The notes below the pieces were generated by a model. The model did not search any database, was not told the DNA's origin, and saw only the letters and a list, made by a program, of their open reading frames with translations. From Mycobacterium sp. 852014-50255_SCH5639931 (lineage in GTDB: Bacteria; Actinomycetota; Actinomycetes; Mycobacteriales; Mycobacteriaceae), in NCBI RefSeq assembly GCF_001665605.1, contig NZ_LZSV01000001.1:1-64000 (forward strand): DNA of 64,000 nucleotides. Reading direction: 5' to 3'. The position numbers and the translations under genes were made by a program. Positions 1 through 64,000 of this stretch are shown one piece after another. Each line of letters opens with the position of its first letter. The first letter of the stretch is position 1.

Positions 1-1
1 C

Positions 2-1549
2 CGGACGGTCATCGGCGTGCTGGTGGTACTGCTGGTCCTGGTCGCCGGGTCCCTCGGCTGGCGGCTCTACCAGAAGGTGGCCACCAACACCGTGGTCGCT
101 TACCTGCCGGAAGCCAACGCACTCTATGCCGGCGACGAAGTCCAAATCATGGGCATTCGCGTGGGATCGATCGACACCATCGAGCTGGCCGGCGACAAGA
201 TGAAGGTGACGTTTCACTACGACAACAAATACAAGGTGCCCGCCAACGCGTTCGCCGTGATCGTGACCCCTACCCTGGTGGCGACGCGCAGCATTCAACT
301 GGAGCCACCCTACAAAGGTGGTCCGGTCATGGGCGATAACGCCGTGATCCCCATCGAGCGCACGCAGGTCCCCACGGAGTGGGACGAAACACGCGAAAGC
401 ATCGCCAAAGTCGTCTCCAAACTCGGGCCGACACCCGAGCAACCCAAAGGTCCCCTCGGTGAGGCCATCGAGTCGTTCGCAGACGGGCTGGCCGGCAAGG
501 GCAAGCAGATCAACACCACGCTGGACAGCTTGTCGCGGGCGTTGACCGCGCTGAACGAGGGCCGTGGCGACTTCTTCGCGGTGATTCACAGCCTGGCGCT
601 GTTCGCCAACGCCCTGCACAAAGACGACCAGCGATTCGTCGCGCTGAACAACAACCTGGCGCAATTCAGCGAAAGGTTCACCGGGCCTGATCGGAACCTC
701 GCCAATGCGATCCAGCAGCTCGACGGCCTGCTCTCCACAGTGCGCCCGTTCTTGACCAAGAACCGCGAGGTGCTCGCGCACGACGTCGACAACCTCGCCA
801 ACCTGACCACTGCCCTCGTCCAACCCGACCCACTGAACGGTTCGGAGACCGCCCTGCACGTCCTGCCGACGCTGGAAACGAACCTCAGCCAGATCTACCA
901 CCCGGCGCACGGCGCACTAATGTCCATTCCGGCGATCCCCAACTTCGCCAACCCAATGCAGTTCTTCTGCAGCATGATTCAGGCGGGTAGCCGGCTGGGC
1001 TATCAAGAGTCCGCCGAACTGTGTGCGCAATACCTGGCGCCGATCCTCGATGCGATCAAGTTCAACTACCTGCCGTTCGGGACGAACCTGTTCAGCACCG
1101 CCGAGACGCTCCCTAAAGAAGTCACCTACTCCGAGCCGCGACTGCAGCCGCCGAACGGATACAAAGACACCACGGTGCCCGGGATCTGGGTGCCCGACAC
1201 CCCCCTATCGCATCGCAACACCCAGCCCGGCTGGGTGGTCGCGCCGGGCATGCAGGGCACGCAGGTGGGCCCGATCACGGGCGGCCTCTTGACCCCCGAA
1301 TCCCTGGCCGAATTGATGGGCGGCCCCGACGCCGGACCCCCGCCCCCGGGGCTGCAGACCCCGCCCGGGCCGCCGAACGCCTACGACGAGTACCCGGTGT
1401 TGCCACCGATCGGCTTGCAGGCGCCGCAGGTGCCGATCCCACCGCCGCCGCCGGCACCCGGCGTGGTCCCGGGACCGGTCGCGCCGACGCCCGCGCCTGG
1501 ACCACCGCCAGCCGGCGAGTCGGCCGCTTCGACAGGGCCGGGCTCGTGA
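2..1549 (+). CDS. MCE family protein, MceD position (5' partial)
   Basis: Substrate-binding-type subunit of a mce lipid importer, anchored in the membrane and acting in the cell envelope. The frame is already open at base 2, so the true start lies left of the window. A membrane segment (VLVVLLVLVAGSLGW) is followed by an MCE domain (about residues 25-110) with the typical pattern GDEVQIMGIRVGSI. Next come a long helical region, the conserved late block FCSMIQAGSRLGY, and a Pro-rich tail. Its TGA overlaps the GTG of the next gene by 4 nt, so translation is probably coupled. Position D is inferred from the lipoprotein (E) and MceF that follow. Which mce operon this is cannot be told from the window. 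Confidence 0.9.
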   Translation, partial: RTVIGVLVVLLVLVAGSLGWRLYQKVATNTVVAYLPEANALYAGDEVQIMGIRVGSIDTIELAGDKMKVTFHYDNKYKVPANAFAVIVTPTLVATRSIQLEPPYKGGPVMGDNAVIPIERTQVPTEWDETRESIAKVVSKLGPTPEQPKGPLGEAIESFADGLAGKGKQINTTLDSLSRALTALNEGRGDFFAVIHSLALFANALHKDDQRFVALNNNLAQFSERFTGPDRNLANAIQQLDGLLSTVRPFLTKNREVLAHDVDNLANLTTALVQPDPLNGSETALHVLPTLETNLSQIYHPAHGALMSIPAIPNFANPMQFFCSMIQAGSRLGYQESAELCAQYLAPILDAIKFNYLPFGTNLFSTAETLPKEVTYSEPRLQPPNGYKDTTVPGIWVPDTPLSHRNTQPGWVVAPGMQGTQVGPITGGLLTPESLAELMGGPDAGPPPPGLQTPPGPPNAYDEYPVLPPIGLQAPQVPIPPPPPAPGVVPGPVAPTPAPGPPPAGESAASTGPGS

Positions 1550-2751
1550 GGCGCGCGTCGAGCGCGGTGCACGCATCGGGCGCGGTGCGTGCGTCGGGCG
1601 CTCGGGTCCGATGCCGGACCTTTCACCGGCTGGCGCTACTGGTGGCTGCCGTCGCGCTGACGTCGTGCGCGAACTGGCGCGGAATCGCGAATTTACCGAT
1701 GCCCGGCGGTCCCGGCACCGGGCCCGGCTCCTACACCGTCTACGTGCAAATTCCCGACGCGCTGGCGATGAACAACAACAGCCGGGTGCAAGTGGCCGAC
1801 GTATTTGTCGGCACGGTGCGCGCGATCGAACTGAAGAACTGGGTCGCCACGCTGACGCTACGTATGGACAAGAACATCAAGTTACCCAGGAACGCGACGG
1901 CCAAGATCGGGCAGACAACCCTCCTGGGTTCTCAGCATCTGGAATTGGCCGCGCCACCCAATCCGTCCCCCGAGCTGCTGAAGGACGGCGACACCATCCC
2001 GCTGAAAAATTCGTCCGACTACCCCACGATCGAGCAGACGCTGGCCAGCCTCGCCCTCGTCGTGCGCGGCGGCGGCATCCCGAACTTGGAAGTGCTGGCA
2101 AACGAGGTCTACAACGTCGTGAACGGCCGGGCCGAGCAGATCCGTGCCTTCCTCGGCAAGCTGGACACCTTCACCGCCCGCCTCAATGAGCAGCGTGATG
2201 ACATCACCCGAGCCATCGATTCCACCAACCGGTTGCTGGCGTATGTGGGTCCCCGCTCGGACGTCCTGGATCGGGCCCTGACCGAATTCCCGCCAGTGAT
2301 CAAATATTTCGCGGACAAACAGAACCTGTTGATCAACTCGGTTGAAGCGACCGGCGCGCTCAGCCAGGTATCCGACCAGTACTTGTCCGCCTCGGTCAGC
2401 AACCTCCACCAGGATCTGTTGTCGCTGCAGTGCCCGTTGCGGGAACTCGGCCGTGCCTCACCGTATTTAATCCGTGCCATCAAGCTGCTCGTCGCCCGGC
2501 CGTTCGACCTCGACGCCGTGCAGAAGGCGATCCGCGGCGACTACTACAACCTGTCGGTGACGCTCGACCTGACGATGAGCGCGGTCGACAACGCGGTACT
2601 CACCGGGACCGGATTCTCCGGAGCGCTGCGCGCGCTCGAGCAGTCGTGGGGCCGCGACCCCGAAACGATGATCCCGGACGTCCGCTACACGTCGAATCCG
2701 AACGACGCCCCCGGCGGCCCTCTGGTCGAAAGGGCGGACAGGCAATGCTGA
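1546..2751 (+). CDS. MCE family lipoprotein, MceE type
   Basis: Lipoprotein subunit of the mce transporter, expected on the outer face of the plasma membrane. A hydrophobic segment ends in a lipobox, ALTSC, with lipidated Cys at about residue 41. The MCE domain follows (PDALAMNNNSRVQVADVFVGTV, about residues 65-150), then an alpha-helical region. The GTG start is supported by the 4-nt overlap with the preceding stop. It gives an unusually long n-region carrying an 18-nt near-perfect tandem duplication (bases 1565-1600, AVHASG/AVRASG), so a start further in is possible. The end overlaps mceF by 7 nt. Family assignment is firm; the numbered operon is not assigned. Confidence 0.9.
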   Translation: MRRASSAVHASGAVRASGARVRCRTFHRLALLVAAVALTSCANWRGIANLPMPGGPGTGPGSYTVYVQIPDALAMNNNSRVQVADVFVGTVRAIELKNWVATLTLRMDKNIKLPRNATAKIGQTTLLGSQHLELAAPPNPSPELLKDGDTIPLKNSSDYPTIEQTLASLALVVRGGGIPNLEVLANEVYNVVNGRAEQIRAFLGKLDTFTARLNEQRDDITRAIDSTNRLLAYVGPRSDVLDRALTEFPPVIKYFADKQNLLINSVEATGALSQVSDQYLSASVSNLHQDLLSLQCPLRELGRASPYLIRAIKLLVARPFDLDAVQKAIRGDYYNLSVTLDLTMSAVDNAVLTGTGFSGALRALEQSWGRDPETMIPDVRYTSNPNDAPGGPLVERADRQC

Positions 2752-4298
2752 CCCGCTTCATCAAGCGCCAGCTGGTCACGTTGAGCATCCTGACCGCGAT
2801 CATCGCGATTGCCCTGGGCTGGTACTACCTGCAGATTCCCACTGCGGTGGGGATCGGCCAGTACACGCTGAAGGCCGACCTACCCGCGTCCGGCGGTCTG
2901 TACAAGACGTCCAACGTGACTTACCGCGGTGAAACCATCGGCAAGGTCACCGCCGTCGAGCCAACCAAGACCGGCGCGCGGGTGACCATGAGTATCGCCA
3001 ACCGCTACAAGATTCCCGTCGACGCGTCGGCGAATGTGCATTCGGTGTCGGCGGTCGGCGAACAATATCTTGACCTGGTATCGGTAGGAAACCCGGGCAA
3101 ATTCTTCTCGACGGGACAGACCATCACCAAGGGCACCGTGCCCACAGCGATCGGGCCGGCGCTGGACGCCGCCAACCGCGAGCTGGCTGTACTGCCCAAG
3201 GAGAAGATGGCCGCGCTGCTCGACGAAACAGTCCAGGCGGTAGGCGGATTGGGTCCCGCGTTGCAACGACTGGTCGACGCGAGCCAGTCGATCGCCGGTG
3301 ACTTCAAGACCAACCTCTCCGACATCAACGACACCATCCAAAACTCCGGGCCGATCATCGACAGTCAGGTCAACTCCGGTGACTCGATCGAGCGCTACGC
3401 GCGCAACCTGAACAGCTTGGCCACGCAGGGCGGGCAAAATGACCAGCACGTGCAACGCATCCTCACCGGTGCGGCACCGACCCTTGATCAGGTCAACTCG
3501 GTGTTCAGCGATGTCCGCGAGACACTGCCGCAGACACTGGCAAACCTCGAAATCACGCTGGACATGCTCAAGCGCTACCACAAGGGCGTCGAGCAACTAC
3601 TGGTGGCCTATCCGCAGGGCGCCGCGGAAAGTCAGACGATCACGACGCCGTTCCCGGGCTACGCTGCGCTCGACACCGCGATGACGATGAACCAGCCCCC
3701 GCCGTGCCTGACCGGGTTTCTCCCGGCATCCCAGTGGCGATCTCCGGCGGATACCAGCCCGGCCCCGCTGCCATCCGGAACATTTTATTGCAAGATCCCG
3801 CAGGACACCCCTGCCAACGCGGTGCGCGGGGCACGCAACCTTCCGTGTGTCGACGTTCCCGGTAAACGAGCTGCGACGCCGCGTGAGTGCCGCGACCCCA
3901 AACCCTATGTTCCGTTGGGAACCAACCCGTGGTACGGCGACCCCAACCAGCTCATCACCTGCCCCGCGCCCGCGGCGCGCTGCGACCAGCCGGTGAAACC
4001 GGGGCTGGTGATACCCGCGCCGTCGGTCAACAACGGCCTCAACCCGGCGCCCTCCGACAGGGTGGCAGGGACGCCACCACCGATCAGCGATCTACTGCAA
4101 CGCCCGGGGTCGGGCACCGTCGAATGCAACGGGCAGCAGCCCAACCCCTGCGTCTACACCCCCAGCGGTCCTCCCCCGGCCGTTTACCTCCCCCAGAGCG
4201 GCGAACTGATAGGGCCCGATGGTGTCGAGTACACGGTCAAAAATTCGAGCGGAACAGGAGACGACGGCTGGAAGGACATGCTGGCGCCACCGGGTTGA
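2745..4298 (+). CDS. MCE family protein, MceF type
   Basis: Last MCE subunit of the operon, 517 aa. One N-terminal membrane helix (about residues 10-30) is followed by an MCE domain (about 40-130, with GGLYKTSNVTYRGETIGKV). A helical region of 250 or so residues follows, and then a Cys- and Pro-rich C-terminal part (CLTGFLPASQWRSPAD, CKIPQDTPANAVRGARNLPC) typical of MceF. The ATG at 2745 lies inside the end of the lipoprotein gene, which fixes the start. No mce-associated (mas) genes follow, so the operon ends here. MceF proteins are thought to line the lipid conduit; the substrate cannot be read from sequence. Confidence 0.9.
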   Translation: MLTRFIKRQLVTLSILTAIIAIALGWYYLQIPTAVGIGQYTLKADLPASGGLYKTSNVTYRGETIGKVTAVEPTKTGARVTMSIANRYKIPVDASANVHSVSAVGEQYLDLVSVGNPGKFFSTGQTITKGTVPTAIGPALDAANRELAVLPKEKMAALLDETVQAVGGLGPALQRLVDASQSIAGDFKTNLSDINDTIQNSGPIIDSQVNSGDSIERYARNLNSLATQGGQNDQHVQRILTGAAPTLDQVNSVFSDVRETLPQTLANLEITLDMLKRYHKGVEQLLVAYPQGAAESQTITTPFPGYAALDTAMTMNQPPPCLTGFLPASQWRSPADTSPAPLPSGTFYCKIPQDTPANAVRGARNLPCVDVPGKRAATPRECRDPKPYVPLGTNPWYGDPNQLITCPAPAARCDQPVKPGLVIPAPSVNNGLNPAPSDRVAGTPPPISDLLQRPGSGTVECNGQQPNPCVYTPSGPPPAVYLPQSGELIGPDGVEYTVKNSSGTGDDGWKDMLAPPG

Positions 4299-4642
4299 AG
4301 CCCGCCGACTCTAGCGTCCCGTCCATGAGACATTCAATCTTGCTTGTTTACAGCACTTTTAACTGAACCTAGACGACGGTGACCTCGGCCGGTCCCGCCT
4401 ATGCCGTTCATAAGCCCGACGCTCGCCTGCGACTTTCGACTGACCGTCAGGGTCGAACCGAAGCGTTGCCACTGACACGGACAGTCATAAATGATCGGCG
4501 GGAGGGCCAAAATGCTTTGACTACCCGGCGCCATGAAAGTCGGCTTGCGTAATCACGCGGATCGTACGAAGAACCCGGCGGCTACCCGAAGTTCTGCGAT
4601 CATCAACCAGCTGCAATTGCGCCCCTCTCGCAATGGGCCCTC
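4299..4642. other. Convergent intergenic stretch, no gene seen
   Basis: 344 bp between the converging mceF and aldehyde dehydrogenase genes. Somewhat lower in G+C around 4320-4370. Open frames here are short and lack a start signal. No convincing hairpin terminator, tRNA or repeat was found. Confidence 0.5.
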
Positions 4643-6127
4643 TCAGCCGGCGGGATAGCCGACCGATTTGATCTCGGTGTACTGGTCGAACCCGGCGACG
4701 CCGTTCTGGCGTCCCACTCCGCTGTACTTGTAGCCGCCGAACGGGGTGTCGGCACCATAGGGCGCGCCGCCGTTGACGCCCATGAAGCCGGCCCGAATCC
4801 GGCGGGCTACCGCCAGCGAATGTTCCAGCGAGCCCGACATCACGTTGCCCGCCAGCCCGTACTTGCTGTCGTTGGCGATCCGGATCGCGTCCTCCTCGTC
4901 GTCGAACGGAATGACCGCCAGCACCGGACCGAAGATTTCCTCCTGGGCGATGGTCATCGAGTTGTCGACGTCGGTGAAAAGCGTTGGCCGAACGAAGAAT
5001 CCCTTGTCGAACCCGGTGGGCGCGTCGGGCCCGCCGACCAGCGCGGTGGCGCCCTCCTCGACGCCCTTCCGGATGTAGCCCATCACGCGGTTGCGCTGCA
5101 CCTCCGAAATCACCGGCCCGCACAGCGTTCCGGGGTCCTGCGGGTCGCCACACGTGACGTTCTCGTAGATGCTCTTCAGGATCTCCACACCCTCGTCGTA
5201 GCGCGAGCGCGGCAACAGCATCCGGGTGGGATTCGCGCAGCCCTGCCCCGCGTGCATGCACGGCGCGATGCCGATTGCGCACGCCATCCCGAAATCGGCG
5301 TCCTCCAAGACGATGGTGGCCGACTTACCGCCGAGCTCCAGGAAAAGCCGCTTCATGGTGGCCGCGCCCTTTTCCATGATCCGCTGCCCGACCACGGTCG
5401 ACCCGGTGAACGAGATCAGGTCCACCTTCGGCGACAGCGTGAGCTCCTCGCCCACAAAGTGATCCGACGCGGTGACGACGTTCACGACGCCAGCGGGGAT
5501 GTCGGTTTTCTCGGCGATCAGCCGTCCCAGCCGGGTGGCGTTGAACGGGGTGTTCGGCGCGGGCTTGAGCACAACGGTGTTGCCGGTGCCAAGCGCCTGG
5601 CCGAGCTTGTTGAGGGTGACCTCGAAGGGGAAGTTCCACGGCACGATGGCGCCGACCACGCCCACCGGTTCGCGCCAGACCTTGCGGGTGGTCAGCGTGC
5701 CGGTCAGGCTGATCACCTTGTCACCCAGGTCGGTTTCCCAGGCGTACTCGTCTATCAGCCTGGCGGGGTACTTCAAGCCGTCTTCCAGTGGGGCGTCCAG
5801 CTGCGGGCCGAACGTGATCGCCCGGGGCGAGCCCACCTCCAGGATGAGCTCCTCGCGCAGCTCTTCCTTTTCCGATTCGATCGCCTCGTGCAGCTGCAAT
5901 AGGCAGCGCTTCCGCAGCTCCCGGTTGGTCGACCAGTCGCTCTCGTCGAAGGCGCGCCGGGCGGCGTCGATGGCCCGGTGCATGTCCTCCTTGGATGCGT
6001 CGGCGACCTCCCCGAGCGGCTCCTCGGTCGCCGGGTTGATGTTCGTGAAGGTGCCGGCTTGCCCGTCGACGAGCTTGCCGTCGATCATCATCTTCGGCTC
6101 AAAACGAACCTTTACAGCCTCAGTCAT
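4643..6127 (-). CDS. NAD(P)-dependent aldehyde dehydrogenase
   Basis: Oxidises an aldehyde to a carboxylic acid; soluble, 494 aa, the usual family length. Visible motifs are the cofactor block GAIVPWNFPFEVTLNKLGQ, the FTGSTVVGQRIM segment, the catalytic-glutamate block ELGGKSATIVLEDADFG, the nucleophile in GQGCANPTRM (about residue 300), and the C-terminal EEIFGPVLAVIPF. The start at 6127 (MTEAVKVRF) has a GAGAG-like ribosome site; the frame stays open upstream but that part does not look coded. It lies just downstream of, and in line with, a decayed P450, so it was probably once co-transcribed with it. A role in alkyl or steroid side-chain alcohol/aldehyde oxidation is inference. Confidence 0.93.
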   Translation of the reverse strand: MTEAVKVRFEPKMMIDGKLVDGQAGTFTNINPATEEPLGEVADASKEDMHRAIDAARRAFDESDWSTNRELRKRCLLQLHEAIESEKEELREELILEVGSPRAITFGPQLDAPLEDGLKYPARLIDEYAWETDLGDKVISLTGTLTTRKVWREPVGVVGAIVPWNFPFEVTLNKLGQALGTGNTVVLKPAPNTPFNATRLGRLIAEKTDIPAGVVNVVTASDHFVGEELTLSPKVDLISFTGSTVVGQRIMEKGAATMKRLFLELGGKSATIVLEDADFGMACAIGIAPCMHAGQGCANPTRMLLPRSRYDEGVEILKSIYENVTCGDPQDPGTLCGPVISEVQRNRVMGYIRKGVEEGATALVGGPDAPTGFDKGFFVRPTLFTDVDNSMTIAQEEIFGPVLAVIPFDDEEDAIRIANDSKYGLAGNVMSGSLEHSLAVARRIRAGFMGVNGGAPYGADTPFGGYKYSGVGRQNGVAGFDQYTEIKSVGYPAG

Positions 6128-6217
6128 ATCTGTCACTCTCTTTTGAATCGCGGAGGGGCTATGGAGAGCCTTACCGGAAACTAGCCGATTGGCAAGGCGC
6201 AACCTTTTCGGGGCTGG

Positions 6218-7030
6218 TTATTGGGGGTCGAACAGCACCGGTACCGACGTCGGTGAGCGGAAAATCTGCCCGGCGGATATGCGGGTCGTCCGCGTCGGGG
6301 TCCAGCCGCAGGTTCGGTAGCCGGTCGAGCAAAAGGTTGATGGCGGTCCGCATTTCCAGGCGGGCCAGGTGCATGCCGAGGCAGACGTGCACGCCGTGCC
6401 CCCAGCCCAGGTGTGCCCTGGCTTGCCGGAAGATGTCGAACGTGTCCGGATCGGGGTAGCGGTCTTCCTGCCGGTTGGCGGATCCCAGCATCGGCATCAC
6501 CGTCGAGCCTGCGGGTATCGGCACCCCGCCGAGTTCGGTGTCCCGGGTGGCCACCCGGGTGATGGTCAGCAGGGGCGGTTCCCACCGCACGCCCTCCTCG
6601 ATGGCTTGCGGCAGCAACGACCGGTCCGCGCGGATGGCATCCAACTGCGCGGGATCGGACAGCAGCGCGAGCAGCAGGCTGCCGAGGGACCGGTACGTCG
6701 TTGCCACCCCGGCCGGGAGCAGCAGGCGGAGGAACGAGTAGATCTCCTCGTCTGCGAGCTTCTCCCCGTCGATCTCCGCCTCGGCCAGCGCGCTGATCAG
6801 ATCGTCCTTGGGTTCGGCGCGGCGGGATGCGAGGATCGCGCGAAGTAGTCGCACAGCGCGGCCGATGCGGCAAGCCCGCGTTCGGGATTCAGGATCCAGC
6901 TCAGCAACGAGATGGACCACCGCTGGAACTGGGGATAGTCCTCCTCCGGAAGGCCCAGCAGGCCCGCGATGATCTGACTCGGATAGTCGAAGGTGAATTC
7001 CTTGACCAGATCGGCCTTGCCTGGCTTCAC
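6218..7030 (-). pseudogene. Cytochrome P450 remnant (N-terminus lost, two frameshifts)
   Basis: The C-terminal two thirds of a cytochrome P450 spread over three reading frames. Frame one carries DYPSQIIAGLLGLPEEDYPQ up to about 6840. A one-base loss there moves to a second frame with the I-helix region LLPAGVATTYRSLG, the K-helix EEGVRWEPP (ExxR type) and the heme-Cys motif LGWGHGVHVCLG. An extra base near 6278 moves to a third frame ending RSPTSVPVLFDPQ and a stop at 6218. About 140 residues expected before this point are missing, and the upstream sequence runs straight into another gene remnant. No working P450 can be made. The indels sit in short G/C runs, so sequencing error has to be considered for them, but not for the missing N-terminus. 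Confidence 0.75.
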
Positions 7031-7813
7031 CTGGTCTTCGCCGCGCTCGCTCGACGTGGCGGCCAGCGACGTCACAGCATGCACCCGCGCCTGGCGGAGT
7101 CGGTCCGATGCGTCGGGGTGTCCGCACCGGGCGGTCCGCCGCCGCTACCGGTCTTGCGCGCCGACGACAGCATCTTCTTCAGCCACTTGCCGATGAAACC
7201 GCCACCGCCCACCGGGCTGGTGAACATGTCGGGATCGTCCGAATCGTCGGTCTCGCCGTCGTCGAGTTCTTCCAATGGCGTCGAACCGCGGCTCCTGGGC
7301 ACATGCCCGGCTTCTTCGCCTTCTCGTTGTTCGGCCGCCCGGTCGGACGCCGCCAACGCCTTCGCCGCCCGGATGGCGCCGAATTCCCTTGGGATCGTCG
7401 ATCACAGCCCGTCCGTCGGCGATCCGCAGCGAAGCGTCGGGCGAATCGCTGCGAATCGCGATGTCGCGGTCCCCCAGCGACGCGAGAACGCCTGGCATCA
7501 GGTGGCTGTTCGCGATGAGTGCGCGGTGCCCCTCCACCGCGAGGTAACGCTTGGCCAGCCGAGGGTGGCGAAGCAGGCGACGCATCAGCTCCGGGTCCAG
7601 GCTGCCGGCCGCGATCATGGAGGCCTGCACGGCAACGGCTTCGAGCCGCCCGCGGGCGCTCGCGCCGGCATCGACGTGGATGGTCTGGCCGTCGGTCCAG
7701 GAACGTTCACCCGGTGGCAGCTCGACCACCGCCACGGCGCGGCCCGCAAGCGCGGACGCAAGCATGCCGAGGCCCGGCAGCCGGTCACCGCGAACGTCGG
7801 TGGACACGCTCAT
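7031..7813 (-). pseudogene. VWA/CobT-like protein remnant, fused to the P450 remnant
   Basis: N-terminal part of a mycobacterial VWA (CobT/NorD-like) protein. It starts at ATG 7813 (MSVSTDVRGDRLPGLGMLAS), and ELPPGERSWTDGQTIHVDAG and MRRLLRHPRLAKRYLAVEGH are readable. An extra G around 7386-7388 shifts the frame, which continues with ALAASDRAAEQ and then SSPVGG-like FTSPVGGGGFIGKWLKKML. A second shift near 7084 restores a frame reading HAVTSLAATSSERGED, which passes directly into P450 sequence (ADLVKEFTFDYPSQ). The VWA domain itself is absent. Family identity is from memory of related proteins; the changes of frame are seen directly. The deletion that joined the two genes is inferred. Confidence 0.6.
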
Positions 7814-7835
7814 TCTCCGAACCGTTTGGACTTCG

Positions 7836-7864
7836 TTGACCAAATATCTGTTCCGCTGTAAAGT
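7836..7864 (+). promoter_or_regulatory. SigA-type promoter with shared ACCAAA-N4-TGTT motif
   Basis: TTGACC (7836-7841), exactly 17 bp, TAAAGT (7859-7864), placed 49 bp before the SDR start codon. The -35 box overlaps ACCAAATATCTGTT, a motif repeated at 8881, 12691 and, inverted, 11321. It sits in the divergent gap between the SDR and the VWA remnant. Confidence 0.55.
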
Positions 7865-7912
7865 CCGGTGCCACCCCAGTCAATCGACACGATGCACGTT
7901 GGCAAGGAGCAC

Positions 7913-8881
7913 ATGGTGATTGACTTCACCGGCCAGGTCGCAGTGGTCACCGGCGCCGGGCGCGGGCTCGGTCGGCTGTACGCGCTGGACCTGGCGCACC
8001 GAGGTGCCGCGGTGGTGGTCAACGACGTCGGCGGCTCGATGCACGGTGAGGGCGCGGACTCCGACGTGGCCGACGACGTGGTCGACGAGATCCGGAAGGG
8101 CGGCGGCACCGCCATCGCCTCCTACGATTCGGTCGACAGCCCCGCGGGCGGCCAGGCGATCGTCGACGCGGCGATCGATGCGTTCGGGCGGCTGGACGCG
8201 GTGATCAGCAACGCCGGCATCTTCGGCAGTGTGTCGTTCGAGGACCTCTCGCTCGACGACTGGACTCGAATGCTGCGCGTGCATCTCGACGGCGGCTTTC
8301 ACCTGTCGCAGCCCGCGTACCGCGTGATGAAGAACAACGGGGGCGGGCGGTTCGTGTTCATCTCGTCGTCCGCAGGAATCTTCGGTCAACCGATGGAGGC
8401 CCACTACGCCGCGGCGAAGGCCGGCCTGGTGGGGTTGACCAACGTGATCGCGATCGAGGGCGAGACACACGGAATTCTCGCCAATTCCGTCCTGCCGACG
8501 GGATTCTCGCGAATGGTCATCGAGACCGTCGGCGATGAGAAGTTCCTCGCCGAATCCGGCTTCATGCGGGCCATCCGGCCCGAGCTCGTCGTGCCGCTGG
8601 TGACGTTCCTCGCCAGCAGCGCGTGCACGTTCACCCACCGCAACTATTCGGCCGCCGCCGGCCGCTACGCCCGGGTGTTCGTCGGCCTCAGCGAAGGGTG
8701 GCTCGCGGACGCCGACAGCCAACCGACGGCCGAGGACATCGCGGCACATCTCGACGAGATCTCGTCGACGGAGAAGTTCATCGTGCCCACCTCGATCGTG
8801 GACGAGGTGCTGGAAGTGTGTGAGCGACTCGGCGTCAGCGCGATGCCGGGCAACGCCGAGGTCGCCTTCCCTGAACATTGA
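7913..8881 (+). CDS. Short-chain dehydrogenase/reductase (MFE-2 3-hydroxyacyl-CoA type)
   Basis: NAD(P)-dependent oxidoreductase, 322 aa. Cofactor motif TGAGRGLG (about residue 13), structural NAG (ISNAGIFG), catalytic Ser in FISSSAG and YxxxK in HYAAAKAG. The early block VVVNDVGGSMHGEG resembles the dehydrogenase domain of multifunctional beta-oxidation enzymes, so a 3-hydroxyacyl-CoA or steroid CoA substrate is likely but not proven. The start is set by AAGGAG 3 bp before the ATG. Two acyl-CoA dehydrogenase genes follow on the same strand, together outlining oxidation and dehydrogenation steps of a beta-oxidation-like route. The stop overlaps the -35 box of the next promoter. Confidence 0.9.
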   Translation: MVIDFTGQVAVVTGAGRGLGRLYALDLAHRGAAVVVNDVGGSMHGEGADSDVADDVVDEIRKGGGTAIASYDSVDSPAGGQAIVDAAIDAFGRLDAVISNAGIFGSVSFEDLSLDDWTRMLRVHLDGGFHLSQPAYRVMKNNGGGRFVFISSSAGIFGQPMEAHYAAAKAGLVGLTNVIAIEGETHGILANSVLPTGFSRMVIETVGDEKFLAESGFMRAIRPELVVPLVTFLASSACTFTHRNYSAAAGRYARVFVGLSEGWLADADSQPTAEDIAAHLDEISSTEKFIVPTSIVDEVLEVCERLGVSAMPGNAEVAFPEH

Positions 8882-8906
8882 CCAAAGATCTGCCCAACCG
8901 TAAAGT
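8878..8906 (+). promoter_or_regulatory. SigA-type promoter with shared ACCAAA-N4-TG motif
   Basis: TTGACC (8878-8883), 17 bp, TAAAGT (8901-8906), followed by CCGG exactly as in the promoter at 7836. The motif ACCAAAGATCTGCC lies over the -35 box. It drives the acyl-CoA dehydrogenase pair. Confidence 0.55.
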
Positions 8907-8945
8907 CCGGCTTGGTCGCAGTTGAAGGGTTTAAGACAAGCAAAC

Positions 8946-10100
8946 GTGGACTTCTCATACCCGGCGGAAGTGGAACAGTTCCGCATCGAGCTGCGCGACT
9001 GGCTGTCGCAGAACCTGACCGACGAGTTGGTGGCCGCCCGTCGACCCGCCGGACGCGACGACGCCGCCATCGAGATGCTGCGCGCGTGGAGCGCGACGAT
9101 GGCCGACGCGGGTTGGGCCGCGGTCTCCTGGCCTCGTGAGTACGGCGGCCGCGGCGCGACGGTTCTCGAGCAGCTGGTCTACACCGAGGAAACCACGCGC
9201 GCTCGAGCCCCGATGCCGCTCAACGTTATTGGGCTCAACAACATCGCCCCCGCCATCATGCAGTATGGCACCGAAGAGCAGAAGCTCACGCTGCTCCCCC
9301 GCATGATGCGGGCCGACGACATCTGGTGCCAAGGGATGTCGGAACCCGAAGCGGGGTCCGATCTCGCGGCACTGCGAACCCGCGCGGTGCGTGACGGTGA
9401 CGACTTCGTCGTCAACGGCCAAAAGATCTGGACCTCGCTGGGACATCGGGCGGACTGGTGCCAGCTGTACGTGCGCACCGATCCGGACGCGCCCAAGCAC
9501 AAGGGCATCTCCTGCCTGATTGTCGACATGACGCTGCCGGGCATCGACGTCCGCCCGCTGGTGACGCTCAACGGCGACGCCGATTTCGCCGAGGTGTTCT
9601 TCCACGACGTGCGGGTCCCGGCGGACGCGTTGCTCGGACCGTTGAATGCGGGCTGGCAGGTGGCCACCACGACACTCAGCCACGAGCGCGCCGGCGCCGC
9701 CCGGCTATACGCCGAAATGCAGATACGGCTCGAAGAACTGGTCGACGACATCGCCGCGCACACCGACGCGCTCGAGGACCCGGTCACGCTGCGGCGCCTC
9801 GGCGAAATCGCGCTCCGCATCAAGTATCTCGAAGTCCTGTGCCGGCGGTCGATCTCGGCGACGCTGCACGGCGGCTCCGAAACTACAGCGTTCGCCTCGG
9901 CAAGCCTCGCCAAGACCGTGTGGGGCGAGCTCGGGCAGGATATGGCCGCCCTGGCGTTCGACGTGCTGGGCACCCGCGGCGCCGGTGCGCAATGGGCGAA
10001 CTACCGGCTGACGTCGCGCTCGCTCACCATTGCGGGAGGGACGACGCAGATCAACAAGAACATCACCGCCCAACGGGTACTCGGGTTGCCGCGCAAATGA
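8946..10100 (+). CDS. Acyl-CoA dehydrogenase (FadE type, large subunit)
   Basis: FAD enzyme introducing an alpha-beta double bond into an acyl-CoA, about 384 aa. Domains run in the usual order: N-terminal helices, the middle beta domain (WCQGMSEPEAGSDLAALRTRA, then NGQKIWTSLGHRADWC) and a C-terminal helical domain ending TIAGGTTQINKNITAQRVLG, the flavin-contacting block. GTG at 8946 (VDFSYPAEVEQF) is chosen because conservation begins there; an in-frame start at 8922 is possible. The stop overlaps the ATG of the next FadE by 4 nt. Paired, unlike FadE genes of this kind form alpha2-beta2 enzymes in mycobacterial steroid degradation; that this pair does so is inference. Confidence 0.9.
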   Translation: MDFSYPAEVEQFRIELRDWLSQNLTDELVAARRPAGRDDAAIEMLRAWSATMADAGWAAVSWPREYGGRGATVLEQLVYTEETTRARAPMPLNVIGLNNIAPAIMQYGTEEQKLTLLPRMMRADDIWCQGMSEPEAGSDLAALRTRAVRDGDDFVVNGQKIWTSLGHRADWCQLYVRTDPDAPKHKGISCLIVDMTLPGIDVRPLVTLNGDADFAEVFFHDVRVPADALLGPLNAGWQVATTTLSHERAGAARLYAEMQIRLEELVDDIAAHTDALEDPVTLRRLGEIALRIKYLEVLCRRSISATLHGGSETTAFASASLAKTVWGELGQDMAALAFDVLGTRGAGAQWANYRLTSRSLTIAGGTTQINKNITAQRVLGLPRK

Positions 10101-11182
10101 ATCTCGAGTTCACCGACGAGCAGGTCGCCCTGCGCGACACCACCCGGCGCTTTCTGGCCGAGAAGGCCCCGATCTCGGGTCACGTTCGGCCGCTGCTCGA
10201 CGATCCGATTGGCACCAATGAACCGGTGTGGCTTGGCCTTGCCGATCTGGGAACGACCGGTCTGCTGGTACCGGAGGGCTACGGCGGCGCCGGCATGACC
10301 ATGGTCGAGGCCGGCATCGTGGCCGAAGAGCTGGGCGCCGCCCTGCATCCGGGGCCGTGGTTGTCGACCGCGGTCGCCGCCGCGCGAGCGCTGACGCGGC
10401 TCGGCGCCACCGACACCGCGGCCGGGCTGTTGAGCGGAATCGCCGATGGCACCACGGTCGCCACGGTCTGCTTCCCGGATGCCGAGGTTGCCGCGAGCCC
10501 ACGGGGCCCCGACGTCGAGCTGCGGGGCGAGATCGGTGCGGTGCCCGACGCCGCCGCGGCGGACGTGTTGTTGGCATTCGCCGAGGATGACCGCGGCCCA
10601 GGGCTTTTCGCGGTGCGGACCGACGCGCCGGGCGTTTCGGTCACGCCCGAGCGCGGTATCGACCAGACCCGCAAGCAGTTCCGTGTCTCTTTCGAGGCGG
10701 CACCCGCGCAGCGACTGGCCGCGGCGTCTCCCGAAGACGTGGCGGCGGTGTTCGACGACGTGCTGATCGCTACTGCCGCGGACGCTCTCGGCGCCGCGCG
10801 CGCGGTCATGCATATCGCCGTCGAATATGCCAAAACCCGAACGCAATTCGGTCAGCCGATCGGCTCGTTCCAGGCGGTCCAGCATCTGTGCGTCGACATG
10901 TTCGAGACCGTCGAGTTGGCCCGGGGCGGGGTGATCCACGCCCTGTGGGCCGCCGACAACGCCGACCCCGACGAGCGGCATCTTGCCGCGCTGCGCGCAA
11001 AAGCGTTCGCTGGGCGGCTGGCCACCGTGGGTGATACGGCCATCCAGGTGTTCGGCGGGATCGGTTACACCTGGGAGCACGACGCGCACCTGTACCTCAA
11101 GCGGCTGCTGAGCTGGAGCGCGTTCCTCGGTGGTCCCGACCACTACCTCACCGAACTCGGTGCGCGCCTTGCGAAGAGATGA
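10097..11182 (+). CDS. Acyl-CoA dehydrogenase (FadE type, partner subunit)
   Basis: Second acyl-CoA dehydrogenase, 361 aa, translationally coupled (ATGA) to the first. It keeps the N-terminal helical domain (NLEFTDEQVALRDTTRRFL) and the C-terminal domain (EYAKTRTQFGQPIGSFQAVQH, IQVFGGIGYTWEHDAHLYLKR). The middle domain is divergent: the SEPEAGSD-type block of its neighbour is not recognisable, replaced by an Ala-rich stretch. This is the pattern expected of one half of a heteromeric FadE, in which only part of the cofactor and substrate contacts come from each chain. The substrate is unknown; cluster context suggests a bulky or branched acyl-CoA. Confidence 0.88.
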   Translation: MNLEFTDEQVALRDTTRRFLAEKAPISGHVRPLLDDPIGTNEPVWLGLADLGTTGLLVPEGYGGAGMTMVEAGIVAEELGAALHPGPWLSTAVAAARALTRLGATDTAAGLLSGIADGTTVATVCFPDAEVAASPRGPDVELRGEIGAVPDAAAADVLLAFAEDDRGPGLFAVRTDAPGVSVTPERGIDQTRKQFRVSFEAAPAQRLAAASPEDVAAVFDDVLIATAADALGAARAVMHIAVEYAKTRTQFGQPIGSFQAVQHLCVDMFETVELARGGVIHALWAADNADPDERHLAALRAKAFAGRLATVGDTAIQVFGGIGYTWEHDAHLYLKRLLSWSAFLGGPDHYLTELGARLAKR

Positions 11183-11320
11183 TGGTACCGACGACCCGCC
11201 GCCGCGATCCGATCGGTGCGCAAGACGCTCGGGAGTGCCTGCGCATCGGTGTCCAGACGCCTAGAATGGGTCCCGTCACCCCTGTTATGCAGCGCATTCG
11301 CGGGCTCGGGTCTGATAGCC

Positions 11321-11337
11321 TCTAACAAAGATTTGGT
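11321..11337 (-). promoter_or_regulatory. Candidate operator ahead of the tandem TetR gene
   Basis: Read on the minus strand this is ACCAAATCTTTGTTAGA, matching the ACCAAA-N4-TGTT motif found at three nearby promoters. It lies 48 bp before the regulator start, where self-regulation would act. This is a by-eye motif, not a proven site. Confidence 0.4.
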
Positions 11338-11384
11338 TCGCGAGAGGGACGAATGCGTATGTTTGCCGGTCCGCAGTCGTCCGG

Positions 11385-12683
11385 ATGTGCGCACCGCTGA
11401 TCATGCCGAGAGCGGAGCCATTGCGAGCCAGCGCCCCAGTTGAATTGGGTACCCGGCGAATCGAGATCCTCACCACCGCCGCCTCGTTGATCGCACAGTC
11501 GGGATTGCGGACCTCGTTGCAGGAGATCGCCGACGCGGCGGGGATCCTTCCCGGCAGCCTCTACCACCATTTCGAGTCCAAAGAGGCGATCCTCATCGAG
11601 TTGATCCGCCGCTATCAGGACGATCTGGATCGGATCGGGCAAGCCGCGCAAGCGAAGTTGGACAAGCCCGACCCCCGACCGGTTCCCGAGCAGGTCGTCG
11701 AACTGGGCTCGGCGATCGCGGACTGCGCCGTGCGGCATCGGGCGGCGCTGCAGATGTCGTTCTACGAGGGGCCGAGCACGGATCCGGAGCTGATGAAGCT
11801 GACGCAGCAGCGGCCCGTGGCGATTCAGGAGGCGATGCTGCAAACCCTGCGCGCGGGCAGGTGGAGCGGCTACATCAAACCCGATATCGATCTGCCCACG
11901 TTGGCCGACCGGATTTGCCAGACCATGCTGCAGGTTGGCCTCGACGTCATGCGCCATAAGTCGCCCGCCGACCAGGTGGCCGCGCTGCTATGCCGAATCA
12001 TGTTGGAGGGATTGGCAACCCGGCCGCCTACCGACTCAGAGCTCGACGGGTCCAACGCCTTCGCGGCCGCCAGGGACGTCATCGAGACCTGGTCGGACGA
12101 CAGCGACGCCGATCCCAGCGACAAAGCGGCGCACGTTCGTGCGGTGGCGCGAACCGAATTCGGCCGAAAAGGCTACGAGGCCACCACCATCAGGGACATC
12201 GCGTCCGCTGCCGGTCTTGGCACCGGGACCGTCTACCGGGTGATCGGGTCGAAGGACGAGCTACTCGCATCGATCATGGAATCGTTCGGCCGGAAGGTCG
12301 AGGCGGGCTGGGTCAACGTCCTGCGCTCGGATGCCACGCCCGTCGAGAAGCTGGACGCACTGAGCTGGGTCAACGTCAATGCGCTCGATCGGTTTTCCGA
12401 CGAGTTCCGGATTCAGCTCGCCTGGCTGCGTCAATCGCCGCCGGACACCCCCAACCCGGGGTGGTTGTACGCGACCCGACTCCGGCAGATGAAAACGCTC
12501 CTTTCCGAGGGCATCCGATCGGGCGAGATCAGTGTGGACGGCGCGTCCACCGCGATGCTTGCGCGCTGCGTCATCGGCTTGCAGTGGATACCGGAGAACA
12601 TCCTTGCCGAGGTCGGCAAGCGCGCCGCGTTGGTGCACGTGCGGGACACGGTTTTGCGTGGTGTCGCGGTCCGCGCCGGGTAG
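11385..12683 (+). CDS. Tandem TetR regulator with two DNA-binding domains
   Basis: Transcriptional repressor of 432 aa, about twice the usual TetR length, because it holds two complete TetR units. The first helix-turn-helix is near residues 40-75 (TSLQEIADAAGILPGSLYHH, then FESKEAIL). The second is near residues 265-300 (TTIRDIASAAGLGTGTVYRV, then IGSKDELL). Each is followed by a helical ligand/dimer domain. The reading frame is continuous, so this is a true fusion rather than an overlap. The start may instead be the ATG at 11403. It sits between the FadE pair and an SDR, and shared promoter motifs suggest it controls the cluster; the ligand is unknown. Confidence 0.92.
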   Translation: MCAPLIMPRAEPLRASAPVELGTRRIEILTTAASLIAQSGLRTSLQEIADAAGILPGSLYHHFESKEAILIELIRRYQDDLDRIGQAAQAKLDKPDPRPVPEQVVELGSAIADCAVRHRAALQMSFYEGPSTDPELMKLTQQRPVAIQEAMLQTLRAGRWSGYIKPDIDLPTLADRICQTMLQVGLDVMRHKSPADQVAALLCRIMLEGLATRPPTDSELDGSNAFAAARDVIETWSDDSDADPSDKAAHVRAVARTEFGRKGYEATTIRDIASAAGLGTGTVYRVIGSKDELLASIMESFGRKVEAGWVNVLRSDATPVEKLDALSWVNVNALDRFSDEFRIQLAWLRQSPPDTPNPGWLYATRLRQMKTLLSEGIRSGEISVDGASTAMLARCVIGLQWIPENILAEVGKRAALVHVRDTVLRGVAVRAG

Positions 12684-12686
12684 GTG

Positions 12687-12716
12687 TTGAACCAAAAAAC
12701 TGTTACCCATACAGTT
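12687..12716 (+). promoter_or_regulatory. Promoter with inverted repeat before the second SDR
   Basis: TTGAAC (12687-12692), 17 bp, TACAGT (12710-12715). ACCAAAAAACTGTT overlaps the -35 box, as at 7836 and 8878. A perfect inverted repeat AACTGT-N7-ACAGTT (12698-12716) covers the spacer and -10 box, the size and placement expected for a repressor site. Confidence 0.5.
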
Positions 12717-12760
12717 GGGCGATTAGAATCGCGTTGGCGGTGAATGAGAAGGGGATTTCC

Positions 12761-13603
12761 ATGACTGTTGTCGATCGGTTGCGTTACGACGGCAAGCGGG
12801 CTCTCGTCGTTGGCGGCGCCACCGGCATGGGTGCGGCGGCGGCCAAGTCGGCCGCCGAGCTGGGCGCCGAAGTGATCGTGATGGATTACGCGCCGGTCAA
12901 CTACGACGTCGCCAAGTCCATCCAGGTGGACCTGCGCGATCCCGAGTCGATCGACGCCGCGCTCGAGCAGTTGGACGGTCCGGTCCACGCCCTGTTCTCG
13001 GCAGCCGGCATCGCCGACGGCACAACCGACCTGATGGCGATCAACTTCATCGGCCACCGCCATCTCATCGACCGGCTGCTCGAGAAGAATCAGCTTCCGT
13101 CGGGCTCGGCGATCTGCTTCATCTCCTCGGTCGCCGGCATGGGCTGGGAAAACGACCTGGAGCTGCTGACGGAGTTCCTCGCCACGCCGGACTTCGCCTC
13201 GGCGCAAGAGTGGGTCAAGGCCCACGAGTCGGAAGGCATCATCCACTACGGCTTTTCCAAGAAGGTCGTCAACGCCTACGTCGCGACCCAGGGCTATCCG
13301 CTGCTGAAGAAGGGCATTCGGATCAACGCGATCTGCCCCGGTCCCACCGACACCCCGCTGGCGCAGGCCAACGCCGACCTCTGGCTCACCTTCGCGCAGG
13401 ACTATCGCGAAGAGACCGGTTCGAAGGTGCACACCCCGGAGCAGATGGGCGACGTGATGGCGTTCCTGAACAGCGCCGCCGCCTTCGGCATCAGCGGGAT
13501 CACGCTGCTGGTGGACTACGGACACACGATGGCCTCGCTCACCAACGCCTATCCGCCCGGCAAGCCGATCATCGACATCATCATGGGGCGGGTAAAGCTC
13601 TAG
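12761..13603 (+). CDS. Short-chain dehydrogenase/reductase
   Basis: NAD(P)-dependent oxidoreductase, 280 aa. Cofactor motif GGATGMG near residue 18, Asp after beta-2 (VIVMDYAP, suggesting NAD preference), SAAGIAD in place of the common NAG, Ser in FISSVAG and YxxxK in HYGFSKK. The C-terminal half has NAICPGPTDTPLAQ and a long tail. The family resembles 3-alpha(or 20-beta)-hydroxysteroid dehydrogenases, which have the same insert between Ser and Tyr, but the substrate is not certain. The ATG is preceded by GAGAAGGGG. A strong hairpin follows the stop, so the gene is probably the last of its unit. Confidence 0.9.
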   Translation: MTVVDRLRYDGKRALVVGGATGMGAAAAKSAAELGAEVIVMDYAPVNYDVAKSIQVDLRDPESIDAALEQLDGPVHALFSAAGIADGTTDLMAINFIGHRHLIDRLLEKNQLPSGSAICFISSVAGMGWENDLELLTEFLATPDFASAQEWVKAHESEGIIHYGFSKKVVNAYVATQGYPLLKKGIRINAICPGPTDTPLAQANADLWLTFAQDYREETGSKVHTPEQMGDVMAFLNSAAAFGISGITLLVDYGHTMASLTNAYPPGKPIIDIIMGRVKL

Positions 13604-13615
13604 CGGGTCGCCACC

Positions 13616-13661
13616 GCCCGGCTGGCCGGGCGCCGAGCCGCGAGCGCCCGGCCAGCCGGGC
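13616..13661 (+). terminator. 18-bp perfect hairpin after the SDR gene
   Basis: Arms 13616-13633 and 13644-13661 are exact inverse complements, with a 10-nt loop. It starts 13 nt after the stop codon. There is no T-run, as is common for mycobacterial terminators. Confidence 0.6.
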
Positions 13662-13690
13662 GCTCGGCTCGGAAGCTAACGTCGGGGGGC

Positions 13691-14338
13691 ATGGCACGGA
13701 TCATCGTCATCGGCGGCCACGGCAAGGTCGCGCTGCAACTGGCCCGCATCCTGACCGAACGCGGCGACGAGGTGAGTTCGGTGTTCCGCAACCCCGACCA
13801 CTCCGACGACGTCGCGGCCACCGGGGCCAAGCCGGTGGTGGCCGATATCGAACAGCTCGACATCGATGCGCTGGCCGGGTTGGTGGCCGGGCACGACGCG
13901 GTCGTCTTCTCGGCGGGAGCCGGCGGCGGCAACCCCGCGCGCACCTACGCCGTCGACCGCGACGCCGCCATCCGCGTGATCGATGCCGCCGCGCGGGCGG
14001 GTGTCAAGCGGTTCGTGATGGTGTCGTACTTCGGCGCTGGCCCGAATCATGGTGTACCGCCAGACGATCCGTTCTTCCCCTACGCGGAGTCCAAGGCAGC
14101 GGCGGACGCCCACCTGCGCGCCAGCGATCTGGACTGGACCGTGCTGGGACCGGGCCGGCTCACCCTCGATCCGGCCACCGGCCACATCACGCTCGGGCAG
14201 GGCAAAGGGGAAGTCTCGCGTGCGGACGTCGCACTCGTCATAGCCGCCGCACTAGCGGAAGATGCCACGATCCGCCAAACCATCGACTTCAACAACGGCG
14301 ATGTCCCCATCGCCGACGCCCTGGCCGGCCGAGGGTAA
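13691..14338 (+). CDS. NAD(P)-binding Rossmann protein (atypical SDR, NmrA/YwnB-like)
   Basis: Small soluble protein of 215 aa. A dinucleotide-binding motif near the N-terminus (IIVIGGHGKVALQLARIL) and an alternating beta-alpha pattern identify an atypical SDR. VVFSAGAGGG and RFVMVSYFGAG follow, and YAESKAAAD supplies a Tyr-x3-Lys pair. Proteins like this act as NAD(P)H-dependent reductases or sensors; the substrate cannot be read. The start at 13691 follows GGGGGG 4 nt upstream. It is separated from the preceding SDR by a hairpin and from metE by the riboswitch, so it is probably its own unit. Confidence 0.82.
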   Translation: MARIIVIGGHGKVALQLARILTERGDEVSSVFRNPDHSDDVAATGAKPVVADIEQLDIDALAGLVAGHDAVVFSAGAGGGNPARTYAVDRDAAIRVIDAAARAGVKRFVMVSYFGAGPNHGVPPDDPFFPYAESKAAADAHLRASDLDWTVLGPGRLTLDPATGHITLGQGKGEVSRADVALVIAAALAEDATIRQTIDFNNGDVPIADALAGRG

Positions 14339-14394
14339 GCTCCGCTACGCAGCTGGTCTGCCGTCGCCGCACCACGCGACTTCGGCATCGAGCG

Positions 14395-14565
14395 AGGCGG
14401 GTTAGTAACGCTTCGCGAGAGGGAACCCGGTGAGAGCCCGGGACTGTCCCGCAGCGGTATGCAGGAACGACCGCCGTCACACAAGCACTGGTCGCAAGAC
14501 TGGGAAGCGACGGCCATTAGGAGCACCACCGGTGCGTGCCTGCGAGTCCGAAGACCTGCCAGCTG
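14395..14565 (+). promoter_or_regulatory. Cobalamin (B12) riboswitch of metE
   Basis: The conserved parts of the adenosylcobalamin riboswitch are visible in order: GGGAACCCGGTGAGAGCCCG (from 14421), CTGTCCCGCAGCGGTA, ACTGGGAAGCGACGG (about 14499) and the B12 box AGTCCGAAGACCTGCC (14545-14560). Family knowledge: B12 binding shuts off the downstream gene, here the B12-independent methionine synthase, so the cell uses MetH when cobalamin is present. The leader runs another 150 nt to the GTG start and includes GC-rich segments that could form the expression platform. Confidence 0.92.
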
Positions 14566-14713
14566 TGCCGGGCGCGCCGCGTCCGGCGGCTCATCGCCTC
14601 GTGGAATGGGCGTTTGGCTGAACGCGTTGCGGTTATGCGCAAGGTGCATGCCGCGGCGGATCGGCTAAACGTCCTCCGGCGGTGACCACCCCGCTGATTG
14701 ATAGGACCAGACC

Positions 14714-16984
14714 GTGACCGCTCAACCATTCACCGCCACCGTCACCGGCTCTCCCCGTATCGGGCCAAAACGCGAACTCAAGCGCGCCACCGAGGGCTAC
14801 TGGGCCGGGCGCACCAGCCGATCGGAGCTGGAATCCGTTGCCGCCACGCTGCGCCGAGACATGTGGGCGGGCCTCTCCGCCGCAGGTCTGGACTCGGTAC
14901 CCGTGAACACGTTCTCCTATTACGACCAGATGCTGGACACCGCGGTGCTGCTGGGCGCCCTGCCCGCGCGCGCCGCGCAGGTCCCCGACGACCTGGATCG
15001 CTACTTCGCCGCCGCGCGGGGTAACTCCGACGTCGCGCCGCTGGAGATGACCAAGTGGTTCGACACCAACTACCACTACCTGGTTCCCGAGATCGAGCCC
15101 GCGACCACGTTCTCGCTCAACCCCGACAAGGTGCTCTCCGAACTCAAAGAGGCTCTCGCGCAAGGGATTCCCGCCCGTCCGGTCGTGATCGGACCGATCA
15201 CCTTCCTGCTGTTGAGCAAGGCGGTGAACGGCGGTGGTGCGCCGATCGAGCGGCTCCAGGAGCTGGTGGGAATCTACTCGGAGTTGTTGTCCCAGCTCGC
15301 CGATAACGGCGCGCAGTGGGTGCAGTTCGACGAGCCGGCGCTGGTGACCGACATCTCCCCCGACGCCCCGGCGCTGGCCGAGGCCGTCTACAACGCGCTG
15401 GGCAAGGTCAGCAATCGGCCGGCCATCTACGTCGCCACCTATTTCGGTGACCCCGGCGCCTCCCTGGCCGGGCTGGCCCGCACGCCGGTCGAGGCGATCG
15501 GAGTCGACCTGGTGTACGGCGCCGACACCGCGCTGGCGGGCATTCCGGAGTTGGCCGACAAGACCCTGGTGGCCGGCGTCGTCGACGGGCGCAACATCTG
15601 GCGCACCGATCTGGAGTCGACGCTCGGCAAGTTGGCCACGCTTCGGAATTCCGCTGCGACAGTAGCGGTCTCGACCTCCTGCTCCACGATGCACGTGCCG
15701 TACTCCCTGGAACCGGAAACCGATCTGGACGACGCGCTGCGCAGCTGGCTGGCGTTCGGCCAGGAGAAGGTCGCCGAGGTGGTGACGCTCGCGCGCGCGC
15801 TGCGCGACGGACGCGATGCCGTCGCCGACGCGATCGCGGCGTCCAATGCCGCGGTGGCCTCCCGCAAGAGCGATCCGCGGCTGCACAACGACCGGCTACG
15901 CGACCGCATCGCCTCGATCGTCGCGTCGGGCACCCATCGTGGTGACGCCGCGGGGCGCCGCGCCAGCCAGGAGGAGCGACTGCACCTGCCGCCGCTGCCC
16001 ACCACGACCATCGGCTCCTACCCGCAGACCTCCGCGATCCGCAAGGCGCGCGCCGCACTCCGGGCCGGCGAGATCGACCGGGCGGAATACGAGAACCGGA
16101 TGAAGAAGGAAATCGCCGACGTCATCAAGCTGCAGGAGGAGCTCGGGCTCGACGTGCTGGTGCACGGCGAGCCCGAGCGCAACGACATGGTGCAGTACTT
16201 CGCCGAGCAACTCGAGGGCTTCTTCGCCACACAGAACGGATGGGTGCAGTCGTACGGCAGCCGCTGCGTGCGCCCACCGATCCTGTACGGCGACGTGATT
16301 CGCACCCACCCGATGACCGTCGAGTGGATCAAGTACGCGCAGTCGTTGACCGACAAGCCGGTAAAGGGCATGCTGACCGGCCCGGTCACCATCCTCGCTT
16401 GGTCGTTCGTCCGCGACGATCAGCCGCTGGCCGACACCGCCAACCAGGTTGCGCTCGCCATCCGGGACGAGACCGTGGACCTGGAGTCCGCCGGCATCGC
16501 GGTCATCCAGGTCGACGAGCCGGCGCTGCGCGAGCTGCTGCCGCTGCGCCGCGCCGATCAGGAGGACTACTTGCGTTGGGCCGTAGGGTCTTTCCGGTTG
16601 GCTACCTCCGGCGTGGCCGACTCCACGCAAATCCACACCCACCTGTGCTATTCGGAGTTCGGTGAGGTGATCGGGGCGATCGCCGACCTGGACGCGGACG
16701 TGACGTCCATCGAGGCAGCACGTTCACACATGGAGGTGCTGGACGACCTCAACTCGATCGGCTTTTCCAACAGTGTCGGCCCCGGCGTCTACGACATCCA
16801 CTCGCCGCGGGTGCCGAGCACGACCGAGATGGCGGAGTCCTTGCGCGCGGCGCTGAGAGCCGTCCCGGCGGAACGGCTTTGGGTCAACCCCGACTGTGGG
16901 CTGAAGACTCGCAACTCCGACGAGGTCACCGCGTCGCTGAAGAACATGGTCGCCGCGGCGCAGGAGGTGCGGGCGAGCGCCTAG
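14714..16984 (+). CDS. metE: B12-independent methionine synthase MetE
   Basis: 5-methyltetrahydropteroyltriglutamate-homocysteine methyltransferase, 756 aa, the normal length. It makes methionine from homocysteine without cobalamin. Both halves of the double barrel are present: the N-terminal copy ([20 protein letters not shown]) and the catalytic C-terminal copy ([10 protein letters not shown] near residue 430). Zinc ligands are seen in [10 protein letters not shown] (His and Cys near residues 638-640) and in NPDCGLKTR (Cys near 725). GTG start with AGGA 8 nt upstream. It is controlled by the riboswitch just ahead and convergent with the DUF3556 gene, 16 nt apart. Equivalent to M. tuberculosis Rv1133c by sequence and neighbourhood. 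Confidence 0.97.
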
Positions 16985-17000
16985 GCGTCGCGGCTGGCCG

Positions 17001-18749
17001 TCACTCTGGCGTCACATTCGGCGCGTTCTCGGACAGCACCTCGACGGGGACGTCGTCGGCCCACGGCTGCCGGGTCACCATGTCGGCGACCCGGACGATG
17101 CCGCGCTCGAACTCGCCCGTCGCCGCGTCCACCAGCCGATAGGCCTGGGTCTGCTTGTGGATGGGCTGCGCGTCGAGCAGCACCACCCGCACCTCCCCCG
17201 GCTCGAAGTGGCAGCGCTCCTGCAGGGCGGCGATCAACTGCTCGTTGTGCATGTGGCCGTCGCCGAAATTCCAGCCGATGGCGGTGCTGCAGATGCGCTC
17301 GCCGTCGGTGAGGACATAGTCATCCTCGTTCTGGCCCGCCATCGCGCGGTGCGCGAGCGTGAACAACGCCCGGCCGTGAGTGTTGAACCCGCGGAACGCA
17401 TATCCCATGTAGAGCGGGATCTGCGCGGCCTCCGGGCTGCCGTAGAACCGCTCCAACTGGGCCTGCGGCATGCTCGCGATCGCCACGATGCCCCGGGTGA
17501 TCTTGTCGGTGGCCGAGGGCTTGATGCACCACAGCGTGGTGTCCCAGTTGCCGGCGTAATACCGCATCCCCGGCAGGAAGGAAATCTTGCGCGGAAACAT
17601 GTTGCCCAGCAAGACGATTCCCGCGATGACGACGAACAAGATCGCCACCACCACCGGATGCCTCAGGTCACGGAGACCGATGCGGGCGTGCGCGACGAAC
17701 AAGGACAGCACCCCGAATATCATGAAGACGTTCCACTCCAGCGGCACGCCCATGGGGATCGACACGAGGATGCCCAGGTGGAAGCAGACCATGACGATGG
17801 CGGCAACCGTGATGGGCCAGCCGCTGTGGCAGAAGAACAGCGGCAGCGGCACCAGCATCTCGATGGCGGTACTGATATGCGCCAGCCACCGCGACAGCCG
17901 GCCGGGCCGCAGGTCCTCCGGGAACTTCTCGAAGAACTGCCGCTTCAGCCACCGCGGCCGCACCAGCGGGTTGTTGGACATCATCGTCGAGATCACGAAC
18001 GGGAAATGCTTGTTGAGCTTCGACGTGGCGGCGCCCATCCAGATGACCAGGAACACCACCTTGGACCCGACGATCATGTCTGGCGCACCGAAGAGGAACG
18101 TGACCGCCATGGTCGCGTACACCTCGCCGCGGGCGGCCAGGAAGATCACCTTGTCGCGCAGCCCGAGCACGCCGAGCAACAGCAAGATGAACACGATCTT
18201 CCACTCGGGCAGCAGCCCGATCCTGGTGCCCAAGTCGGGCATCGGTCCGGTGCCGTCGGCGAACAGCGCCGCGAACGTCACCAGCAGGAACAGCGCGTAC
18301 AGCGCGACGTCGACCGGCTTGCGCTTGGTGCCCCGGGCGAGCGGGACCCGGTCCGGCCAGGGTGGCAGCCGGATCGTGCCGAACCGCATCCAGTACAGGA
18401 TCGAACCCATCGGCGGGAAGAACCGGTTGTTCAGCGGCCCGAAGCCGCAACCCAGCCCGATCACCTCGAACAGCATCGTGTAGAGCACGACCTTCTCGAA
18501 CACGATCGGCTCCGACCACCACGACGCGACGTGGGTGAACCCACCGAGGCCACTGGTGGCCGAGGCGAACAGCCACGCGCCCAGGATGTAGAGCAGGATT
18601 TTGACGACATAGAACAGGTGCAGCACGACCGGCGTGCCGAAGCCCACCTCGGCCCAGTGCTTGGCCATCGGACGGATCTTTTCGCTACGGGTGCCCTTGT
18701 TCCACTCGGCCATGTCGAGCTGCGGCAGCTCGGGCTTGAGAAATCCCAT
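17001..18749 (-). CDS. DUF3556 multipass membrane protein (Rv1132-like)
   Basis: Integral membrane protein of 582 aa with roughly eight hydrophobic segments, for example VVLHLFYVVKILLYILGAWLF and FVVIAGIVLLGNMF, and a soluble C-terminal region of about 180 residues. It matches the mycobacterial DUF3556 family; the biochemical function is not known. The start at 18749 (MGFLKPELPQLDMAEW) is chosen because conservation begins there; the frame is open to 19064 but that part reads as non-coding. There is no clear ribosome site. A perfect KstR-type palindrome lies 12 bp upstream, which suggests control by the cholesterol regulator and a link to steroid or lipid use. Confidence 0.85.
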   Translation of the reverse strand: MGFLKPELPQLDMAEWNKGTRSEKIRPMAKHWAEVGFGTPVVLHLFYVVKILLYILGAWLFASATSGLGGFTHVASWWSEPIVFEKVVLYTMLFEVIGLGCGFGPLNNRFFPPMGSILYWMRFGTIRLPPWPDRVPLARGTKRKPVDVALYALFLLVTFAALFADGTGPMPDLGTRIGLLPEWKIVFILLLLGVLGLRDKVIFLAARGEVYATMAVTFLFGAPDMIVGSKVVFLVIWMGAATSKLNKHFPFVISTMMSNNPLVRPRWLKRQFFEKFPEDLRPGRLSRWLAHISTAIEMLVPLPLFFCHSGWPITVAAIVMVCFHLGILVSIPMGVPLEWNVFMIFGVLSLFVAHARIGLRDLRHPVVVAILFVVIAGIVLLGNMFPRKISFLPGMRYYAGNWDTTLWCIKPSATDKITRGIVAIASMPQAQLERFYGSPEAAQIPLYMGYAFRGFNTHGRALFTLAHRAMAGQNEDDYVLTDGERICSTAIGWNFGDGHMHNEQLIAALQERCHFEPGEVRVVLLDAQPIHKQTQAYRLVDAATGEFERGIVRVADMVTRQPWADDVPVEVLSENAPNVTPE

Positions 18750-18760
18750 GGTGGTCAGAT

Positions 18761-18774
18761 TAGAACGTGTTCTA
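18761..18774. promoter_or_regulatory. KstR-like operator, perfect palindrome
   Basis: TAGAACGTGTTCTA is a perfect 14-bp palindrome matching the published KstR consensus TnnAACnnGTTnnA at every fixed base. It lies 12 bp before the DUF3556 start and 98 bp before the divergent small secreted protein gene. Confidence 0.75.
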
Positions 18775-18872
18775 GGCGCACGGGGCTTAAGCCCGGCAAG
18801 AAAGCTTTGCCTGCGACCACGCCGCCGGATAGCGTGAAACCGGATCGGCGCGGTCCCTAGGAGGCGTCCACC

Positions 18873-19091
18873 ATGAACAGGTTTCAAATTCTCATATCGG
18901 CCGCGGCGCTGGCGGCGTTCGCCACTGCCTCGCCCGTCGCCAGGGCCGACGCGCCCGCGCCGGGCGATGCCTGCAAGGTCTTGCATGCGACCACCCAGGA
19001 TGCCAACAACAGGACGATGTGGTGCAACCCCACGATGACGGGCACCCACGACCTGGTGTGGCAATACGGCGGGCCAGCCCCTAGCCCCTAG
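18873..19091 (+). CDS. Small secreted protein, unknown function
   Basis: A 72-aa protein with a clear cleavable signal peptide (about residues 1-26, hydrophobic core ILISAAALAAFATA, ending VARADA). The mature part is about 46 residues, with two Cys (GDACKVLHAT and MWCNPTMTG) that may form a disulfide. AGGAGG sits 8 nt before the ATG, so it is probably expressed. It diverges from the DUF3556 gene and shares the gap holding the KstR-like site. The stop codon falls in a short tandem repeat (three copies of CCCCTAG). No family recognised. Confidence 0.7.
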   Translation: MNRFQILISAAALAAFATASPVARADAPAPGDACKVLHATTQDANNRTMWCNPTMTGTHDLVWQYGGPAPSP

Positions 19092-19094
19092 CCC

Positions 19095-20627
19095 CTAGCC
19101 AGAGTCGTTGTCGGGCCCCCAGATTCCCCGCGGAATCACCGGCGCCCGCTCAAGTGCCCGCGGGTCAACCATCACGTTGAGTGCGTCGAGGCGGCCCGCC
19201 CGCAGATCGGCGAGCGCATCCACGGCGGAGAGAAACCGTTCCCGCTCAGCCGGTTCCACGACGTCGCCGGCGAGCTCGGTGAACTTCTGCACGTACTGTG
19301 GACGCCGGAAGGGCCGGGCGCCCAAGGGATGCGCGTCCGCGACGGCCAGCTCGTCGACGATCAGTTCCCCGCTCTTCAGCGTGACCTCGGCGCGCGCCCC
19401 AAACGCCTTCTCGGCCGGATCCGTCGAGTGGTAGCGGCGGGTCCACTCCGGATCCTCCACCGTCGAGATCTTGTGCCACAGTTCGACGGTGTCGGGCCGG
19501 TGGGCCCGCTCGGGAGCGTAGGAGCGTTCGTGGTGCCAGCTGCCGTCCTGCAGCGCAACGGCGAAAATGTAGGGCAGCGAGTGGTCGAGCGTTTCCCGCG
19601 ACGCGTCGGGGTCGAACTTCTGCGGATCCCCGGAGCCCGTTCCGATGACGACGTGGGTGTGGTGGCTGGTGTGCAGCACGACGGTCGCGATCTCACCGAG
19701 GTCGCCGATGCGCTCGCGTAGCCGCCGGGCCAGGTCGATCGGCGCCTGGCTCTGGTATTCGGCCGAGTGCTCCTTGGTGTAGCTGTCCAGAATCGCGCGC
19801 TTCGGCTCGCCGGGAGCGGGCAGCGGCACGCGGTATTCGCGCTCGGGCCCGCCCAGCAGCCAGGCGATCACCCCGTCCTCGCCCTCCCAGATGGGCGCCG
19901 GAGATCTTTCGCCGCGCATCGCCCGATCGACCGCCTCGACGGCGACCTTGCCAGCGTGCGCCGGGGCGAAGGCCTTCCAACTGGAGATCAGCCCCTTGCG
20001 GGATTGGCGGGTGCTGGTGGTCAGGTGCAGCGCCTGCCCGACCGCCTGGTAGATCGTCTCGGTGTCCAACCTCAGCATGGTCCCGATGCCGGCCGCCACG
20101 GACGGCCCCAGATGCGCGACATGGTCAATCTTATACTCGTGCAGGCAGATTCCGCGGGCCAGATCGATTTGGATCTCGTAGGCGGTGGCCAGGCCGCGGA
20201 TCAGGTCGGACCCCGGCAGGCCCAGCTGCTGGGCGACCGCGACCAGCGGGGGGATGTTGTCACCCGGGTGGGAGTACTCGGCGGCCAAATATGTGTCGTG
20301 GAAGTCGAGTTCGCGCACCGCGACGCAGTTCGCCCAGGCCACCCACTCAGCCGAATAGGTCCCGTCGACGCCGAAAACCCTGGCCCCGCGCCGCGCGGGA
20401 TGGGCCAGCGCCTGTTGCCGCGCCACCGTGACCGGCCGACGCAGCACGGCGGCGGCACTTACCGCCGCGTTGTCGATGATCCGGTTCGCCACCATCTCCG
20501 CGGTTTCCGCTTCGACGGCAACCGGGTCGGCGGCGACTTCGGCGACCTTGGCGGCCAGGTGTTCGCGACGGGGAAAGTCGTCGGAGCTGCGCCGCGCCCG
20601 AACCGTATGCATCAACACAATCCGCAC
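19095..20627 (-). CDS. prpD: MmgE/PrpD family protein, 2-methylcitrate dehydratase
   Basis: Dehydrates 2-methylcitrate in the methylcitrate cycle that detoxifies propionyl-CoA from odd-chain lipids and cholesterol. About 508 aa. The MmgE/PrpD fold is recognisable through [20 protein letters not shown], the [20 protein letters not shown] block and [20 protein letters not shown]. Start codons GTG 20627, GTG 20618 or ATG 20612 all lie within 15 nt; 20618 gives [10 protein letters not shown], which best matches memory of the M. tuberculosis form. Methylcitrate synthase (prpC) and the regulator prpR, which flank prpD in M. tuberculosis, are not next to it here. It could act on another substrate or with a prpC elsewhere. 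Confidence 0.85.
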
Positions 20628-20729
20628 CCTATGACCAACGCGTGCAGAAATGTCCGTTAACCCACCGCCACCGGTACCGGCCGAGGTGTAGTTTGCTGCT
20701 GGGGCGGTGCCTAGGTTGAGGAGCCAGCC

Positions 20730-22094
20730 ATGTCAGAGGTCGACTGTTGCGTGGTCGGAGCAGGATTCGCGGGTTTGACGGCCGCCTTGCGGTTGAAACA
20801 GGCGGGTCATTCGGTGGCCTTGCTGGAGGCGCGTGACAGGGTCGGCGGCCGGACCTTCACCGAGTACCGACCCGACGGGACATGGATCGATCGCGGCGGT
20901 GCGTGGATCGGACCGGGCCAGGACCGGATCTACGCGATGATGGACGAGTTCGGTGTCCCCGAGTACAAGCAGCACAACGACGGCGACGCCATGATGATCG
21001 TCGACGGCAGGAAGCACCGCTATGGCGGCACCATCCCCTGGACGATGAGCCCATGGGCGGTCGCCAACCTCGGCGTCGGTTTGCTGTCGATCGAGAAAAT
21101 GGCGAAATCGCTTCCGCGCGAAGCGCCGTGGGACGCCAAACACGCCGACGAATGGGACCGCATCAGCGTGGGCGAATGGATCGAGCAGAACACCATGTCC
21201 AAGCAGGCCCGCGAAATGCTGGACATGGCCTTTGCCGGCCTCTACACCTCGGCGGCGTCAGAGACGTCGTTGCTGTGGGGGTTGTTGCAGACGGCGTCGG
21301 CAGGCGGACTGACGTTCGCGATTTCGGGCCAGGGCGGCTCGCAGGATGCCCGGCCGGTCGGGGGGATGGGCGCCATTTACGGTCCCATCACGGCCGAACT
21401 GGCTGATTCCGTGCACCTTTCGCAACCAGTCAGGCAAATCGCCCAGGACGCCGACGGTGTGACGGTGAGCGCCGCCGACCTGACGGTGCGCGCCCGGCGG
21501 GTCATCGTGGCGATCCCGCTGGCGATCGCCGCGTCGATCGTCTACGAGCCATTGCTGCCGGTGGATCGGGCGATGCTGCACCAGCGCATGCCGAGCGGCG
21601 CGGCCATCAAGACGTCGATCATCTACGACGAGCCGTTCTGGCGCGCCGACGGGCTGTCCGGCCAATCGGCCGCACCGGGAACCCCGGCCACCCTGACGAT
21701 CGACGCCTGCACGGACACCGGCGACCCCGGCGTCATGTGCGTCATCACCGAAGGACCCGCGGCGCGTCGGCTGACGAGGCTCAACGAGGCCGAACGCAGG
21801 GCGGCGCTCGTCGGCGAGCTGGTCGACCGGTTTGGCGAGAAGGCCAGAACGCCGCAGGAATACCACGAGCAGAACTGGACCATCGAGCGCTACTCCGGCG
21901 GCGGGATGATCAGCCACGCCCCGACCGGCGTGCTGACCGAGTTCGGTTACACCCTGCGCGAGCCCTGCGGTCGCATCCACTGGGCGGGGACGGAAAGCTC
22001 GGCCGAGATGTGCGGGTGGATCGACGGAGCGATCCGCTCCGGTGAGCGCGCGGCGACCGAAGTGCGGGAGGCCGAGACCGCCGCGGTCGCCTGA
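20730..22094 (+). CDS. FAD-dependent amine oxidase family protein
   Basis: Flavin oxidoreductase of 454 aa. An N-terminal dinucleotide-binding motif [15 protein letters not shown] (about residues 8-22), then [15 protein letters not shown], and the C-terminal FAD block [20 protein letters not shown] typical of the monoamine/polyamine oxidase superfamily. The Cys that carries FAD covalently in mitochondrial MAO is not in the expected context, so FAD is probably non-covalent. TTGAGGAG lies 9 nt before the ATG. It is divergent from prpD. Close to mycobacterial AofH/putrescine oxidase-like enzymes, but the amine substrate is not known. Confidence 0.88.
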
Positions 22095-22097
22095 TCA

Positions 22098-22438
22098 AAT
22101 CCCTTGTGCGCGGCTTTGGTGTCGGCCGCGAGCCCGCCCTGCAGCGTTAGCGAATCCGGCACAAAACTCCTACCGGCCTTTAGCGGCTTAAGCCGGATAG
22201 CCGCAGACCATGAGTTTGGATGTAACGTCGTGCTGGCCGGCAGACCAGCACACCGCCGCGCGCCAGAGGTCTTGGCCTCTAGCCCCGCCGATGCGGCGTT
22301 GTCGCTAACGATCGAGCGGGTGGTGGACATGGCACGCGAACAGGGGCACGGCGGAATCGTCATAAACCCGGCAGGCAGGTACATGTGTGTTGCGTTAGCC
22401 GAGCTCCTTGGCTGACGAACGGATCGAGAGGAAACCGG
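22098..22438. other. Intergenic stretch without a convincing gene
   Basis: 341 bp between the amine oxidase and a membrane protein gene. Both strands are open (frames at 22104-22415 plus and 21947-22384 minus), but neither has a ribosome site or a recognisable family. The end of the plus frame (IERVVDMAREQGHGGIVINP) looks protein-like and could be the tail of a decayed gene. Confidence 0.4.
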
Positions 22439-22957
22439 GTGCGCGCCAGGGCAATCGGAGTAGTGACCGTCGTGGCGACCATCGCGTCAGCCGCATTGAC
22501 TCTTCTACCGTGGATCGATCTGAGCCCGTTGGGCTTGCCCATTCGCTGGAACGGTCTGGGCATCTACATCGGCGAGCACGGCGAACACTATGGTGGTCTG
22601 TTCACCGGACTGGTCAACAGCACGCCGGGCTGGGTCGTGCTGATTGCCTCGATTGCCGCCGGCGGCGCGCTGCTTGGCGCGAGCCGAGTGCGGGTGCTCG
22701 GACTCGTCGCGTGCGGATTCGCTGTCGTCGCATTCGTCAGCGCTGTCTTGTGTTTGGTGTATCCGGCGGTACTGGCCGGCGATGCCAAGCACGAGTTGGG
22801 CATATCTCTGGTATCGGACCGGGAAGTGCTGAACTCCCGTGTGTTGATCGCCGAAGCCGTGTCCACTGGCGTGCTGGTGGTGTGCGCCGCGCTTACCGTC
22901 GCCAGAGCGAAGAGACGGCGGAGTAGGACGACGACCCCAGCTAACCAGTCTGCTTAA
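22439..22957 (+). CDS. Four-helix membrane protein, unknown function
   Basis: Protein of 172 aa with about four membrane helices (GVVTVVATIASAALTLLPW, WVVLIASIAAGGALLGA, LVACGFAVVAFVSAVLCLVY and VLIAEAVSTGVLVVCAALTV) and a short Arg/Lys-rich tail. GTG at 22439 is chosen because GAGAGGAA stands 6 nt upstream; the frame is open from 22385. The last 17 nt overlap the convergent DoxX gene. No family was recognised. Confidence 0.72.
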   Translation: MRARAIGVVTVVATIASAALTLLPWIDLSPLGLPIRWNGLGIYIGEHGEHYGGLFTGLVNSTPGWVVLIASIAAGGALLGASRVRVLGLVACGFAVVAFVSAVLCLVYPAVLAGDAKHELGISLVSDREVLNSRVLIAEAVSTGVLVVCAALTVARAKRRRSRTTTPANQSA

Positions 22958-23450
22958 CGGGAGGCCGGTAGAAGATCACCAGCTGACCGATCGCGCCGGC
23001 GATCCCGAGCACCACCGAGATCAACAAGCCGCGCCAGCCGTCCATCCAGTTGTGCCCGAACACCACGTAGTCCAGGCTCAGCTTCCCGGCGCCCAGGGTG
23101 GCCACGGCGATGGCGCTGACCGCCAGGACCAGGTTGTACTCCCAGCCCTCCTTGACGATGAAGAAGCCGTTGGCGCGATGCACGGTCCAGGCCGCGACCA
23201 GCATCAACGACACGAAGCCGGCGGCGGGGATTGGGGTCAGCAGACCGGCGGCCAAGCCGAGCCCGGCGGCCATCTCAGTCGTCGCGGCCACGGTGGCGTG
23301 GAACTTGCCCGGCTTCATGCCGATGCTTTCGAACCACCGCGCGGTGCCCGGGATGCGGCCGCCGCCGAAGAACTTGTTATAGCCATGCGCAGCCAACGTC
23401 ACGCCCAACACCAGCCGCAAGATCAGTAACCCGACGTCGTAGGGAGTCAT
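22941..23450 (-). CDS. DoxX family membrane protein
   Basis: Small integral membrane protein, 169 aa, four membrane helices. Starts with the DoxX hallmark LLILRLVLGVTLAAHGYNKF, followed by RWFESIGMKPGKFHATVAA and a second helical hairpin. DoxX-type proteins in mycobacteria have been linked to redox and membrane stress responses; the biochemical role of this one is unknown. It overlaps the end of the convergent membrane protein gene by 17 nt. No partner gene lies in the same direction, so it is probably a single-gene unit. Confidence 0.88.
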   Translation of the reverse strand: MTPYDVGLLILRLVLGVTLAAHGYNKFFGGGRIPGTARWFESIGMKPGKFHATVAATTEMAAGLGLAAGLLTPIPAAGFVSLMLVAAWTVHRANGFFIVKEGWEYNLVLAVSAIAVATLGAGKLSLDYVVFGHNWMDGWRGLLISVVLGIAGAIGQLVIFYRPPVKQTG

Positions 23451-23650
23451 ACCTGCAAACCTAGATCATCGGGCGGACCGGATAACAGGACCGCCGAGCA
23501 GCTAACTCCCGTGGCGCGTGTGGGAACATTGCGGACGTTCCGACGTTGGCCAATCAGCCGCTGACCAGAAGGGGGTGCACCACGGCTCGTATCGCACGAG
23601 GCAGCGGCGCTCCCTGTAGCGCGTCCAGGGCCTCGCCTGACGGGCATTGC

Positions 23651-25231
23651 GTGGTGTTACTCGACGGCACAGCGAGTCATCCGCGGGCGCTGCTGGGCAA
23701 CAAGGGCCACGGCATCGAGATGATGCGCCGCCACGGCCTGCCGGTGCCGCCCGCCTTCTGCATCACCACCGAGGTGGGGCTGCGTTTCCTCGCCGACCCC
23801 GGGGCAACGATCGACGCGATCTGGGACGACGTGCTGGAACGGGTGAGCTGGCTGGAGGCGCAGACTTCGCGCACGTTCGGTCGGGGTCCGCGTCCCCTGC
23901 TGGTCAGCGTGCGCTCGGGGGCCACCCAGTCGATGCCGGGGATGATGGACACGATCTTGGACCTCGGCATGAACGATGATGTCGAGCAAGCGCTGGCCGC
24001 GGCCGACACGGCGTTCGCCCGCGACACGCGCCAGCGGTTCGACCGCATGTACCGGCGCATCGTTGGGTTGGACGACCACGAATCGCCGCCCGCCGACCCC
24101 TATGCGCAGCTACGCGCCGGCATCGAGGCGGTGTTCGCCTCGTGGAACTCACCCCGCGCGGTCGCCTACCGCGCCCATTCCGGCGGCGCCGACGATCAGA
24201 GCGGCACGGCGGTCGTCGTGCAGGCGATGGTGTTCGGCAACCACGGCCCCGATTCGGGTGCGGGCGTTCTCGTTTCGCGCAATCCCGTCACCGGCGACCG
24301 CGCACCGTTCGGCGAATGGCTGCCCGGAGGACAGGGGGACGACGTGGTATCCGGATCGGTCGACGTCGAGCCGGTCACCGCCCTGCGCGACGAGCAACCG
24401 GCCGTCTACGAAGAGTTGATGGAAACCGCCCACAAATTGGAGCGCCTCGGGTCCGACGTTCAAGAGATCGAGTTCACCGTCGAACACGGCAAACTCTGGC
24501 TGCTGCAGACGCGGGGCGCGGAGCGGTCGGCGCAGGCAGCGGTGCGCCTCGCGTTACAGCTGCGGCACGAGGGGCTCATCGACGACGCCGAGACGCTGCG
24601 ACGGGTGACCCCGGCACACGTACAGACCCTACTGTTACCGGCGTTGCAGCCCGAAATACGTTTGGCGGCAAATCTTCTGGCCAAGGGATTGCCGGCATGC
24701 CCGGGCGTCGCGTCGGGTAGGGCATACACCGACGTCGACGAGGCGCTCGATGCCGCGGAGCGAGGCGAGTCGGTGATCCTGGTGCGCGATCACACCCGGC
24801 CGGAAGACGTCTCCGGCATGCTTGCCGCGCAAGGCATCGTCACCGAGGTCGGAGGGGCGGCCAGCCACGCGGCAGTGGTCAGCCGCGAACTCGGCCGCGT
24901 GGCCGTAGTGGGGTGCGGACACGGAGTCGCCGCATCCCTGGCCGGCAAGCTGATCACCGTCGACGGCGCCGAAGGCGAAGTGCGCGAGGGCAACCTGAGC
25001 CTGTCCGCATGGTCGGAGAGCGATACACCCGAACTGCGGGAGCTGGCCGACATCGCGCGAAGGCTCAGCCCGCTGCGTGCCCACACCTCCGGCGGCCACC
25101 TGCGGCTGGACGACACCACGGAGGACGCGGTGGCGGAGGCGATGAAACGCGGACACACCGACGTCGTCTCGGCCACCCCTCTTATCGTCATGCTGACCGC
25201 ACTGCGGCTCGCGGGTGAGACCACGTCATGA
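23651..25231 (+). CDS. ppdK: Pyruvate phosphate dikinase, PEP/pyruvate domain missing
   Basis: Carries the ATP-grasp domain (about residues 1-330; NKGHGIEMMRRHGLPVPPAF, LLVSVRSGATQSMPGMMDTI, EIEFTVEHGKLWLLQTR) and the swivelling phospho-His domain (about 340-450). The phosphorylated His is His406 in GGAASHAAVVSREL. The 350-residue PEP/pyruvate barrel of full-length enzymes (about 880 aa) is absent; the protein ends at about 526 aa, like M. tuberculosis Rv1127c. It can be expected to take phosphate from ATP onto His but lacks the usual acceptor site. GTG 23651 is preferred since the preceding open frame (from 23546) is not protein-like. The stop overlaps the next gene (ATGA). Confidence 0.88.
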   Translation: MVLLDGTASHPRALLGNKGHGIEMMRRHGLPVPPAFCITTEVGLRFLADPGATIDAIWDDVLERVSWLEAQTSRTFGRGPRPLLVSVRSGATQSMPGMMDTILDLGMNDDVEQALAAADTAFARDTRQRFDRMYRRIVGLDDHESPPADPYAQLRAGIEAVFASWNSPRAVAYRAHSGGADDQSGTAVVVQAMVFGNHGPDSGAGVLVSRNPVTGDRAPFGEWLPGGQGDDVVSGSVDVEPVTALRDEQPAVYEELMETAHKLERLGSDVQEIEFTVEHGKLWLLQTRGAERSAQAAVRLALQLRHEGLIDDAETLRRVTPAHVQTLLLPALQPEIRLAANLLAKGLPACPGVASGRAYTDVDEALDAAERGESVILVRDHTRPEDVSGMLAAQGIVTEVGGAASHAAVVSRELGRVAVVGCGHGVAASLAGKLITVDGAEGEVREGNLSLSAWSESDTPELRELADIARRLSPLRAHTSGGHLRLDDTTEDAVAEAMKRGHTDVVSATPLIVMLTALRLAGETTS

Positions 25232-25842
25232 CCGAATTGGCAGTGTTGCAGGCGGTTCGGCTGAAGGGCCGGCTGCGTCCCGCCGAGCTTGCCGGGACAC
25301 TGAACGAGGACATTGCCGACGTGACGACCATCGTCGGACGGCTGACCACGGCAGGCCTACTGGTCGACGGTGCGACAGTGCGGATCACCCCCGCCGGGCG
25401 CGAGCGGCTCGCGGCGCTGCTCGACGAGGAGCGTAGCGGCGCGGACCGGGCGGCGCTGGCCGCCGCCTACGACGACTTTCGGCCCGTCAACACCGAATTC
25501 AAATCCCTGGTCACGGATTGGCAGCTGAAGGGCGGCCCCGGCGGCACCCCGAACGCGCACGATGACGCGGAATACGACGCCGCGGTGCTGGCCCGCCTCG
25601 AAAATGTGCATGCGCGGGTGCTGCCGATCATCGAGTCGGTCGCGGCGCAGCTGCCGAGGCTGAACGCGTACCCGGCGAAATTGGTTGCGGCCCTGGGCAA
25701 AGTGCGGGCAGGCGAGACCGCGTGGCTGACCAGGCCGCTCATCGACTCCTACCATACGGTGTGGTTCGAGCTGCACGAGGAGCTGATCTTGGCCGTCGGT
25801 CTCACGCGGGAGGAAGCGGCCCGATCCGGCGATGCGCAGTAG
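25228..25842 (+). CDS. Winged-helix-like protein coupled to ppdK (Rv1126c-like)
   Basis: Protein of 204 aa, function unknown. The first 65 or so residues resemble a winged helix (LQAVRLKGRLRPAELAGTL, IVGRLTTAGLLVDGATVRIT). The remainder is alpha-helical with Trp-containing segments (SLVTDWQLKGG, DSYHTVWFELHEELILAVG). The ATG overlaps the ppdK stop by 4 nt, so the two are made together, and the pair is kept in M. tuberculosis (Rv1127c-Rv1126c, from memory). That makes a partner or regulator of the incomplete dikinase more likely than an independent transcription factor; this is inference. Confidence 0.8.
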   Translation: MTELAVLQAVRLKGRLRPAELAGTLNEDIADVTTIVGRLTTAGLLVDGATVRITPAGRERLAALLDEERSGADRAALAAAYDDFRPVNTEFKSLVTDWQLKGGPGGTPNAHDDAEYDAAVLARLENVHARVLPIIESVAAQLPRLNAYPAKLVAALGKVRAGETAWLTRPLIDSYHTVWFELHEELILAVGLTREEAARSGDAQ

Positions 25843-27084
25843 CTACAACACCGCGTCGAGGAGCCGCACATAAGCGTCGATGTCAGGAACGGCCGACTCG
25901 GCCGCGTGCACGCTGACCGCGATGGTGTCCCCGATGCCGTGCACGCCGTGCGTCAGCCCCATCACCGGCGACAGCCCCGGGTAGCCGGCTGTCAGGACCA
26001 CCCGGGCCCCGCCGAAGCTGAGGTCGGCCGGCCCGCGGTAAACGCTGGACACCACGGTGTTGCCGGACACCTGCTCGGGGCGAACATCGAAATCGAATTG
26101 GGCTACTCCCCAACGCAATAGGACTGCGGGCACCGCCGCAAAAGCTCGGTCGGCGTAGCGCGTAGCCGGATGCGCGAAGCGGCGCCGGCCGCCGGCCAGC
26201 TCCGCCGCGATCCGTTCGGCGCGGGCGTCCCACCCCAGCTTTGGATACAGACCCACGGTGACGTTGCCGAAGTGGTTATAGGCATGCGCGACACCGGGTT
26301 TAGCCATCGGAACCTCGGCGCCCAGCGTATCGGCGGCGCCGCCCAGCAACTCGGAGAGCGCCGCGGAGATCGCGGTCAGCGCTCCCACTGTGACGGTAGG
26401 GCCGCGCAGCTGCGAGCGGTGTCGCACCAGCGTGCGCACCGAGCAGGACGCGCCGGGGCGCGCATTCGTCGGCAGTAGGGGCCGGGGACCGGCCCTAGGG
26501 GCCAGCAGCCCCGCGCGGGTGTCGCGCTCCAGCTGGCGATGGGCACGAGCCGCCTGCGCGGCTCGCCACGGCAAGAACCCGGCCCGTAGCCGTCGCACCC
26601 CGGGCACGGGATCCGGCCGGCCGAACAGCCAACCCGCCATCGCGGATGCACGGGCCCCGTCGGCCAACGCGTGCGCGACCTGCATCACCGCCACGCTCCC
26701 CGGCCCGGTCACGCCCGGGATGCCCAGCACCGCGCTGAAGACGTGCAGCCGCCAGGGCATCCGGCACACGTCCAGCTGGTCACCGGCAAGGGCGACGACG
26801 GCGGCCAGGCAGCCGGCCCAGCTGTGGTCATCGAGGTCGTGGCGGACGACCTGGTCGGCCGTGACGGCCGCCGGAACCCACTGCGGGTAGACCAGCGGTC
26901 CGCGATCCCGCACTCGCAGCGCAAGCTCCGGGTCCTGGTTGGCCCGCCGGCGGAGTTGCTCGATGACATGGGCGTAATCGGCGGGCTCGCCGTCGAACGC
27001 GTAGAGCAAGAACTCGTCGTTGGGAATCTTGGCCGACATCCAGTAGAACTGCGCATCGACAGCGGCCAACCGCTGCGGGGCCAT
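25843..27084 (-). CDS. WS/DGAT-like acyltransferase-fold protein (Rv1125-like)
   Basis: 413 aa, soluble. The N-terminal half looks like the wax ester synthase/diacylglycerol acyltransferase fold: AAVDAQFYWMSAKIPNDEF at the start and the active-site-type motif HALADGARAS (HxxxDG, one His instead of the usual HH). The C-terminal half carries NHFGNVTVGLYPKLGWD and VSGNTVVSSVYRGPADLSFG, also like the WS/DGAT C-domain. Enzymes of this family join acyl-CoA to an alcohol or glycerolipid. Activity cannot be promised, as M. tuberculosis Rv1125 was left as a conserved hypothetical. The start directly abuts the stop of the epoxide hydrolase gene, so they form one operon. Confidence 0.78.
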   Translation of the reverse strand: MAPQRLAAVDAQFYWMSAKIPNDEFLLYAFDGEPADYAHVIEQLRRRANQDPELALRVRDRGPLVYPQWVPAAVTADQVVRHDLDDHSWAGCLAAVVALAGDQLDVCRMPWRLHVFSAVLGIPGVTGPGSVAVMQVAHALADGARASAMAGWLFGRPDPVPGVRRLRAGFLPWRAAQAARAHRQLERDTRAGLLAPRAGPRPLLPTNARPGASCSVRTLVRHRSQLRGPTVTVGALTAISAALSELLGGAADTLGAEVPMAKPGVAHAYNHFGNVTVGLYPKLGWDARAERIAAELAGGRRRFAHPATRYADRAFAAVPAVLLRWGVAQFDFDVRPEQVSGNTVVSSVYRGPADLSFGGARVVLTAGYPGLSPVMGLTHGVHGIGDTIAVSVHAAESAVPDIDAYVRLLDAVL

Positions 27085-27990
27085 TCAGCCGGGCGAGCCG
27101 ATGAACCCGAGGATCAGGTCGGCGACCTTGTCGGCCTGCTCGAGCTGCAGGAAGTGCCCCGCGTGATCCACGATGGCCATCTCGCTGCCCGGCGGCAACA
27201 CCTTCTCCGCCCAGCGGGCGAAAGCCGGTGTCATGCAGCCGTCGTCGCGGCCATGCAGGTACAGGCACGGCCACACCGGCTCTTCGGTCCACAGCTCGTT
27301 CAGTTCGGCATACTGCGCCGGCGGCCGCGTGTTGCGGATCGTGGCGCGGTACGGTCCCAGTGCCGCACGCCAGCTCTCCGGCGTCCCGATCGCCGCGTCG
27401 ACGTGGCGTAGATCCTCGTCGGCGCGATAGCCCGGTGACCACCGCCGCCACAGCAGCGGCAGCACCCAGGACGCGGAATGTTCTGGCAGCAAGGGCAATT
27501 GGAAATACATGATGTACCAGCTGCGCAGCAGTTGGCGCGCCAGATGGCCGGCCAGCCGCCCTCGCTCCGCCGCGCCAGCCTTGCGACGGAAGGCCGACGA
27601 CGGCGGCACGGACATGATCACGGCCTTGGTGAATGGGCTGTCGGGCATGGCGGCCAGACCGGTGGTGGCGATCGCACCCCAGTCGTGGCCGATCACCACG
27701 TCACCGTCGGTGCCGCCCGCTGCCGAGCGCACCCGCAAGGCATCGTCCATCATCGCGCCGACGTGATAGCTGCCGTCGGCCGGGATCGACGACGGCGCGT
27801 ATCCGCGCATGAAGGGCGCCACCACCCGCCAGCCGGACTCGACGAGCCGCGGAGCGATCTTGCGAAACCCGTAGGGGGTGTCGGGGAAGCCGTGCAGGCA
27901 CAAGGCGATGGGGCCACCGCGTGGTCCCCAGGTGAGTGCCTTCAGGTCCCCCGCAGGGCTGGGCACGTCGATCCAGCCTGGTTCACCCAT
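27085..27990 (-). CDS. ephC: Epoxide hydrolase, alpha/beta-hydrolase fold (EphC-like)
   Basis: 301 aa. Opens an epoxide to a diol through an Asp nucleophile. Seen in order: oxyanion block LHGFPDTPYGF (about residue 34), nucleophile in GHDWGAIATTG (Asp about 104), a helical lid with Tyr residues (SWYIMYFQLPLLPEHSASW), the acid in LHGRDDGCMT and the base His in VDHAGHFLQLEQ. Asp in place of Ser at the nucleophile elbow separates it from esterases; a dehalogenase is the main alternative. It is first in a two-gene operon with the WS/DGAT-like gene. Neighbourhood equals M. tuberculosis Rv1124 (ephC). Confidence 0.87.
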   Translation of the reverse strand: MGEPGWIDVPSPAGDLKALTWGPRGGPIALCLHGFPDTPYGFRKIAPRLVESGWRVVAPFMRGYAPSSIPADGSYHVGAMMDDALRVRSAAGGTDGDVVIGHDWGAIATTGLAAMPDSPFTKAVIMSVPPSSAFRRKAGAAERGRLAGHLARQLLRSWYIMYFQLPLLPEHSASWVLPLLWRRWSPGYRADEDLRHVDAAIGTPESWRAALGPYRATIRNTRPPAQYAELNELWTEEPVWPCLYLHGRDDGCMTPAFARWAEKVLPPGSEMAIVDHAGHFLQLEQADKVADLILGFIGSPG

Positions 27991-28101
27991 ATCGACTCCC
28001 TGCTCGGCGCGTCCGCACGGACCAACCTAACGCGTGCGGGCCGAAGACGCACCGACCACATGCCCTAAGCGGCCAAAGCGGTGCTGCGACAGGGAGTTTC
28101 G

Positions 28102-28575
28102 TTACACCCGCGCGGCGGCCCGATCCAGGTCGGCGATGATGATCTTTCGCATGCCATACAGCGCTTGGGTGGCTGCCGCCGCGCGTACCCGGTCGGGGTC
28201 GCTGATCAGCTCGTAGAGCCGGTCCGGGACGATCTGCCAGCTCAGGCCGAAGCGGTCCTTACACCAACCGCACTGCGATTCCTCGCCGCCGTCGGTCAAC
28301 CGCTCCCAGTAGTAGTCGACCTCGTCCTGGTCCTTGCAGTGGATGGTGAAGGACACCGCTTCGGTGAAGTGGAAGTGCGGGCCACCGTTGATGCCGATGA
28401 ACCGGGTGCCGTCCAGCACGAAGCTGCCGGACAGGACGGTACCCGGCTCGCCCGGCCCGGCCTCCGTGGTTCGGTTGAGGCCCTCGATGTGCGAGTTCGG
28501 GAAAATCGAGGTGTAGAACCTGGCCGCCTCCTCCAGATCGTGGTCGAACCACAGCGACGGGGTGATCGATGGCAT
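28102..28575 (-). CDS. PhnB-like VOC-fold protein
   Basis: 157 aa, vicinal oxygen chelate fold of the PhnB/YjdN (3-demethylubiquinone methyltransferase-like) group. Evidence: PSLWFDHDLEEAARFYTSIF at the start, GGPHFHFTEAVSFTIHCKDQ in the middle and the ending GWCKDRFGLSWQIVPDRLYE with the usual CGW(C/G) turn. No methyltransferase domain is present; members are often named for it wrongly. The start at 28575 has TGAGGAGG 9 nt upstream. The function is unknown, and the gene stands alone between the epoxide hydrolase and the bpoB-like gene. Confidence 0.85.
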   Translation of the reverse strand: MPSITPSLWFDHDLEEAARFYTSIFPNSHIEGLNRTTEAGPGEPGTVLSGSFVLDGTRFIGINGGPHFHFTEAVSFTIHCKDQDEVDYYWERLTDGGEESQCGWCKDRFGLSWQIVPDRLYELISDPDRVRAAAATQALYGMRKIIIADLDRAAARV

Positions 28576-28698
28576 TGGCCGCGGCCTCCTCATGGGCTGG
28601 TTGGTGTTGTCACTGGATAGACCGCGGCCAGGGTGAAAACTCATCGCGTCGTCGACCCGCGAGACGGTGCTTAAGCCCCCTATGTAACGTCAGGTCGC

Positions 28699-29565
28699 AT
28701 GAGCACCGTCAGCAGCATCCCCCAGACGGTCGAGTTTTCCGGCGTCGGCGGCATCACCCTGGTCGCTGACGAATGGAATGGCGGGACCGACGGCGCGGGA
28801 CGGCCGAGCGTCCTCATGCTGCACGGTGGCGGCCAAAACCGGCATTCCTGGAAAAACACCGGCCAAACGCTTGCCGACCAGGGCTTGCACGTCGTCGCGC
28901 TCGACAGCCGCGGACACGGTGACAGCGATCGCGCACCCAATGCCGACTACGACGTCGAGACCCTGACCGCCGATGTCTTGAAGGTGATCGAGGCGATCGG
29001 CCGGCCGGTGATGATCATCGGTGCGAGCATGGGCGGGCTGACCGGCATCCTCGCCGCCCACCGGGCGGGGCCCGCGGTGGTGACCCGGCTGGTCCTCGTC
29101 GACGTGGTGCCCCGATTCGAGAAGGGCGGCAGCGCCCGTATTCGCGATTTCATGATCAGCGGCCTCGACGGTTTCGACTCGCTGGAGGAGGCCGCCGACG
29201 CCGTTGCCGACTATCTCCCGTACCGGGACAAGCCGCGCAGCCCCGAGGGCCTGAAGAAGAACCTGCGCCTGCGTGACAACGGCCGCTGGTACTGGCACTG
29301 GGACCCGGCGTTCATGACCAAGCCCGGCGACGATCCCGAGTTGCGCACCGAGAAGTTCGAGCAGGCCGCGAAGAGCCTCTCGATTCCTGTCCTGCTGATC
29401 CGCGGAAAGCTGTCCGACGTGGTAAGCCCCGAAGGCGTCCGGCATTTCCTGGCCAGCGTGCCCCGCGCGGAGTTCGTCGAGCTGTCCAACGCCGGGCACA
29501 CCGCGGCCGGCGACGACAACGACGCGTTCAGCGACGCCGTGGTGAAGTTCGTCAAGCGGCACTGA
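28699..29565 (+). CDS. bpoB: Alpha/beta hydrolase, non-heme peroxidase-like (BpoB)
   Basis: 288 aa. The catalytic triad is readable: Ser in IGASMGGLTG (about residue 113), Asp near RGKLSDVVSPEG, His in LSNAGHTAAGDDND. The oxyanion block is LHGGGQNRHSW. Family members were named bromoperoxidases for a side reaction; the physiological activity is more likely ester or peracid hydrolysis. Corresponds to M. tuberculosis Rv1123c by sequence and position next to gnd2. It is transcribed toward gnd (convergent, 68 bp gap). That gap carries a repeated GGCGGCGACCCG element. Confidence 0.87.
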   Translation: MSTVSSIPQTVEFSGVGGITLVADEWNGGTDGAGRPSVLMLHGGGQNRHSWKNTGQTLADQGLHVVALDSRGHGDSDRAPNADYDVETLTADVLKVIEAIGRPVMIIGASMGGLTGILAAHRAGPAVVTRLVLVDVVPRFEKGGSARIRDFMISGLDGFDSLEEAADAVADYLPYRDKPRSPEGLKKNLRLRDNGRWYWHWDPAFMTKPGDDPELRTEKFEQAAKSLSIPVLLIRGKLSDVVSPEGVRHFLASVPRAEFVELSNAGHTAAGDDNDAFSDAVVKFVKRH

Positions 29566-29633
29566 TTGGCGGCGACCCGCTCGTCCCGATGGCGGCGACC
29601 CGTCCCCCGGCTACGCCGCGCTTGCGATCGCCG

Positions 29634-30656
29634 CTAGTTAGCCGGCTTCTCGGCGTGCCCGCCGAACTGCTTGCGCATCGCCGACAGCGCCTTGTTGGCG
29701 AAGTCATCGAGTGAGCGCGAGGCGAAGCGGGACTGCAGCGCGGTCGTCAGCACCGGCGAAGGGACGCCCTCGTCGATCGCCGCGATCGCGGTCCACCGGC
29801 CCTCCCCGGAGTCGGAGACCCGCCCGGAGAACTCCGTCAGATCGGGCGAATCGTGCAGCGCGATCGCGGTCAGGTCCAACAGCCAGGAGCCGATGACGCT
29901 GCCGCGGCGCCAAACCTCGGCGACCTCGGGGATGTCGAAGTCGTATTGGTAGAACTCCGGATTCGACAGCGGCGCCGTTTCGGCGTCGCCCTCTTGCACC
30001 TGCTTGCCGATGTCGGCACCGCGCAGGATGTTCAGCCCCTCGGCGAGCGAGGCCATCATCCCGTACTCGATGCCGTTGTGCACCATCTTGACGAAGTGCC
30101 CGGCGCCGGACGGCCCGCAGTGCAGGTAACCCTTTTCCGACCGCGCGACCTCGCCGTCGCGGCCGGGAGTGCGCGGCGCCGCGTCGACGCCGGGCGCGAC
30201 GCTGGCGAAGATCGGTTCGGCGTGCAGGAAAGCTTCGTCGTCGCCGCCGATCATCAGGCAGTAGCCGCGTTCCCGGCCCCACACGCCGCCGCTGGTGCCG
30301 CAGTCGAGTAGGTGAATGCCCTTCTCCGACAGCGTCTTTGCGTGTCTGATGTCGTCGCGGTAGTACGAGTTGCCGCCGTCGATGACGATGTCGCCGGAGT
30401 CCAGTGTCTCGGCAAGCTCCTCGATGACGCCCGTCGTGATGGTTCCAGCCGGCACCATCACCCAGACGACCCGCGGAGCGTTTAGCTTTTCTGCGAGCTC
30501 CTGCAGGGACGACGTCCCGGTGGTCCGCTCCTCCCCCGCCATCGCCTTGACCGCGTCGGGGTTGTGGTCGTAGACCACGCATTCGTGTCCGTCCTTGGCG
30601 ACGCGGCGGACGATGTTCGCGCCCATCCGGCCGAGGCCGATCATCCCGAGCTGCAT
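29634..30656 (-). CDS. gnd: 6-phosphogluconate dehydrogenase, decarboxylating
   Basis: Converts 6-phosphogluconate to ribulose 5-phosphate with NAD(P)H and CO2, the third step of the oxidative pentose phosphate route. At 340 aa it belongs to the short (about 300-340 aa) bacterial class and not the 470-aa class. Motifs: cofactor-binding MIGLGRMGANIVRR at the N-terminus, substrate GTSGGVWG, catalytic Lys in GAGHFVKMVHNGIEYG, and the C-terminal helical SGEGRWTAIAAIDEGVPSP. It lies 15 nt after zwf in the same direction, giving a zwf-gnd operon. Equivalent to gnd2 (Rv1122). Confidence 0.95.
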   Translation of the reverse strand: MQLGMIGLGRMGANIVRRVAKDGHECVVYDHNPDAVKAMAGEERTTGTSSLQELAEKLNAPRVVWVMVPAGTITTGVIEELAETLDSGDIVIDGGNSYYRDDIRHAKTLSEKGIHLLDCGTSGGVWGRERGYCLMIGGDDEAFLHAEPIFASVAPGVDAAPRTPGRDGEVARSEKGYLHCGPSGAGHFVKMVHNGIEYGMMASLAEGLNILRGADIGKQVQEGDAETAPLSNPEFYQYDFDIPEVAEVWRRGSVIGSWLLDLTAIALHDSPDLTEFSGRVSDSGEGRWTAIAAIDEGVPSPVLTTALQSRFASRSLDDFANKALSAMRKQFGGHAEKPAN

Positions 30657-30671
30657 CTCTTCCTGTTCTCC

Positions 30672-32096
30672 TTACTGTGACGTCTGCTTTGGCAGCCACG
30701 GCTCGTGCCAGCTGCGGTGACCGTGCAGCAGCGACTGCGCGGCCTCGGGTCCCCAGGAGCCCTGGTCGTAGTGATGGATCCGGCCCGGCTTGTCCAGCAC
30801 GGGCTGCACGATCCGCCATGTCTCCTCGATCGCGTCTTCCCGGGCGAACAACTGGCGGTCCCCGGTGAGCGCGGCGTAAAGGAGCCGTTCGTAGGGACGC
30901 ACGGCTTCCCCGAGATCCTCGGCGAACGACGAGTCCATGTGTACGTCGTGCCATTCGTCGCCGACTTGGGCGGACAACTGCAGCCGCATCCCCGGATCGG
31001 GATCGATGCGCAGCACGATCTGGTTGGGCGCGGGCGGCCGACGGTTGGGCAGGAACGAAAATCCGGGAACGTGGTGGAGGAACATCCGCACCTCGGTGAC
31101 CTTCTCCGGCAACGCTTTTCCTGCGCGCAAGAAGATCGGCACGCCCGCCCAGCGCCAGTTGTCGACCTCGGTCCGCAGCGCGATATAGGTCTCGGTTTGG
31201 GAATCCTTGGCCACCCCGTCCACGTCGGTGTAGCCGCGGTACTGGCCACGGACGCAACGCTCGGGATCCAGCGCCGGCATCGCGCGGAACACCTCGGCCT
31301 TCTTGTCGTTCAGGTCGTCGGCGCTGGGACCGACCGGGGGCTCCATCGCGACCAGCGCGAGCACTTGGAGCAGATGATTCTGCACGACGTCGCGCAGGGC
31401 GCCGACCGCGTCGTAGAACTTGCCGCGGTCCTCGATGCCGAAATCCTCGGCCATGGTGATGTGAATTTCGGAAATGCTGTCCCGGTCCCAGAGCTTGGCC
31501 AGGCCGTTGTTGGCGAAGCGCAGGTATTGCAGCTCTTCGACGGGTTGCTTGCCCAGGAAGTGATCCACCCGCAGGATCTGGTCCTCGTCGAGCACCGCAC
31601 GCAACCGGGCGTTCAGGTCGCGCGCGGAGGCCAGGTCGTGGCCGAACGGCTTCTCCACCGCGACGCGTGCGCACTCCAACAGGTCGGCCTTGGCGAGGTT
31701 CTCCACGATCGGCGCGAACAGGGACGGCGGCATTTCCAGGTAGTACAGGGGCCGGCAGTCCTTGCCGATCTTCTCGGCGAGCTGGCCGTAGAGCTTGTCG
31801 TCGGTGACGTCGCCGTGCAGATAGGACAGCCGGCCCGCGAGCCGGTCGAACACCGCGTCGTCGAACTTCTCACCCGACGCCTTGATGGCGTCGCGGGCGC
31901 GCTCGACCAGCTTCTCGAGGGGGATGTCGTCGCTGGCCACGCCGACGATCGGGATGTCCAACATGCCGCGCGCCTCGAGCCGGTACAAGGCCCGGTACGT
32001 CATCTTGCGCGCCAGGTCCCCGGTGATGCCGAAAATCACCAGCTTGTTCGAAGAGTTGTCCCCGCCGTCAGCCAAGCCCGCACCTCCGAAAGTCAT
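30672..32096 (-). CDS. zwf: Glucose-6-phosphate 1-dehydrogenase
   Basis: First enzyme of the oxidative pentose phosphate pathway, 474 aa. The N-terminal Rossmann motif FGITGDLARKM binds NADP. The active-site signature RVDHFLGKQPVEEL (catalytic His) and EKPFGHDLASARDLN with its substrate Lys are present. The C-terminal domain ends near LHGHRSWHEPWLPKQ. ATG at 32096 is preferred over GTG at 32114 because GGAAGA lies just upstream of it. It heads the zwf-gnd operon, so both NADPH-producing steps are co-expressed. Equivalent to zwf1 (Rv1121). Confidence 0.95.
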   Translation of the reverse strand: MTFGGAGLADGGDNSSNKLVIFGITGDLARKMTYRALYRLEARGMLDIPIVGVASDDIPLEKLVERARDAIKASGEKFDDAVFDRLAGRLSYLHGDVTDDKLYGQLAEKIGKDCRPLYYLEMPPSLFAPIVENLAKADLLECARVAVEKPFGHDLASARDLNARLRAVLDEDQILRVDHFLGKQPVEELQYLRFANNGLAKLWDRDSISEIHITMAEDFGIEDRGKFYDAVGALRDVVQNHLLQVLALVAMEPPVGPSADDLNDKKAEVFRAMPALDPERCVRGQYRGYTDVDGVAKDSQTETYIALRTEVDNWRWAGVPIFLRAGKALPEKVTEVRMFLHHVPGFSFLPNRRPPAPNQIVLRIDPDPGMRLQLSAQVGDEWHDVHMDSSFAEDLGEAVRPYERLLYAALTGDRQLFAREDAIEETWRIVQPVLDKPGRIHHYDQGSWGPEAAQSLLHGHRSWHEPWLPKQTSQ

Positions 32097-32199
32097 CGGC
32101 TCTTCCAGACTCACTACCCGCGGCGGTCGGACCTAACACTAGACACCGCACACAGACCCGACAACCTCAAGCCATGGCGACCTTTGGCAGGATGCTTGC

Positions 32200-33024
32200 G
32201 TGGGTGACGCGCTGCATATCACGGTCTACGTCCTGGCCGGCGTAGCCGCGATCGAGGCCATCGCGCTCGCCGTGCTGGCGCGGCTACTGGTCCGCAGCCG
32301 TCAGGAAATCGACGAGTTGCGGCACCGCGCCGACACCCGCAATTGGTTGCTGTCGGGCGGGCGCGAGGCCGTCAAGACCGTGTGGCAAACCGCAAACCTG
32401 GTGCGCAAAGAAGGTTTCGGTGGCGCCATACGCAGTTCCATCGAAGACCTTGCCGACTGGGCGGAGGTGGAGCGTCCCGACCTGGCGCGCGTCACGCCGG
32501 ACGGCCGGGTGGTCATCCTGTTCTCCGACATCGAGGAATCCACCGCGCTCAACGAGCGCATCGGTGACCGGGCCTTCGTGAAGCTCATTGCAGCACACGA
32601 CAAGCTGGTGTCCGACCTCGTGCAGCGGCGGTCCGGTCACGTGGTGAAGAGCCAGGGCGATGGTTTCATGGTCGCCTTCGCCCGCGCCGACCAAGCGGTG
32701 CGGTGCGGCATCGACCTGCAGCGCGCGCTACGCAGGGACGCAAAGCGCAAGCGGCACGAGGAAATTCGCGTTCGGATCGGCATCCACATGGGCCGCTCGG
32801 TGCGGCGCGGCGAAGATCTGTTCGGCCGCAACGTGGCGATGGCGGCACGGGTGGCAGCGCAGGCCGTCGGTGGCCAGATCTTGGTGAGTCAGCCGGTGCG
32901 AGATGCCCTTTCCGACTGTGACGACATCCGCTTCGACGAGGGCCGTGACGTCGAGCTGAAGGGATTTTCGGGCGACTATCGCTTGTTCGCCGTCGAGGCC
33001 CCGGCCGATCCCGATTCGGACTGA
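32200..33024 (+). CDS. Membrane-anchored class III adenylate/guanylate cyclase
   Basis: 274 aa. One N-terminal membrane helix (about residues 8-31), a short linker, and a class III cyclase domain (about 100-265). The two metal-binding Asp are in place: Asp110 in [12 protein letters not shown] and Asp154 in [10 protein letters not shown]; the RIGIHMG and [12 protein letters not shown] blocks also fit. The domain appears complete, whereas the M. tuberculosis counterpart at this spot (Rv1120c, from memory) is a short remnant. Nucleotide preference (ATP or GTP) cannot be set by eye. GTG start; the end overlaps a convergent small gene by 49 nt. Confidence 0.87.
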
Positions 33025-33185
33025 AAGCCCTCGCCGTCGTATTCGGCCAGCCGCTGGTGCAGGCGGGACCGGACCTCGTCGGCCGTGTAGGCGCGTCGTT
33101 TGCGTTGGTCGCGAACCACCAGCGCGCCTCCAGCGACGACACCGGCGACGCCGGCCAGCCCAAGCCATTTCCACACATTGCGCAT
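32976..33185 (-). CDS. Small single-helix membrane protein (Rv1119c-like)
   Basis: 69 aa. One N-terminal membrane helix ([18 protein letters not shown]), then a basic stretch ([18 protein letters not shown]) and a short polar tail, probably cytoplasmic by the positive-inside rule. The last 49 nt overlap the end of the convergent cyclase gene. Similar short proteins lie at the same place in M. tuberculosis. Function unknown. Confidence 0.65.
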
Positions 33186-33286
33186 GACCCCAGGGTATTC
33201 GCGCTGCGATTAACTTGTGTGCTCTTGCAGCTCCGAAGCCCAAGGGCTGGACGGGTACACGACAGACGCGAAGTACTCTCCTCATA

Positions 33287-33976
33287 ATGCTCACCCTCGA
33301 TCAAGCGCTGAACGAAACTCGCACGGGCGATCTCTGGCTGTTTCGCGGCCGTTCCCGGCCCGACCGCGCGATTCAGACGTTGACGAACGCGCCGGTGAAT
33401 CACGTCGGCATGACGGTGGCCATCGACGACCTGCCGCCATTGATCTGGCATGCCGAACTGGGCGACAAGCTCGAAGACTTGTGGACCGGAACCAACCACC
33501 GCGGCGTGCAGCTCAATGACCTGCACCAGGCGGTCTTGCAGTGGACGCAGCGTTACGACCAGCGGTGTTGGCTACGTCAGCTGACACCCCACCCCACCCG
33601 CGAGCAGGAGAACAAGCTCCTGCGGGTGATCGCCCGGATGGACGGCACCGCGTTTCCCACCACCGCGCGGCTGACCGGTCGCTGGTTCCGCGGCCGGCTC
33701 CCGACCATCAATGACTGGGTGCGTGGAATCCCCGTGGTGGACACCAAAGTTCGCGAGCAGACCCGGCGCCGTCGGGAAGAGCGCAAGATGAGCCTCGCCA
33801 CGGCCTATTGCGCGGAGACCGTGGCGATCACCTACGAGGAAATGGGATTGCTGAACACGGACAAGGACACCAATTGGTTTGACCCGGGCAAGTTCTGGAG
33901 CGGCGACACGCTTCCGCTGGCGCCGGGCTATCAGCTGGGCGACGAAATCGCCGTCGCGGTAAGCGGAGCCGGCTAG
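33287..33976 (+). CDS. Permuted NlpC/P60 (YiiX-like) papain-fold protein
   Basis: 229 aa, unknown substrate. The order of catalytic parts is that of the circularly permuted NlpC/P60 group. An N-terminal block GDLWLFRGRSRPDRAIQTL precedes the catalytic His motif NHVGMTVAI (about residue 43), while the nucleophile Cys is near the C-terminus in AYCAETVAITYEEMG (about 174). Known relatives act on peptides, amides or lipids; the fold does not decide which. No signal peptide, so it is cytosolic. The ATG at 33287 is chosen as the first start within the conserved part. It ends convergently with the next gene (4-nt overlap). Equivalent to Rv1118c. Confidence 0.78.
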   Translation: MLTLDQALNETRTGDLWLFRGRSRPDRAIQTLTNAPVNHVGMTVAIDDLPPLIWHAELGDKLEDLWTGTNHRGVQLNDLHQAVLQWTQRYDQRCWLRQLTPHPTREQENKLLRVIARMDGTAFPTTARLTGRWFRGRLPTINDWVRGIPVVDTKVREQTRRRREERKMSLATAYCAETVAITYEEMGLLNTDKDTNWFDPGKFWSGDTLPLAPGYQLGDEIAVAVSGAG

Positions 33977-34296
33977 TCGACCGACATCTCACCCAGTTCG
34001 GACCATCCCATCGCCTCGATGGTCTGGTTGATGATTTTCGGGGTGGACGTCAGTGCCTGCGGGAGTTCTTGCATCGCCCGCTGGAAGTGGTCGCTGTTGA
34101 CGTGGACACCGCCCGCCTCACCGTCACGGAAGGCCTCCACCAAGACGTACTCCGCCGGGTTGTCCAGGCTGCGCGACCACTCGAACCAAAGGTTGCCTTC
34201 CTCGGCACGAGTGGCGGCCGTGAAGGATGCGACGAGTTCTGGCCAGCGATCCGTCCATTCGGGCTTCGTCTCGAACTTCACGACGATGAAGATCAT
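33973..34296 (-). CDS. Antibiotic biosynthesis monooxygenase (ABM) domain protein
   Basis: 107 aa dimeric alpha/beta-barrel protein. MIFIVVKFETKPEW opens the fold, followed by EEGNLWFEWSRSLDNPAEYV and HVNSDHFQRAM, the normal ABM pattern with the conserved Trp/Phe and a His on the central strand. Such small proteins act as cofactor-less oxygenases or heme degraders. The heme-degrader signature is not evident here. The start at 34296 follows GGGG 6 nt upstream. It overlaps the convergent NlpC/P60-like gene by 4 nt. Equivalent to Rv1117. Confidence 0.85.
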   Translation of the reverse strand: MIFIVVKFETKPEWTDRWPELVASFTAATRAEEGNLWFEWSRSLDNPAEYVLVEAFRDGEAGGVHVNSDHFQRAMQELPQALTSTPKIINQTIEAMGWSELGEMSVD

Positions 34297-34609
34297 TGCG
34301 GTCCCCGCCTTGCTCGCTCCTGGATACTGCGCCTCGCCCGACCGCGGCGAGCAGCGCCAGCATATCCGCCCGCAGGCGGGCCAGCCTCCAGCAAAGTGCG
34401 CCCCGGGCGTTTCGATTAAACACCCGGGGCGCACTCTCGCATTGATTCTGTGCGAATCACGGACCGCTTACTCTCCGCGCAAGTGGCCTGCCTCACAAAC
34501 CGAGCGCAGACCGAGCTATTTCACTTCGCACTAGCTCCTGTTCTGCTCGCGTGTCCTATATGCGTCAAATAGTGCCGCGAAAGATCGAGACTTTCGCGAA
34601 TTGATTTCG
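34297..34609. other. Intergenic stretch at the edge of a variable region
   Basis: 313 bp containing the hairpin at 34395-34435 and, beyond it, a visibly A+T-richer segment (about 34520-34620). No gene is supported. It separates the conserved block on the left from accessory genes on the right. Confidence 0.5.
34395..34435 (-). terminator. 18-bp hairpin terminator
   Basis: Arms 34395-34412 and 34418-34435 pair over 18 positions with a single G-T type mismatch; the loop is 5 nt. On the minus strand the stem is followed by TTTGC. It stands downstream of the NlpC/P60 gene and upstream of the ABM gene, so it should stop leftward read-through. Confidence 0.7.
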
Positions 34610-35143
34610 TTAAGGATTCGCAATTCCCGGGTCGCCGGCCGGCGGCATTTCGGGCGCCGGCGGGGCCGGGGGCGCGGGCGGCGCGGGAGCCGTAGCGTCG
34701 ACCAGGACGGGCGAAGCCTCCGGCGGTGGCGGCGGCGCGTCGGGCGGCGGGGGAAGGGCACCTTCGCCCTCCGGCGGCACGGGCAGGAACATGTGGTGCG
34801 TGAACCCGGCCTGGTAGGCGCCAGCGCCACCGATGTGCACTCCGCCGTGCTCACCGCTGGACACCGGGGTCCCGTCCGGCAGGGTCGCGGCTGTGTGGCC
34901 GCCGTTCCACCCGATCACGAGGGCGTTGGGGGCGGTTCCGTATTGAAAGCCGCGCGCCAACAAAGCCGCTTCTTCGTTCCCGGTGTTGAACCGGTTTCCG
35001 AAGACGGGCCTGTCGGATGCCGCGTTGGCAACCCAGGAAACGAGTCCTGAGCAATCCGTCCCGGAGGGAGAATCCCCACCCGCAATATAGGGCGTTCCGG
35101 ATACCTGATTGATCAATGACATCAATGTTGCAAGTACTACCAT
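34610..35143 (-). CDS. NlpC/P60-type cysteine peptidase with Pro-rich tail
   Basis: About 177 aa. The catalytic Cys is in GTDCSGLVSWVAN (about residue 32) and the His in WNGGHTAATLPDG (about 83), the normal NlpC/P60 order. VHIGGAGAYQAGFTHHMF closes the domain. After it comes a tail of about 50 residues made almost only of Pro, Ala and Asp. Likely cleaves peptidoglycan peptide bonds. The domain is reminiscent of phage-encoded hydrolases, which with its A+T-rich flanks hints at acquisition. No good signal peptide: the N-terminus (MVVLATLMSLINQVSG) is short. ATG 35143 and TTG 35161 are both possible starts, and neither has a ribosome site. Confidence 0.75.
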   Translation of the reverse strand: MVVLATLMSLINQVSGTPYIAGGDSPSGTDCSGLVSWVANAASDRPVFGNRFNTGNEEAALLARGFQYGTAPNALVIGWNGGHTAATLPDGTPVSSGEHGGVHIGGAGAYQAGFTHHMFLPVPPEGEGALPPPPDAPPPPPEASPVLVDATAPAPPAPPAPPAPEMPPAGDPGIANP

Positions 35144-35284
35144 GGCCGGGGACGCTAGCAATAGCGGTTATTAATCGCCAAAATTTGTGGCGCACGTCAT
35201 TCGCAAACCGCACAATGGCCTTCGCCGCATTTCAGCAAACCCGGCCCCGCTGTAGATACCGCTGTCAGCAAACGGTGCGGCAGG

Positions 35285-35647
35285 TCAGTCGGGGTAGTCG
35301 GGCCCGCGTTTGGTGTCCGCAATTTCACGGTCGATGTCGGCCTGCTCTCGCCGGGCCGTGTCATTCCTGCGCCTCGTTTGTTCGTCCACGCGCCGGAGCC
35401 GGTCGCGCTCACGCTGTTCGGACGTGCCCTCGCGTTCGTCCGCGCGGCGCTCCCGTTCGTCCGCTACTCGCTCGCGCTCGTCGGCGATTTGATCCCGCTG
35501 GTCGGCAAGACGATCTCGTCTGCCGGCCATCCACTCGCGCCTCCCGACTTCGGCCTCGCGATCCACGATCCCCTTCTCGCGCTCGTCGAGCGTCTCGGCC
35601 GGGCGTTCGGGCTCCTCAGGCGTGTCAGGGCAGTCCTCAGCGACCAC
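35285..35647 (-). CDS. Charged coiled-coil protein with ADERE repeats
   Basis: 120 aa, unknown function. Nearly all of it is Glu/Arg/Asp-rich helix. A seven-residue repeat runs from about residue 48 to 80 (DQIADERERVADERERRADE), which should form a coiled coil. Similar repeat-bearing proteins occur in other mycobacteria, sometimes joined to signalling domains. GTG start, no clear ribosome site. A longer open frame on the other strand (35378-35929) is judged a mirror of the repeat. Confidence 0.6.
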   Translation of the reverse strand: MVAEDCPDTPEEPERPAETLDEREKGIVDREAEVGRREWMAGRRDRLADQRDQIADERERVADERERRADEREGTSEQRERDRLRRVDEQTRRRNDTARREQADIDREIADTKRGPDYPD

Positions 35648-35819
35648 GACGAGAGTTTACGCCGCGACGGCCGAGTACAAGTGCCCGCGCGCCCTGAGGC
35701 GCCGACGCGTCCGCGCGGGTCATCAACCAATTCGTACTGGGTAACCCGCGATTTCACAGACAGCAGCGTGCCAGTCCAGTGGCCCGCCGCCGTATCGGGT
35801 GGCGTCCGGCGAGGGTTCG

Positions 35820-36491
35820 TCATTGACAGAGGCCGCGAAGCGATAAGGAGCTCAGCCATCCGAGCCCGGTTGCGATCGAGATGCGCTGGAACAGCCCGCT
35901 TTTGCCGTCGAGGCGGGATCGGCCCCTGATCGCGGCGCCCAAGAGCAGCAGGCTGCCCGCCATCACCGTGCTCGATCCTGCCGAGTAGCACGCCCACCGG
36001 TAATCGCCGCTGCGCACCGCGGTAGCCGCGCTGGCCAGGCCAGCGACGGGTATGCCCGCAAAGACCGGGATCCCGCAGAGGTCGTGGATTTGCCCCGCAC
36101 GAGTGGGCCGGGCCGGAGCGGCACCCCGGTTCTTCACGTCGGGACGCTCGCCGAGAAGGTCACCAACGTAATCGGTGACGAAGACGCCCGACCCAATCAG
36201 CCCAATGCCCGCTCCTGCGACGAGCGCCGGAACGGGACGGGGTCCGATGCGCCGCCGATCGCAGTGTGCGAGACCCGCAGCCGCACATGAATATAGAACT
36301 CCAGCAAGGATGAAATTGATGCGCTGGTACCAACCTTGACGACCGACCGCAAGCGAACTGACCGGGTAGCGCCGCCAATCGTAGCCGCGACGCGCGGCTC
36401 CAATCACGGTGAAAGCAGTGACGAAGAGCGGCCCGGCCAGGACGCCGCAGAGGAGCTGAGCAGAATGCGCGCGTGGTAAGCCGGCTGACAC
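35820..36491 (-). CDS. DUF998 family membrane protein
   Basis: 223 aa, about six membrane helices. The N-terminal helix LLCGVLAGPLFVTAFTVIGA is followed by the family-typical RRGYDWRRYPVSSLAVGRQG and WYQRINFILAGVLY. Further helices include VAGAGIGLIGSGVFVTDYVG and a C-terminal pair. Function unknown. The GTG at 36491 follows GGCAG. It lies in the accessory stretch beside ychF and has no functional partner in view. Confidence 0.82.
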   Translation of the reverse strand: MSAGLPRAHSAQLLCGVLAGPLFVTAFTVIGAARRGYDWRRYPVSSLAVGRQGWYQRINFILAGVLYSCAAAGLAHCDRRRIGPRPVPALVAGAGIGLIGSGVFVTDYVGDLLGERPDVKNRGAAPARPTRAGQIHDLCGIPVFAGIPVAGLASAATAVRSGDYRWACYSAGSSTVMAGSLLLLGAAIRGRSRLDGKSGLFQRISIATGLGWLSSLSLRGLCQ

Positions 36492-36595
36492 CTGCCTAGG
36501 CTACTCAAACGTTCAGTCTTCATTGCCACCGGCGGCTACGCCGTGCCCCTTGCAGCTCTCTCGGTACGTGTCCCGCCAAACCCCTTGTGCGACAG

Positions 36596-36994
36596 TTACA
36601 TTCCGAACTTGGCGCGGGCCTCGTCCGTCACCGGAGTGAACAGGTTGACCAGATTCCCATCGGGATCCCGCAGCAGCAACGCGCGATTACCCCACGGCAT
36701 CGTGGTCGGCGTTGTCACGACCTCCCCGACGCGCTCATGCAGCCGCTCATATTCCGCGTCGACGTCGTCGACCATGAACTCCACGATCGCACTGCGGTTG
36801 GCGGCCGGCTCGGCCGATCCGGCCGCAAACAGCGGCACGGTCTTGTCGCTGCCGATGGCCAGCGTGCCAACCGGCGTCGGAATTTCGGCGAAAAGCTCGT
36901 TGCCCCATACCGCGGGGGCCTCGGTGACCGTCTCGTAGAAATCGACAAGCCGCTTAACGTCGGCGGTGATGATGCGGGTGGAAACGAACTTCAT
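36596..36994 (-). CDS. VOC/glyoxalase-like protein
   Basis: 132 aa, two beta-alpha-beta-beta-beta modules of the vicinal oxygen chelate fold. Start MKFVSTRIITADVKRLVDFY, second module IVEFMVDDVDAEYERL, end ALLLRDPDGNLVNLFTPV, the last with the usual DPxGN turn and the position of a metal-binding Glu replaced by Asn/Leu. Activity may therefore be ligand binding and not catalysis. The start at 36994 has AGGAGGG 5 nt upstream; the frame is open further up without a better start. Single gene. Confidence 0.85.
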   Translation of the reverse strand: MKFVSTRIITADVKRLVDFYETVTEAPAVWGNELFAEIPTPVGTLAIGSDKTVPLFAAGSAEPAANRSAIVEFMVDDVDAEYERLHERVGEVVTTPTTMPWGNRALLLRDPDGNLVNLFTPVTDEARAKFGM

Positions 36995-37100
36995 GGAGCC
37001 CTCCTGGCAGCCGTGGCAGTGCAAGCTGGTGCGACGAGGGCATATTAAGGAACCCCGCCGACAAGATGGCCGCCTCAAAGGCGAACTACAGCGCGTTCCC

Positions 37101-37478
37101 TCAGGCCGGGGTCCAGATTCCGTTGTTCCAGAACCCCCAATTGCCCGCGCCCGTTGGATTCCACATCAGCTGAGCCCCCGGCGCCCATGCCGGCTGGGGT
37201 GGCGGCGGAGGCGCCCACGCGGGCGGCGGCCCCCAGGGTCCGGCACCCGCCGGGTAACTCTGTCCCGCCGGACCTTGCCAGTCGTGGCAGTGATTCCAGT
37301 CCCAGTTGTAGACCTTGCCCCAGCTCGGGTCCCACGGATTGCCCGGGCACCAATGCGAGGTCGGCGCGGCCTGAGCGAGGCCGCCCGCCAGCCCTAACGC
37401 GGACAACGCCAATCCACCACCCACCAGCACACCCGTCCACCACCGGCCCCACGGCCCCGCTTGTTTGACAGTCGCCAT
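37101..37478 (-). CDS. Secreted Trp/Pro-rich protein, unknown function
   Basis: 125 aa. Signal peptide with hydrophobic core GVLVGGGLALSALGLAGGLA and cleavage near AQAA (about residue 38). The mature part begins with a pattern seen in several mycobacterial exported proteins, HWCPGNPWDPSWGKVYNW, then DWNHCHDW (two Cys, likely a disulfide). A Pro-Ala-Trp stretch and the ending GFWNNGIWTPA follow. No catalytic motif. Confidence 0.75.
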   Translation of the reverse strand: MATVKQAGPWGRWWTGVLVGGGLALSALGLAGGLAQAAPTSHWCPGNPWDPSWGKVYNWDWNHCHDWQGPAGQSYPAGAGPWGPPPAWAPPPPPQPAWAPGAQLMWNPTGAGNWGFWNNGIWTPA

Positions 37479-37510
37479 CGATCAAGCATGGTCGAGCGCC
37501 GACTCGACCG

Positions 37511-37549
37511 CTAGACGTTGAAGCGGAACTCCACCACTTGCCGTCGGCC
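37511..37549 (-). repeat. Distal copy of the ychF 3' end (att-like direct repeat)
   Basis: Bases 37512-37537 are identical over 26 nt to 38697-38722, the last codons of ychF, and match for 12 more bases with one gap and one change. On the minus strand it reads the end of YchF (VEFRFNV) and an in-frame stop TAG at 37511-37513. It lies 1,185 bp beyond the real ychF end, with the FkbM gene between. Confidence 0.8.
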
Positions 37550-37695
37550 TACTCCACACGTGGTGACGGCTTATTCGTGTGCGGCCCACTAGCCGGAACC
37601 CTAAGCCCCCATAGGTTGGCATGGATATAACAGCGCAAATGTAAGTTCGTATTGCGCGTCGGTCGTGGCGACAGCTGTTCGCGAGATGCAGTGAG

Positions 37696-38550
37696 TCATG
37701 GGGAACGGGCCTCGTTCAAGAGTCGCAGGTAATGTTGCTGGGCCTCCGGCGCGAGCGCCTGCCGCTGCTCCAAGAGCATCACACAGCGCAACGTCAGGTC
37801 GACTGATCCATAGCAGTAATGCGATATCAGCGCCAGGTGCTTGAGCTGCTCGTCGGTCATCGATTCCGCGCTGGCAAAGTCGCGCACGTAGACAATGTCG
37901 GCCTCCAACAATTGGTTTGATCCTTCCCAAGGGATCTCATTGGCCAAGGCAGACGAGATTCGCCAGGGTTTCATATCGACGAAGCCGTGCGGAATGAACC
38001 CTTGCCCGCGAAGCTCCAAGTCAATATCTCCCAGCCCTGGCTGGTCCTCATACAACGTGACGAACGAGATCTCGGTCTGGATCACCACAGCCTCAGCCAG
38101 CTTCACCCTGCCCCCTCGGAAAGCTGCCAGCTCACCGCCTTGAATATCGATCTTCAGGAAGTCGAGGTGTTGTATCTCGAAAACGTCGTCGAGCCTGCAG
38201 GTTTGAACGGGAACGCGTTCGAGCACTTGTCCGAGCGGCTCGAGAACCCCGAAAAGACTCAATCTCGATGGATCCGGCTCAAGCAGACTCGTCAATCCCT
38301 TGCCCCGACAAATCTTGAGTGTCCGCGCCTCGCCATCACCCACCGCGTACGGCAGGTAACGCTCAGTGGGGCTGTTCCTCGCCACCAGCTTGTGGAGCGC
38401 GTCTTCCTGAGGCTCAAAGCCCGTGACACGGCATAGCCCCGCAGCAAGCAGTGGCATGTAGGGCGGCTCACCATCAATCATGTTCGCTCCCACATCGACT
38501 ACTTCGGTGAGGCGCTCAGGAGCCAACAAAGACTGCAACGACGCGTTCAT
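37696..38550 (-). CDS. FkbM family methyltransferase
   Basis: 284 aa SAM-dependent methyltransferase. VVDVGANMIDGEPPY supplies the nucleotide-binding loop, TGFEPQEDALHKL the acidic strand-2 end, and LDFLKIDIQGGELAAFRGG the FkbM hallmark (KIDxxGxE). FkbM enzymes O-methylate sugars or polyketides, often on surface glycans. Base composition is visibly lower in G+C than the neighbours, and the gene sits between two copies of the ychF 3' end, both suggesting transfer. The acceptor is unknown and no glycosyltransferase is nearby. Start MNASLQSLL at 38550 with GAAGATAAG upstream. Confidence 0.88.
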   Translation of the reverse strand: MNASLQSLLAPERLTEVVDVGANMIDGEPPYMPLLAAGLCRVTGFEPQEDALHKLVARNSPTERYLPYAVGDGEARTLKICRGKGLTSLLEPDPSRLSLFGVLEPLGQVLERVPVQTCRLDDVFEIQHLDFLKIDIQGGELAAFRGGRVKLAEAVVIQTEISFVTLYEDQPGLGDIDLELRGQGFIPHGFVDMKPWRISSALANEIPWEGSNQLLEADIVYVRDFASAESMTDEQLKHLALISHYCYGSVDLTLRCVMLLEQRQALAPEAQQHYLRLLNEARSP

Positions 38551-38695
38551 ATTCTTATCTTCATACCTAGCTCACGTAATCGGGCCGCTCCTGAAGAGAG
38601 TACGGCGATCAAGCTGTCTCCCCGCGTCGCAATGAATTCCGCGGTTCCTCGCTCGCGGTGAAGGCGTAGTGCCACCCCGTCGTCAGTGCTTCGAG

Positions 38696-38735
38696 TTAGA
38701 CGTTGAAGCGGAACTCCACCACGTCGCCGTCGGCC
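38696..38735 (-). repeat. Proximal copy of the ychF 3'-end repeat
   Basis: The functional 3' end of ychF, with stop TAA at 38696-38698. It pairs with the copy at 37511-37549: 26 identical bases and then a matching block (GCCGTCGGCC) after a one-base gap. The arrangement is that of an element inserted at a gene end while rebuilding it. Confidence 0.8.
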
Positions 38736-39769
38736 ATCACGTAGTCCTTGCCTTCCATCCTGACCTTGCCGGCCGCCTTGGCCGCGGCCATTGAACCGGC
38801 GGCGATCAGGTCGTCATAGGACACGACCTCGGCCTTGATGAAGCCCTTCTCGAAATCGGTGTGGATCACCCCGGCGGCCTTCGGCGCGGTGTCGCCTTGG
38901 TGAATCACCCACGCGCGCGCCTCTTTTGGGCCGGCCGTCAGAAATGTCTGCAGCTTGAGGGTGTGGAAACCCGCGCGGGCCAGCGCGTCGAGTCCGCGTT
39001 CGCTTTGCCCGATCGACTCCAGCAGTTCGGCGGCCGACTCGTCGTCGAGTTCGTTCAGCTCCGCTTCGATGGCCGCGTCCAGGAACACCGCGTCGGCGGG
39101 GGCGACCAGCTGACGCAGCTCGGCGATCCGCGCCGCGTCGGTCAGAACGGCCTCATCGGCGTTGAAGACGTAGAGAAACGGCTTGGTGGTCAACAGGTTC
39201 AGCTCCCGCAGCAAGGACGCATCCACCCCGGCGCCGAACAGCGTCTTCCCGCCGTTGAGCGTCTCCTGGGCCGCGGCCGCGACGTCGTATACCGGCCTGC
39301 GGTCCTTGTTGGTGCGGGCTTCCTTCTCCAGCCGCGGCAGAGCGCGCTCCAGGGTCTGCAGGTCGGCCAGGATCAACTCCGTCTCGACCACCTCGATGTC
39401 CGATCGGGGATCCACCTCACCGGCCACATGGGTCACATCGTCATCGGAGAACACCCGGACCACCTGGCAGATGGCGTCGCATTCGCGGATGTGGGCCAGG
39501 AACTTGTTGCCGAGCCCCGCCCCCTCGGACGCGCCCTTCACCAGGCCGGCGATGTCGACGAAGGTCACCGGCGCCGGCACGATGCGCTGGGATGCGAACA
39601 ACTCGGCGAGCTTGTCCAGGCGCGGATCGGGCAGCGGAACGACACCCTCGTTCGGTTCGATCGTCGCGAACGGATAGTTGGCCGCCAGTACGTCGTTGCG
39701 GGTCAGCGCGTTGAACAGAGTCGACTTACCGACGTTGGGCAGACCCACGATTCCCAGGCTCAGGCTCAC
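38696..39769 (-). CDS. ychF: Redox-regulated ATPase YchF (Obg-family)
   Basis: 357 aa, the standard length. Obg-related P-loop ATPase that binds ribosomes and is linked to stress responses. Walker A in GLPNVGKSTLFNALT (about residue 8), switch II VDIAGLVKGASEGAGLG, NADEAVL in place of the canonical NKxD (giving ATP preference), and the C-terminal TGS-like domain LQTFLTAGPKEARAW ending VEFRFNV. GTG start VSLSLGIVG. Its 3' end is duplicated 1.2 kb downstream. Equivalent to Rv1112; the toxin-antitoxin genes beside it in M. tuberculosis are absent. Confidence 0.95.
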   Translation of the reverse strand: MSLSLGIVGLPNVGKSTLFNALTRNDVLAANYPFATIEPNEGVVPLPDPRLDKLAELFASQRIVPAPVTFVDIAGLVKGASEGAGLGNKFLAHIRECDAICQVVRVFSDDDVTHVAGEVDPRSDIEVVETELILADLQTLERALPRLEKEARTNKDRRPVYDVAAAAQETLNGGKTLFGAGVDASLLRELNLLTTKPFLYVFNADEAVLTDAARIAELRQLVAPADAVFLDAAIEAELNELDDESAAELLESIGQSERGLDALARAGFHTLKLQTFLTAGPKEARAWVIHQGDTAPKAAGVIHTDFEKGFIKAEVVSYDDLIAAGSMAAAKAAGKVRMEGKDYVMADGDVVEFRFNV

Positions 39770-39900
39770 AGGGACCCAAGTCTAGGGGTCGCCGGCGGCG
39801 CCGGCTGCTGTGGACCATTCGTGCGCGATCGGCATGGCACGCCCGGGATCCCTACGAGGTATTTACGGGGCTTTCGCCCCTTTCCCGGTACGGTCTACAT

Positions 39901-41067
39901 GTGTCAGGACAGCGGGCAAAATCGACGGTGGAGGCCTCCCACCGCTCGATCCACCCAGATATCCCAGGTGTGCCGTGGTACGCCGCCCTGCTTCTCGCCG
40001 TCACCGCTACCGCCATCGGTTACGGAATTGACGCCGGCCAGAAGGAGCTGACCCATGTCTTCGCCGGCTTCTATATAGCCGGCTGCGTGGCGGCGGTGCT
40101 GGCAGTGCGCCAGGACGGACTGTTCACCGCGATGATCCAGCCTCCGCTGATACTTTTCTTCGCGGTACCCGGCGCCTACTGGTTGTTCCACGACGCCAAG
40201 GTTGGCCACCTCAAAGACTTGTTGATCAACTGCGGCTATCCACTCATCGAGCGATTCCCGCTGATGCTGGGAACCGCCGGCGTGGTGCTGCTGATCGGGT
40301 TCGCCAGGTGGTACTTCGGGATGTCGCATGGGATGACCGCGACGCCGAAGAGCTCCGACGACGCGGAGTCCGCCGATGGCAAGTCCGTCGTCGGCGGCAT
40401 TGTCGCCAAACTGCGCGCGATCGTGCGCCCGGAATCCGACGGGGACGCTGCCGACGAGGCAACTCCGGCCAAGGCGCGGCGCACCCGCGGGGCCAGTTCC
40501 GCGTCGCGGGCCCGCCGGACGGCGCGCAGCGATCGAACCGCCACCCGCTCCGCCCGTACCGGTTCCCGCCGTACCCGGGAAGCGCTGGACGACGCGGGCG
40601 AGCCGGGCGAGCGGCGCTCGTCCCGGAGAGGCTCGACGACGGCCCGGGACTACGACGCCGCGGAACCGCCCCGCCGGTCACGGCGCCGCCCGAGGCCAGA
40701 TGCCGATCCGGACGCGCGCGCCCAGTCGCCCCGGGAAGGCCGTCGGGAGCCGCGCAGCCGCCGCAGCCCCTACGAGCGACCCGAGCCGCGGAGCAGCCGT
40801 TTCGACGGGTACGACCAGTACGACCCACCCGGGGCCCCGGAGCTGTTCGGCGGCTACGACACTTACGACCGCTATGGCGCCGCCTCCGAGCCGAGGCGCC
40901 GCCGCCCCGCCCCGAACGGCAACAACGGGACGCATCACCCCATCTCGCAGGTCCGCTATCGAGGGGGCGGCGCACCCGACCAGCCCGCGGCCGAGCGGCG
41001 GAACCGTTCACGGACCTATGGCCGGCCGCGGCGACCGCCCACGGAATCCTGGGAATACGACGGCTGA
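39901..41067 (+). CDS. DUF6542-type membrane protein with Arg-rich tail (Rv1111c-like)
   Basis: 388 aa in two parts. Residues 20-145 hold about four membrane helices (WYAALLLAVTATAIGYG, TAMIQPPLILFFAVPGAYWL, LMLGTAGVVLLIGFARWYFG). Residues 150-388 are a disordered tail very rich in Arg, Ser, Asp and Pro (RRTARSDRTATRSARTGSRR, SRRSPYERPEPRSSRF), probably cytoplasmic and basic. This matches the mycobacterial Rv1111c layout. Function unknown; the basic tail could contact nucleic acid or acidic lipids. GTG start at 39901. Convergent with ispH. Confidence 0.8.
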   Translation: MSGQRAKSTVEASHRSIHPDIPGVPWYAALLLAVTATAIGYGIDAGQKELTHVFAGFYIAGCVAAVLAVRQDGLFTAMIQPPLILFFAVPGAYWLFHDAKVGHLKDLLINCGYPLIERFPLMLGTAGVVLLIGFARWYFGMSHGMTATPKSSDDAESADGKSVVGGIVAKLRAIVRPESDGDAADEATPAKARRTRGASSASRARRTARSDRTATRSARTGSRRTREALDDAGEPGERRSSRRGSTTARDYDAAEPPRRSRRRPRPDADPDARAQSPREGRREPRSRRSPYERPEPRSSRFDGYDQYDPPGAPELFGGYDTYDRYGAASEPRRRRPAPNGNNGTHHPISQVRYRGGGAPDQPAAERRNRSRTYGRPRRPPTESWEYDG

Positions 41068-41089
41068 GCGCCGCCCGGCGCCCGACGGG

Positions 41090-42088
41090 TCAGAGCAGTG
41101 ACCGGATCTCGCGCGGCAGCGCAAACACCAGGGTTTCTTGTGCCGTGGTGACCGGTTGCACCACGTCGTAGCCGTAATCGGCGAGCCGCTCCAACACGCC
41201 GCGCACCAATACCTCGGGGACGGACGCGCCGGAGGTCACGCCCACGGTGGTCACCCCTTCCAGCCATGCCGGCTGGATATCATCGGCCCAGTCGACCAGG
41301 TGGGCGGCCGCGGCCCCGCCGCCCAGCGCCACCTCGACCAGCCGCACCGAGTTCGAGGAGTTCCGCGAACCGACGACGATCACCAGCTGGCACTCGGGAG
41401 CCATCGCCTTGACGGCGACCTGCCGGTTCTGCGTCGCGTAACAGATGTCGTCGCTGGGCGGATCCTGCAGCTTCGGGAAGCGCTGGCGCAGCCGGTCGAC
41501 GATCTCCATGGTCTCGTCGACCGACAGCGTGGTCTGCGACAGCCAGACCAGCTTGTTCTCGTCCCGGACCGTCACGTTGTCCACGGCGGCGACCCCGTCG
41601 ACCAGCTGCACGTGGTCGGGCGCCTCGCCGGCGGTCCCGATGACCTCCTCGTGGCCCTCGTGGCCGATGAGCAGGATGTCGTAGTCGTTGCGGGCGAAGC
41701 GCCTGGCCTCGTTGTGCACCTTGGTCACCAGCGGGCAGGTGGCGTCGATTGTGTGCAAGTTGCGTGCGGCTGCCGCGGCGTGCACGGTGGGCGCGACCCC
41801 GTGCGCGGAGAACACGACGATGGAACCCTCGGGGACCTCGTCGGTCTCCTCGACGAACACCGCACCGGCCTTTTCCAGGGTGGTGACCACGTGCCGGTTG
41901 TGCACGATCTCGTGACGCACGTACACCGGCGCGCCGTGCTTTTCCAGCGCGCGTTCGACCGTCTCGACGGCTCTATCCACGCCCGCGCAGTAACCACGCG
42001 GCTCGGCCAGAAGCACTCGCTTGCGGGCTGGATCGCTGGCTACCGAGCTGGACGCGCCGGGAATTCCCATGTCGACAGTCGGCGGCAT
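41090..42088 (-). CDS. ispH: 4-hydroxy-3-methylbut-2-enyl diphosphate reductase
   Basis: Last enzyme of the MEP isoprenoid pathway, making IPP and DMAPP through a [4Fe-4S] centre. The three cluster Cys are seen in [13 protein letters not shown] (Cys34), [10 protein letters not shown] and [11 protein letters not shown]. The His motifs [11 protein letters not shown] and [11 protein letters not shown] and the [10 protein letters not shown] block complete the active site. The start [11 protein letters not shown] at 42088 is preferred to the 9-residue longer form. 332 aa. Equivalent to lytB2 (Rv1110). Divergent from the lipid-droplet protein and xse operon. Confidence 0.96.
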
Positions 42089-42177
42089 GACACCCAGGGT
42101 ACGTTCTGCGGACACGGGCTTGCCAGCTCGCGCCGGCCGGCTTGGACTTAGCCGTCGCTTAAGGCAATCTTGGACCC

Positions 42178-42765
42178 ATGGCTACTGCACCGTATGGAGT
42201 TCGGCTACTGGTCGGCGCGGCGACAGTCGCCGTCGAGGAGACCATGAAGCTGCCGAAAACCATCCTGATGTACCCCATGACATTAGCCAGTCAGGCGGCG
42301 CACCTTGTAATGCGATTTCAGCAGAACCTCGCCGAACTGGCGATCAAGGGTGACAGCACCCTGGAGAACATCTTTCCGCCAAAGGATGAGCAGCCGGAAT
42401 GGGCAACCTTCGACGAGGACCTGCCCGAAGAGGTCGAAGCGCCCGGCCCGGCCGAGGACGGTGTCGGCGAGGGCGATCGCCGAACCGAGGGCCGGTTCGC
42501 CCTGTACTCGCTCGCCGACGCCGCGTCCGATGCCGCCCCCTTGAAGCAGGGCAGGAAATCCCCGGACGCGCCGGCGGTTCCGCAACCGTCGGTGGTGACC
42601 GAGCTGGACTACGCGGCGCTGACGCTGGCGCAGCTGCGCGCCCGTCTGCAATCGCTGAGCGTCGGCGAACTCGAAGCCCTGCTGACATACGAGCAGGCCA
42701 CCAAGGCCCGCGCGCCTTTTGAGACGCTGCTCGCCAACAGGATCACCCGCGCGAACGCGAAGTGA
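42178..42765 (+). CDS. Lipid droplet-associated protein (Rv1109c-like)
   Basis: 195 aa. The N-terminal half is an amphipathic/hydrophobic helix region ([36 protein letters not shown]). The middle is acidic and variable. The C-terminal helix [20 protein letters not shown] and [20 protein letters not shown] are the conserved end. Actinobacterial homologues are described as lipid droplet-associated; that role is from family knowledge. No ribosome site precedes the ATG. Its stop overlaps the xseA GTG by 4 nt, so it is first in a three-gene operon with exonuclease VII. Confidence 0.82.
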
Positions 42766-44012
42766 CCCCGGCCGCACAATCCGAACCGAACTCCGCCGAG
42801 AACCCATTTCCGGTGCGCGCGGTGGCAATTCGGGTCGCCGGCTGGATCGACAAGCTCGGCACGGTGTGGGTTGAGGGCCAGCTGGCCCAGATCAGCGCGC
42901 GGGCCGACTCCAAGACGGTGTTCATGGTGTTGCGCGACCCGGCCGCCGACATGTCGCTGACAGTGACCTGTTCACGCGACCTGGTGGCCAACGCGCCGGT
43001 GAAACTGACCGAGGGCACGCAGGTGGTGGTTTGCGGCAAGCCGTCGTTCTACACCGGTCGGGGCACTTTCTCGTTGCGGCTCAGCGAGATTCGCGCCGTC
43101 GGCGTGGGCGAGCTGCTGGCACGGATCGATCGGCTGCGCCGGCTGCTGGACGCCGAAGGGCTATTCGACCCCCGGCTCAAGCGGCCAATCCCCTTTCTGC
43201 CCAACATGATCGGCCTGATCACCGGCCGGGCCAGCGCAGCCGAACGCGACGTGACGACGGTGGCCACCGGCCGCTGGCCCGGGGCGCGTTTCGCCGTACG
43301 CAACACCGCGGTCCAGGGACCCAACGCGGTGGCGCAGATCGTCGAGGCACTATACGAACTCGACCGCCACGTCGAGGTCGACGTCATCGTGGTGGCCCGC
43401 GGCGGCGGTAGCGTCGAGGACCTGTTGCCGTTCTCCGACGAGACGCTGTGCCGCGCCATCGCCGCGTGCCGAACCCCGGTCATCAGCGCGGTCGGTCACG
43501 AACCCGACAATCCGCTGTGCGACCTGGTTGCCGACCTGCGCGCCGCCACCCCCACCGACGCGGCCAAGAAGGTCGTGCCCGACACCGCTGCCGAGCAGCG
43601 CCTGATCGATGATCTGCGCCGGCGAAGCGCGCAGGCGCTGCGCAACTGGGTCGCTCGCGAACAACGCGCGCTGGCCCAGGTCCGCAGCCGGCCGGTGCTC
43701 GCCGAACCGCTGACGGCCCTGACGGCGCGCGCCGACGAGATTCATCGCGCCCGGGCGGCGATTCGCCGCGACGTCACCCGTCTGGCCGCCGCGGAGACGG
43801 AGCGCATCGGCCATCTGAGCGCGCGACTGGCGACGCTGGGCCCGGCGGCCACGCTGGCCCGCGGCTATGCCGTGGTACAGGCCGTGCCGGACTCCGGGCC
43901 CCCGGTGGTGCTGCGGTCGGTTGCCGACGCGCCCGCCGGCAACCGGTTACGGGTGCGGGTGGCCGACGGCGCGATCGCCGCGGTGAGCGAAGGGCGGACC
44001 GATGGCCGGTGA
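42762..44012 (+). CDS. xseA: Exodeoxyribonuclease VII large subunit
   Basis: Catalytic subunit of the single-strand-specific exonuclease VII used in mismatch and recombination repair; cytosolic complex with several XseB. 416 aa. The N-terminal OB-fold ([20 protein letters not shown]) is followed by the catalytic domain with [30 protein letters not shown] and [14 protein letters not shown] coiled-coil region follows, and the C-terminal LARGYAVVQ segment. GTG start at 42762, coupled to the previous stop; the end overlaps xseB by 11 nt. Equivalent to Rv1108c. Confidence 0.96.
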
Positions 44013-44238
44013 AGACGAGCAGTCAATTACGCCTATTAGTAAGCTCGGCTATGAAGCGTGCCGGGATGAACTGATCGAAGTTGTCCGCCTGCTGGAGCAG
44101 GGAGGCCTGGACCTCGACGCGTCGCTGAAACTGTGGGAAAGGGGTGAGGAACTCGCAAAACGGTGCGAGGAGCACTTAGCTGGCGCCCGTAAGCGGATCG
44201 AGGATGCGCTTGCGGCCGGCCAGGCGGACGACGCCTGA
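44002..44238 (+). CDS. xseB: Exodeoxyribonuclease VII small subunit
   Basis: 78 aa helical hairpin that coats the coiled coil of XseA. Typical sequence: [20 protein letters not shown], then [20 protein letters not shown]. It overlaps xseA by 11 nt and so is translated with it. 61 nt separate it from the 3-beta-HSD gene, which has its own control site, so the repair operon most likely ends here. Equivalent to Rv1107c. Confidence 0.95.
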
Positions 44239-44282
44239 TCTCGGCCATTTTGCGAAACACAAACCATGATCATTTTCGAAAT

Positions 44283-44296
44283 TGGAACACGTTTCA
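44283..44296. promoter_or_regulatory. KstR-like operator before the 3-beta-HSD gene
   Basis: TGGAACACGTTTCA matches TnnAACnnGTTnnA at all fixed positions. It ends 3 bp before the ATG at 44300 (15 bp before the alternative ATG at 44312), where repressor binding would block a leaderless or short-leader transcript. Family knowledge: KstR controls cholesterol catabolism genes. Confidence 0.7.
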
Positions 44297-44299
44297 GTT

Positions 44300-45400
44300 A
44301 TGCTGCGGCCCATGGCTGATGCATCACTGACCACCGAACTCGGCCGCGTCCTCGTCACCGGCGGCTCCGGATTCGTCGGCGCCAACCTGGTCACCACCCT
44401 GCTGGACCGCGGCCACCACGTGCGCTCGTTCGACCGCGCGCCGTCGCCGCTTGCGCAGCACCCGCAACTGGAGGTGCTCGAGGGCGACATCACCGACACA
44501 GCGATCTGCGCCCATGCGGTGGACGGGATCGACACCATCATCCACACCGCGGCGATCATCGATTTGATGGGTGGCGCGTCGGTGACCGACGCATACCGGC
44601 AGCGCAGCTTCGGGGTCAATGTCGGCGGTACCGAGAACCTGGTGCACGCCGGGCAGGCGGCGGGGGTGAAGCGATTCGTCTACACCTCGTCCAACAGCGT
44701 CGTGATGGGCGGCCAGAACATCCCTGGCGGCGACGAGACGCTCCCCTACACCAATCGGTTCAACGACCTATACACCGAGACGAAGGTCGTCGCCGAGCGG
44801 TTCGTGCTGTCGCAGAACGGCATTGGCGACATGCTGACCTGCGCGATTCGGCCCAGCGGGATCTGGGGCCGCGGCGATCAGACGATGTTCCGCAAGCTGT
44901 TCGAAAGCGTGATCGCCGGACACGTCAAGGTGCTGATCGGCCGCAAGTCGGCCCGACTGGATAACTCTTACGTGCACAACCTGATTCACGGTTTCATCCT
45001 GGCCGCCCAGCACCTGGTTCCAGGGGGCACCGCACCGGGTCAGGCGTACTTCATCAACGACGACGAACCGATCAACATGTTCGAGTTCGCGCGACCGGTG
45101 GTCGAGGCCTGCGGCGTGAACTGGCCCCGGATACGGGTCAACGGCCCCATCGTCCGCGCGGCGATGACCGGTTGGCAGCGGCTGCATTTCCGCTTCGGCA
45201 TACCGGCGCCGCTGCTCGAGCCGCTGGCCGTCGAGCGCCTCTATCTGGACAACTACTTCTCGATCGCCAAGGCGCGCCGCGACCTCGGCTATGAGCCCCC
45301 ATTCACCACCGAGCAGGCGATGGCGGAATGCCTGTCCTATTACGTCGACATGTTCCATCGGATGAAATGCGAAGCACAGCAGGCTAAGTCGGCGGTATAG
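44300..45400 (+). CDS. 3-beta-hydroxysteroid dehydrogenase
   Basis: Oxidises cholesterol to cholest-4-en-3-one with NAD, the entry step of sterol degradation. 366 aa. Extended-SDR Rossmann motif VTGGSGFVGANLVTTLL, Asp at strand 2 (VRSFDRAP, NAD preference), then the active-site run YTSSNSVVMGGQ and YTETKVVAERFV (Tyr-x3-Lys). NSYVHNLIHGFILAA belongs to the substrate domain. It closely resembles M. tuberculosis Rv1106c as remembered. ATG 44300 is favoured, though ATG 44312 would leave more room for the operator upstream. A KstR-like site lies immediately ahead. Confidence 0.93.
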   Translation: MLRPMADASLTTELGRVLVTGGSGFVGANLVTTLLDRGHHVRSFDRAPSPLAQHPQLEVLEGDITDTAICAHAVDGIDTIIHTAAIIDLMGGASVTDAYRQRSFGVNVGGTENLVHAGQAAGVKRFVYTSSNSVVMGGQNIPGGDETLPYTNRFNDLYTETKVVAERFVLSQNGIGDMLTCAIRPSGIWGRGDQTMFRKLFESVIAGHVKVLIGRKSARLDNSYVHNLIHGFILAAQHLVPGGTAPGQAYFINDDEPINMFEFARPVVEACGVNWPRIRVNGPIVRAAMTGWQRLHFRFGIPAPLLEPLAVERLYLDNYFSIAKARRDLGYEPPFTTEQAMAECLSYYVDMFHRMKCEAQQAKSAV

Positions 45401-45456
45401 CAGCGCGATTCCCCATTGCGGTATCACCGGCCATACCAATGCGACAGACTGGACAC

Positions 45457-45819
45457 ATGACGCTCCTCGGCGCCGATCCCGTCCTAGCGGTGCATGACCT
45501 TGACCGTGCGGCGGAGTGGTTCACTCGGGTACTGAATTGCACGGTAACGGAGCCCGACCCGGGCAATTGGGCATTCTGCTCGGCCGGGTCGGTGACGTTC
45601 AGGCTCGGCCGTTGTCCGGAGTCGTTGCCGGCGTCGGACCTCGGGGACCACAGCTACATCGCGTATTTGACCGTAGCCGGCATCGACGAGTACTACAGGC
45701 GCGCTCTCGCTGAAGGAACCGACATCCTCAAGCCCCCGACGATCGAACCCTGGGGCCGGCGCGAGATGGGTCTGCGATCGCCCGACGGACACCGGTTCAT
45801 GCTCTCGGAGCCGCTGTAG
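45457..45819 (+). CDS. VOC family protein
   Basis: 120 aa glyoxalase/bleomycin-resistance fold: PVLAVHDLDRAAEWFTRVLN, IAYLTVAGIDEYYRRALAEG, and the ending EMGLRSPDGHRFMLSEPL with the SPDGH turn. Metal ligands are not fully conserved, so catalysis is uncertain. ATG 45457 is used; an in-frame ATG at 45439 is possible. The stop codon falls in the loop of a small perfect hairpin. Convergent with the carboxylesterase gene. Confidence 0.83.
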   Translation: MTLLGADPVLAVHDLDRAAEWFTRVLNCTVTEPDPGNWAFCSAGSVTFRLGRCPESLPASDLGDHSYIAYLTVAGIDEYYRRALAEGTDILKPPTIEPWGRREMGLRSPDGHRFMLSEPL

Positions 45820-45826
45820 CAGCGGC
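45810..45826. terminator. Short hairpin around the VOC gene stop codon
   Basis: GCCGCTG-TAG-CAGCGGC: 7-bp perfect stem whose 3-nt loop is the stop codon of the VOC gene. It lies 10 bp from the stop of the convergent carboxylesterase gene and could act in both directions. Confidence 0.4.
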
Positions 45827-45836
45827 CTGGATAAGG

Positions 45837-47378
45837 CTACCGGAAACCCACCATCTCGCTGCCCCAGGCCGCGCGGATGCTCGCATCGACATCGTGCGCT
45901 GCGGTATCGCGCTTGTCGATGATCAGGCAGGCGCGATCGACCTCCCGGTAGGGCCTCCAGTCCGGCTCGCCGGCCGGGCCCGTCGGCTTCGACTGCGCAG
46001 CGAAGTTGATCCACCGGGTGCGCATTCTCTTGGAGACCGCCTTGGCGGTTTTGCTGCCGCCCAGTTTCAGCGTGGGATCCTTCGGCGCCCCGAGATTGCC
46101 CCAGACGTAAGGCAATTCGGTGGCGTGGGCGGCATTGACCAACAGCAGCTTCAGTAGTGGGGTCGCATAATCGAACCGGTACAGGTACACCGGTGCCACC
46201 CTGCTGTGCCCCTCGGCCAGCCAGACCGAGGGCATCCGGAACCCGACGTCCGTTGCGATGCTCAAACTCCTTGCCCTGCGCCGCAACCGCGAATACGTCG
46301 ATCCGATCTGCTCGTCGGTCGGCAATTGCAGGTCGGGCTGTTCGGCGGCGATCTGGTCGAACATCGACGTGATCGCGCGAGGCGTGATCGGCATCAGCCG
46401 CGACCGCATCAACCGGAAGAGCGCCGCCTCGTGCTTGTTTGTCCCGATGATCAAGGGGACGGGAAGCGAGCGGCCCTCCTGCACGCGCTTGACCGGGTAG
46501 TCGTCCAGCAACTCGCCGTCGATGATCGGGACGAACGCCAGGAGGCCGGGATTACGCACGGGCACTTCGTCGAAGACCTCTTGGGACGCGGCAAGCAGCA
46601 CCGCGGTGGGCACGTCGGGCAACCGGTCCGCGTCGACGTCAAGCCTGTCGAGGACGGTCTCGGCGACGCGCTCGGCCCTGCGCCGGTCGTATACCGATGT
46701 GGCCGGTGAACTCTGGGCGATCGCACGGGCGAACAGCCCCTCGGCCGACGGGCTGGCGAGCAGGGTCGTCACGATCCCCGCGCCGGCGGATTCGCCGAAC
46801 AGCGTGACGTTGCGGGGATCGCCGCCGAACGCGGCGATGTTGTCACGCACCCAGCTCAGTGCCGCCAGCACGTCGCGCAGCCCGACGTTGGAGTCGAACC
46901 GCCGCCGCGCCGTGGAAAACGACGACAGGTCCATGAAACCGAGCGCTCCCACCCGGTAGTTGACGGTGACCACGATGACGTCGCCCTCGCCGGCCAGCCG
47001 GCGCCCGTCGTACAGCGCCTGGCTGCCCGATCCCAGGACGTACGCGCCCCCGTGAAGCCACACCATCACGGGCTTACCGTCACCCGGCTGCGTGGCTGAC
47101 GACGCCCAGACGTTCAGCCGCAGGCAGTCTTCGCCCTGCGGCGCGCCCAGATCGAGCGGCATGTTGGGGAAGACCGGCTGCGGGCAGGCCGGCCCGTAGC
47201 GGGTGGCGTCGGCGACCTCGGTCCACCGCTCGGGAGGCTGCGGCGCCCGGAAGCGCAGCGCGCCGACGGGCGGGGCGGCATACCGGACGCCCTTCCACGA
47301 GCTGACGCGGCCGTCGTCGGCGCCGCGGACGGGGCCGAAGGTGGTTTCGACCACCCGGTCACTGGTCGTAGTCGTCAT
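45837..47378 (-). CDS. Type-B carboxylesterase (para-nitrobenzyl esterase family), intact
   Basis: 513 aa esterase of the cholinesterase/type-B group. N-terminal TFGPVRGADDGRVSSWKGVR, then EDCLRLNVWASSATQ, the nucleophile elbow LFGESAGAGIVTTLL (Ser about residue 192), a Glu/Asp near GTNKHEAALF, and HATELPYVWGN with the catalytic His. The whole family length is present without interruption; in M. tuberculosis the matching region is split into Rv1104 and Rv1105 (from memory). No signal peptide. Last gene of a minus-strand run DUF4245 - dienelactone hydrolase - esterase (15 bp gap). Natural ester substrate unknown. Confidence 0.92.
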   Translation of the reverse strand: MTTTTSDRVVETTFGPVRGADDGRVSSWKGVRYAAPPVGALRFRAPQPPERWTEVADATRYGPACPQPVFPNMPLDLGAPQGEDCLRLNVWASSATQPGDGKPVMVWLHGGAYVLGSGSQALYDGRRLAGEGDVIVVTVNYRVGALGFMDLSSFSTARRRFDSNVGLRDVLAALSWVRDNIAAFGGDPRNVTLFGESAGAGIVTTLLASPSAEGLFARAIAQSSPATSVYDRRRAERVAETVLDRLDVDADRLPDVPTAVLLAASQEVFDEVPVRNPGLLAFVPIIDGELLDDYPVKRVQEGRSLPVPLIIGTNKHEAALFRLMRSRLMPITPRAITSMFDQIAAEQPDLQLPTDEQIGSTYSRLRRRARSLSIATDVGFRMPSVWLAEGHSRVAPVYLYRFDYATPLLKLLLVNAAHATELPYVWGNLGAPKDPTLKLGGSKTAKAVSKRMRTRWINFAAQSKPTGPAGEPDWRPYREVDRACLIIDKRDTAAHDVDASIRAAWGSEMVGFR

Positions 47379-47393
47379 GCGTATGGAGCTTTC

Positions 47394-48191
47394 CTAACAA
47401 AGGCGCTGGGTGAGGAACTCGACTACCCGCTTGCGGGCCTCGTACGCCGGCTGGCCGTCGACTTCGCGGACCTCGTCGGTCAACACGGAGTGCGCCAGCT
47501 TGCCGAAACCGCCCACATTGCCCGGCCCTGAGTCGATCTCGATGACCTCGAACGCGTCACCGAGCCGCTCCTTGAGCACCGCGAACCGTTCGCGCGGCAC
47601 GGCGCTGTCCTCGCTGAACCGCAGACCCATCGCGCACAGGCCGTCGTTGGCGCAGCGATCGGCCACGGTGGCCAGTTCGGATTCGCTCAGGCCGGGATCG
47701 CGGCGCCGCGCCCGCCCCAGCGGCAGCGGCACCGACGGCTGCGAAAGCACCGGGGCCAGCACGGCGTCGTCGACCGCGACGGCCAGCGCGAAGCCGCCGG
47801 TGAAGCATTGGCCGATCACGCCGACACCCTTGCCCGGCGTCGACGCGTTGAGGTCACGGGCCAGCGCGCGCAGGAACATCGACACCGGCCGCTGCTTGTT
47901 CGTCGCGAAGGCCGCGAATTCCTTTGCCACACACGCCCGGCTGATCGAGGAGGCGATGTAGCCGACCGTCTTGGGTTTGCCCGGCTCACCGAACAGCGAC
48001 GGCATGGCGACGGTGAAGCCGTTGTCCACCAGGTGATTGCCCAAGGCCAGCACACCTGGATGGATCCCGGGTATCTCGGGAATCAGCACCACCCCCGGGC
48101 CGCTGCCCTTGCGGTAGACGTCATGGGTGTAGCCGCCTCCGCTGAACGGCGCCACCGACCATCCGGACAGATCCGCTTGGGGTGCAGTCAC
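47394..48191 (-). CDS. Dienelactone hydrolase family protein
   Basis: 265 aa alpha/beta hydrolase. Nucleophile elbow GVIGQCFTGGFALAV with Cys in the nucleophile position (typical of dienelactone hydrolases), early block VVLIPEIPGIHPGVLALGNH, and a helical insert. The catalytic Asp is probably in the region MGLRFSEDSAVP, and a His in LAHSVLTDEVRE. Would hydrolyse a lactone or ester; the substrate is unknown. GTG at 48191 with GGAAGG 8 nt upstream is preferred; the longer open frame runs into the DUF4245 gene. It lies 13 bp after the DUF4245 stop and 15 bp before the esterase, in an apparent operon. Confidence 0.88.
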   Translation of the reverse strand: MTAPQADLSGWSVAPFSGGGYTHDVYRKGSGPGVVLIPEIPGIHPGVLALGNHLVDNGFTVAMPSLFGEPGKPKTVGYIASSISRACVAKEFAAFATNKQRPVSMFLRALARDLNASTPGKGVGVIGQCFTGGFALAVAVDDAVLAPVLSQPSVPLPLGRARRRDPGLSESELATVADRCANDGLCAMGLRFSEDSAVPRERFAVLKERLGDAFEVIEIDSGPGNVGGFGKLAHSVLTDEVREVDGQPAYEARKRVVEFLTQRLC

Positions 48192-48204
48192 GCTCGGCCT
48201 TCCT

Positions 48205-48903
48205 TCAGCGCGCGGGTAACGGCGGCTGCGATTGCGTCGCCGAGGCCAGCGTACGGAACTGATCGGTGTTGCCGGCACCGGTTATCGCGATTTGGGTGGC
48301 CCCGGTCGGGCCGGTGAGCCGGGTCGTCCACACCGGCTCGGCGTCCGCCCCGCTCTGGCCGGCGCCGTTGTAGACCACCCAGTTGGTCCCGGCGACGTCG
48401 ACCGTTCCGGCCGGATACGCCGACGAATGGATCGAGCCCACCAGCTTGTCCTCGTCGGCGTTGCTCTGGGTGAGGCTCAGATACATCCCGGTCGGGCTGA
48501 TGTAACCCACGACCGAGGTGGCCGCGTTCAGCCGCTGACCGGTCGAAGGATCGGTGCGGCCGCCCTGGATGCCGCCGCGGCTGCCGGAGTTGGCCTGCCA
48601 GCCGGCGGGCAGCTTGGGCAGCCGAATGGGGAAGCCGAGCGTCGTGGCATCGGCCCGCAGCGCCGACGGCGCGTCGTAGGACGGGACCGCGCCCTGGTGG
48701 CTGCCGGGCTGGAACGAGCACATGCCCACCAGGCCGGCCAGCAAGATGCACCCGATGACCAGCGGCATCAGTGACCAGAACATGTCGCGGCCGTCCTGCA
48801 GCAAGCGCGGTTTGGCCGGCCTGGCAGCCGGTCCGGCCACCGGGGCCGGCTCGCCGGCCACCTGGGCCTCCGAGCTGGCATTCAGCGGCGGCTCTTCGGT
48901 CAT
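48205..48903 (-). CDS. DUF4245 membrane-anchored protein (Rv1100-like)
   Basis: 232 aa. A variable cytoplasmic N-terminus (about 40 residues), one membrane helix ([20 protein letters not shown]) and an extracytoplasmic domain of about 165 residues. The domain has the DUF4245 pattern: [51 protein letters not shown]. Function unknown; a small envelope-facing domain. It diverges from glpX with 55 bp between the start codons, so promoters for both lie in that gap. Equivalent to Rv1100. Confidence 0.87.
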
Positions 48904-48958
48904 CCCCCGAGTATCCCAGTTCCAGCAGACCGATCAGCTTCTGGGACAATCTCCAACC

Positions 48959-50011
48959 ATGACAGTTGAGGGCAACCGCCCATCTGGACGGCCACGTGGT
49001 GAAGCCCCGGACCGCAACCTGGCCCTGGAACTGGTCCGGGTGACCGAGGCCGGCGCCATGGCCGCCGGCCGCTGGGTGGGCCGCGGCGACAAAGAGGGCG
49101 GCGACGGCGCGGCCGTCGACGCCATGCGCGAACTGGTCAACACGGTGTCGATGCGCGGCGTGGTGGTCATCGGCGAAGGCGAGAAGGACCACGCGCCGAT
49201 GCTCTACAACGGCGAGGAGGTCGGCAACGGCGACGGCCCCGACTGCGACTTCGCGGTGGACCCGATCGACGGCACGACGCTGATGAGCAAGGGCATGCCC
49301 AACGCCATCTCGGTCCTGGCGGTCGCCGACCGCGGCGCGATGTTCGACCCGTCGGCGGTGTTCTACATGAACAAGATCGCCGTAGGACCCGAGGCCGCCA
49401 ACGTGCTCGACATCACCGCCCCGATCGCCGAGAACATCAAGGCCGTCGCAAAGGTGAAAGCGCTGTCGGTCCGCGACATGACCGTGTGCATCCTGGACCG
49501 GCCCCGGCACGCCCAGCTGATCGAGGACGTCCGGCTGACCGGCGCCCGCATCCGGCTGATCACCGACGGCGACGTCGCCGGCGCCATCTCGGCCTGCCGG
49601 CCGCAGTCGGGCACCGACATGCTGGCCGGGATCGGCGGCACCCCCGAGGGCATCATCGCCGCCGCCGCGATCCGCTGCATGGGTGGCGCCATCCAGGCGC
49701 AGCTGGCGCCCAAGGACGACGAGGAACGCCAGAAGGCTATCGACGCCGGCCACGACGTCGATCGGGTGCTGACCACCGAGGACCTGGTGTCCGGTGAGAA
49801 CGTCTTCTTCTGCGCCACCGGGGTCACCAACGGCGACCTGCTCAGCGGCGTGCAGTACTACCCCGGCGGCTGCACCACGCAGTCGATCGTGATGCGGTCG
49901 AAGTCGGGAACTGTCCGCATGATCGAGGCCTATCACCGGCTCTCGAAGCTCAACGAGTACTCCGCCATCGACTTCACCGGCGACAGCACTGCCGCGTATC
50001 CCCTGCCCTGA
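48959..50011 (+). CDS. glpX: Fructose-1,6-bisphosphatase, class II
   Basis: Gluconeogenic enzyme releasing phosphate from fructose 1,6-bisphosphate; needed when growing on lipids. 350 aa. Metal and substrate motifs: [39 protein letters not shown] and [12 protein letters not shown] (about residue 100). [11 protein letters not shown] and [20 protein letters not shown] follow. The start at 48959 ([10 protein letters not shown]) is the first ATG next to the conserved part. fum follows 25 bp downstream in the same direction. Equivalent to Rv1099c. Confidence 0.96.
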
Positions 50012-50036
50012 CCGAAACCAGCGAGGACTGCTACCT

Positions 50037-51449
50037 ATGGCCGATAGCGCCACCGATACCGAATACCGCATCGAACACGACACCATGGGCGAGGTCCGGG
50101 TACCCGCAAAGGCGTTGTGGCGCGCGCAAACCCAGCGCGCCGTGGAGAACTTTCCCATCTCGGGCCGGGGCCTGGAGCGTACCCAGATCCGCGCGCTGGG
50201 CCTGCTGAAGGGCGCCTGCGCGCAGGTCAACAAGGACCTCGGATTGCTGGCACCGGAGAAGGCGGACGCCATCATCGCCGCGGCCGCCGAAATCGCCGAC
50301 GGCCAACACGACGACCAGTTCCCCATCGACGTCTTCCAGACCGGCTCGGGCACCAGCTCCAACATGAACACCAACGAGGTGATCGCGAGCATCGCCGCGG
50401 CCAACGGTGTCACGGTGCACCCCAACGACGACGTGAACATGTCGCAGTCGTCCAACGACACCTTCCCGACCGCCACCCACATCGCGGCGACCGAGGCCGC
50501 GGTGCGTCACCTGATCCCGGCACTCGAGGTGTTGCACGAAGCGCTGGAGAGCAAGGCCCGCGAGTGGCACACGGTGGTCAAGTCGGGCCGCACCCACCTG
50601 ATGGATGCGGTTCCGGTGACCCTCGGCCAGGAATTCAGCGGCTACGCCCGCCAGATCGAGGCGGGAATCGAGCGGGTGCGCGCCACGCTGCCACGGCTGG
50701 GCGAGCTGGCGATCGGCGGGACCGCGGTCGGCACCGGCCTCAACGCCCCCGACGGCTTCGGCGCCCGGGTGGTCGAGACGTTGATCGCCTCCACCGGCCT
50801 GAACGAACTGCGCACGGCCGCCAACTCTTTCGAAGCTCAGGCCGCGCGCGACGGCCTGGTCGAGGCCTCCGGCGCGCTGCGCACCATCGCGGTGTCGCTG
50901 ACCAAGATCGCCAACGACATCCGCTGGATGGGATCGGGCCCACTGACCGGCCTGGCGGAGATCCAGCTGCCGGACCTTCAGCCGGGCAGCTCGATCATGC
51001 CGGGCAAAGTGAATCCCGTTCTGCCGGAAGCGGTTACGCAGGTGGCCGCCCAGGTGATCGGCAATGACGCCGCGGTGGCCGTCGGCGGCTTGTCCGGCGC
51101 GTTCGAGCTCAACGTCTACATCCCGATGATGGCCCGCAACATCCTCGAGTCGTTCAAGCTGCTGACCAACGTGTCGAGGCTGTTCGCGGACCGATGCATC
51201 ACCGGCCTGGTCGCCAACGTCGATCACCTTCGGGAGCTGGCCGAATCGTCGCCGTCGATCGTGACGCCGTTGAACTCGGCGATCGGCTACGAGGAGGCCG
51301 CCGCGGTGGCCAAGCAGGCCCTCAAGGAGCGCAAGACGATTCGCCAGACCGTGATCGACCGCGGTTTGATCGGCGAGAAGCTCTCGGAAGAAGAACTTGA
51401 CCGCCGCCTGGATGTCTTGGCGATGGCCAAGGTCAAGCCGGCGAAGTAG
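50037..51449 (+). CDS. fumC: Fumarate hydratase class II
   Basis: TCA-cycle enzyme interconverting fumarate and malate, iron-independent, tetrameric. 470 aa. Substrate blocks [16 protein letters not shown] and [15 protein letters not shown], the catalytic His/Glu region [18 protein letters not shown] and the family signature [11 protein letters not shown] with catalytic Ser (about residue 320). It lies 25 bp after glpX and 15 bp before the next gene, so the three are probably co-transcribed. Equivalent to fum (Rv1098c). Confidence 0.97.
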
Positions 51450-51464
51450 GCGGGAGGTGCAGCG

Positions 51465-52376
51465 ATGACGGCTCCTCCCGGCGGCCCCTACGGCCAGGGG
51501 CCTTACGGAAATCCGTATGGACAGCAACCCTATTGGGGCGGCCAGCCCCAGGGTGGCCCGCAACCGTACCCGCCGACCGGCCCCTACCAGTATCCGCCCC
51601 AGGCGTATCCGCAAGCGGGACAACAGTTCCCGCCGGGGCCGTACCCGCCCGGACCACCGCCCGGCGGCCCCGGCTCGAAGCTGCCCTGGCTGATCGTCGG
51701 TGGCCTCGTCATCCTGGCCGTCATCGCGCTGGTGGCCACCCTGGTCGTGATGCGCGGCGGCAGCCACGGCAGGTCGCCGGCCGCCGGGCCGTCGTCGACC
51801 AGCAGCACCACCAGCCAACCGAAGGGCCAGCAGACCGCCACCGACTGCACCCCGAACGTGTCCGGCGGTGAGATACCGAGGACCGACTCGATCGCCGCAG
51901 GCAAGCTCTCGTTCCCGGCCAGCTCGGTGCCGCCCAACTGGACGGTGTTCTCCGACGATCAGAACCCGAACCTGATCGGCGCCGTGGGCGTCGCCCAGGA
52001 AGTGCCCGGGGCGAGTCAGTGGATGATGACGGCAGAGGTCGGCGTCAGCAACTTCGTCTCCAGCATGGACGTCACCGCCCAGGCGTCGAAGTTGGTGCAG
52101 TGCATCGCCAACGGGCCCGGATACGCGAACGCGTCGCCCACGCTGGGACCGACGAAGACGTCGTCGATCACCGTCGACGGGACCAAGGCTGCCCGCGCCG
52201 ACGCCGACGTCACGATCGCCGACCGCACCCGCAACGTGAAGGGCGACTCCGTCACCGTCATCGCCGTCGACACCAAGCCGGTCACCGTGTTCGTCGGCAG
52301 CACACCCATCGGTGACAGCGCTTCCGCGGACATCATCGGGCGGATGATCGCCGCGCTGAAGGTCGCGAAGTCCTGA
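51465..52376 (+). CDS. Pro/Gly/Tyr-rich membrane protein (Rv1097c-like)
   Basis: 303 aa. A cytoplasmic N-terminus of about 70 residues built from Pro, Gly, Tyr and Gln (PYGQGPYGNPYGQQPYWGG), one membrane helix (LPWLIVGGLVILAVIALVATLVVM) and a Ser/Thr linker. An exported domain of about 180 residues follows with two Cys (TDCTPNV, QCIANGP). The layout matches a common mycobacterial membrane-anchored family. Function unknown. GGGAGG lies 8 nt upstream of the ATG, directly behind fumC. Confidence 0.82.
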   Translation: MTAPPGGPYGQGPYGNPYGQQPYWGGQPQGGPQPYPPTGPYQYPPQAYPQAGQQFPPGPYPPGPPPGGPGSKLPWLIVGGLVILAVIALVATLVVMRGGSHGRSPAAGPSSTSSTTSQPKGQQTATDCTPNVSGGEIPRTDSIAAGKLSFPASSVPPNWTVFSDDQNPNLIGAVGVAQEVPGASQWMMTAEVGVSNFVSSMDVTAQASKLVQCIANGPGYANASPTLGPTKTSSITVDGTKAARADADVTIADRTRNVKGDSVTVIAVDTKPVTVFVGSTPIGDSASADIIGRMIAALKVAKS

Positions 52377-52386
52377 CGCGGCCCGA

Positions 52387-53934
52387 CTAGGCCGGCGCCG
52401 AGACGTGGGTGGCTTCGGATCGCCCCCGCAGAACGGTGGAATAGCACTCGGCCCAATGCGTTGCCTCGATTTCGTCCGCCCGCTCGATGGCCGCCGCCGC
52501 GCACAGGATCCGCCGGTCGGCGGTCTTGGCGAGGTCCGCCAGCCGCGCGGCCTCGTTGACCGCGTCGCCGATCACCGTGTACTCGTAACGGTTTTCGGCG
52601 CCGATGTTGCCGGCGAAGACACGGCCCGCCGAGACGCCGATGCCGAAATCGACCGGTAGCCGCCGCAGCTGGGTGCCCAGGGCGCGGGCGGTCGCAAGCG
52701 CGGCCGACGCCGGCTCGCTGGTCGGCAACGGCGCCCCGAAGACGGCAAGCGCGGCATCCCCGGCGAATTTGTTGATCAGCCCGTGGTGTTCGTCGACGGC
52801 ATTGACGACGATGCGGAAGAAATCGTTGAGGATTTCGGCAACCTCTTGCGGGGGGCGGCTTTCCGCCAGCTGCGTCGAGCCCACCAGGTCGATGTAGAGG
52901 ACCGCCGCCTCGACCACGTCCCCCGACAGCGATGCGCCCTCGTCGATGGCGCGCTGGGCGACGTCCGCCCCGACGTGGCGCCCGAATAGGTCGCGCAACC
53001 GGTCGCGCTCGGCCAGCCCGGCCACCATGCGATTGAAACCCGTTTGCAGACGTCCGATTTGCGAGCGCTCATAGGCTCCGACGTAGGTCCCGATGCGGCC
53101 GTGTTCGACCTCCGCCATGGCATCGACCACCTCGCCGAGCGGATCGGAAATGGACCGTGACGTCAAGATCATGGTCGGCAGCCCGAGCACTAGTGCCGCC
53201 AGGGACACCACGAGGATCGGAACATCCAGCGACGCCGACTTCTCGATCAGCCACCCGTACGAGCGAAGGACGACCAGGGTTGCGATCACCCCGATGGGGA
53301 AGGCGCTGCACAAAAACCACAGCAGGACCAGTCGCGCGTACACGCCGGGCACTGCCAGCCGCGGCTCGCAGCCCAGCGTGGCGGCGCGCATGATGGGGCG
53401 CAGGACGCGCTGCGCCAGCAGCATCGCCGTACCGGCGGCGGCGGGTCCGCCGAGCAGCACACCGAGCGCTATGGGCAGCAGCAGCTGCGCCCCGCCGCCC
53501 AGGTTCAGCAACATGAAGATTCCGCCGCTGACACCCCAGGCCCCGAACAGGATCACCGACTGGCGGCCGGGCAGCTTCATCGCGGCCTCGCGCTGCTCCT
53601 GGTTGGGTTCGGCCCCGGCCGCGTACCAGCGCAGCGTCGGGGCCGCGCTCACGATCGCGGCCGCCGCGACGCCGACGATGCCCAACAGAACGAGCACGAC
53701 CACCGCCGTGGTGTTGGCCTGCGCGAAGTCGGCATTAGCCCCGACCGACGTGTGGCCGCGCAGTGGAACCAAGATGGCGGCCGCTTCGATGACGGCCAGA
53801 AAGTAGGACAGGGCGAGGTCGCCCCCGTATTGAATCGCCAACCGCCGGGCCGACTTTCGTTGACCCGCAGACGCTCGCGGCCGGCGATTCCGAAGCCGGG
53901 CGGTCGCGCGGGCCCACAAGCTCGTGCTAAGCAC
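52387..53934 (-). CDS. Six-helix HAMP adenylate/guanylate cyclase
   Basis: About 515 aa membrane signalling enzyme. About six membrane helices in residues 30-290 (LALSYFLAVIEAAAILVPL, VLLWFLCSAFPIGVIATLVV). A HAMP linker follows (SISDPLGEVVDAMAEVEHG, about 295-345), then a class III cyclase domain. Its two metal Asp are in AVLYIDLVGSTQLAE and FAGDAALAVFG, and the end block is RYEYTVIGDAVNEAARL. The layout is that of the Rv1318c-Rv1320c group. GTG 53934 overlaps the deacetylase stop by 8 nt and is preferred to the upstream frame. From memory no cyclase sits here in M. tuberculosis. Confidence 0.88.
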   Translation of the reverse strand: MLSTSLWARATARLRNRRPRASAGQRKSARRLAIQYGGDLALSYFLAVIEAAAILVPLRGHTSVGANADFAQANTTAVVVLVLLGIVGVAAAAIVSAAPTLRWYAAGAEPNQEQREAAMKLPGRQSVILFGAWGVSGGIFMLLNLGGGAQLLLPIALGVLLGGPAAAGTAMLLAQRVLRPIMRAATLGCEPRLAVPGVYARLVLLWFLCSAFPIGVIATLVVLRSYGWLIEKSASLDVPILVVSLAALVLGLPTMILTSRSISDPLGEVVDAMAEVEHGRIGTYVGAYERSQIGRLQTGFNRMVAGLAERDRLRDLFGRHVGADVAQRAIDEGASLSGDVVEAAVLYIDLVGSTQLAESRPPQEVAEILNDFFRIVVNAVDEHHGLINKFAGDAALAVFGAPLPTSEPASAALATARALGTQLRRLPVDFGIGVSAGRVFAGNIGAENRYEYTVIGDAVNEAARLADLAKTADRRILCAAAAIERADEIEATHWAECYSTVLRGRSEATHVSAPA

Positions 53935-54802
53935 CGTTGTTCGGACCGCCCGAGTTCTGGCCCGGGATGTCGGTGATCGGGAAGTTGGGCATCGGCTTGG
54001 GCGAGGACGTGCTCGGCAGCGGCGGGATGTCACCGGGCGGGATGTCGTGGAGTTCGTTCACCGGCGGCCCGTTCTCGCGGCTGCCATAGCTGCTCCCCGG
54101 CGCCCGCGGGCCCAGCAGTTCGCTGACCGTCACCATCCGGTAGCCGTTGGCCTTGAGCACCGGGATGAACTGGTAGACCAGGTCGGCGGTGCTCGAGTAG
54201 GTGTCATGGAACAACACCACCGAACCGGGCTTGATGTACGTCATCAGCATGTACCGCGTCGCCGCCGTGTTCGAGTCGTTCGCCCAGTCGAAAGGAATGA
54301 CATCCCAGAGGATTTCGGCGAGCCCGAACCGGCCCGCCGTCTGGCGCACGGCATCGTTGGACAGCCCGCCGGCGGGGCGATACAGGTTGGGGGTCCGGCC
54401 CGTGGCGGCGGCGATCGCGTCGTTGGCCTTGGAAAACTGGGAGGCGATGTCTTCGGGAGGGATCGTCACCATGTTGGGGTGTTCCCAGGTGTGGTTGCCG
54501 ATCTCCATCCCGGCGTCGGCGACCTGCTTGGCCCCCGCGGGGTTCGCGGCCACCTTGTTGCCGATCTCGAAGAACGTGGCCTTCGCGTCGTTGTCCTTCA
54601 GGATCTGCAGCAGCCGGCCGTCGAATGGGCTGGGTCCGTCGTCGAACGTCAGCGCGACACACTTGACCACCGAGCAACTGAGGTTGTCGGCGCGCGTCAC
54701 GTGACCGGTGAGACCCCCGATCACCAGCACCGCAACCGCCGCGACGACACCGACAACGGTGCGCCAGTAGCGCCAGGCTTGGCTGTCGGGTCTTTTCGGC
54801 AC
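53927..54802 (-). CDS. Polysaccharide deacetylase (NodB domain), secreted or anchored
   Basis: 291 aa. An N-terminal membrane/signal segment (GVVAAVAVLVIGGLTGHV), then the NodB domain. Motif 1 TFDDGP (Asp54, Asp55), motif 2 NHTWEHPN (His104, His108, zinc ligands), motif 3 YRPAGGLSNDA, motif 4 WANDSNTAA and motif 5 VVLFHDTYS are all present, so it should be active. It removes acetyl groups from N-acetylated sugars of the wall; M. tuberculosis Rv1096, its counterpart, is described as a peptidoglycan deacetylase. The Pro-rich tail is probably disordered. It is coupled to the cyclase gene by an 8-nt overlap. Confidence 0.92.
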   Translation of the reverse strand: MPKRPDSQAWRYWRTVVGVVAAVAVLVIGGLTGHVTRADNLSCSVVKCVALTFDDGPSPFDGRLLQILKDNDAKATFFEIGNKVAANPAGAKQVADAGMEIGNHTWEHPNMVTIPPEDIASQFSKANDAIAAATGRTPNLYRPAGGLSNDAVRQTAGRFGLAEILWDVIPFDWANDSNTAATRYMLMTYIKPGSVVLFHDTYSSTADLVYQFIPVLKANGYRMVTVSELLGPRAPGSSYGSRENGPPVNELHDIPPGDIPPLPSTSSPKPMPNFPITDIPGQNSGGPNNGA

Positions 54803-54843
54803 CGTCGAAGTTTATCGAACGCGTGGCCAGGCGAAATCCGCCG

Positions 54844-56145
54844 TCACTGCGGTCCGGCGATCTCCTCGAGCATCTCGGTGACCAGCGCGGCAATCGGCGA
54901 CCGCTCGCTGCGCAACAGCGTGATGTGGGCGAACAGCGGGTGGCCTTTGAGCTTCTCGATCACCGCGGCGACCCCGTCGTGCCGGCCGACCCGCAGGTTG
55001 TCACGCTGTGCGATGTCGTGCGTCAGCACCACCCGCGACCCGGCTCCCAGCCTGGACAGCACCGTCAGCAAGACGTTGCGTTCCAGCGACTGGGCCTCGT
55101 CGACGATCACGAACGAGTCGTGCAGCGACCGGCCACGGATGTGGGTCAGCGGCAGCACCTCGAGCATGCCCCGGGAGAGCACCTCTTCGAGCACGGCCGG
55201 GCTGGCCAGTCCCTCGAGCGTGTCGAAGACCGCCTGCGCCCAGGGGCCCATCTTCTCGCTCTCGCTGCCGGGCAGGTAGCCCAGCTCCTGGCCGCCCACG
55301 GCGTACAGCGGCCGGAAGACCACCACCTTGCGCTGGGTCCGCCGTTCCAGCACGGCCTCCAGGCCCGCGCACAACGCCAGCGCCGACTTGCCGGTGCCGG
55401 CCTTGCCGCCCAGCGACACGATGCCCACCGACTCGTCGAGCAGCAGGTCGAGCGCCACCCGCTGTTCGGCGGACCGGCCGCGCAGGCCGAATGCCTCGCG
55501 GTCGCCGCGAACCAGCTGCACGCGTTTGTCCGCATTGACCCGGCCCAGCGCGTGCGAGCTGCCGCCGAGCAGCCGAATGCCGGTGTGGCAGGGCAGGTCT
55601 CGCGCTTCGGTCAGGTCGATCTCACCTTCGGCGAACAACGCGTCGATGTCCTCGGTGGCGGTCTCGATCTCACGCATCCCCGACCATCCGGAGGCCACCA
55701 CGTCTTGCGCGTGATACTCGTCGGCGGCCAGCCCGACCGCGGCGGCCTTGACGCGAAGCGGAATGTCCTTGCTGACCAACGTCACTCGCTTGCCTTCGGC
55801 GGCGAGGTTGGCGGCGCAGCTCAAAATACGGCAGTCGTTGTTGTCGCTGCGGAAACCGGCGGGCAGCACCGCGGGGTCGGTGTGGTTGAGCTCGACGTGA
55901 AGCGTACCGCCTTGTGCCCCAACGGGAATGGGCTGATCGAGCCGGCCGTGCAGGAGCCGGAGATCGTCGAACAGGCGCAACGCCTGACGGGCGAACCACC
56001 CCAACTCGTGGTGATGCCGTTTGGCCTCCAGTTCGCTGATCACCACCAGCGGAACCACCACCTCGTGCTCGGCGAACCGGCTGCACGCCCAGGGGTCGGA
56101 CAGCAGCACGGAGGTGTCGATCACGTAGGTCCGGATTTCGGTCAC
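54844..56145 (-). CDS. phoH2: PhoH2: PIN endoribonuclease fused to PhoH helicase
   Basis: 433 aa. The N-terminal PIN domain (residues 1-150) has acidic metal ligands, Asp10 in [21 protein letters not shown] and NDCRILSCA. The C-terminal PhoH ATPase has Walker [14 protein letters not shown] (about residue 247) and Walker [12 protein letters not shown]. Family knowledge: mycobacterial PhoH2 is a sequence-specific RNA helicase and RNase acting as a toxin, paired with a short upstream gene phoAT. GTG start at 56145; a small open frame ends inside this start codon, fitting that arrangement. Equivalent to Rv1095. Confidence 0.93.
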
Positions 56146-56285
56146 GTAGCGCTCCTCGAGCGGGATGAGCCCGCGCGGACCCGCACAGGCATGTCGGCGG
56201 GAACTGCGACACCAGGACCGGGGCCGGTCCTTCCGTTGTGGTGACGGGAGGTGCCGCCCTGGCAGCTGAGCATGACGCTGACCAT
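56142..56285 (-). CDS. Candidate PhoAT antitoxin-like small ORF
   Basis: Small basic peptide frame whose TGA overlaps the phoH2 GTG by 4 nt (GTGA). From the ATG at 56285 it encodes 47 aa ([20 protein letters not shown] region), rich in Arg, Ser and Gly; the frame is open to 56411, so a longer form is possible. No domain can be recognised. The call rests on position: PhoH2 is known to be preceded by the small antitoxin gene phoAT. No strong ribosome site is seen. Confidence 0.4.
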
Positions 56286-56362
56286 CGAGATCGACGCTAC
56301 TCTCGTCGCCGCTTTGCAGCAGCGCAGGCGCGCCGACGACGGGCGCCGCGCGCGAAGATCGG

Positions 56363-57190
56363 CTAGGCGATGACGAACTGCTTGAGGGCGGGCTCGTCGG
56401 CCACGCCCCATGCGGTGATGCGATCCGAGATCGCCTGCCGCAGCTGCTGTTGGTCGAAGATGCCCGCGTCTGCGACGTTGCGCAGCTTGTCCCGATAGGA
56501 GTCGATGTCGGCGCCGGGCACCTGCAGATCAGCCGCTCGGGCCGCGATGGCCGCGATCGTCTCGTCGCGGGTGTACTCGAGGCAGTGCTCGACCAGGTTG
56601 GAGAAGAAGAGTTCGTGCCGGCGCTCGTCGCGCGCGATCCGGTCGACGAGCCCGGCCAGGATGGGCTCCTCGAGCTTGGCCGCGAGGTTCTCGCAGAAGA
56701 CGGCGTGGGTGCGCTCGGTGAGCGCCATGTATGCCAGGGTCTCCACCTGCGAGTAGGTGTCGGCGCGGTAGCCCTTCATGACGTACTGGACCCGCGCCTC
56801 CTCGTTGGCGGTCGGGTCGACCTCGCGGGTGACCACCAGGTACTCGCGCAGCGCGATGGCGTGCAGGTGCTCCTCCGCGGTCCACCGGCCCAGCCAGCGG
56901 CCCCACCAGTCTTCGAGGATGAAGTGCTCGACCAGCTCGCGGTGGTGGCCGGCCAGGTTGTCCTTGAGCAGCAGCAGGATCTCGCAGGCGTCCGTGAACT
57001 CCCGGGGCAGCGTCGCCTGGGACGGGTCCCAGTCACGTCCGCCGAGGAACGCGAAGTTCTCGCCCCGGTCGAACGGCACGTAGTCGTGAGCGAACCAGAT
57101 TTCCTCGGTGTTCAGGTGCCGATCCATGTTGGCTTCGCACACCGGCTCGAGTTCCAGGGTCAGCGCGTTAGCGACAGGTTTCTGTGCCAT
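56363..57190 (-). CDS. desA2: Acyl-ACP desaturase family protein DesA2
   Basis: 275 aa, identical in length to M. tuberculosis DesA2 (Rv1094). Soluble di-iron fold of plant stearoyl-ACP desaturases, needed for mycolic acid production in mycobacteria. Iron-ligand motifs: [17 protein letters not shown] (ExxH) and [15 protein letters not shown] (ExxH), with [20 protein letters not shown] between. The first carboxylate helix contains [20 protein letters not shown]. The start at 57190 ([16 protein letters not shown]) is chosen over 57214 by fit to the family. Confidence 0.94.
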
Positions 57191-57276
57191 GCGGTTACTG
57201 TAACTCGCGTACACAGGTTCGTGAAATCACCCGGCCCGTGTCGCGGCAACTGGTGACTTTGGTCCTTTCGCCGGGC

Positions 57277-58557
57277 CTAGCGGTCGACCAGCGTCCACTC
57301 CTCGAGACCCTCGTACAGCGGGAAATCCCTGGCCAGGCGTGTTACCCGCTGCCGCAGCGCGGACAGGTCCGCCCCGCTGCCCGCCGCCAGCGCGGTGGCG
57401 ATGACGTCGGCAACCTCGGTGAACTCCGCGTCCCCGAAGCCGCGGGTCGCCAGCGCGGGCGTGCCCACCCGCAGGCCGGATGTCACCATCGGCGGGCGCG
57501 GGTCGTTGGGGACCGCGTTGCGGTTGACCGTGATTCCGATCTCGTGGAGCAGGTCCTCGGCGGCCTGGCCGTCCAGCGGTGAATTGCGCAGGTCCACCAG
57601 CACCAGGTGGACGTCGGTGCCGCCGCTGACCACCGACACACCCGCTTTGGTGACGTCGGGGGCCGTCAACCGGTCGGCGATGATGCGGGCACCGGACAGG
57701 GTGCGCTGCTGCCGGTCGGCGAACTCGGGGGTGCCGGCGATCTTGAGCGCGACGGCCTTGCCGGCGATGACGTGCATCAGGGGTCCGCCCTGCTGGCCGG
57801 GGAACACCGCGGAGTTGACGGACTTGGCGTACTCCTGCTTGCCCAGGATCAGGCCGGAACGCGGGCCGCCGAGCGTCTTGTGCACGGTCGTGGACACCAC
57901 GTCCGCGTGCGGCACCGGCGACGGGTGCAATCCCACGGCGACCAGGCCCGCGAAGTGCGCCATGTCCACCCACAGCTTGGCGTCGACCTCGTCGGCGATC
58001 GAGCGGAACGCCGCGAAGTCCAGAATCCGCGGGTAGGCCGACCAGCCGGCAATGATGACCTTGGGGCGGAACTCGAGGGCCTTGGCCCGCACCGCATCCA
58101 TGTCCACCAGGTGCGTCGTGGGATCCACACCGTAGAAGCCGGTTTCGTAGAGCTTGCCGGAGAAGTTGAGCTTCATCCCGTGCGTCAGGTGCCCGCCGTT
58201 GGCGAGGTCGAGGCCCAGCAGCCGCTCCCCCGGCGTCATCAGCGCCTGCAGCACGGCGGCGTTGGCCTGCGCACCCGAATGCGGCTGCACATTGGCGAAG
58301 TCTGCGCCGAAGAGCGCCTTCGCCCGGTCGCGGGCGATGTTCTCCACGACGTCGACGTACTCGCAGCCGCCGTAGTAGCGCCGGCCGGGCAGACCCTCGG
58401 CGTACTTGTTCGTCAGGACGCTGCCCTGGGCCTGCAGCACCGCGCGCGGCACGAAGTTCTCCGAGGCGATCATCTCCAGGGTGTCGCGCTGACGGCCCAG
58501 CTCTTTGCCGAGCAGCTCGGCGATGTCGGGGTCGACCTCGGCGAGTGCGGCGGACAT
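57277..58557 (-). CDS. glyA: Serine hydroxymethyltransferase
   Basis: PLP enzyme interconverting serine and glycine while loading tetrahydrofolate with one-carbon units. 426 aa from [20 protein letters not shown]. Signatures: [40 protein letters not shown], the PLP-lysine block [15 protein letters not shown] (Lys near residue 230) and [19 protein letters not shown]. An in-frame GTG at 58596 would add 13 residues; the shorter form matches glyA1 (Rv1093) in length. Divergent from coaA. With metE it anchors one-carbon metabolism in the window. Confidence 0.97.
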
Positions 58558-58559
58558 GA

Positions 58560-59609
<1,050 letters not shown>

Positions 59610-59636
59610 ACGGCGTCCAGGCAGCCGGTGTGACGG

Positions 59637-60062
59637 TTACGCCGTCTCGAGACGGCGCACGCCCCAGTACTGCAGTCCGGCGAACGCCGCGGTGTACACG
59701 CCACCCGCCAGGGTGGCGGCGATGCCCGTCGCGGGCAACGGCAGCGCTTCGGCGGCCACGATCGCGCCCAGGGTGAACACGACGTTGGCCACGACGACGC
59801 CGATTCCGACGCGGCGCAGGTTCGACGCCGCCGCGAGGCTGAAGACAACCAAGCCGCCGAGCACGAAGAAGGCGCCGAGGCTGTACTCCTGCAGCGACGT
59901 CAGGCCCGTCAGCGACGAAAGCGGGTCGGCGAGAAAAGCGATCGCCAAACCGCACAGGCCCGTCAGCGTGGCGTCGGCGCGCATGGCGAAACGCAGCAGT
60001 GAGTCGGTCGAGTCGTAGAGGGGGCGGGTTGCCAGACCTGGCGCGCCAGATGCATACATCAT
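59637..60062 (-). CDS. Four-helix membrane protein, unknown function
   Basis: 141 aa. After a 30-residue N-terminus come about four membrane helices (DATLTGLCGLAIAFLAD, GAFFVLGGLVVFSLAAA, GIGVVVANVVFTLGAIVAAE, AATLAGGVYTAAFAGLQYWG). It ends in a short basic/acidic tail. GAGGAG lies 9 nt before the ATG pair at 60062. Family not recognised with certainty; small integral membrane proteins of this shape occur across actinobacteria. Convergent with coaA, sharing a palindrome at their 3' ends. Confidence 0.75.
   Translation of the reverse strand: MMYASGAPGLATRPLYDSTDSLLRFAMRADATLTGLCGLAIAFLADPLSSLTGLTSLQEYSLGAFFVLGGLVVFSLAAASNLRRVGIGVVVANVVFTLGAIVAAEALPLPATGIAATLAGGVYTAAFAGLQYWGVRRLETA
59640..59657. 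terminator. 18-nt perfect palindrome between convergent genes
   Basis: CGCCGTCTCGAGACGGCG is its own reverse complement and lies at the last codons of the small membrane protein gene, 31 bp beyond the coaA stop. As RNA a loop-less 9-bp stem is unlikely to be ideal, so the role as terminator is uncertain. Confidence 0.3.
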
Positions 60063-60293
60063 GTGATTACTCCTCGCGATGGCGGATTGGGTCGAACTTC
60101 AGCGTGCCGCCGGCGCACTGCCATATCGACTCGTGGCACTGCCAACTACTGCCACGGATAAAAAGACGAGTGGGTTCGGCGGGCTATTCCCATTTGCGCG
60201 CAAGAATCGAAATCGTTATTCGACAACCGCCAGTCTGGCGTTCAACAGCCCCAGCAGTCACAGCAGTCATGGGGCACAACCGTCGTTCCCGGA

Positions 60294-61664
60294 TCAGTCG
60301 CTAGCCACTGGCACCCGCCCGCGCAGGTCGGCGGCGATCAGCCGGGCGGCGGCGTTCTGCCAGTTGTGCAGCGAGCGCTGCGGAACCTCGGTGACCAACC
60401 ACTGCCAGGCCTGACGAGCGGTGGGATCCAGTCCCGCGGCGGTGGCGTTCTGCGCGTACGCACGCACGCCGACGACGTAGGGGAAATACAGCGAGTTGTA
60501 GTGGCGCCACTGCTCGGTGGTCCCGAAATCGCCGGCGTCACGCGGCTTGAGCCGCCCGATCGCGTCCGCGAGAACCGCCTTGAGTTCGTTGGCCCGCTCC
60601 AGCGGATGGTCGGGCGCGCCCCGGGCGGCGAGCCGCTCATCGATGACGGGCAGTGCGGTCAACGGGCTGGCGACCAGCTTGCTCAGGTCGCCGTAATGGC
60701 CCAGGGCACGACGCGTGAGCCTGGCGAACGTGACGTCGTCGACGTGGCGGAGCGGATCCACCGACCGCAACGGCAGCGCCGCGCCGGTATTCCGCAGCGC
60801 CGCCCGATCCTCCCGCAGCGCGGGCGATTTCGAGAATGCCAGCCGATCGAGAACCCCGGCCAACGGATCTGCCAGCACCTGCACGGCGATCGCGACCGCC
60901 AGGCTGGTGAACAGCAGCACAGTGAGCGCGGTCTGCGCGGCGCGGTCGTGGCGGATCAGCGCCAGGCCGATCAGCGCCTGGCCGCCGAACAACACCGCCA
61001 CCGCCACCGAGCCGGCAAACGAGCGGAGCATGTCGGCGCGCAACGCCTGGCCCTCGTCGAATGCGTCCCACAGCGCGACGGCGAGCCCGAGCGAGAGGAC
61101 GTCGAGACTCGTCGACGCCAGCGCCACCCAGCTTGGCACCAGGCCGAGCGGAATGATCAGGATGGCGTTGCCGAGCGCGAAGAACAGCGTCGCGACGACG
61201 GCGAGCCCGACTGCCGACCGCGGCCGACGCGCCTGCCGCAACGCGACTGCCATCGCGGCGAAGGTGGATACCGAGATCACCGCGAACATCACCCAGTGGC
61301 CCGTCCGGAGTGGTCCCTCGACACTGCCGGCCAGCATCGCCCCGAACAGGGTCAGCGCGGCGACCCCGGCCACCAGCAACAACTCGCGCGTGCGCGGTCT
61401 CGAGCCGTCGCTGGGCCGGGCCAGCTCGACGAGCACCGCGAACCACGCCACGCCGGGGATGGTCACCAGGTAGATCTCAACGCGGCTGAGCACGTGCGCG
61501 TACCCGGGGCTGGCGGTGCGCACCGCGTCCAGCGCGACCACCAGCGCGAAACCGCACAAGCCGATCGCCGCCAACACGAGCACCGGCTTCCGCGGATCGC
61601 GAGCGAGCAGGTACAGCCCGAGCCACCCGCTCAGCGTGAAAACCACCGCCGACAGCGCAGCCAT
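60294..61664 (-). CDS. Multipass membrane protein with cytosolic C-terminal domain
   Basis: 456 aa. Residues 1-290 hold about eight membrane helices (ALSAVVFTLSGWLGLYLLA, LLLVAGVAALTLFGAMLAG, AVLFGGQALIGLALIRHD, LLFTSLAVAIAVQVLADPLA). The order of helices is reminiscent of 7TM sensor domains of histidine kinases. Residues 300-456 form a soluble region (RALGHYGDLSKLVASPLTAL, TEQWRHYNSLYFPYVVGVRA, LHNWQNAAARLIAADLRGR) without kinase or cyclase motifs, which looks helical and may bind DNA or protein. Family not named. The start MAALSAVVF is at 61664. No counterpart was remembered next to uppS in M. tuberculosis. Confidence 0.72.
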   Translation of the reverse strand: MAALSAVVFTLSGWLGLYLLARDPRKPVLVLAAIGLCGFALVVALDAVRTASPGYAHVLSRVEIYLVTIPGVAWFAVLVELARPSDGSRPRTRELLLVAGVAALTLFGAMLAGSVEGPLRTGHWVMFAVISVSTFAAMAVALRQARRPRSAVGLAVVATLFFALGNAILIIPLGLVPSWVALASTSLDVLSLGLAVALWDAFDEGQALRADMLRSFAGSVAVAVLFGGQALIGLALIRHDRAAQTALTVLLFTSLAVAIAVQVLADPLAGVLDRLAFSKSPALREDRAALRNTGAALPLRSVDPLRHVDDVTFARLTRRALGHYGDLSKLVASPLTALPVIDERLAARGAPDHPLERANELKAVLADAIGRLKPRDAGDFGTTEQWRHYNSLYFPYVVGVRAYAQNATAAGLDPTARQAWQWLVTEVPQRSLHNWQNAAARLIAADLRGRVPVASD

Positions 61665-61702
61665 GCACCCAGTTTGGCACGGGCCTGATGCGTGCCGACC
61701 CG

Positions 61703-62491
61703 CTACTTGCCGTACCTGCGGTGCCGCTGACTGTAGTCACGCAGCGCACGCAGGAAATCGACCCGGCGGAACGCGGGCCAGTGCGCCTCCGTGAACCACA
61801 TCTCCGAATACGCGCTCTGCCACAGCAGGAACCCGGACAGGCGTTGCTCCCCCGACGTGCGGATCACCAGGTCGGGATCGGGTTGCCCGGAGGTGTAGAG
61901 GTTTTCGGAAATGCCGTCGACGCTGACCGCGTCGATGAGCTCCTCGGCGGACGCACCGTTGGCGAGTTCCTTGCTCAGCAATGCCCGCACCGCGTCGACG
62001 ATCTCGCGCCGGCCGCCGTAACCGACCGCGACGTTGACGTGGAACGTCGCCGCGACGGGTGTGGATTCCACCGCGTCGCGCACCCGCCGGGCCGGTTCCT
62101 CGCCGAGCAACTCCAGATCGCCGACCGTGCGCACGCTCCAACGATTGGCCGGTGCGCAGATCTCCTCGACGACGTCGGTGATGATTTCGATGAGCCCCGC
62201 CAGCTCGTCGGGGTCGCGTTGGAGGTTTTCCGTGGACAGCAGGTAGACCGTGGTCATCTCGATGCCGGCTTCCTGGCACCAGCGCAGCATCTCGGCGATC
62301 TTCGCCGCACCCATGCGGTAGCCGTAGCTGACGTCGGTATAGCCGGCGTCGCGGGCCCATCGCCGGTTGCCGTCGCACAGGACCGCGATGTGACGGGGCA
62401 GGTGTGATTTGGAGGAGGCCAGACCCTGCCGCAGCCGCAACTCGTAGACGCGATACAGCGGGTCTTTGAGGCGCGGCGGGATAATTTCCAC
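61703..62491 (-). CDS. uppS: Short-chain Z-isoprenyl diphosphate synthase (Z,E-FPP synthase)
   Basis: 262 aa cis-prenyltransferase. Adds one IPP in cis to geranyl diphosphate, making the starter for decaprenyl phosphate, the carrier used in wall arabinan and peptidoglycan synthesis. Catalytic Asp40 in HIAVLCDGNRRWARDAG. Further motifs are LLSTENLQRDPDEL, NVAVGYGGRREIVDAV and DLVIRTSGEQRLSGFLLWQS, with SEMWFTEAHWPAFRRVDFL at the end. The length and neighbours fit M. tuberculosis Rv1086, the short-chain member, and not the decaprenyl synthase. Divergent from the hemolysin III gene. Confidence 0.93.
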   Translation of the reverse strand: MEIIPPRLKDPLYRVYELRLRQGLASSKSHLPRHIAVLCDGNRRWARDAGYTDVSYGYRMGAAKIAEMLRWCQEAGIEMTTVYLLSTENLQRDPDELAGLIEIITDVVEEICAPANRWSVRTVGDLELLGEEPARRVRDAVESTPVAATFHVNVAVGYGGRREIVDAVRALLSKELANGASAEELIDAVSVDGISENLYTSGQPDPDLVIRTSGEQRLSGFLLWQSAYSEMWFTEAHWPAFRRVDFLRALRDYSQRHRRYGK

Positions 62492-62642
62492 GGAGATTCA
62501 GCCTACTGTGAGCTGCGCCAAATCTCCCCCTGCTATTCGGCGATGTCACCGCGCGGAGAGACCATGCCGTTACCGACGCCGACTATGTTGGTGATGACAG
62601 CCACTGGCAATCCCCGATCTGTAAGACGAGGGCACAGGAGAC

Positions 62643-63422
62643 ATGAGCAGCCAGACGAGCACGTCTGCCAATTCGGAGCGCTCGGATCGCAAATCCGAGG
62701 CCGTCACCCCAGGCAACACCGTCGAACAGCTTGTCGAGGGTGCGGCCCAGGCGCTGAGCAAGCCCCGCATGCGCGGCTGGATCCACTTCTTCTCCGCGTG
62801 GCTGGCGTTCATCACCGGCGCCACGCTGGTGTCGGTGTCGTGGGCCGCCTCCTCGCCGCGCGCCGGTCATTCGACGCTGATCTACGCGGCGGCGACGGTG
62901 GCGATGTTCGCCGTCAGCGCCACCTATCACCGGGTGCAGTGGACGTCCGATGCGGCCCGGAACCTCATGAAGCGGCTGGACCATTCGATGATCTTCGTGT
63001 TCATCGCCGGGAGCTACACGCCATTCGCGCGCCTGGCCATGCCGCAGCAGACCGGCGTGGAGGTGCTGTGGATCGTGTGGGGCGGCGCGGTGGCGGGCAT
63101 CCTGCTGAAGGTGTGCTGGCCGACGGCGCCGCGGTGGCTGGGTGTGCCGCTGTACCTGATGCTGGGCTGGGTGGCCGTGTGGTACTGCCCGACGATTCTG
63201 CACAAGGCGGGCGTGGCGGCGATGGTGCTGCTGGCCGTCGGCGGGGTGTTCTACAGCGTCGGTGGCATCTTCTACGGGCTACGGTGGCCCGACCCGTGGC
63301 CCAGGACGTTCGGGTATCACGAGTTCTTCCACGCCTTCACCGCGATCGCGGCCATCCTGCACTACATCGCCATGTGGTTCGCGGTGTTCTACGTCGGCGA
63401 CCACGCGTGGCTGGTGCGCTGA
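62643..63422 (+). CDS. Hemolysin III / PAQR family membrane protein
   Basis: 259 aa, seven membrane helices after a 45-residue soluble N-terminus. The three PAQR zinc-site motifs are complete: SATYHRV (Ser-x3-His), [17 protein letters not shown] (Asp and Ser) and [13 protein letters not shown] (His-x3-His). Family members are putative zinc-dependent lipid hydrolases; haemolytic action is not expected by default. The ATG at 62643 follows GAGGGCACAGGAGAC (AGGAG 3-7 nt upstream). Equivalent to Rv1085c. Convergent with the ketosteroid-isomerase-like gene, only 4 nt apart. Confidence 0.91.
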
Positions 63423-63426
63423 GCGT

Positions 63427-63798
63427 CTACAGCTGCGTGACGTCGGCGGGCGACCAGTACGCCTTCATGTGAGCGACCTTGCCGTCCTCGTCGAACGCCA
63501 TCACGTCGATCGGCTCGATCACCATCCGGTGCTCCCCGGCGGTGATCGTGAGCCGGAAATGGAAGGCGGCCTCGTTGCCGGCGACCCGCAGCGTCACCAG
63601 CTCGCATTCGCGCTGCACATTGTCGACCGCCGAATAGAAGCCGTGGATCGCCTGGCGGCCGATGTGCACCTCGCCGCCGACGGGATCCTCGACGGTGGCG
63701 TCATCGGCGTACAGCTCGACCAACTCGTCCGCGCCGCCCTTGGCGACCAGTTCGATGTAGCGGTTGACCGTGTCGGTGATGTGTTGGGCGCTCGGCAT
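63427..63798 (-). CDS. Ketosteroid delta-5-isomerase-like protein (SnoaL/NTF2 fold)
   Basis: 123 aa. Aligns by eye with bacterial 3-oxo-delta-5-steroid isomerase over its full length and keeps all three catalytic positions at nearly the same numbers. These are Tyr14 (VNRYIEL), Asp38 (YADDATVEDPVG, the proton-shuttling Asp in an EDPVG context) and Asp98 (IEPIDVMAFDEDGKVAHM). It should therefore be able to shift a steroid 5,6 double bond, though many NTF2-fold relatives use other substrates. ATG 63798. With the 3-beta-HSD 18 kb away it adds to the sterol theme, though not in the same operon. Confidence 0.85.
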   Translation of the reverse strand: MPSAQHITDTVNRYIELVAKGGADELVELYADDATVEDPVGGEVHIGRQAIHGFYSAVDNVQRECELVTLRVAGNEAAFHFRLTITAGEHRMVIEPIDVMAFDEDGKVAHMKAYWSPADVTQL

Positions 63799-63809
63799 GA
63801 AACGTCACG

Positions 63810-64000
63810 CTACCGTGGCGCGTCGAGCGCCCTCGCGAGGTCTTCGGACGTGGTGACCGGCAAGTCGCACACCCGGCCGCGGCACACGTAGGCGGCGTCG
63901 GCGCCGGCCACCCGGTCGCGGCCGGTCAGCAGCGCCGACGAGTCCTTTTCGCCGCCCACGACGATCGCCCCGCCCGGTGCCAGCCGCCGCGCATCGGCCA
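63810..64000 (-). CDS. C-terminus of a thioredoxin-domain (YyaL/DUF255-like) protein, partial
   Basis: Only the last 62 or so codons lie in the window; the gene continues beyond base 64000. The readable part, GGAIVVGGEKDSSALLTGRD, then GADAAYVCRGRVCDLPVT and EDLARALDAPR before a TAG at 63810-63812, matches the end of the large thioredoxin-domain/glycosidase-fold proteins such as M. tuberculosis Rv1084 (about 670 aa). The CRGxxC pair is characteristic of that tail. Function poorly known. Confidence 0.8.
   Translation of the reverse strand, partial: ADARRLAPGGAIVVGGEKDSSALLTGRDRVAGADAAYVCRGRVCDLPVTTSEDLARALDAPR

Follow-up and report, generated by a model that had tools for sequence, protein, structure and literature searches.

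A probable single-gene insertion at the 3′ end of ychF in a Mycobacterium genome, and sequence evidence for an integration hotspot at this gene end in actinobacteria

How did a second copy of the last bases of ychF come to lie on the far side of a neighbouring methyltransferase gene? The question is raised by a 64,000-nucleotide stretch of DNA from Mycobacterium sp. 852014-50255_SCH5639931 (contig NZ_LZSV01000001.1, positions 1 to 64,000; hereafter, the window). An earlier note, made from the letters alone, had claimed that an element entered ychF at its 3′ end and rebuilt the gene. That claim is supported by an empty site in one related genome, by different cargo at the same junction in another, by arrays of ychF-end copies, and by integrases that adjoin the same core elsewhere. 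We put a probability of roughly 80% on the following reading: that the window holds a 1.2-kb insertion of one gene, the fkbM segment, located exactly at the ychF 3′ end, and that this insertion likely arose through site-specific recombination with the matching copy on a mobile element, which we predict to have been phage-satellite-like and to have used a tyrosine integrase.

The target gene, ychF, encodes a GTPase and occupies positions 38,696–39,769 on the minus strand. Its product matches PF06071 and PF01926 and is readable up to the stop codon, with an intact C-terminal FNV. The final 26 nt, TAGACGTTGAAGCGGAACTCCACCAC, at 38,697–38,722, recur identically and on the same strand at 37,512–37,537, and have no other site in the 5.38 Mb genome at ≤3 mismatches; 100 dinucleotide-preserving shuffles of the window gave no match to them. 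After a mismatch and a 1-nt length difference (GTC in the proximal copy, TT in the distal one), both copies continue with GCCGTCGGCC (38,726–38,735 and 37,540–37,549, respectively). The proximal copy, a candidate attL, thus spans 38,697–38,735 and the distal copy, a candidate attR, 37,512–37,549, both on the minus strand. Each ends ychF with a stop codon, which is TAA in the proximal copy and TAG in the distal copy. The exact repeat, the near match beyond it and the two different stops are all as the earlier note had described them.

The inserted segment itself (37,550–38,695) contains a single intact open reading frame, at 37,696–38,550 on the minus strand and therefore co-directional with ychF, which encodes a 284-aa protein with an FkbM methyltransferase domain (PF05050, E 6e-22). 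Its composition is lower in G+C, as had been asserted: 58.1% for 37,538–38,696, versus 67.1% for the window and 66.0% for ychF. GC3 is likewise lower than in ychF (0.70 vs. 0.87), but GC3 alone is a weak indicator, because the neighbouring DUF998 gene is equally low (0.71). Beyond the distal copy lie a small gene that belongs to no Pfam family (37,101–37,478, minus strand) and a gene of the VOC/glyoxalase family by Pfam (36,596–37,006, minus strand). No tRNA gene was found within the window. A Pfam search and inspection of the open reading frames revealed no recognised phage gene in the insert, only fkbM, and, in agreement with the earlier note, there was no integrase in the insert or adjoining it.

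The comparison with related genomes was suggested by the same note, which proposed looking for strains with a single repeat copy and for other cargo between the same repeats; both were found. In genome G038, the stop codon of ychF is followed directly by the small outer-flank gene that lies beyond the distal copy in the window, so that the site has a single copy, no fkbM, and reads TAG plus flank. In genome G036, that gene adjoins a distal copy and the outer junction is the same as in the window, but the segment is a different one of 1.5 kb with an AHSA1-domain gene; identity downstream is ~90%. A crossover inside the repeat would be expected to leave the outer copy with the right side of the chromosomal site (TAG) and to give the inner copy that of the insert (TAA), which is the arrangement seen. 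The note had also named two findings that would speak against insertion, namely that all related species have both repeat copies and fkbM at this site, with no empty site, and that the distal copy is the remnant of a full ychF duplication. G038 disposes of the first, and we rejected the second, since the distal copy comprises at most about 40 nt of ychF and has no ychF homology past these last ~40 nt. Transposition of an IS with target duplication was rejected as well: there is no inverted-repeat pair at the insert borders, and the only gene of the insert matches the FkbM family and no other.

The nearest annotated relatives of the fkbM product come from M. paraffinicum (93%) and M. mantenii (90%), and the next-best homologues in the genus sample share 62–67% identity. 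At 29 loci with a homologue, there was no ychF-end core within ~1.5 kb at ≤5 mismatches, and at three more the best match had 8–10 mismatches. Among the genomes examined, fkbM was found between ychF ends in the window only.

We surveyed 248 sampled genomes of the genus with the 26-mer at ≤3 mismatches. It was present in 191 of them, and 23 genomes, counting that of the window, had it two to four times, always with the copies of a genome on a single strand; 23 of 248 is the multi-copy figure that is free of locus-selection bias. The reversed pattern, used as a control, gave none among the matches listed. A closer comparison was made of 114 ychF loci, a non-random set in which 16 were chosen for their several copies and the others because the position of ychF or of the gene after it was known (another seven that were fetched, four plus three, had no ychF match and were left out). 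At ≤6 mismatches, 52 of the 114 loci had at least one further ychF-end copy, giving 76 copies in total, of which those at 5–6 mismatches are individually uncertain. When the search was made with the last 26 bases of each locus' own ychF, there were 52 forward recurrences in 40 loci and one in reverse, whereas nine internal ychF 26-mers gave 0–2 forward recurrences (reverse 0–1, except for one with 7). Across 72 distal copies, conservation falls to background directly past the stop codon. Five more ychF-end copies (≤5 mismatches), all in one direction, lie downstream of ychF in Nocardia farcinica (L178, NZ_LN868939.1), so that arrays are not restricted to mycobacteria.

The segments between the copies have a median length of 781 bp (10–90% range 465–1868 bp) and often hold one gene. 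In 76 segments, the best open reading frame ran in the direction of ychF in 50 and opposed to it in 12, while 14 had none above the score cut-off. Pfam families named in a chosen set of segment open reading frames included methyltransferases, nitrile hydratase beta, short-chain dehydrogenase, glyoxalase, CMD, Phd/YefM with a ParE-like partner, PIN and DUF1801, together with AbiTii, RibD_C, SnoaL-like, APH-like, Arr-ms, AAA/CPT-like, MIP and Cys_rich_CPCC. A whole segment was common, core to core, to the two members of 16 genome pairs, and in seven of these at different array positions; some segments thus shared recur in a different species. The shared segment was more similar than ychF in nine pairs (in two by <0.2 points) and less similar in seven. 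The recurrence fits movement of units in some cases, short of proof.

Which enzymes act at this core? Core scans of viral contigs and phage records revealed three contigs in which a large serine integrase (PF00239 plus PF07508) adjoins a ychF-end core, and from these three integrases we built a profile, A1. At E 1e-90 or better, it matched in 38 of the 248 genus genomes and at 71 loci of titled genome records. A core (≤6 mismatches) was located just upstream of the integrase start, in divergent orientation, at 39 of the 98 loci that had a serine-integrase match, a count that includes duplicates and corresponds to 34 distinct left arms; ten of the 39 belong to the genus, which contributed 30 loci to the set. 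The distance from core to integrase start was 10–48 nt. Among 64 titled-genome loci with a clear integrase, the core was ≤150 nt from the start in 27 and the ychF stop ≤600 nt away in 13, with two loci in both groups, and ychF was within the fetched stretch in 34, versus ~0.4% expected per random 20 kb. Hosts with a core-adjacent serine integrase include Mycobacterium, Mycolicibacterium hodleri, Pseudonocardia, Nocardia, Sinomonas, Jiangella, Brevibacterium, Gordonia, Cellulomonas and Phycicoccus. Several of the matches in a scan of a plasmid collection were ychF genes.

The distance between ychF and the core on the integrase side was 5.3–11.0 kb at eleven loci. Two of these elements (L239 and L241) encode a terminase and a major head protein, and L239 additionally a portal protein; in L242 and L245 a terminase was recognised among the proteins tested. 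On the ychF side, L241 has a gene for an Abi_alpha/PDC-S47 protein, L245 one for a type IIG restriction enzyme, and L239 one that matched no Pfam or PHROGs family. We compared the ends of seven elements. In six, attL and attR have in common only GGTSGAGTTCCG plus a few neighbouring bases, and the FNV end of YchF is replaced by a tail from the element, for example FGSTSTSKG (six of seven: L239, L241, L242, L244, L247, L280); the seventh, L253, retains FNV. When attP was reconstructed for all seven, a dyad appeared at a single centre, between core positions +3 and +4 (0.56, vs. 0.16–0.32 at 15 other centres), and attB has no such peak. Moreover, a CAACGT motif lies 5 bp further out in attP than in attB in L239, L241 and L244. 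It is a known rule for large serine integrases that the attP half-site is 5 bp longer. From the dyad and the longer half-site, we predict that the serine-class crossover occurs at the GT dinucleotide, at core +3/+4.

Several observations touch on this class. Element-type YchF tails (FGSTSTSKG, FQATSGQQKK, HGATTKSR) occur at nine of the 114 genus loci (G133, G239, G223, G061, G060, G180, G054, G214, G152), and none of the five integrases tested had a match within the fetched stretch at these nine. Distal copies with a serine-type left arm are found behind an FNV-ended ychF in G007, G134, G235, G127, G164 and others, though serine elements usually alter FNV. About 4.8 kb past ychF, L069 (G224) has a C-terminal serine-integrase fragment whose end lies ~10 nt from a distal copy. 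The serine integrase of a second branch (Rothia, Actinomyces, Schaalia, Tessaracoccus, a Bifidobacterium MAG and others) begins 14–49 nt past the ychF stop and is co-directional with ychF, a layout that mirrors the mycobacterial one (L256, L258–L260, L262, L263, L266, L268, L273, L277, L287, L292).

The second class is that of tyrosine integrases. In the Streptomyces satellite Mulchroom, a ychF-end core lies 84 nt from the satellite's own tyrosine integrase, and the left arm of this core resembles that of ychF, with the FNV end complete, so that a copy would keep FNV. A different family of tyrosine integrases adjoins the core on its 3′ side in L174, in the G039 locus flank (84% identity over 103 aa) and on the one contig of L250/L251, and pieces of it persist at ychF in G016 and G066. 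At three places, a single ychF-end core is flanked by a serine element and a tyrosine element: L174 (1386–4007), L208 (G039) and L250/L251. A search for close viral relatives of the L174 serine integrase returned only itself. In the 248 genomes we found three L174-type tyrosine integrases that are intact (E 1e-80 or better), none at a recognisable core (best 8–9 mismatches). We rejected the cores of L171, L172 and L174 as attP sites: the first two run into apparent host genes and the third into a second element, and we therefore read all three as junctions of the attR type. A true attP is likely carried by Mulchroom and by its relative L176. Such comparisons indicate that the 3′ end of ychF is an integration hotspot, used by two integrase families in actinobacteria and occupied by stacked short segments in mycobacteria.

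The layout in the window resembles that of the tyrosine (Mulchroom) class more than that of the serine class, and the former fits better, because YchF ends in FNV and the left arm of the distal copy (GGCCGACGGC) resembles that of ychF, from which it differs in length by 1 nt. An arm classifier applied to the 76 distal copies assigned 21 to the serine arm (at the 1% false-positive level), 12 to the ychF arm and 43 to neither; the distal copy of the window was among the unclassed, with a serine score of −13.2 against a threshold of −2.4. PF07508, the serine recombinase domain, had no match in the window's genome, and its six PF00589 matches are all on other contigs. The Mulchroom integrase gave only a 22-bit local match there.

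We propose that the 3′ end of ychF recombined with the matching copy on a mobile element, an event that would have kept ychF intact and duplicated its end beyond the insert. The actor would have been one of the two integrase types seen at the core elsewhere, and presumably the tyrosine type, given the FNV end and the ychF-like left arm that the window shares with the Mulchroom layout. Because no integrase adjoins the insert, this causal step is one that we infer; with the cognate enzyme missing, the window is best regarded as a product or remnant rather than as an autonomous element. The integrase may have been lost later or may have acted in trans, and the cargo would be co-transcribed with ychF. 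Counting against our proposal, besides the missing integrase, are the unclassed distal arm, the lack of a recognisable core at the three intact L174-type integrases, and the 29 fkbM homologue loci without a core. A bolder version, offered tentatively since we think it rather doubtful, is that actinobacteria capture gene cassettes at this site without integron parts: the ychF end would serve as the dock, both integrase families would act in trans, single genes with a ychF-end copy would travel from species to species and stack downstream of ychF, and the fkbM unit of the window would be one such cassette. If so, ychF would supply transcription of the stacked genes.

The most serious competitor, which we rate at somewhat under even odds, is decay, in which a large satellite or prophage at the ychF end lost all but one accessory gene while its borders survived by chance or selection. 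In its favour are the intact 5–11 kb elements at the ychF end and the integrase relics at ychF in G016, G066 and G224; the gene on the ychF side in L241 and L245 is of defence type, and the nine tailed YchF proteins without a match to the five integrases tested in the fetched stretch point the same way. However, repeated independent decay explains less well that the segments are short and alike in size and that whole segments recur core to core, in seven of 16 pairs at different positions, and the window insert lacks a recognised phage gene. An unlikely alternative on present evidence is that a serine-integrase element inserted and that recombination later restored the FNV end. In its favour are the 21 serine-type distal copies, several of them behind a normal ychF, and L253, which did retain FNV, yet six of the seven serine elements alter this end, and the distal arm of the window scores below the serine threshold.

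We consider it very improbable that RecA-type or illegitimate recombination with an incoming ychF end and its downstream gene produced the insert without any integrase. While the site in the window's genome has no integrase, and ychF-end DNA is present in all relatives, the repeat does not run past the stop codon and takes in only ~40 nt of ychF, copies recur across the genus at one spot, and dedicated integrases are found at the same core. We find it barely credible that the unit is a cassette of the integron type that ends in a folded attC. The units do look like integron cassettes, being short, often single-gene, mostly in one direction, recurring in varied order and ending in a common site. 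Unlike attC, however, none of 26 distal sites, each folded by itself, had a z-score below −2 for either strand, and attC-like folding was accordingly rejected; by Pfam, the core-adjacent recombinases are phage-type serine and tyrosine integrases. A tyrosine-recombinase motif scan of the 98 loci gave no hit, and a search of ychF loci with five integrases gave phage-type relics only.

Phages and islands insert at the 3′ ends of genes, among them tRNA genes, which are familiar docking sites of mobile elements, and icd, the target of phage 21 and e14. The ychF locus resembles these cases in its gene-end direct repeats at both borders and in the gene staying readable; it differs in the target, in the two integrase families and in the mostly sub-kb to 2-kb segments in tandem stacks. 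A survey of mycobacterial prophages (PMC10654092) describes in its main text candidate PICIs, some with serine integrases, and the word ychF is absent from that main text. The ychF-end elements are like these candidates in having an integrase and, where shown (L239, L241), a capsid gene; the window unit, in contrast, has no phage gene, and the combination of integrase with a packaging or capsid gene is seen in L239 and L241 but not here. Mulchroom, described with MiniFlayer among Streptomyces satellites in a paper whose main text names no attP, attB, ychF or other att site (PMC10690885), measures 14.8 kb, versus 1.2 kb for the window unit, although a ychF-end core is present in both. Accretion of AICEs at a tRNA-Arg gene, as described in PMC9513070, is similar in that several elements are stacked at one site between direct repeats, but those elements are conjugative or remnants of conjugative ones, and their target is a tRNA gene. 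The pneumococcal prophage between dnaN and ychF lies on the promoter side of ychF (PMC6375853). In the literature searched, which covered main texts and few subscription papers, no paper described attachment at the 3′ end of ychF.

At this site, two unrelated integrase families have settled on the same target, the end of a universal protein-coding gene, in many actinobacteria. Its use accounts for part of the mycobacterial gene content downstream of ychF and alters the YchF C-terminus in some lineages. The site also offers integrase/site pairs that can be tested, and is a place to watch short cargo, such as defence genes, toxin–antitoxin pairs and methyltransferases, being gained and lost. Toxin–antitoxin cargo (Phd/YefM with a ParE-like partner; PIN) recurs in L064 (G089), L107 (G164) and L115 (G229), and the vapBC pair just downstream of ychF in M. 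tuberculosis may be a case of the same phenomenon. Finally, one ychF segment (in L130, from G156) holds at 2848–3258 a gene for an Arr-ms protein of the rifampin ADP-ribosyltransferase family; the distal copy of this segment is weak, with 6 mismatches.
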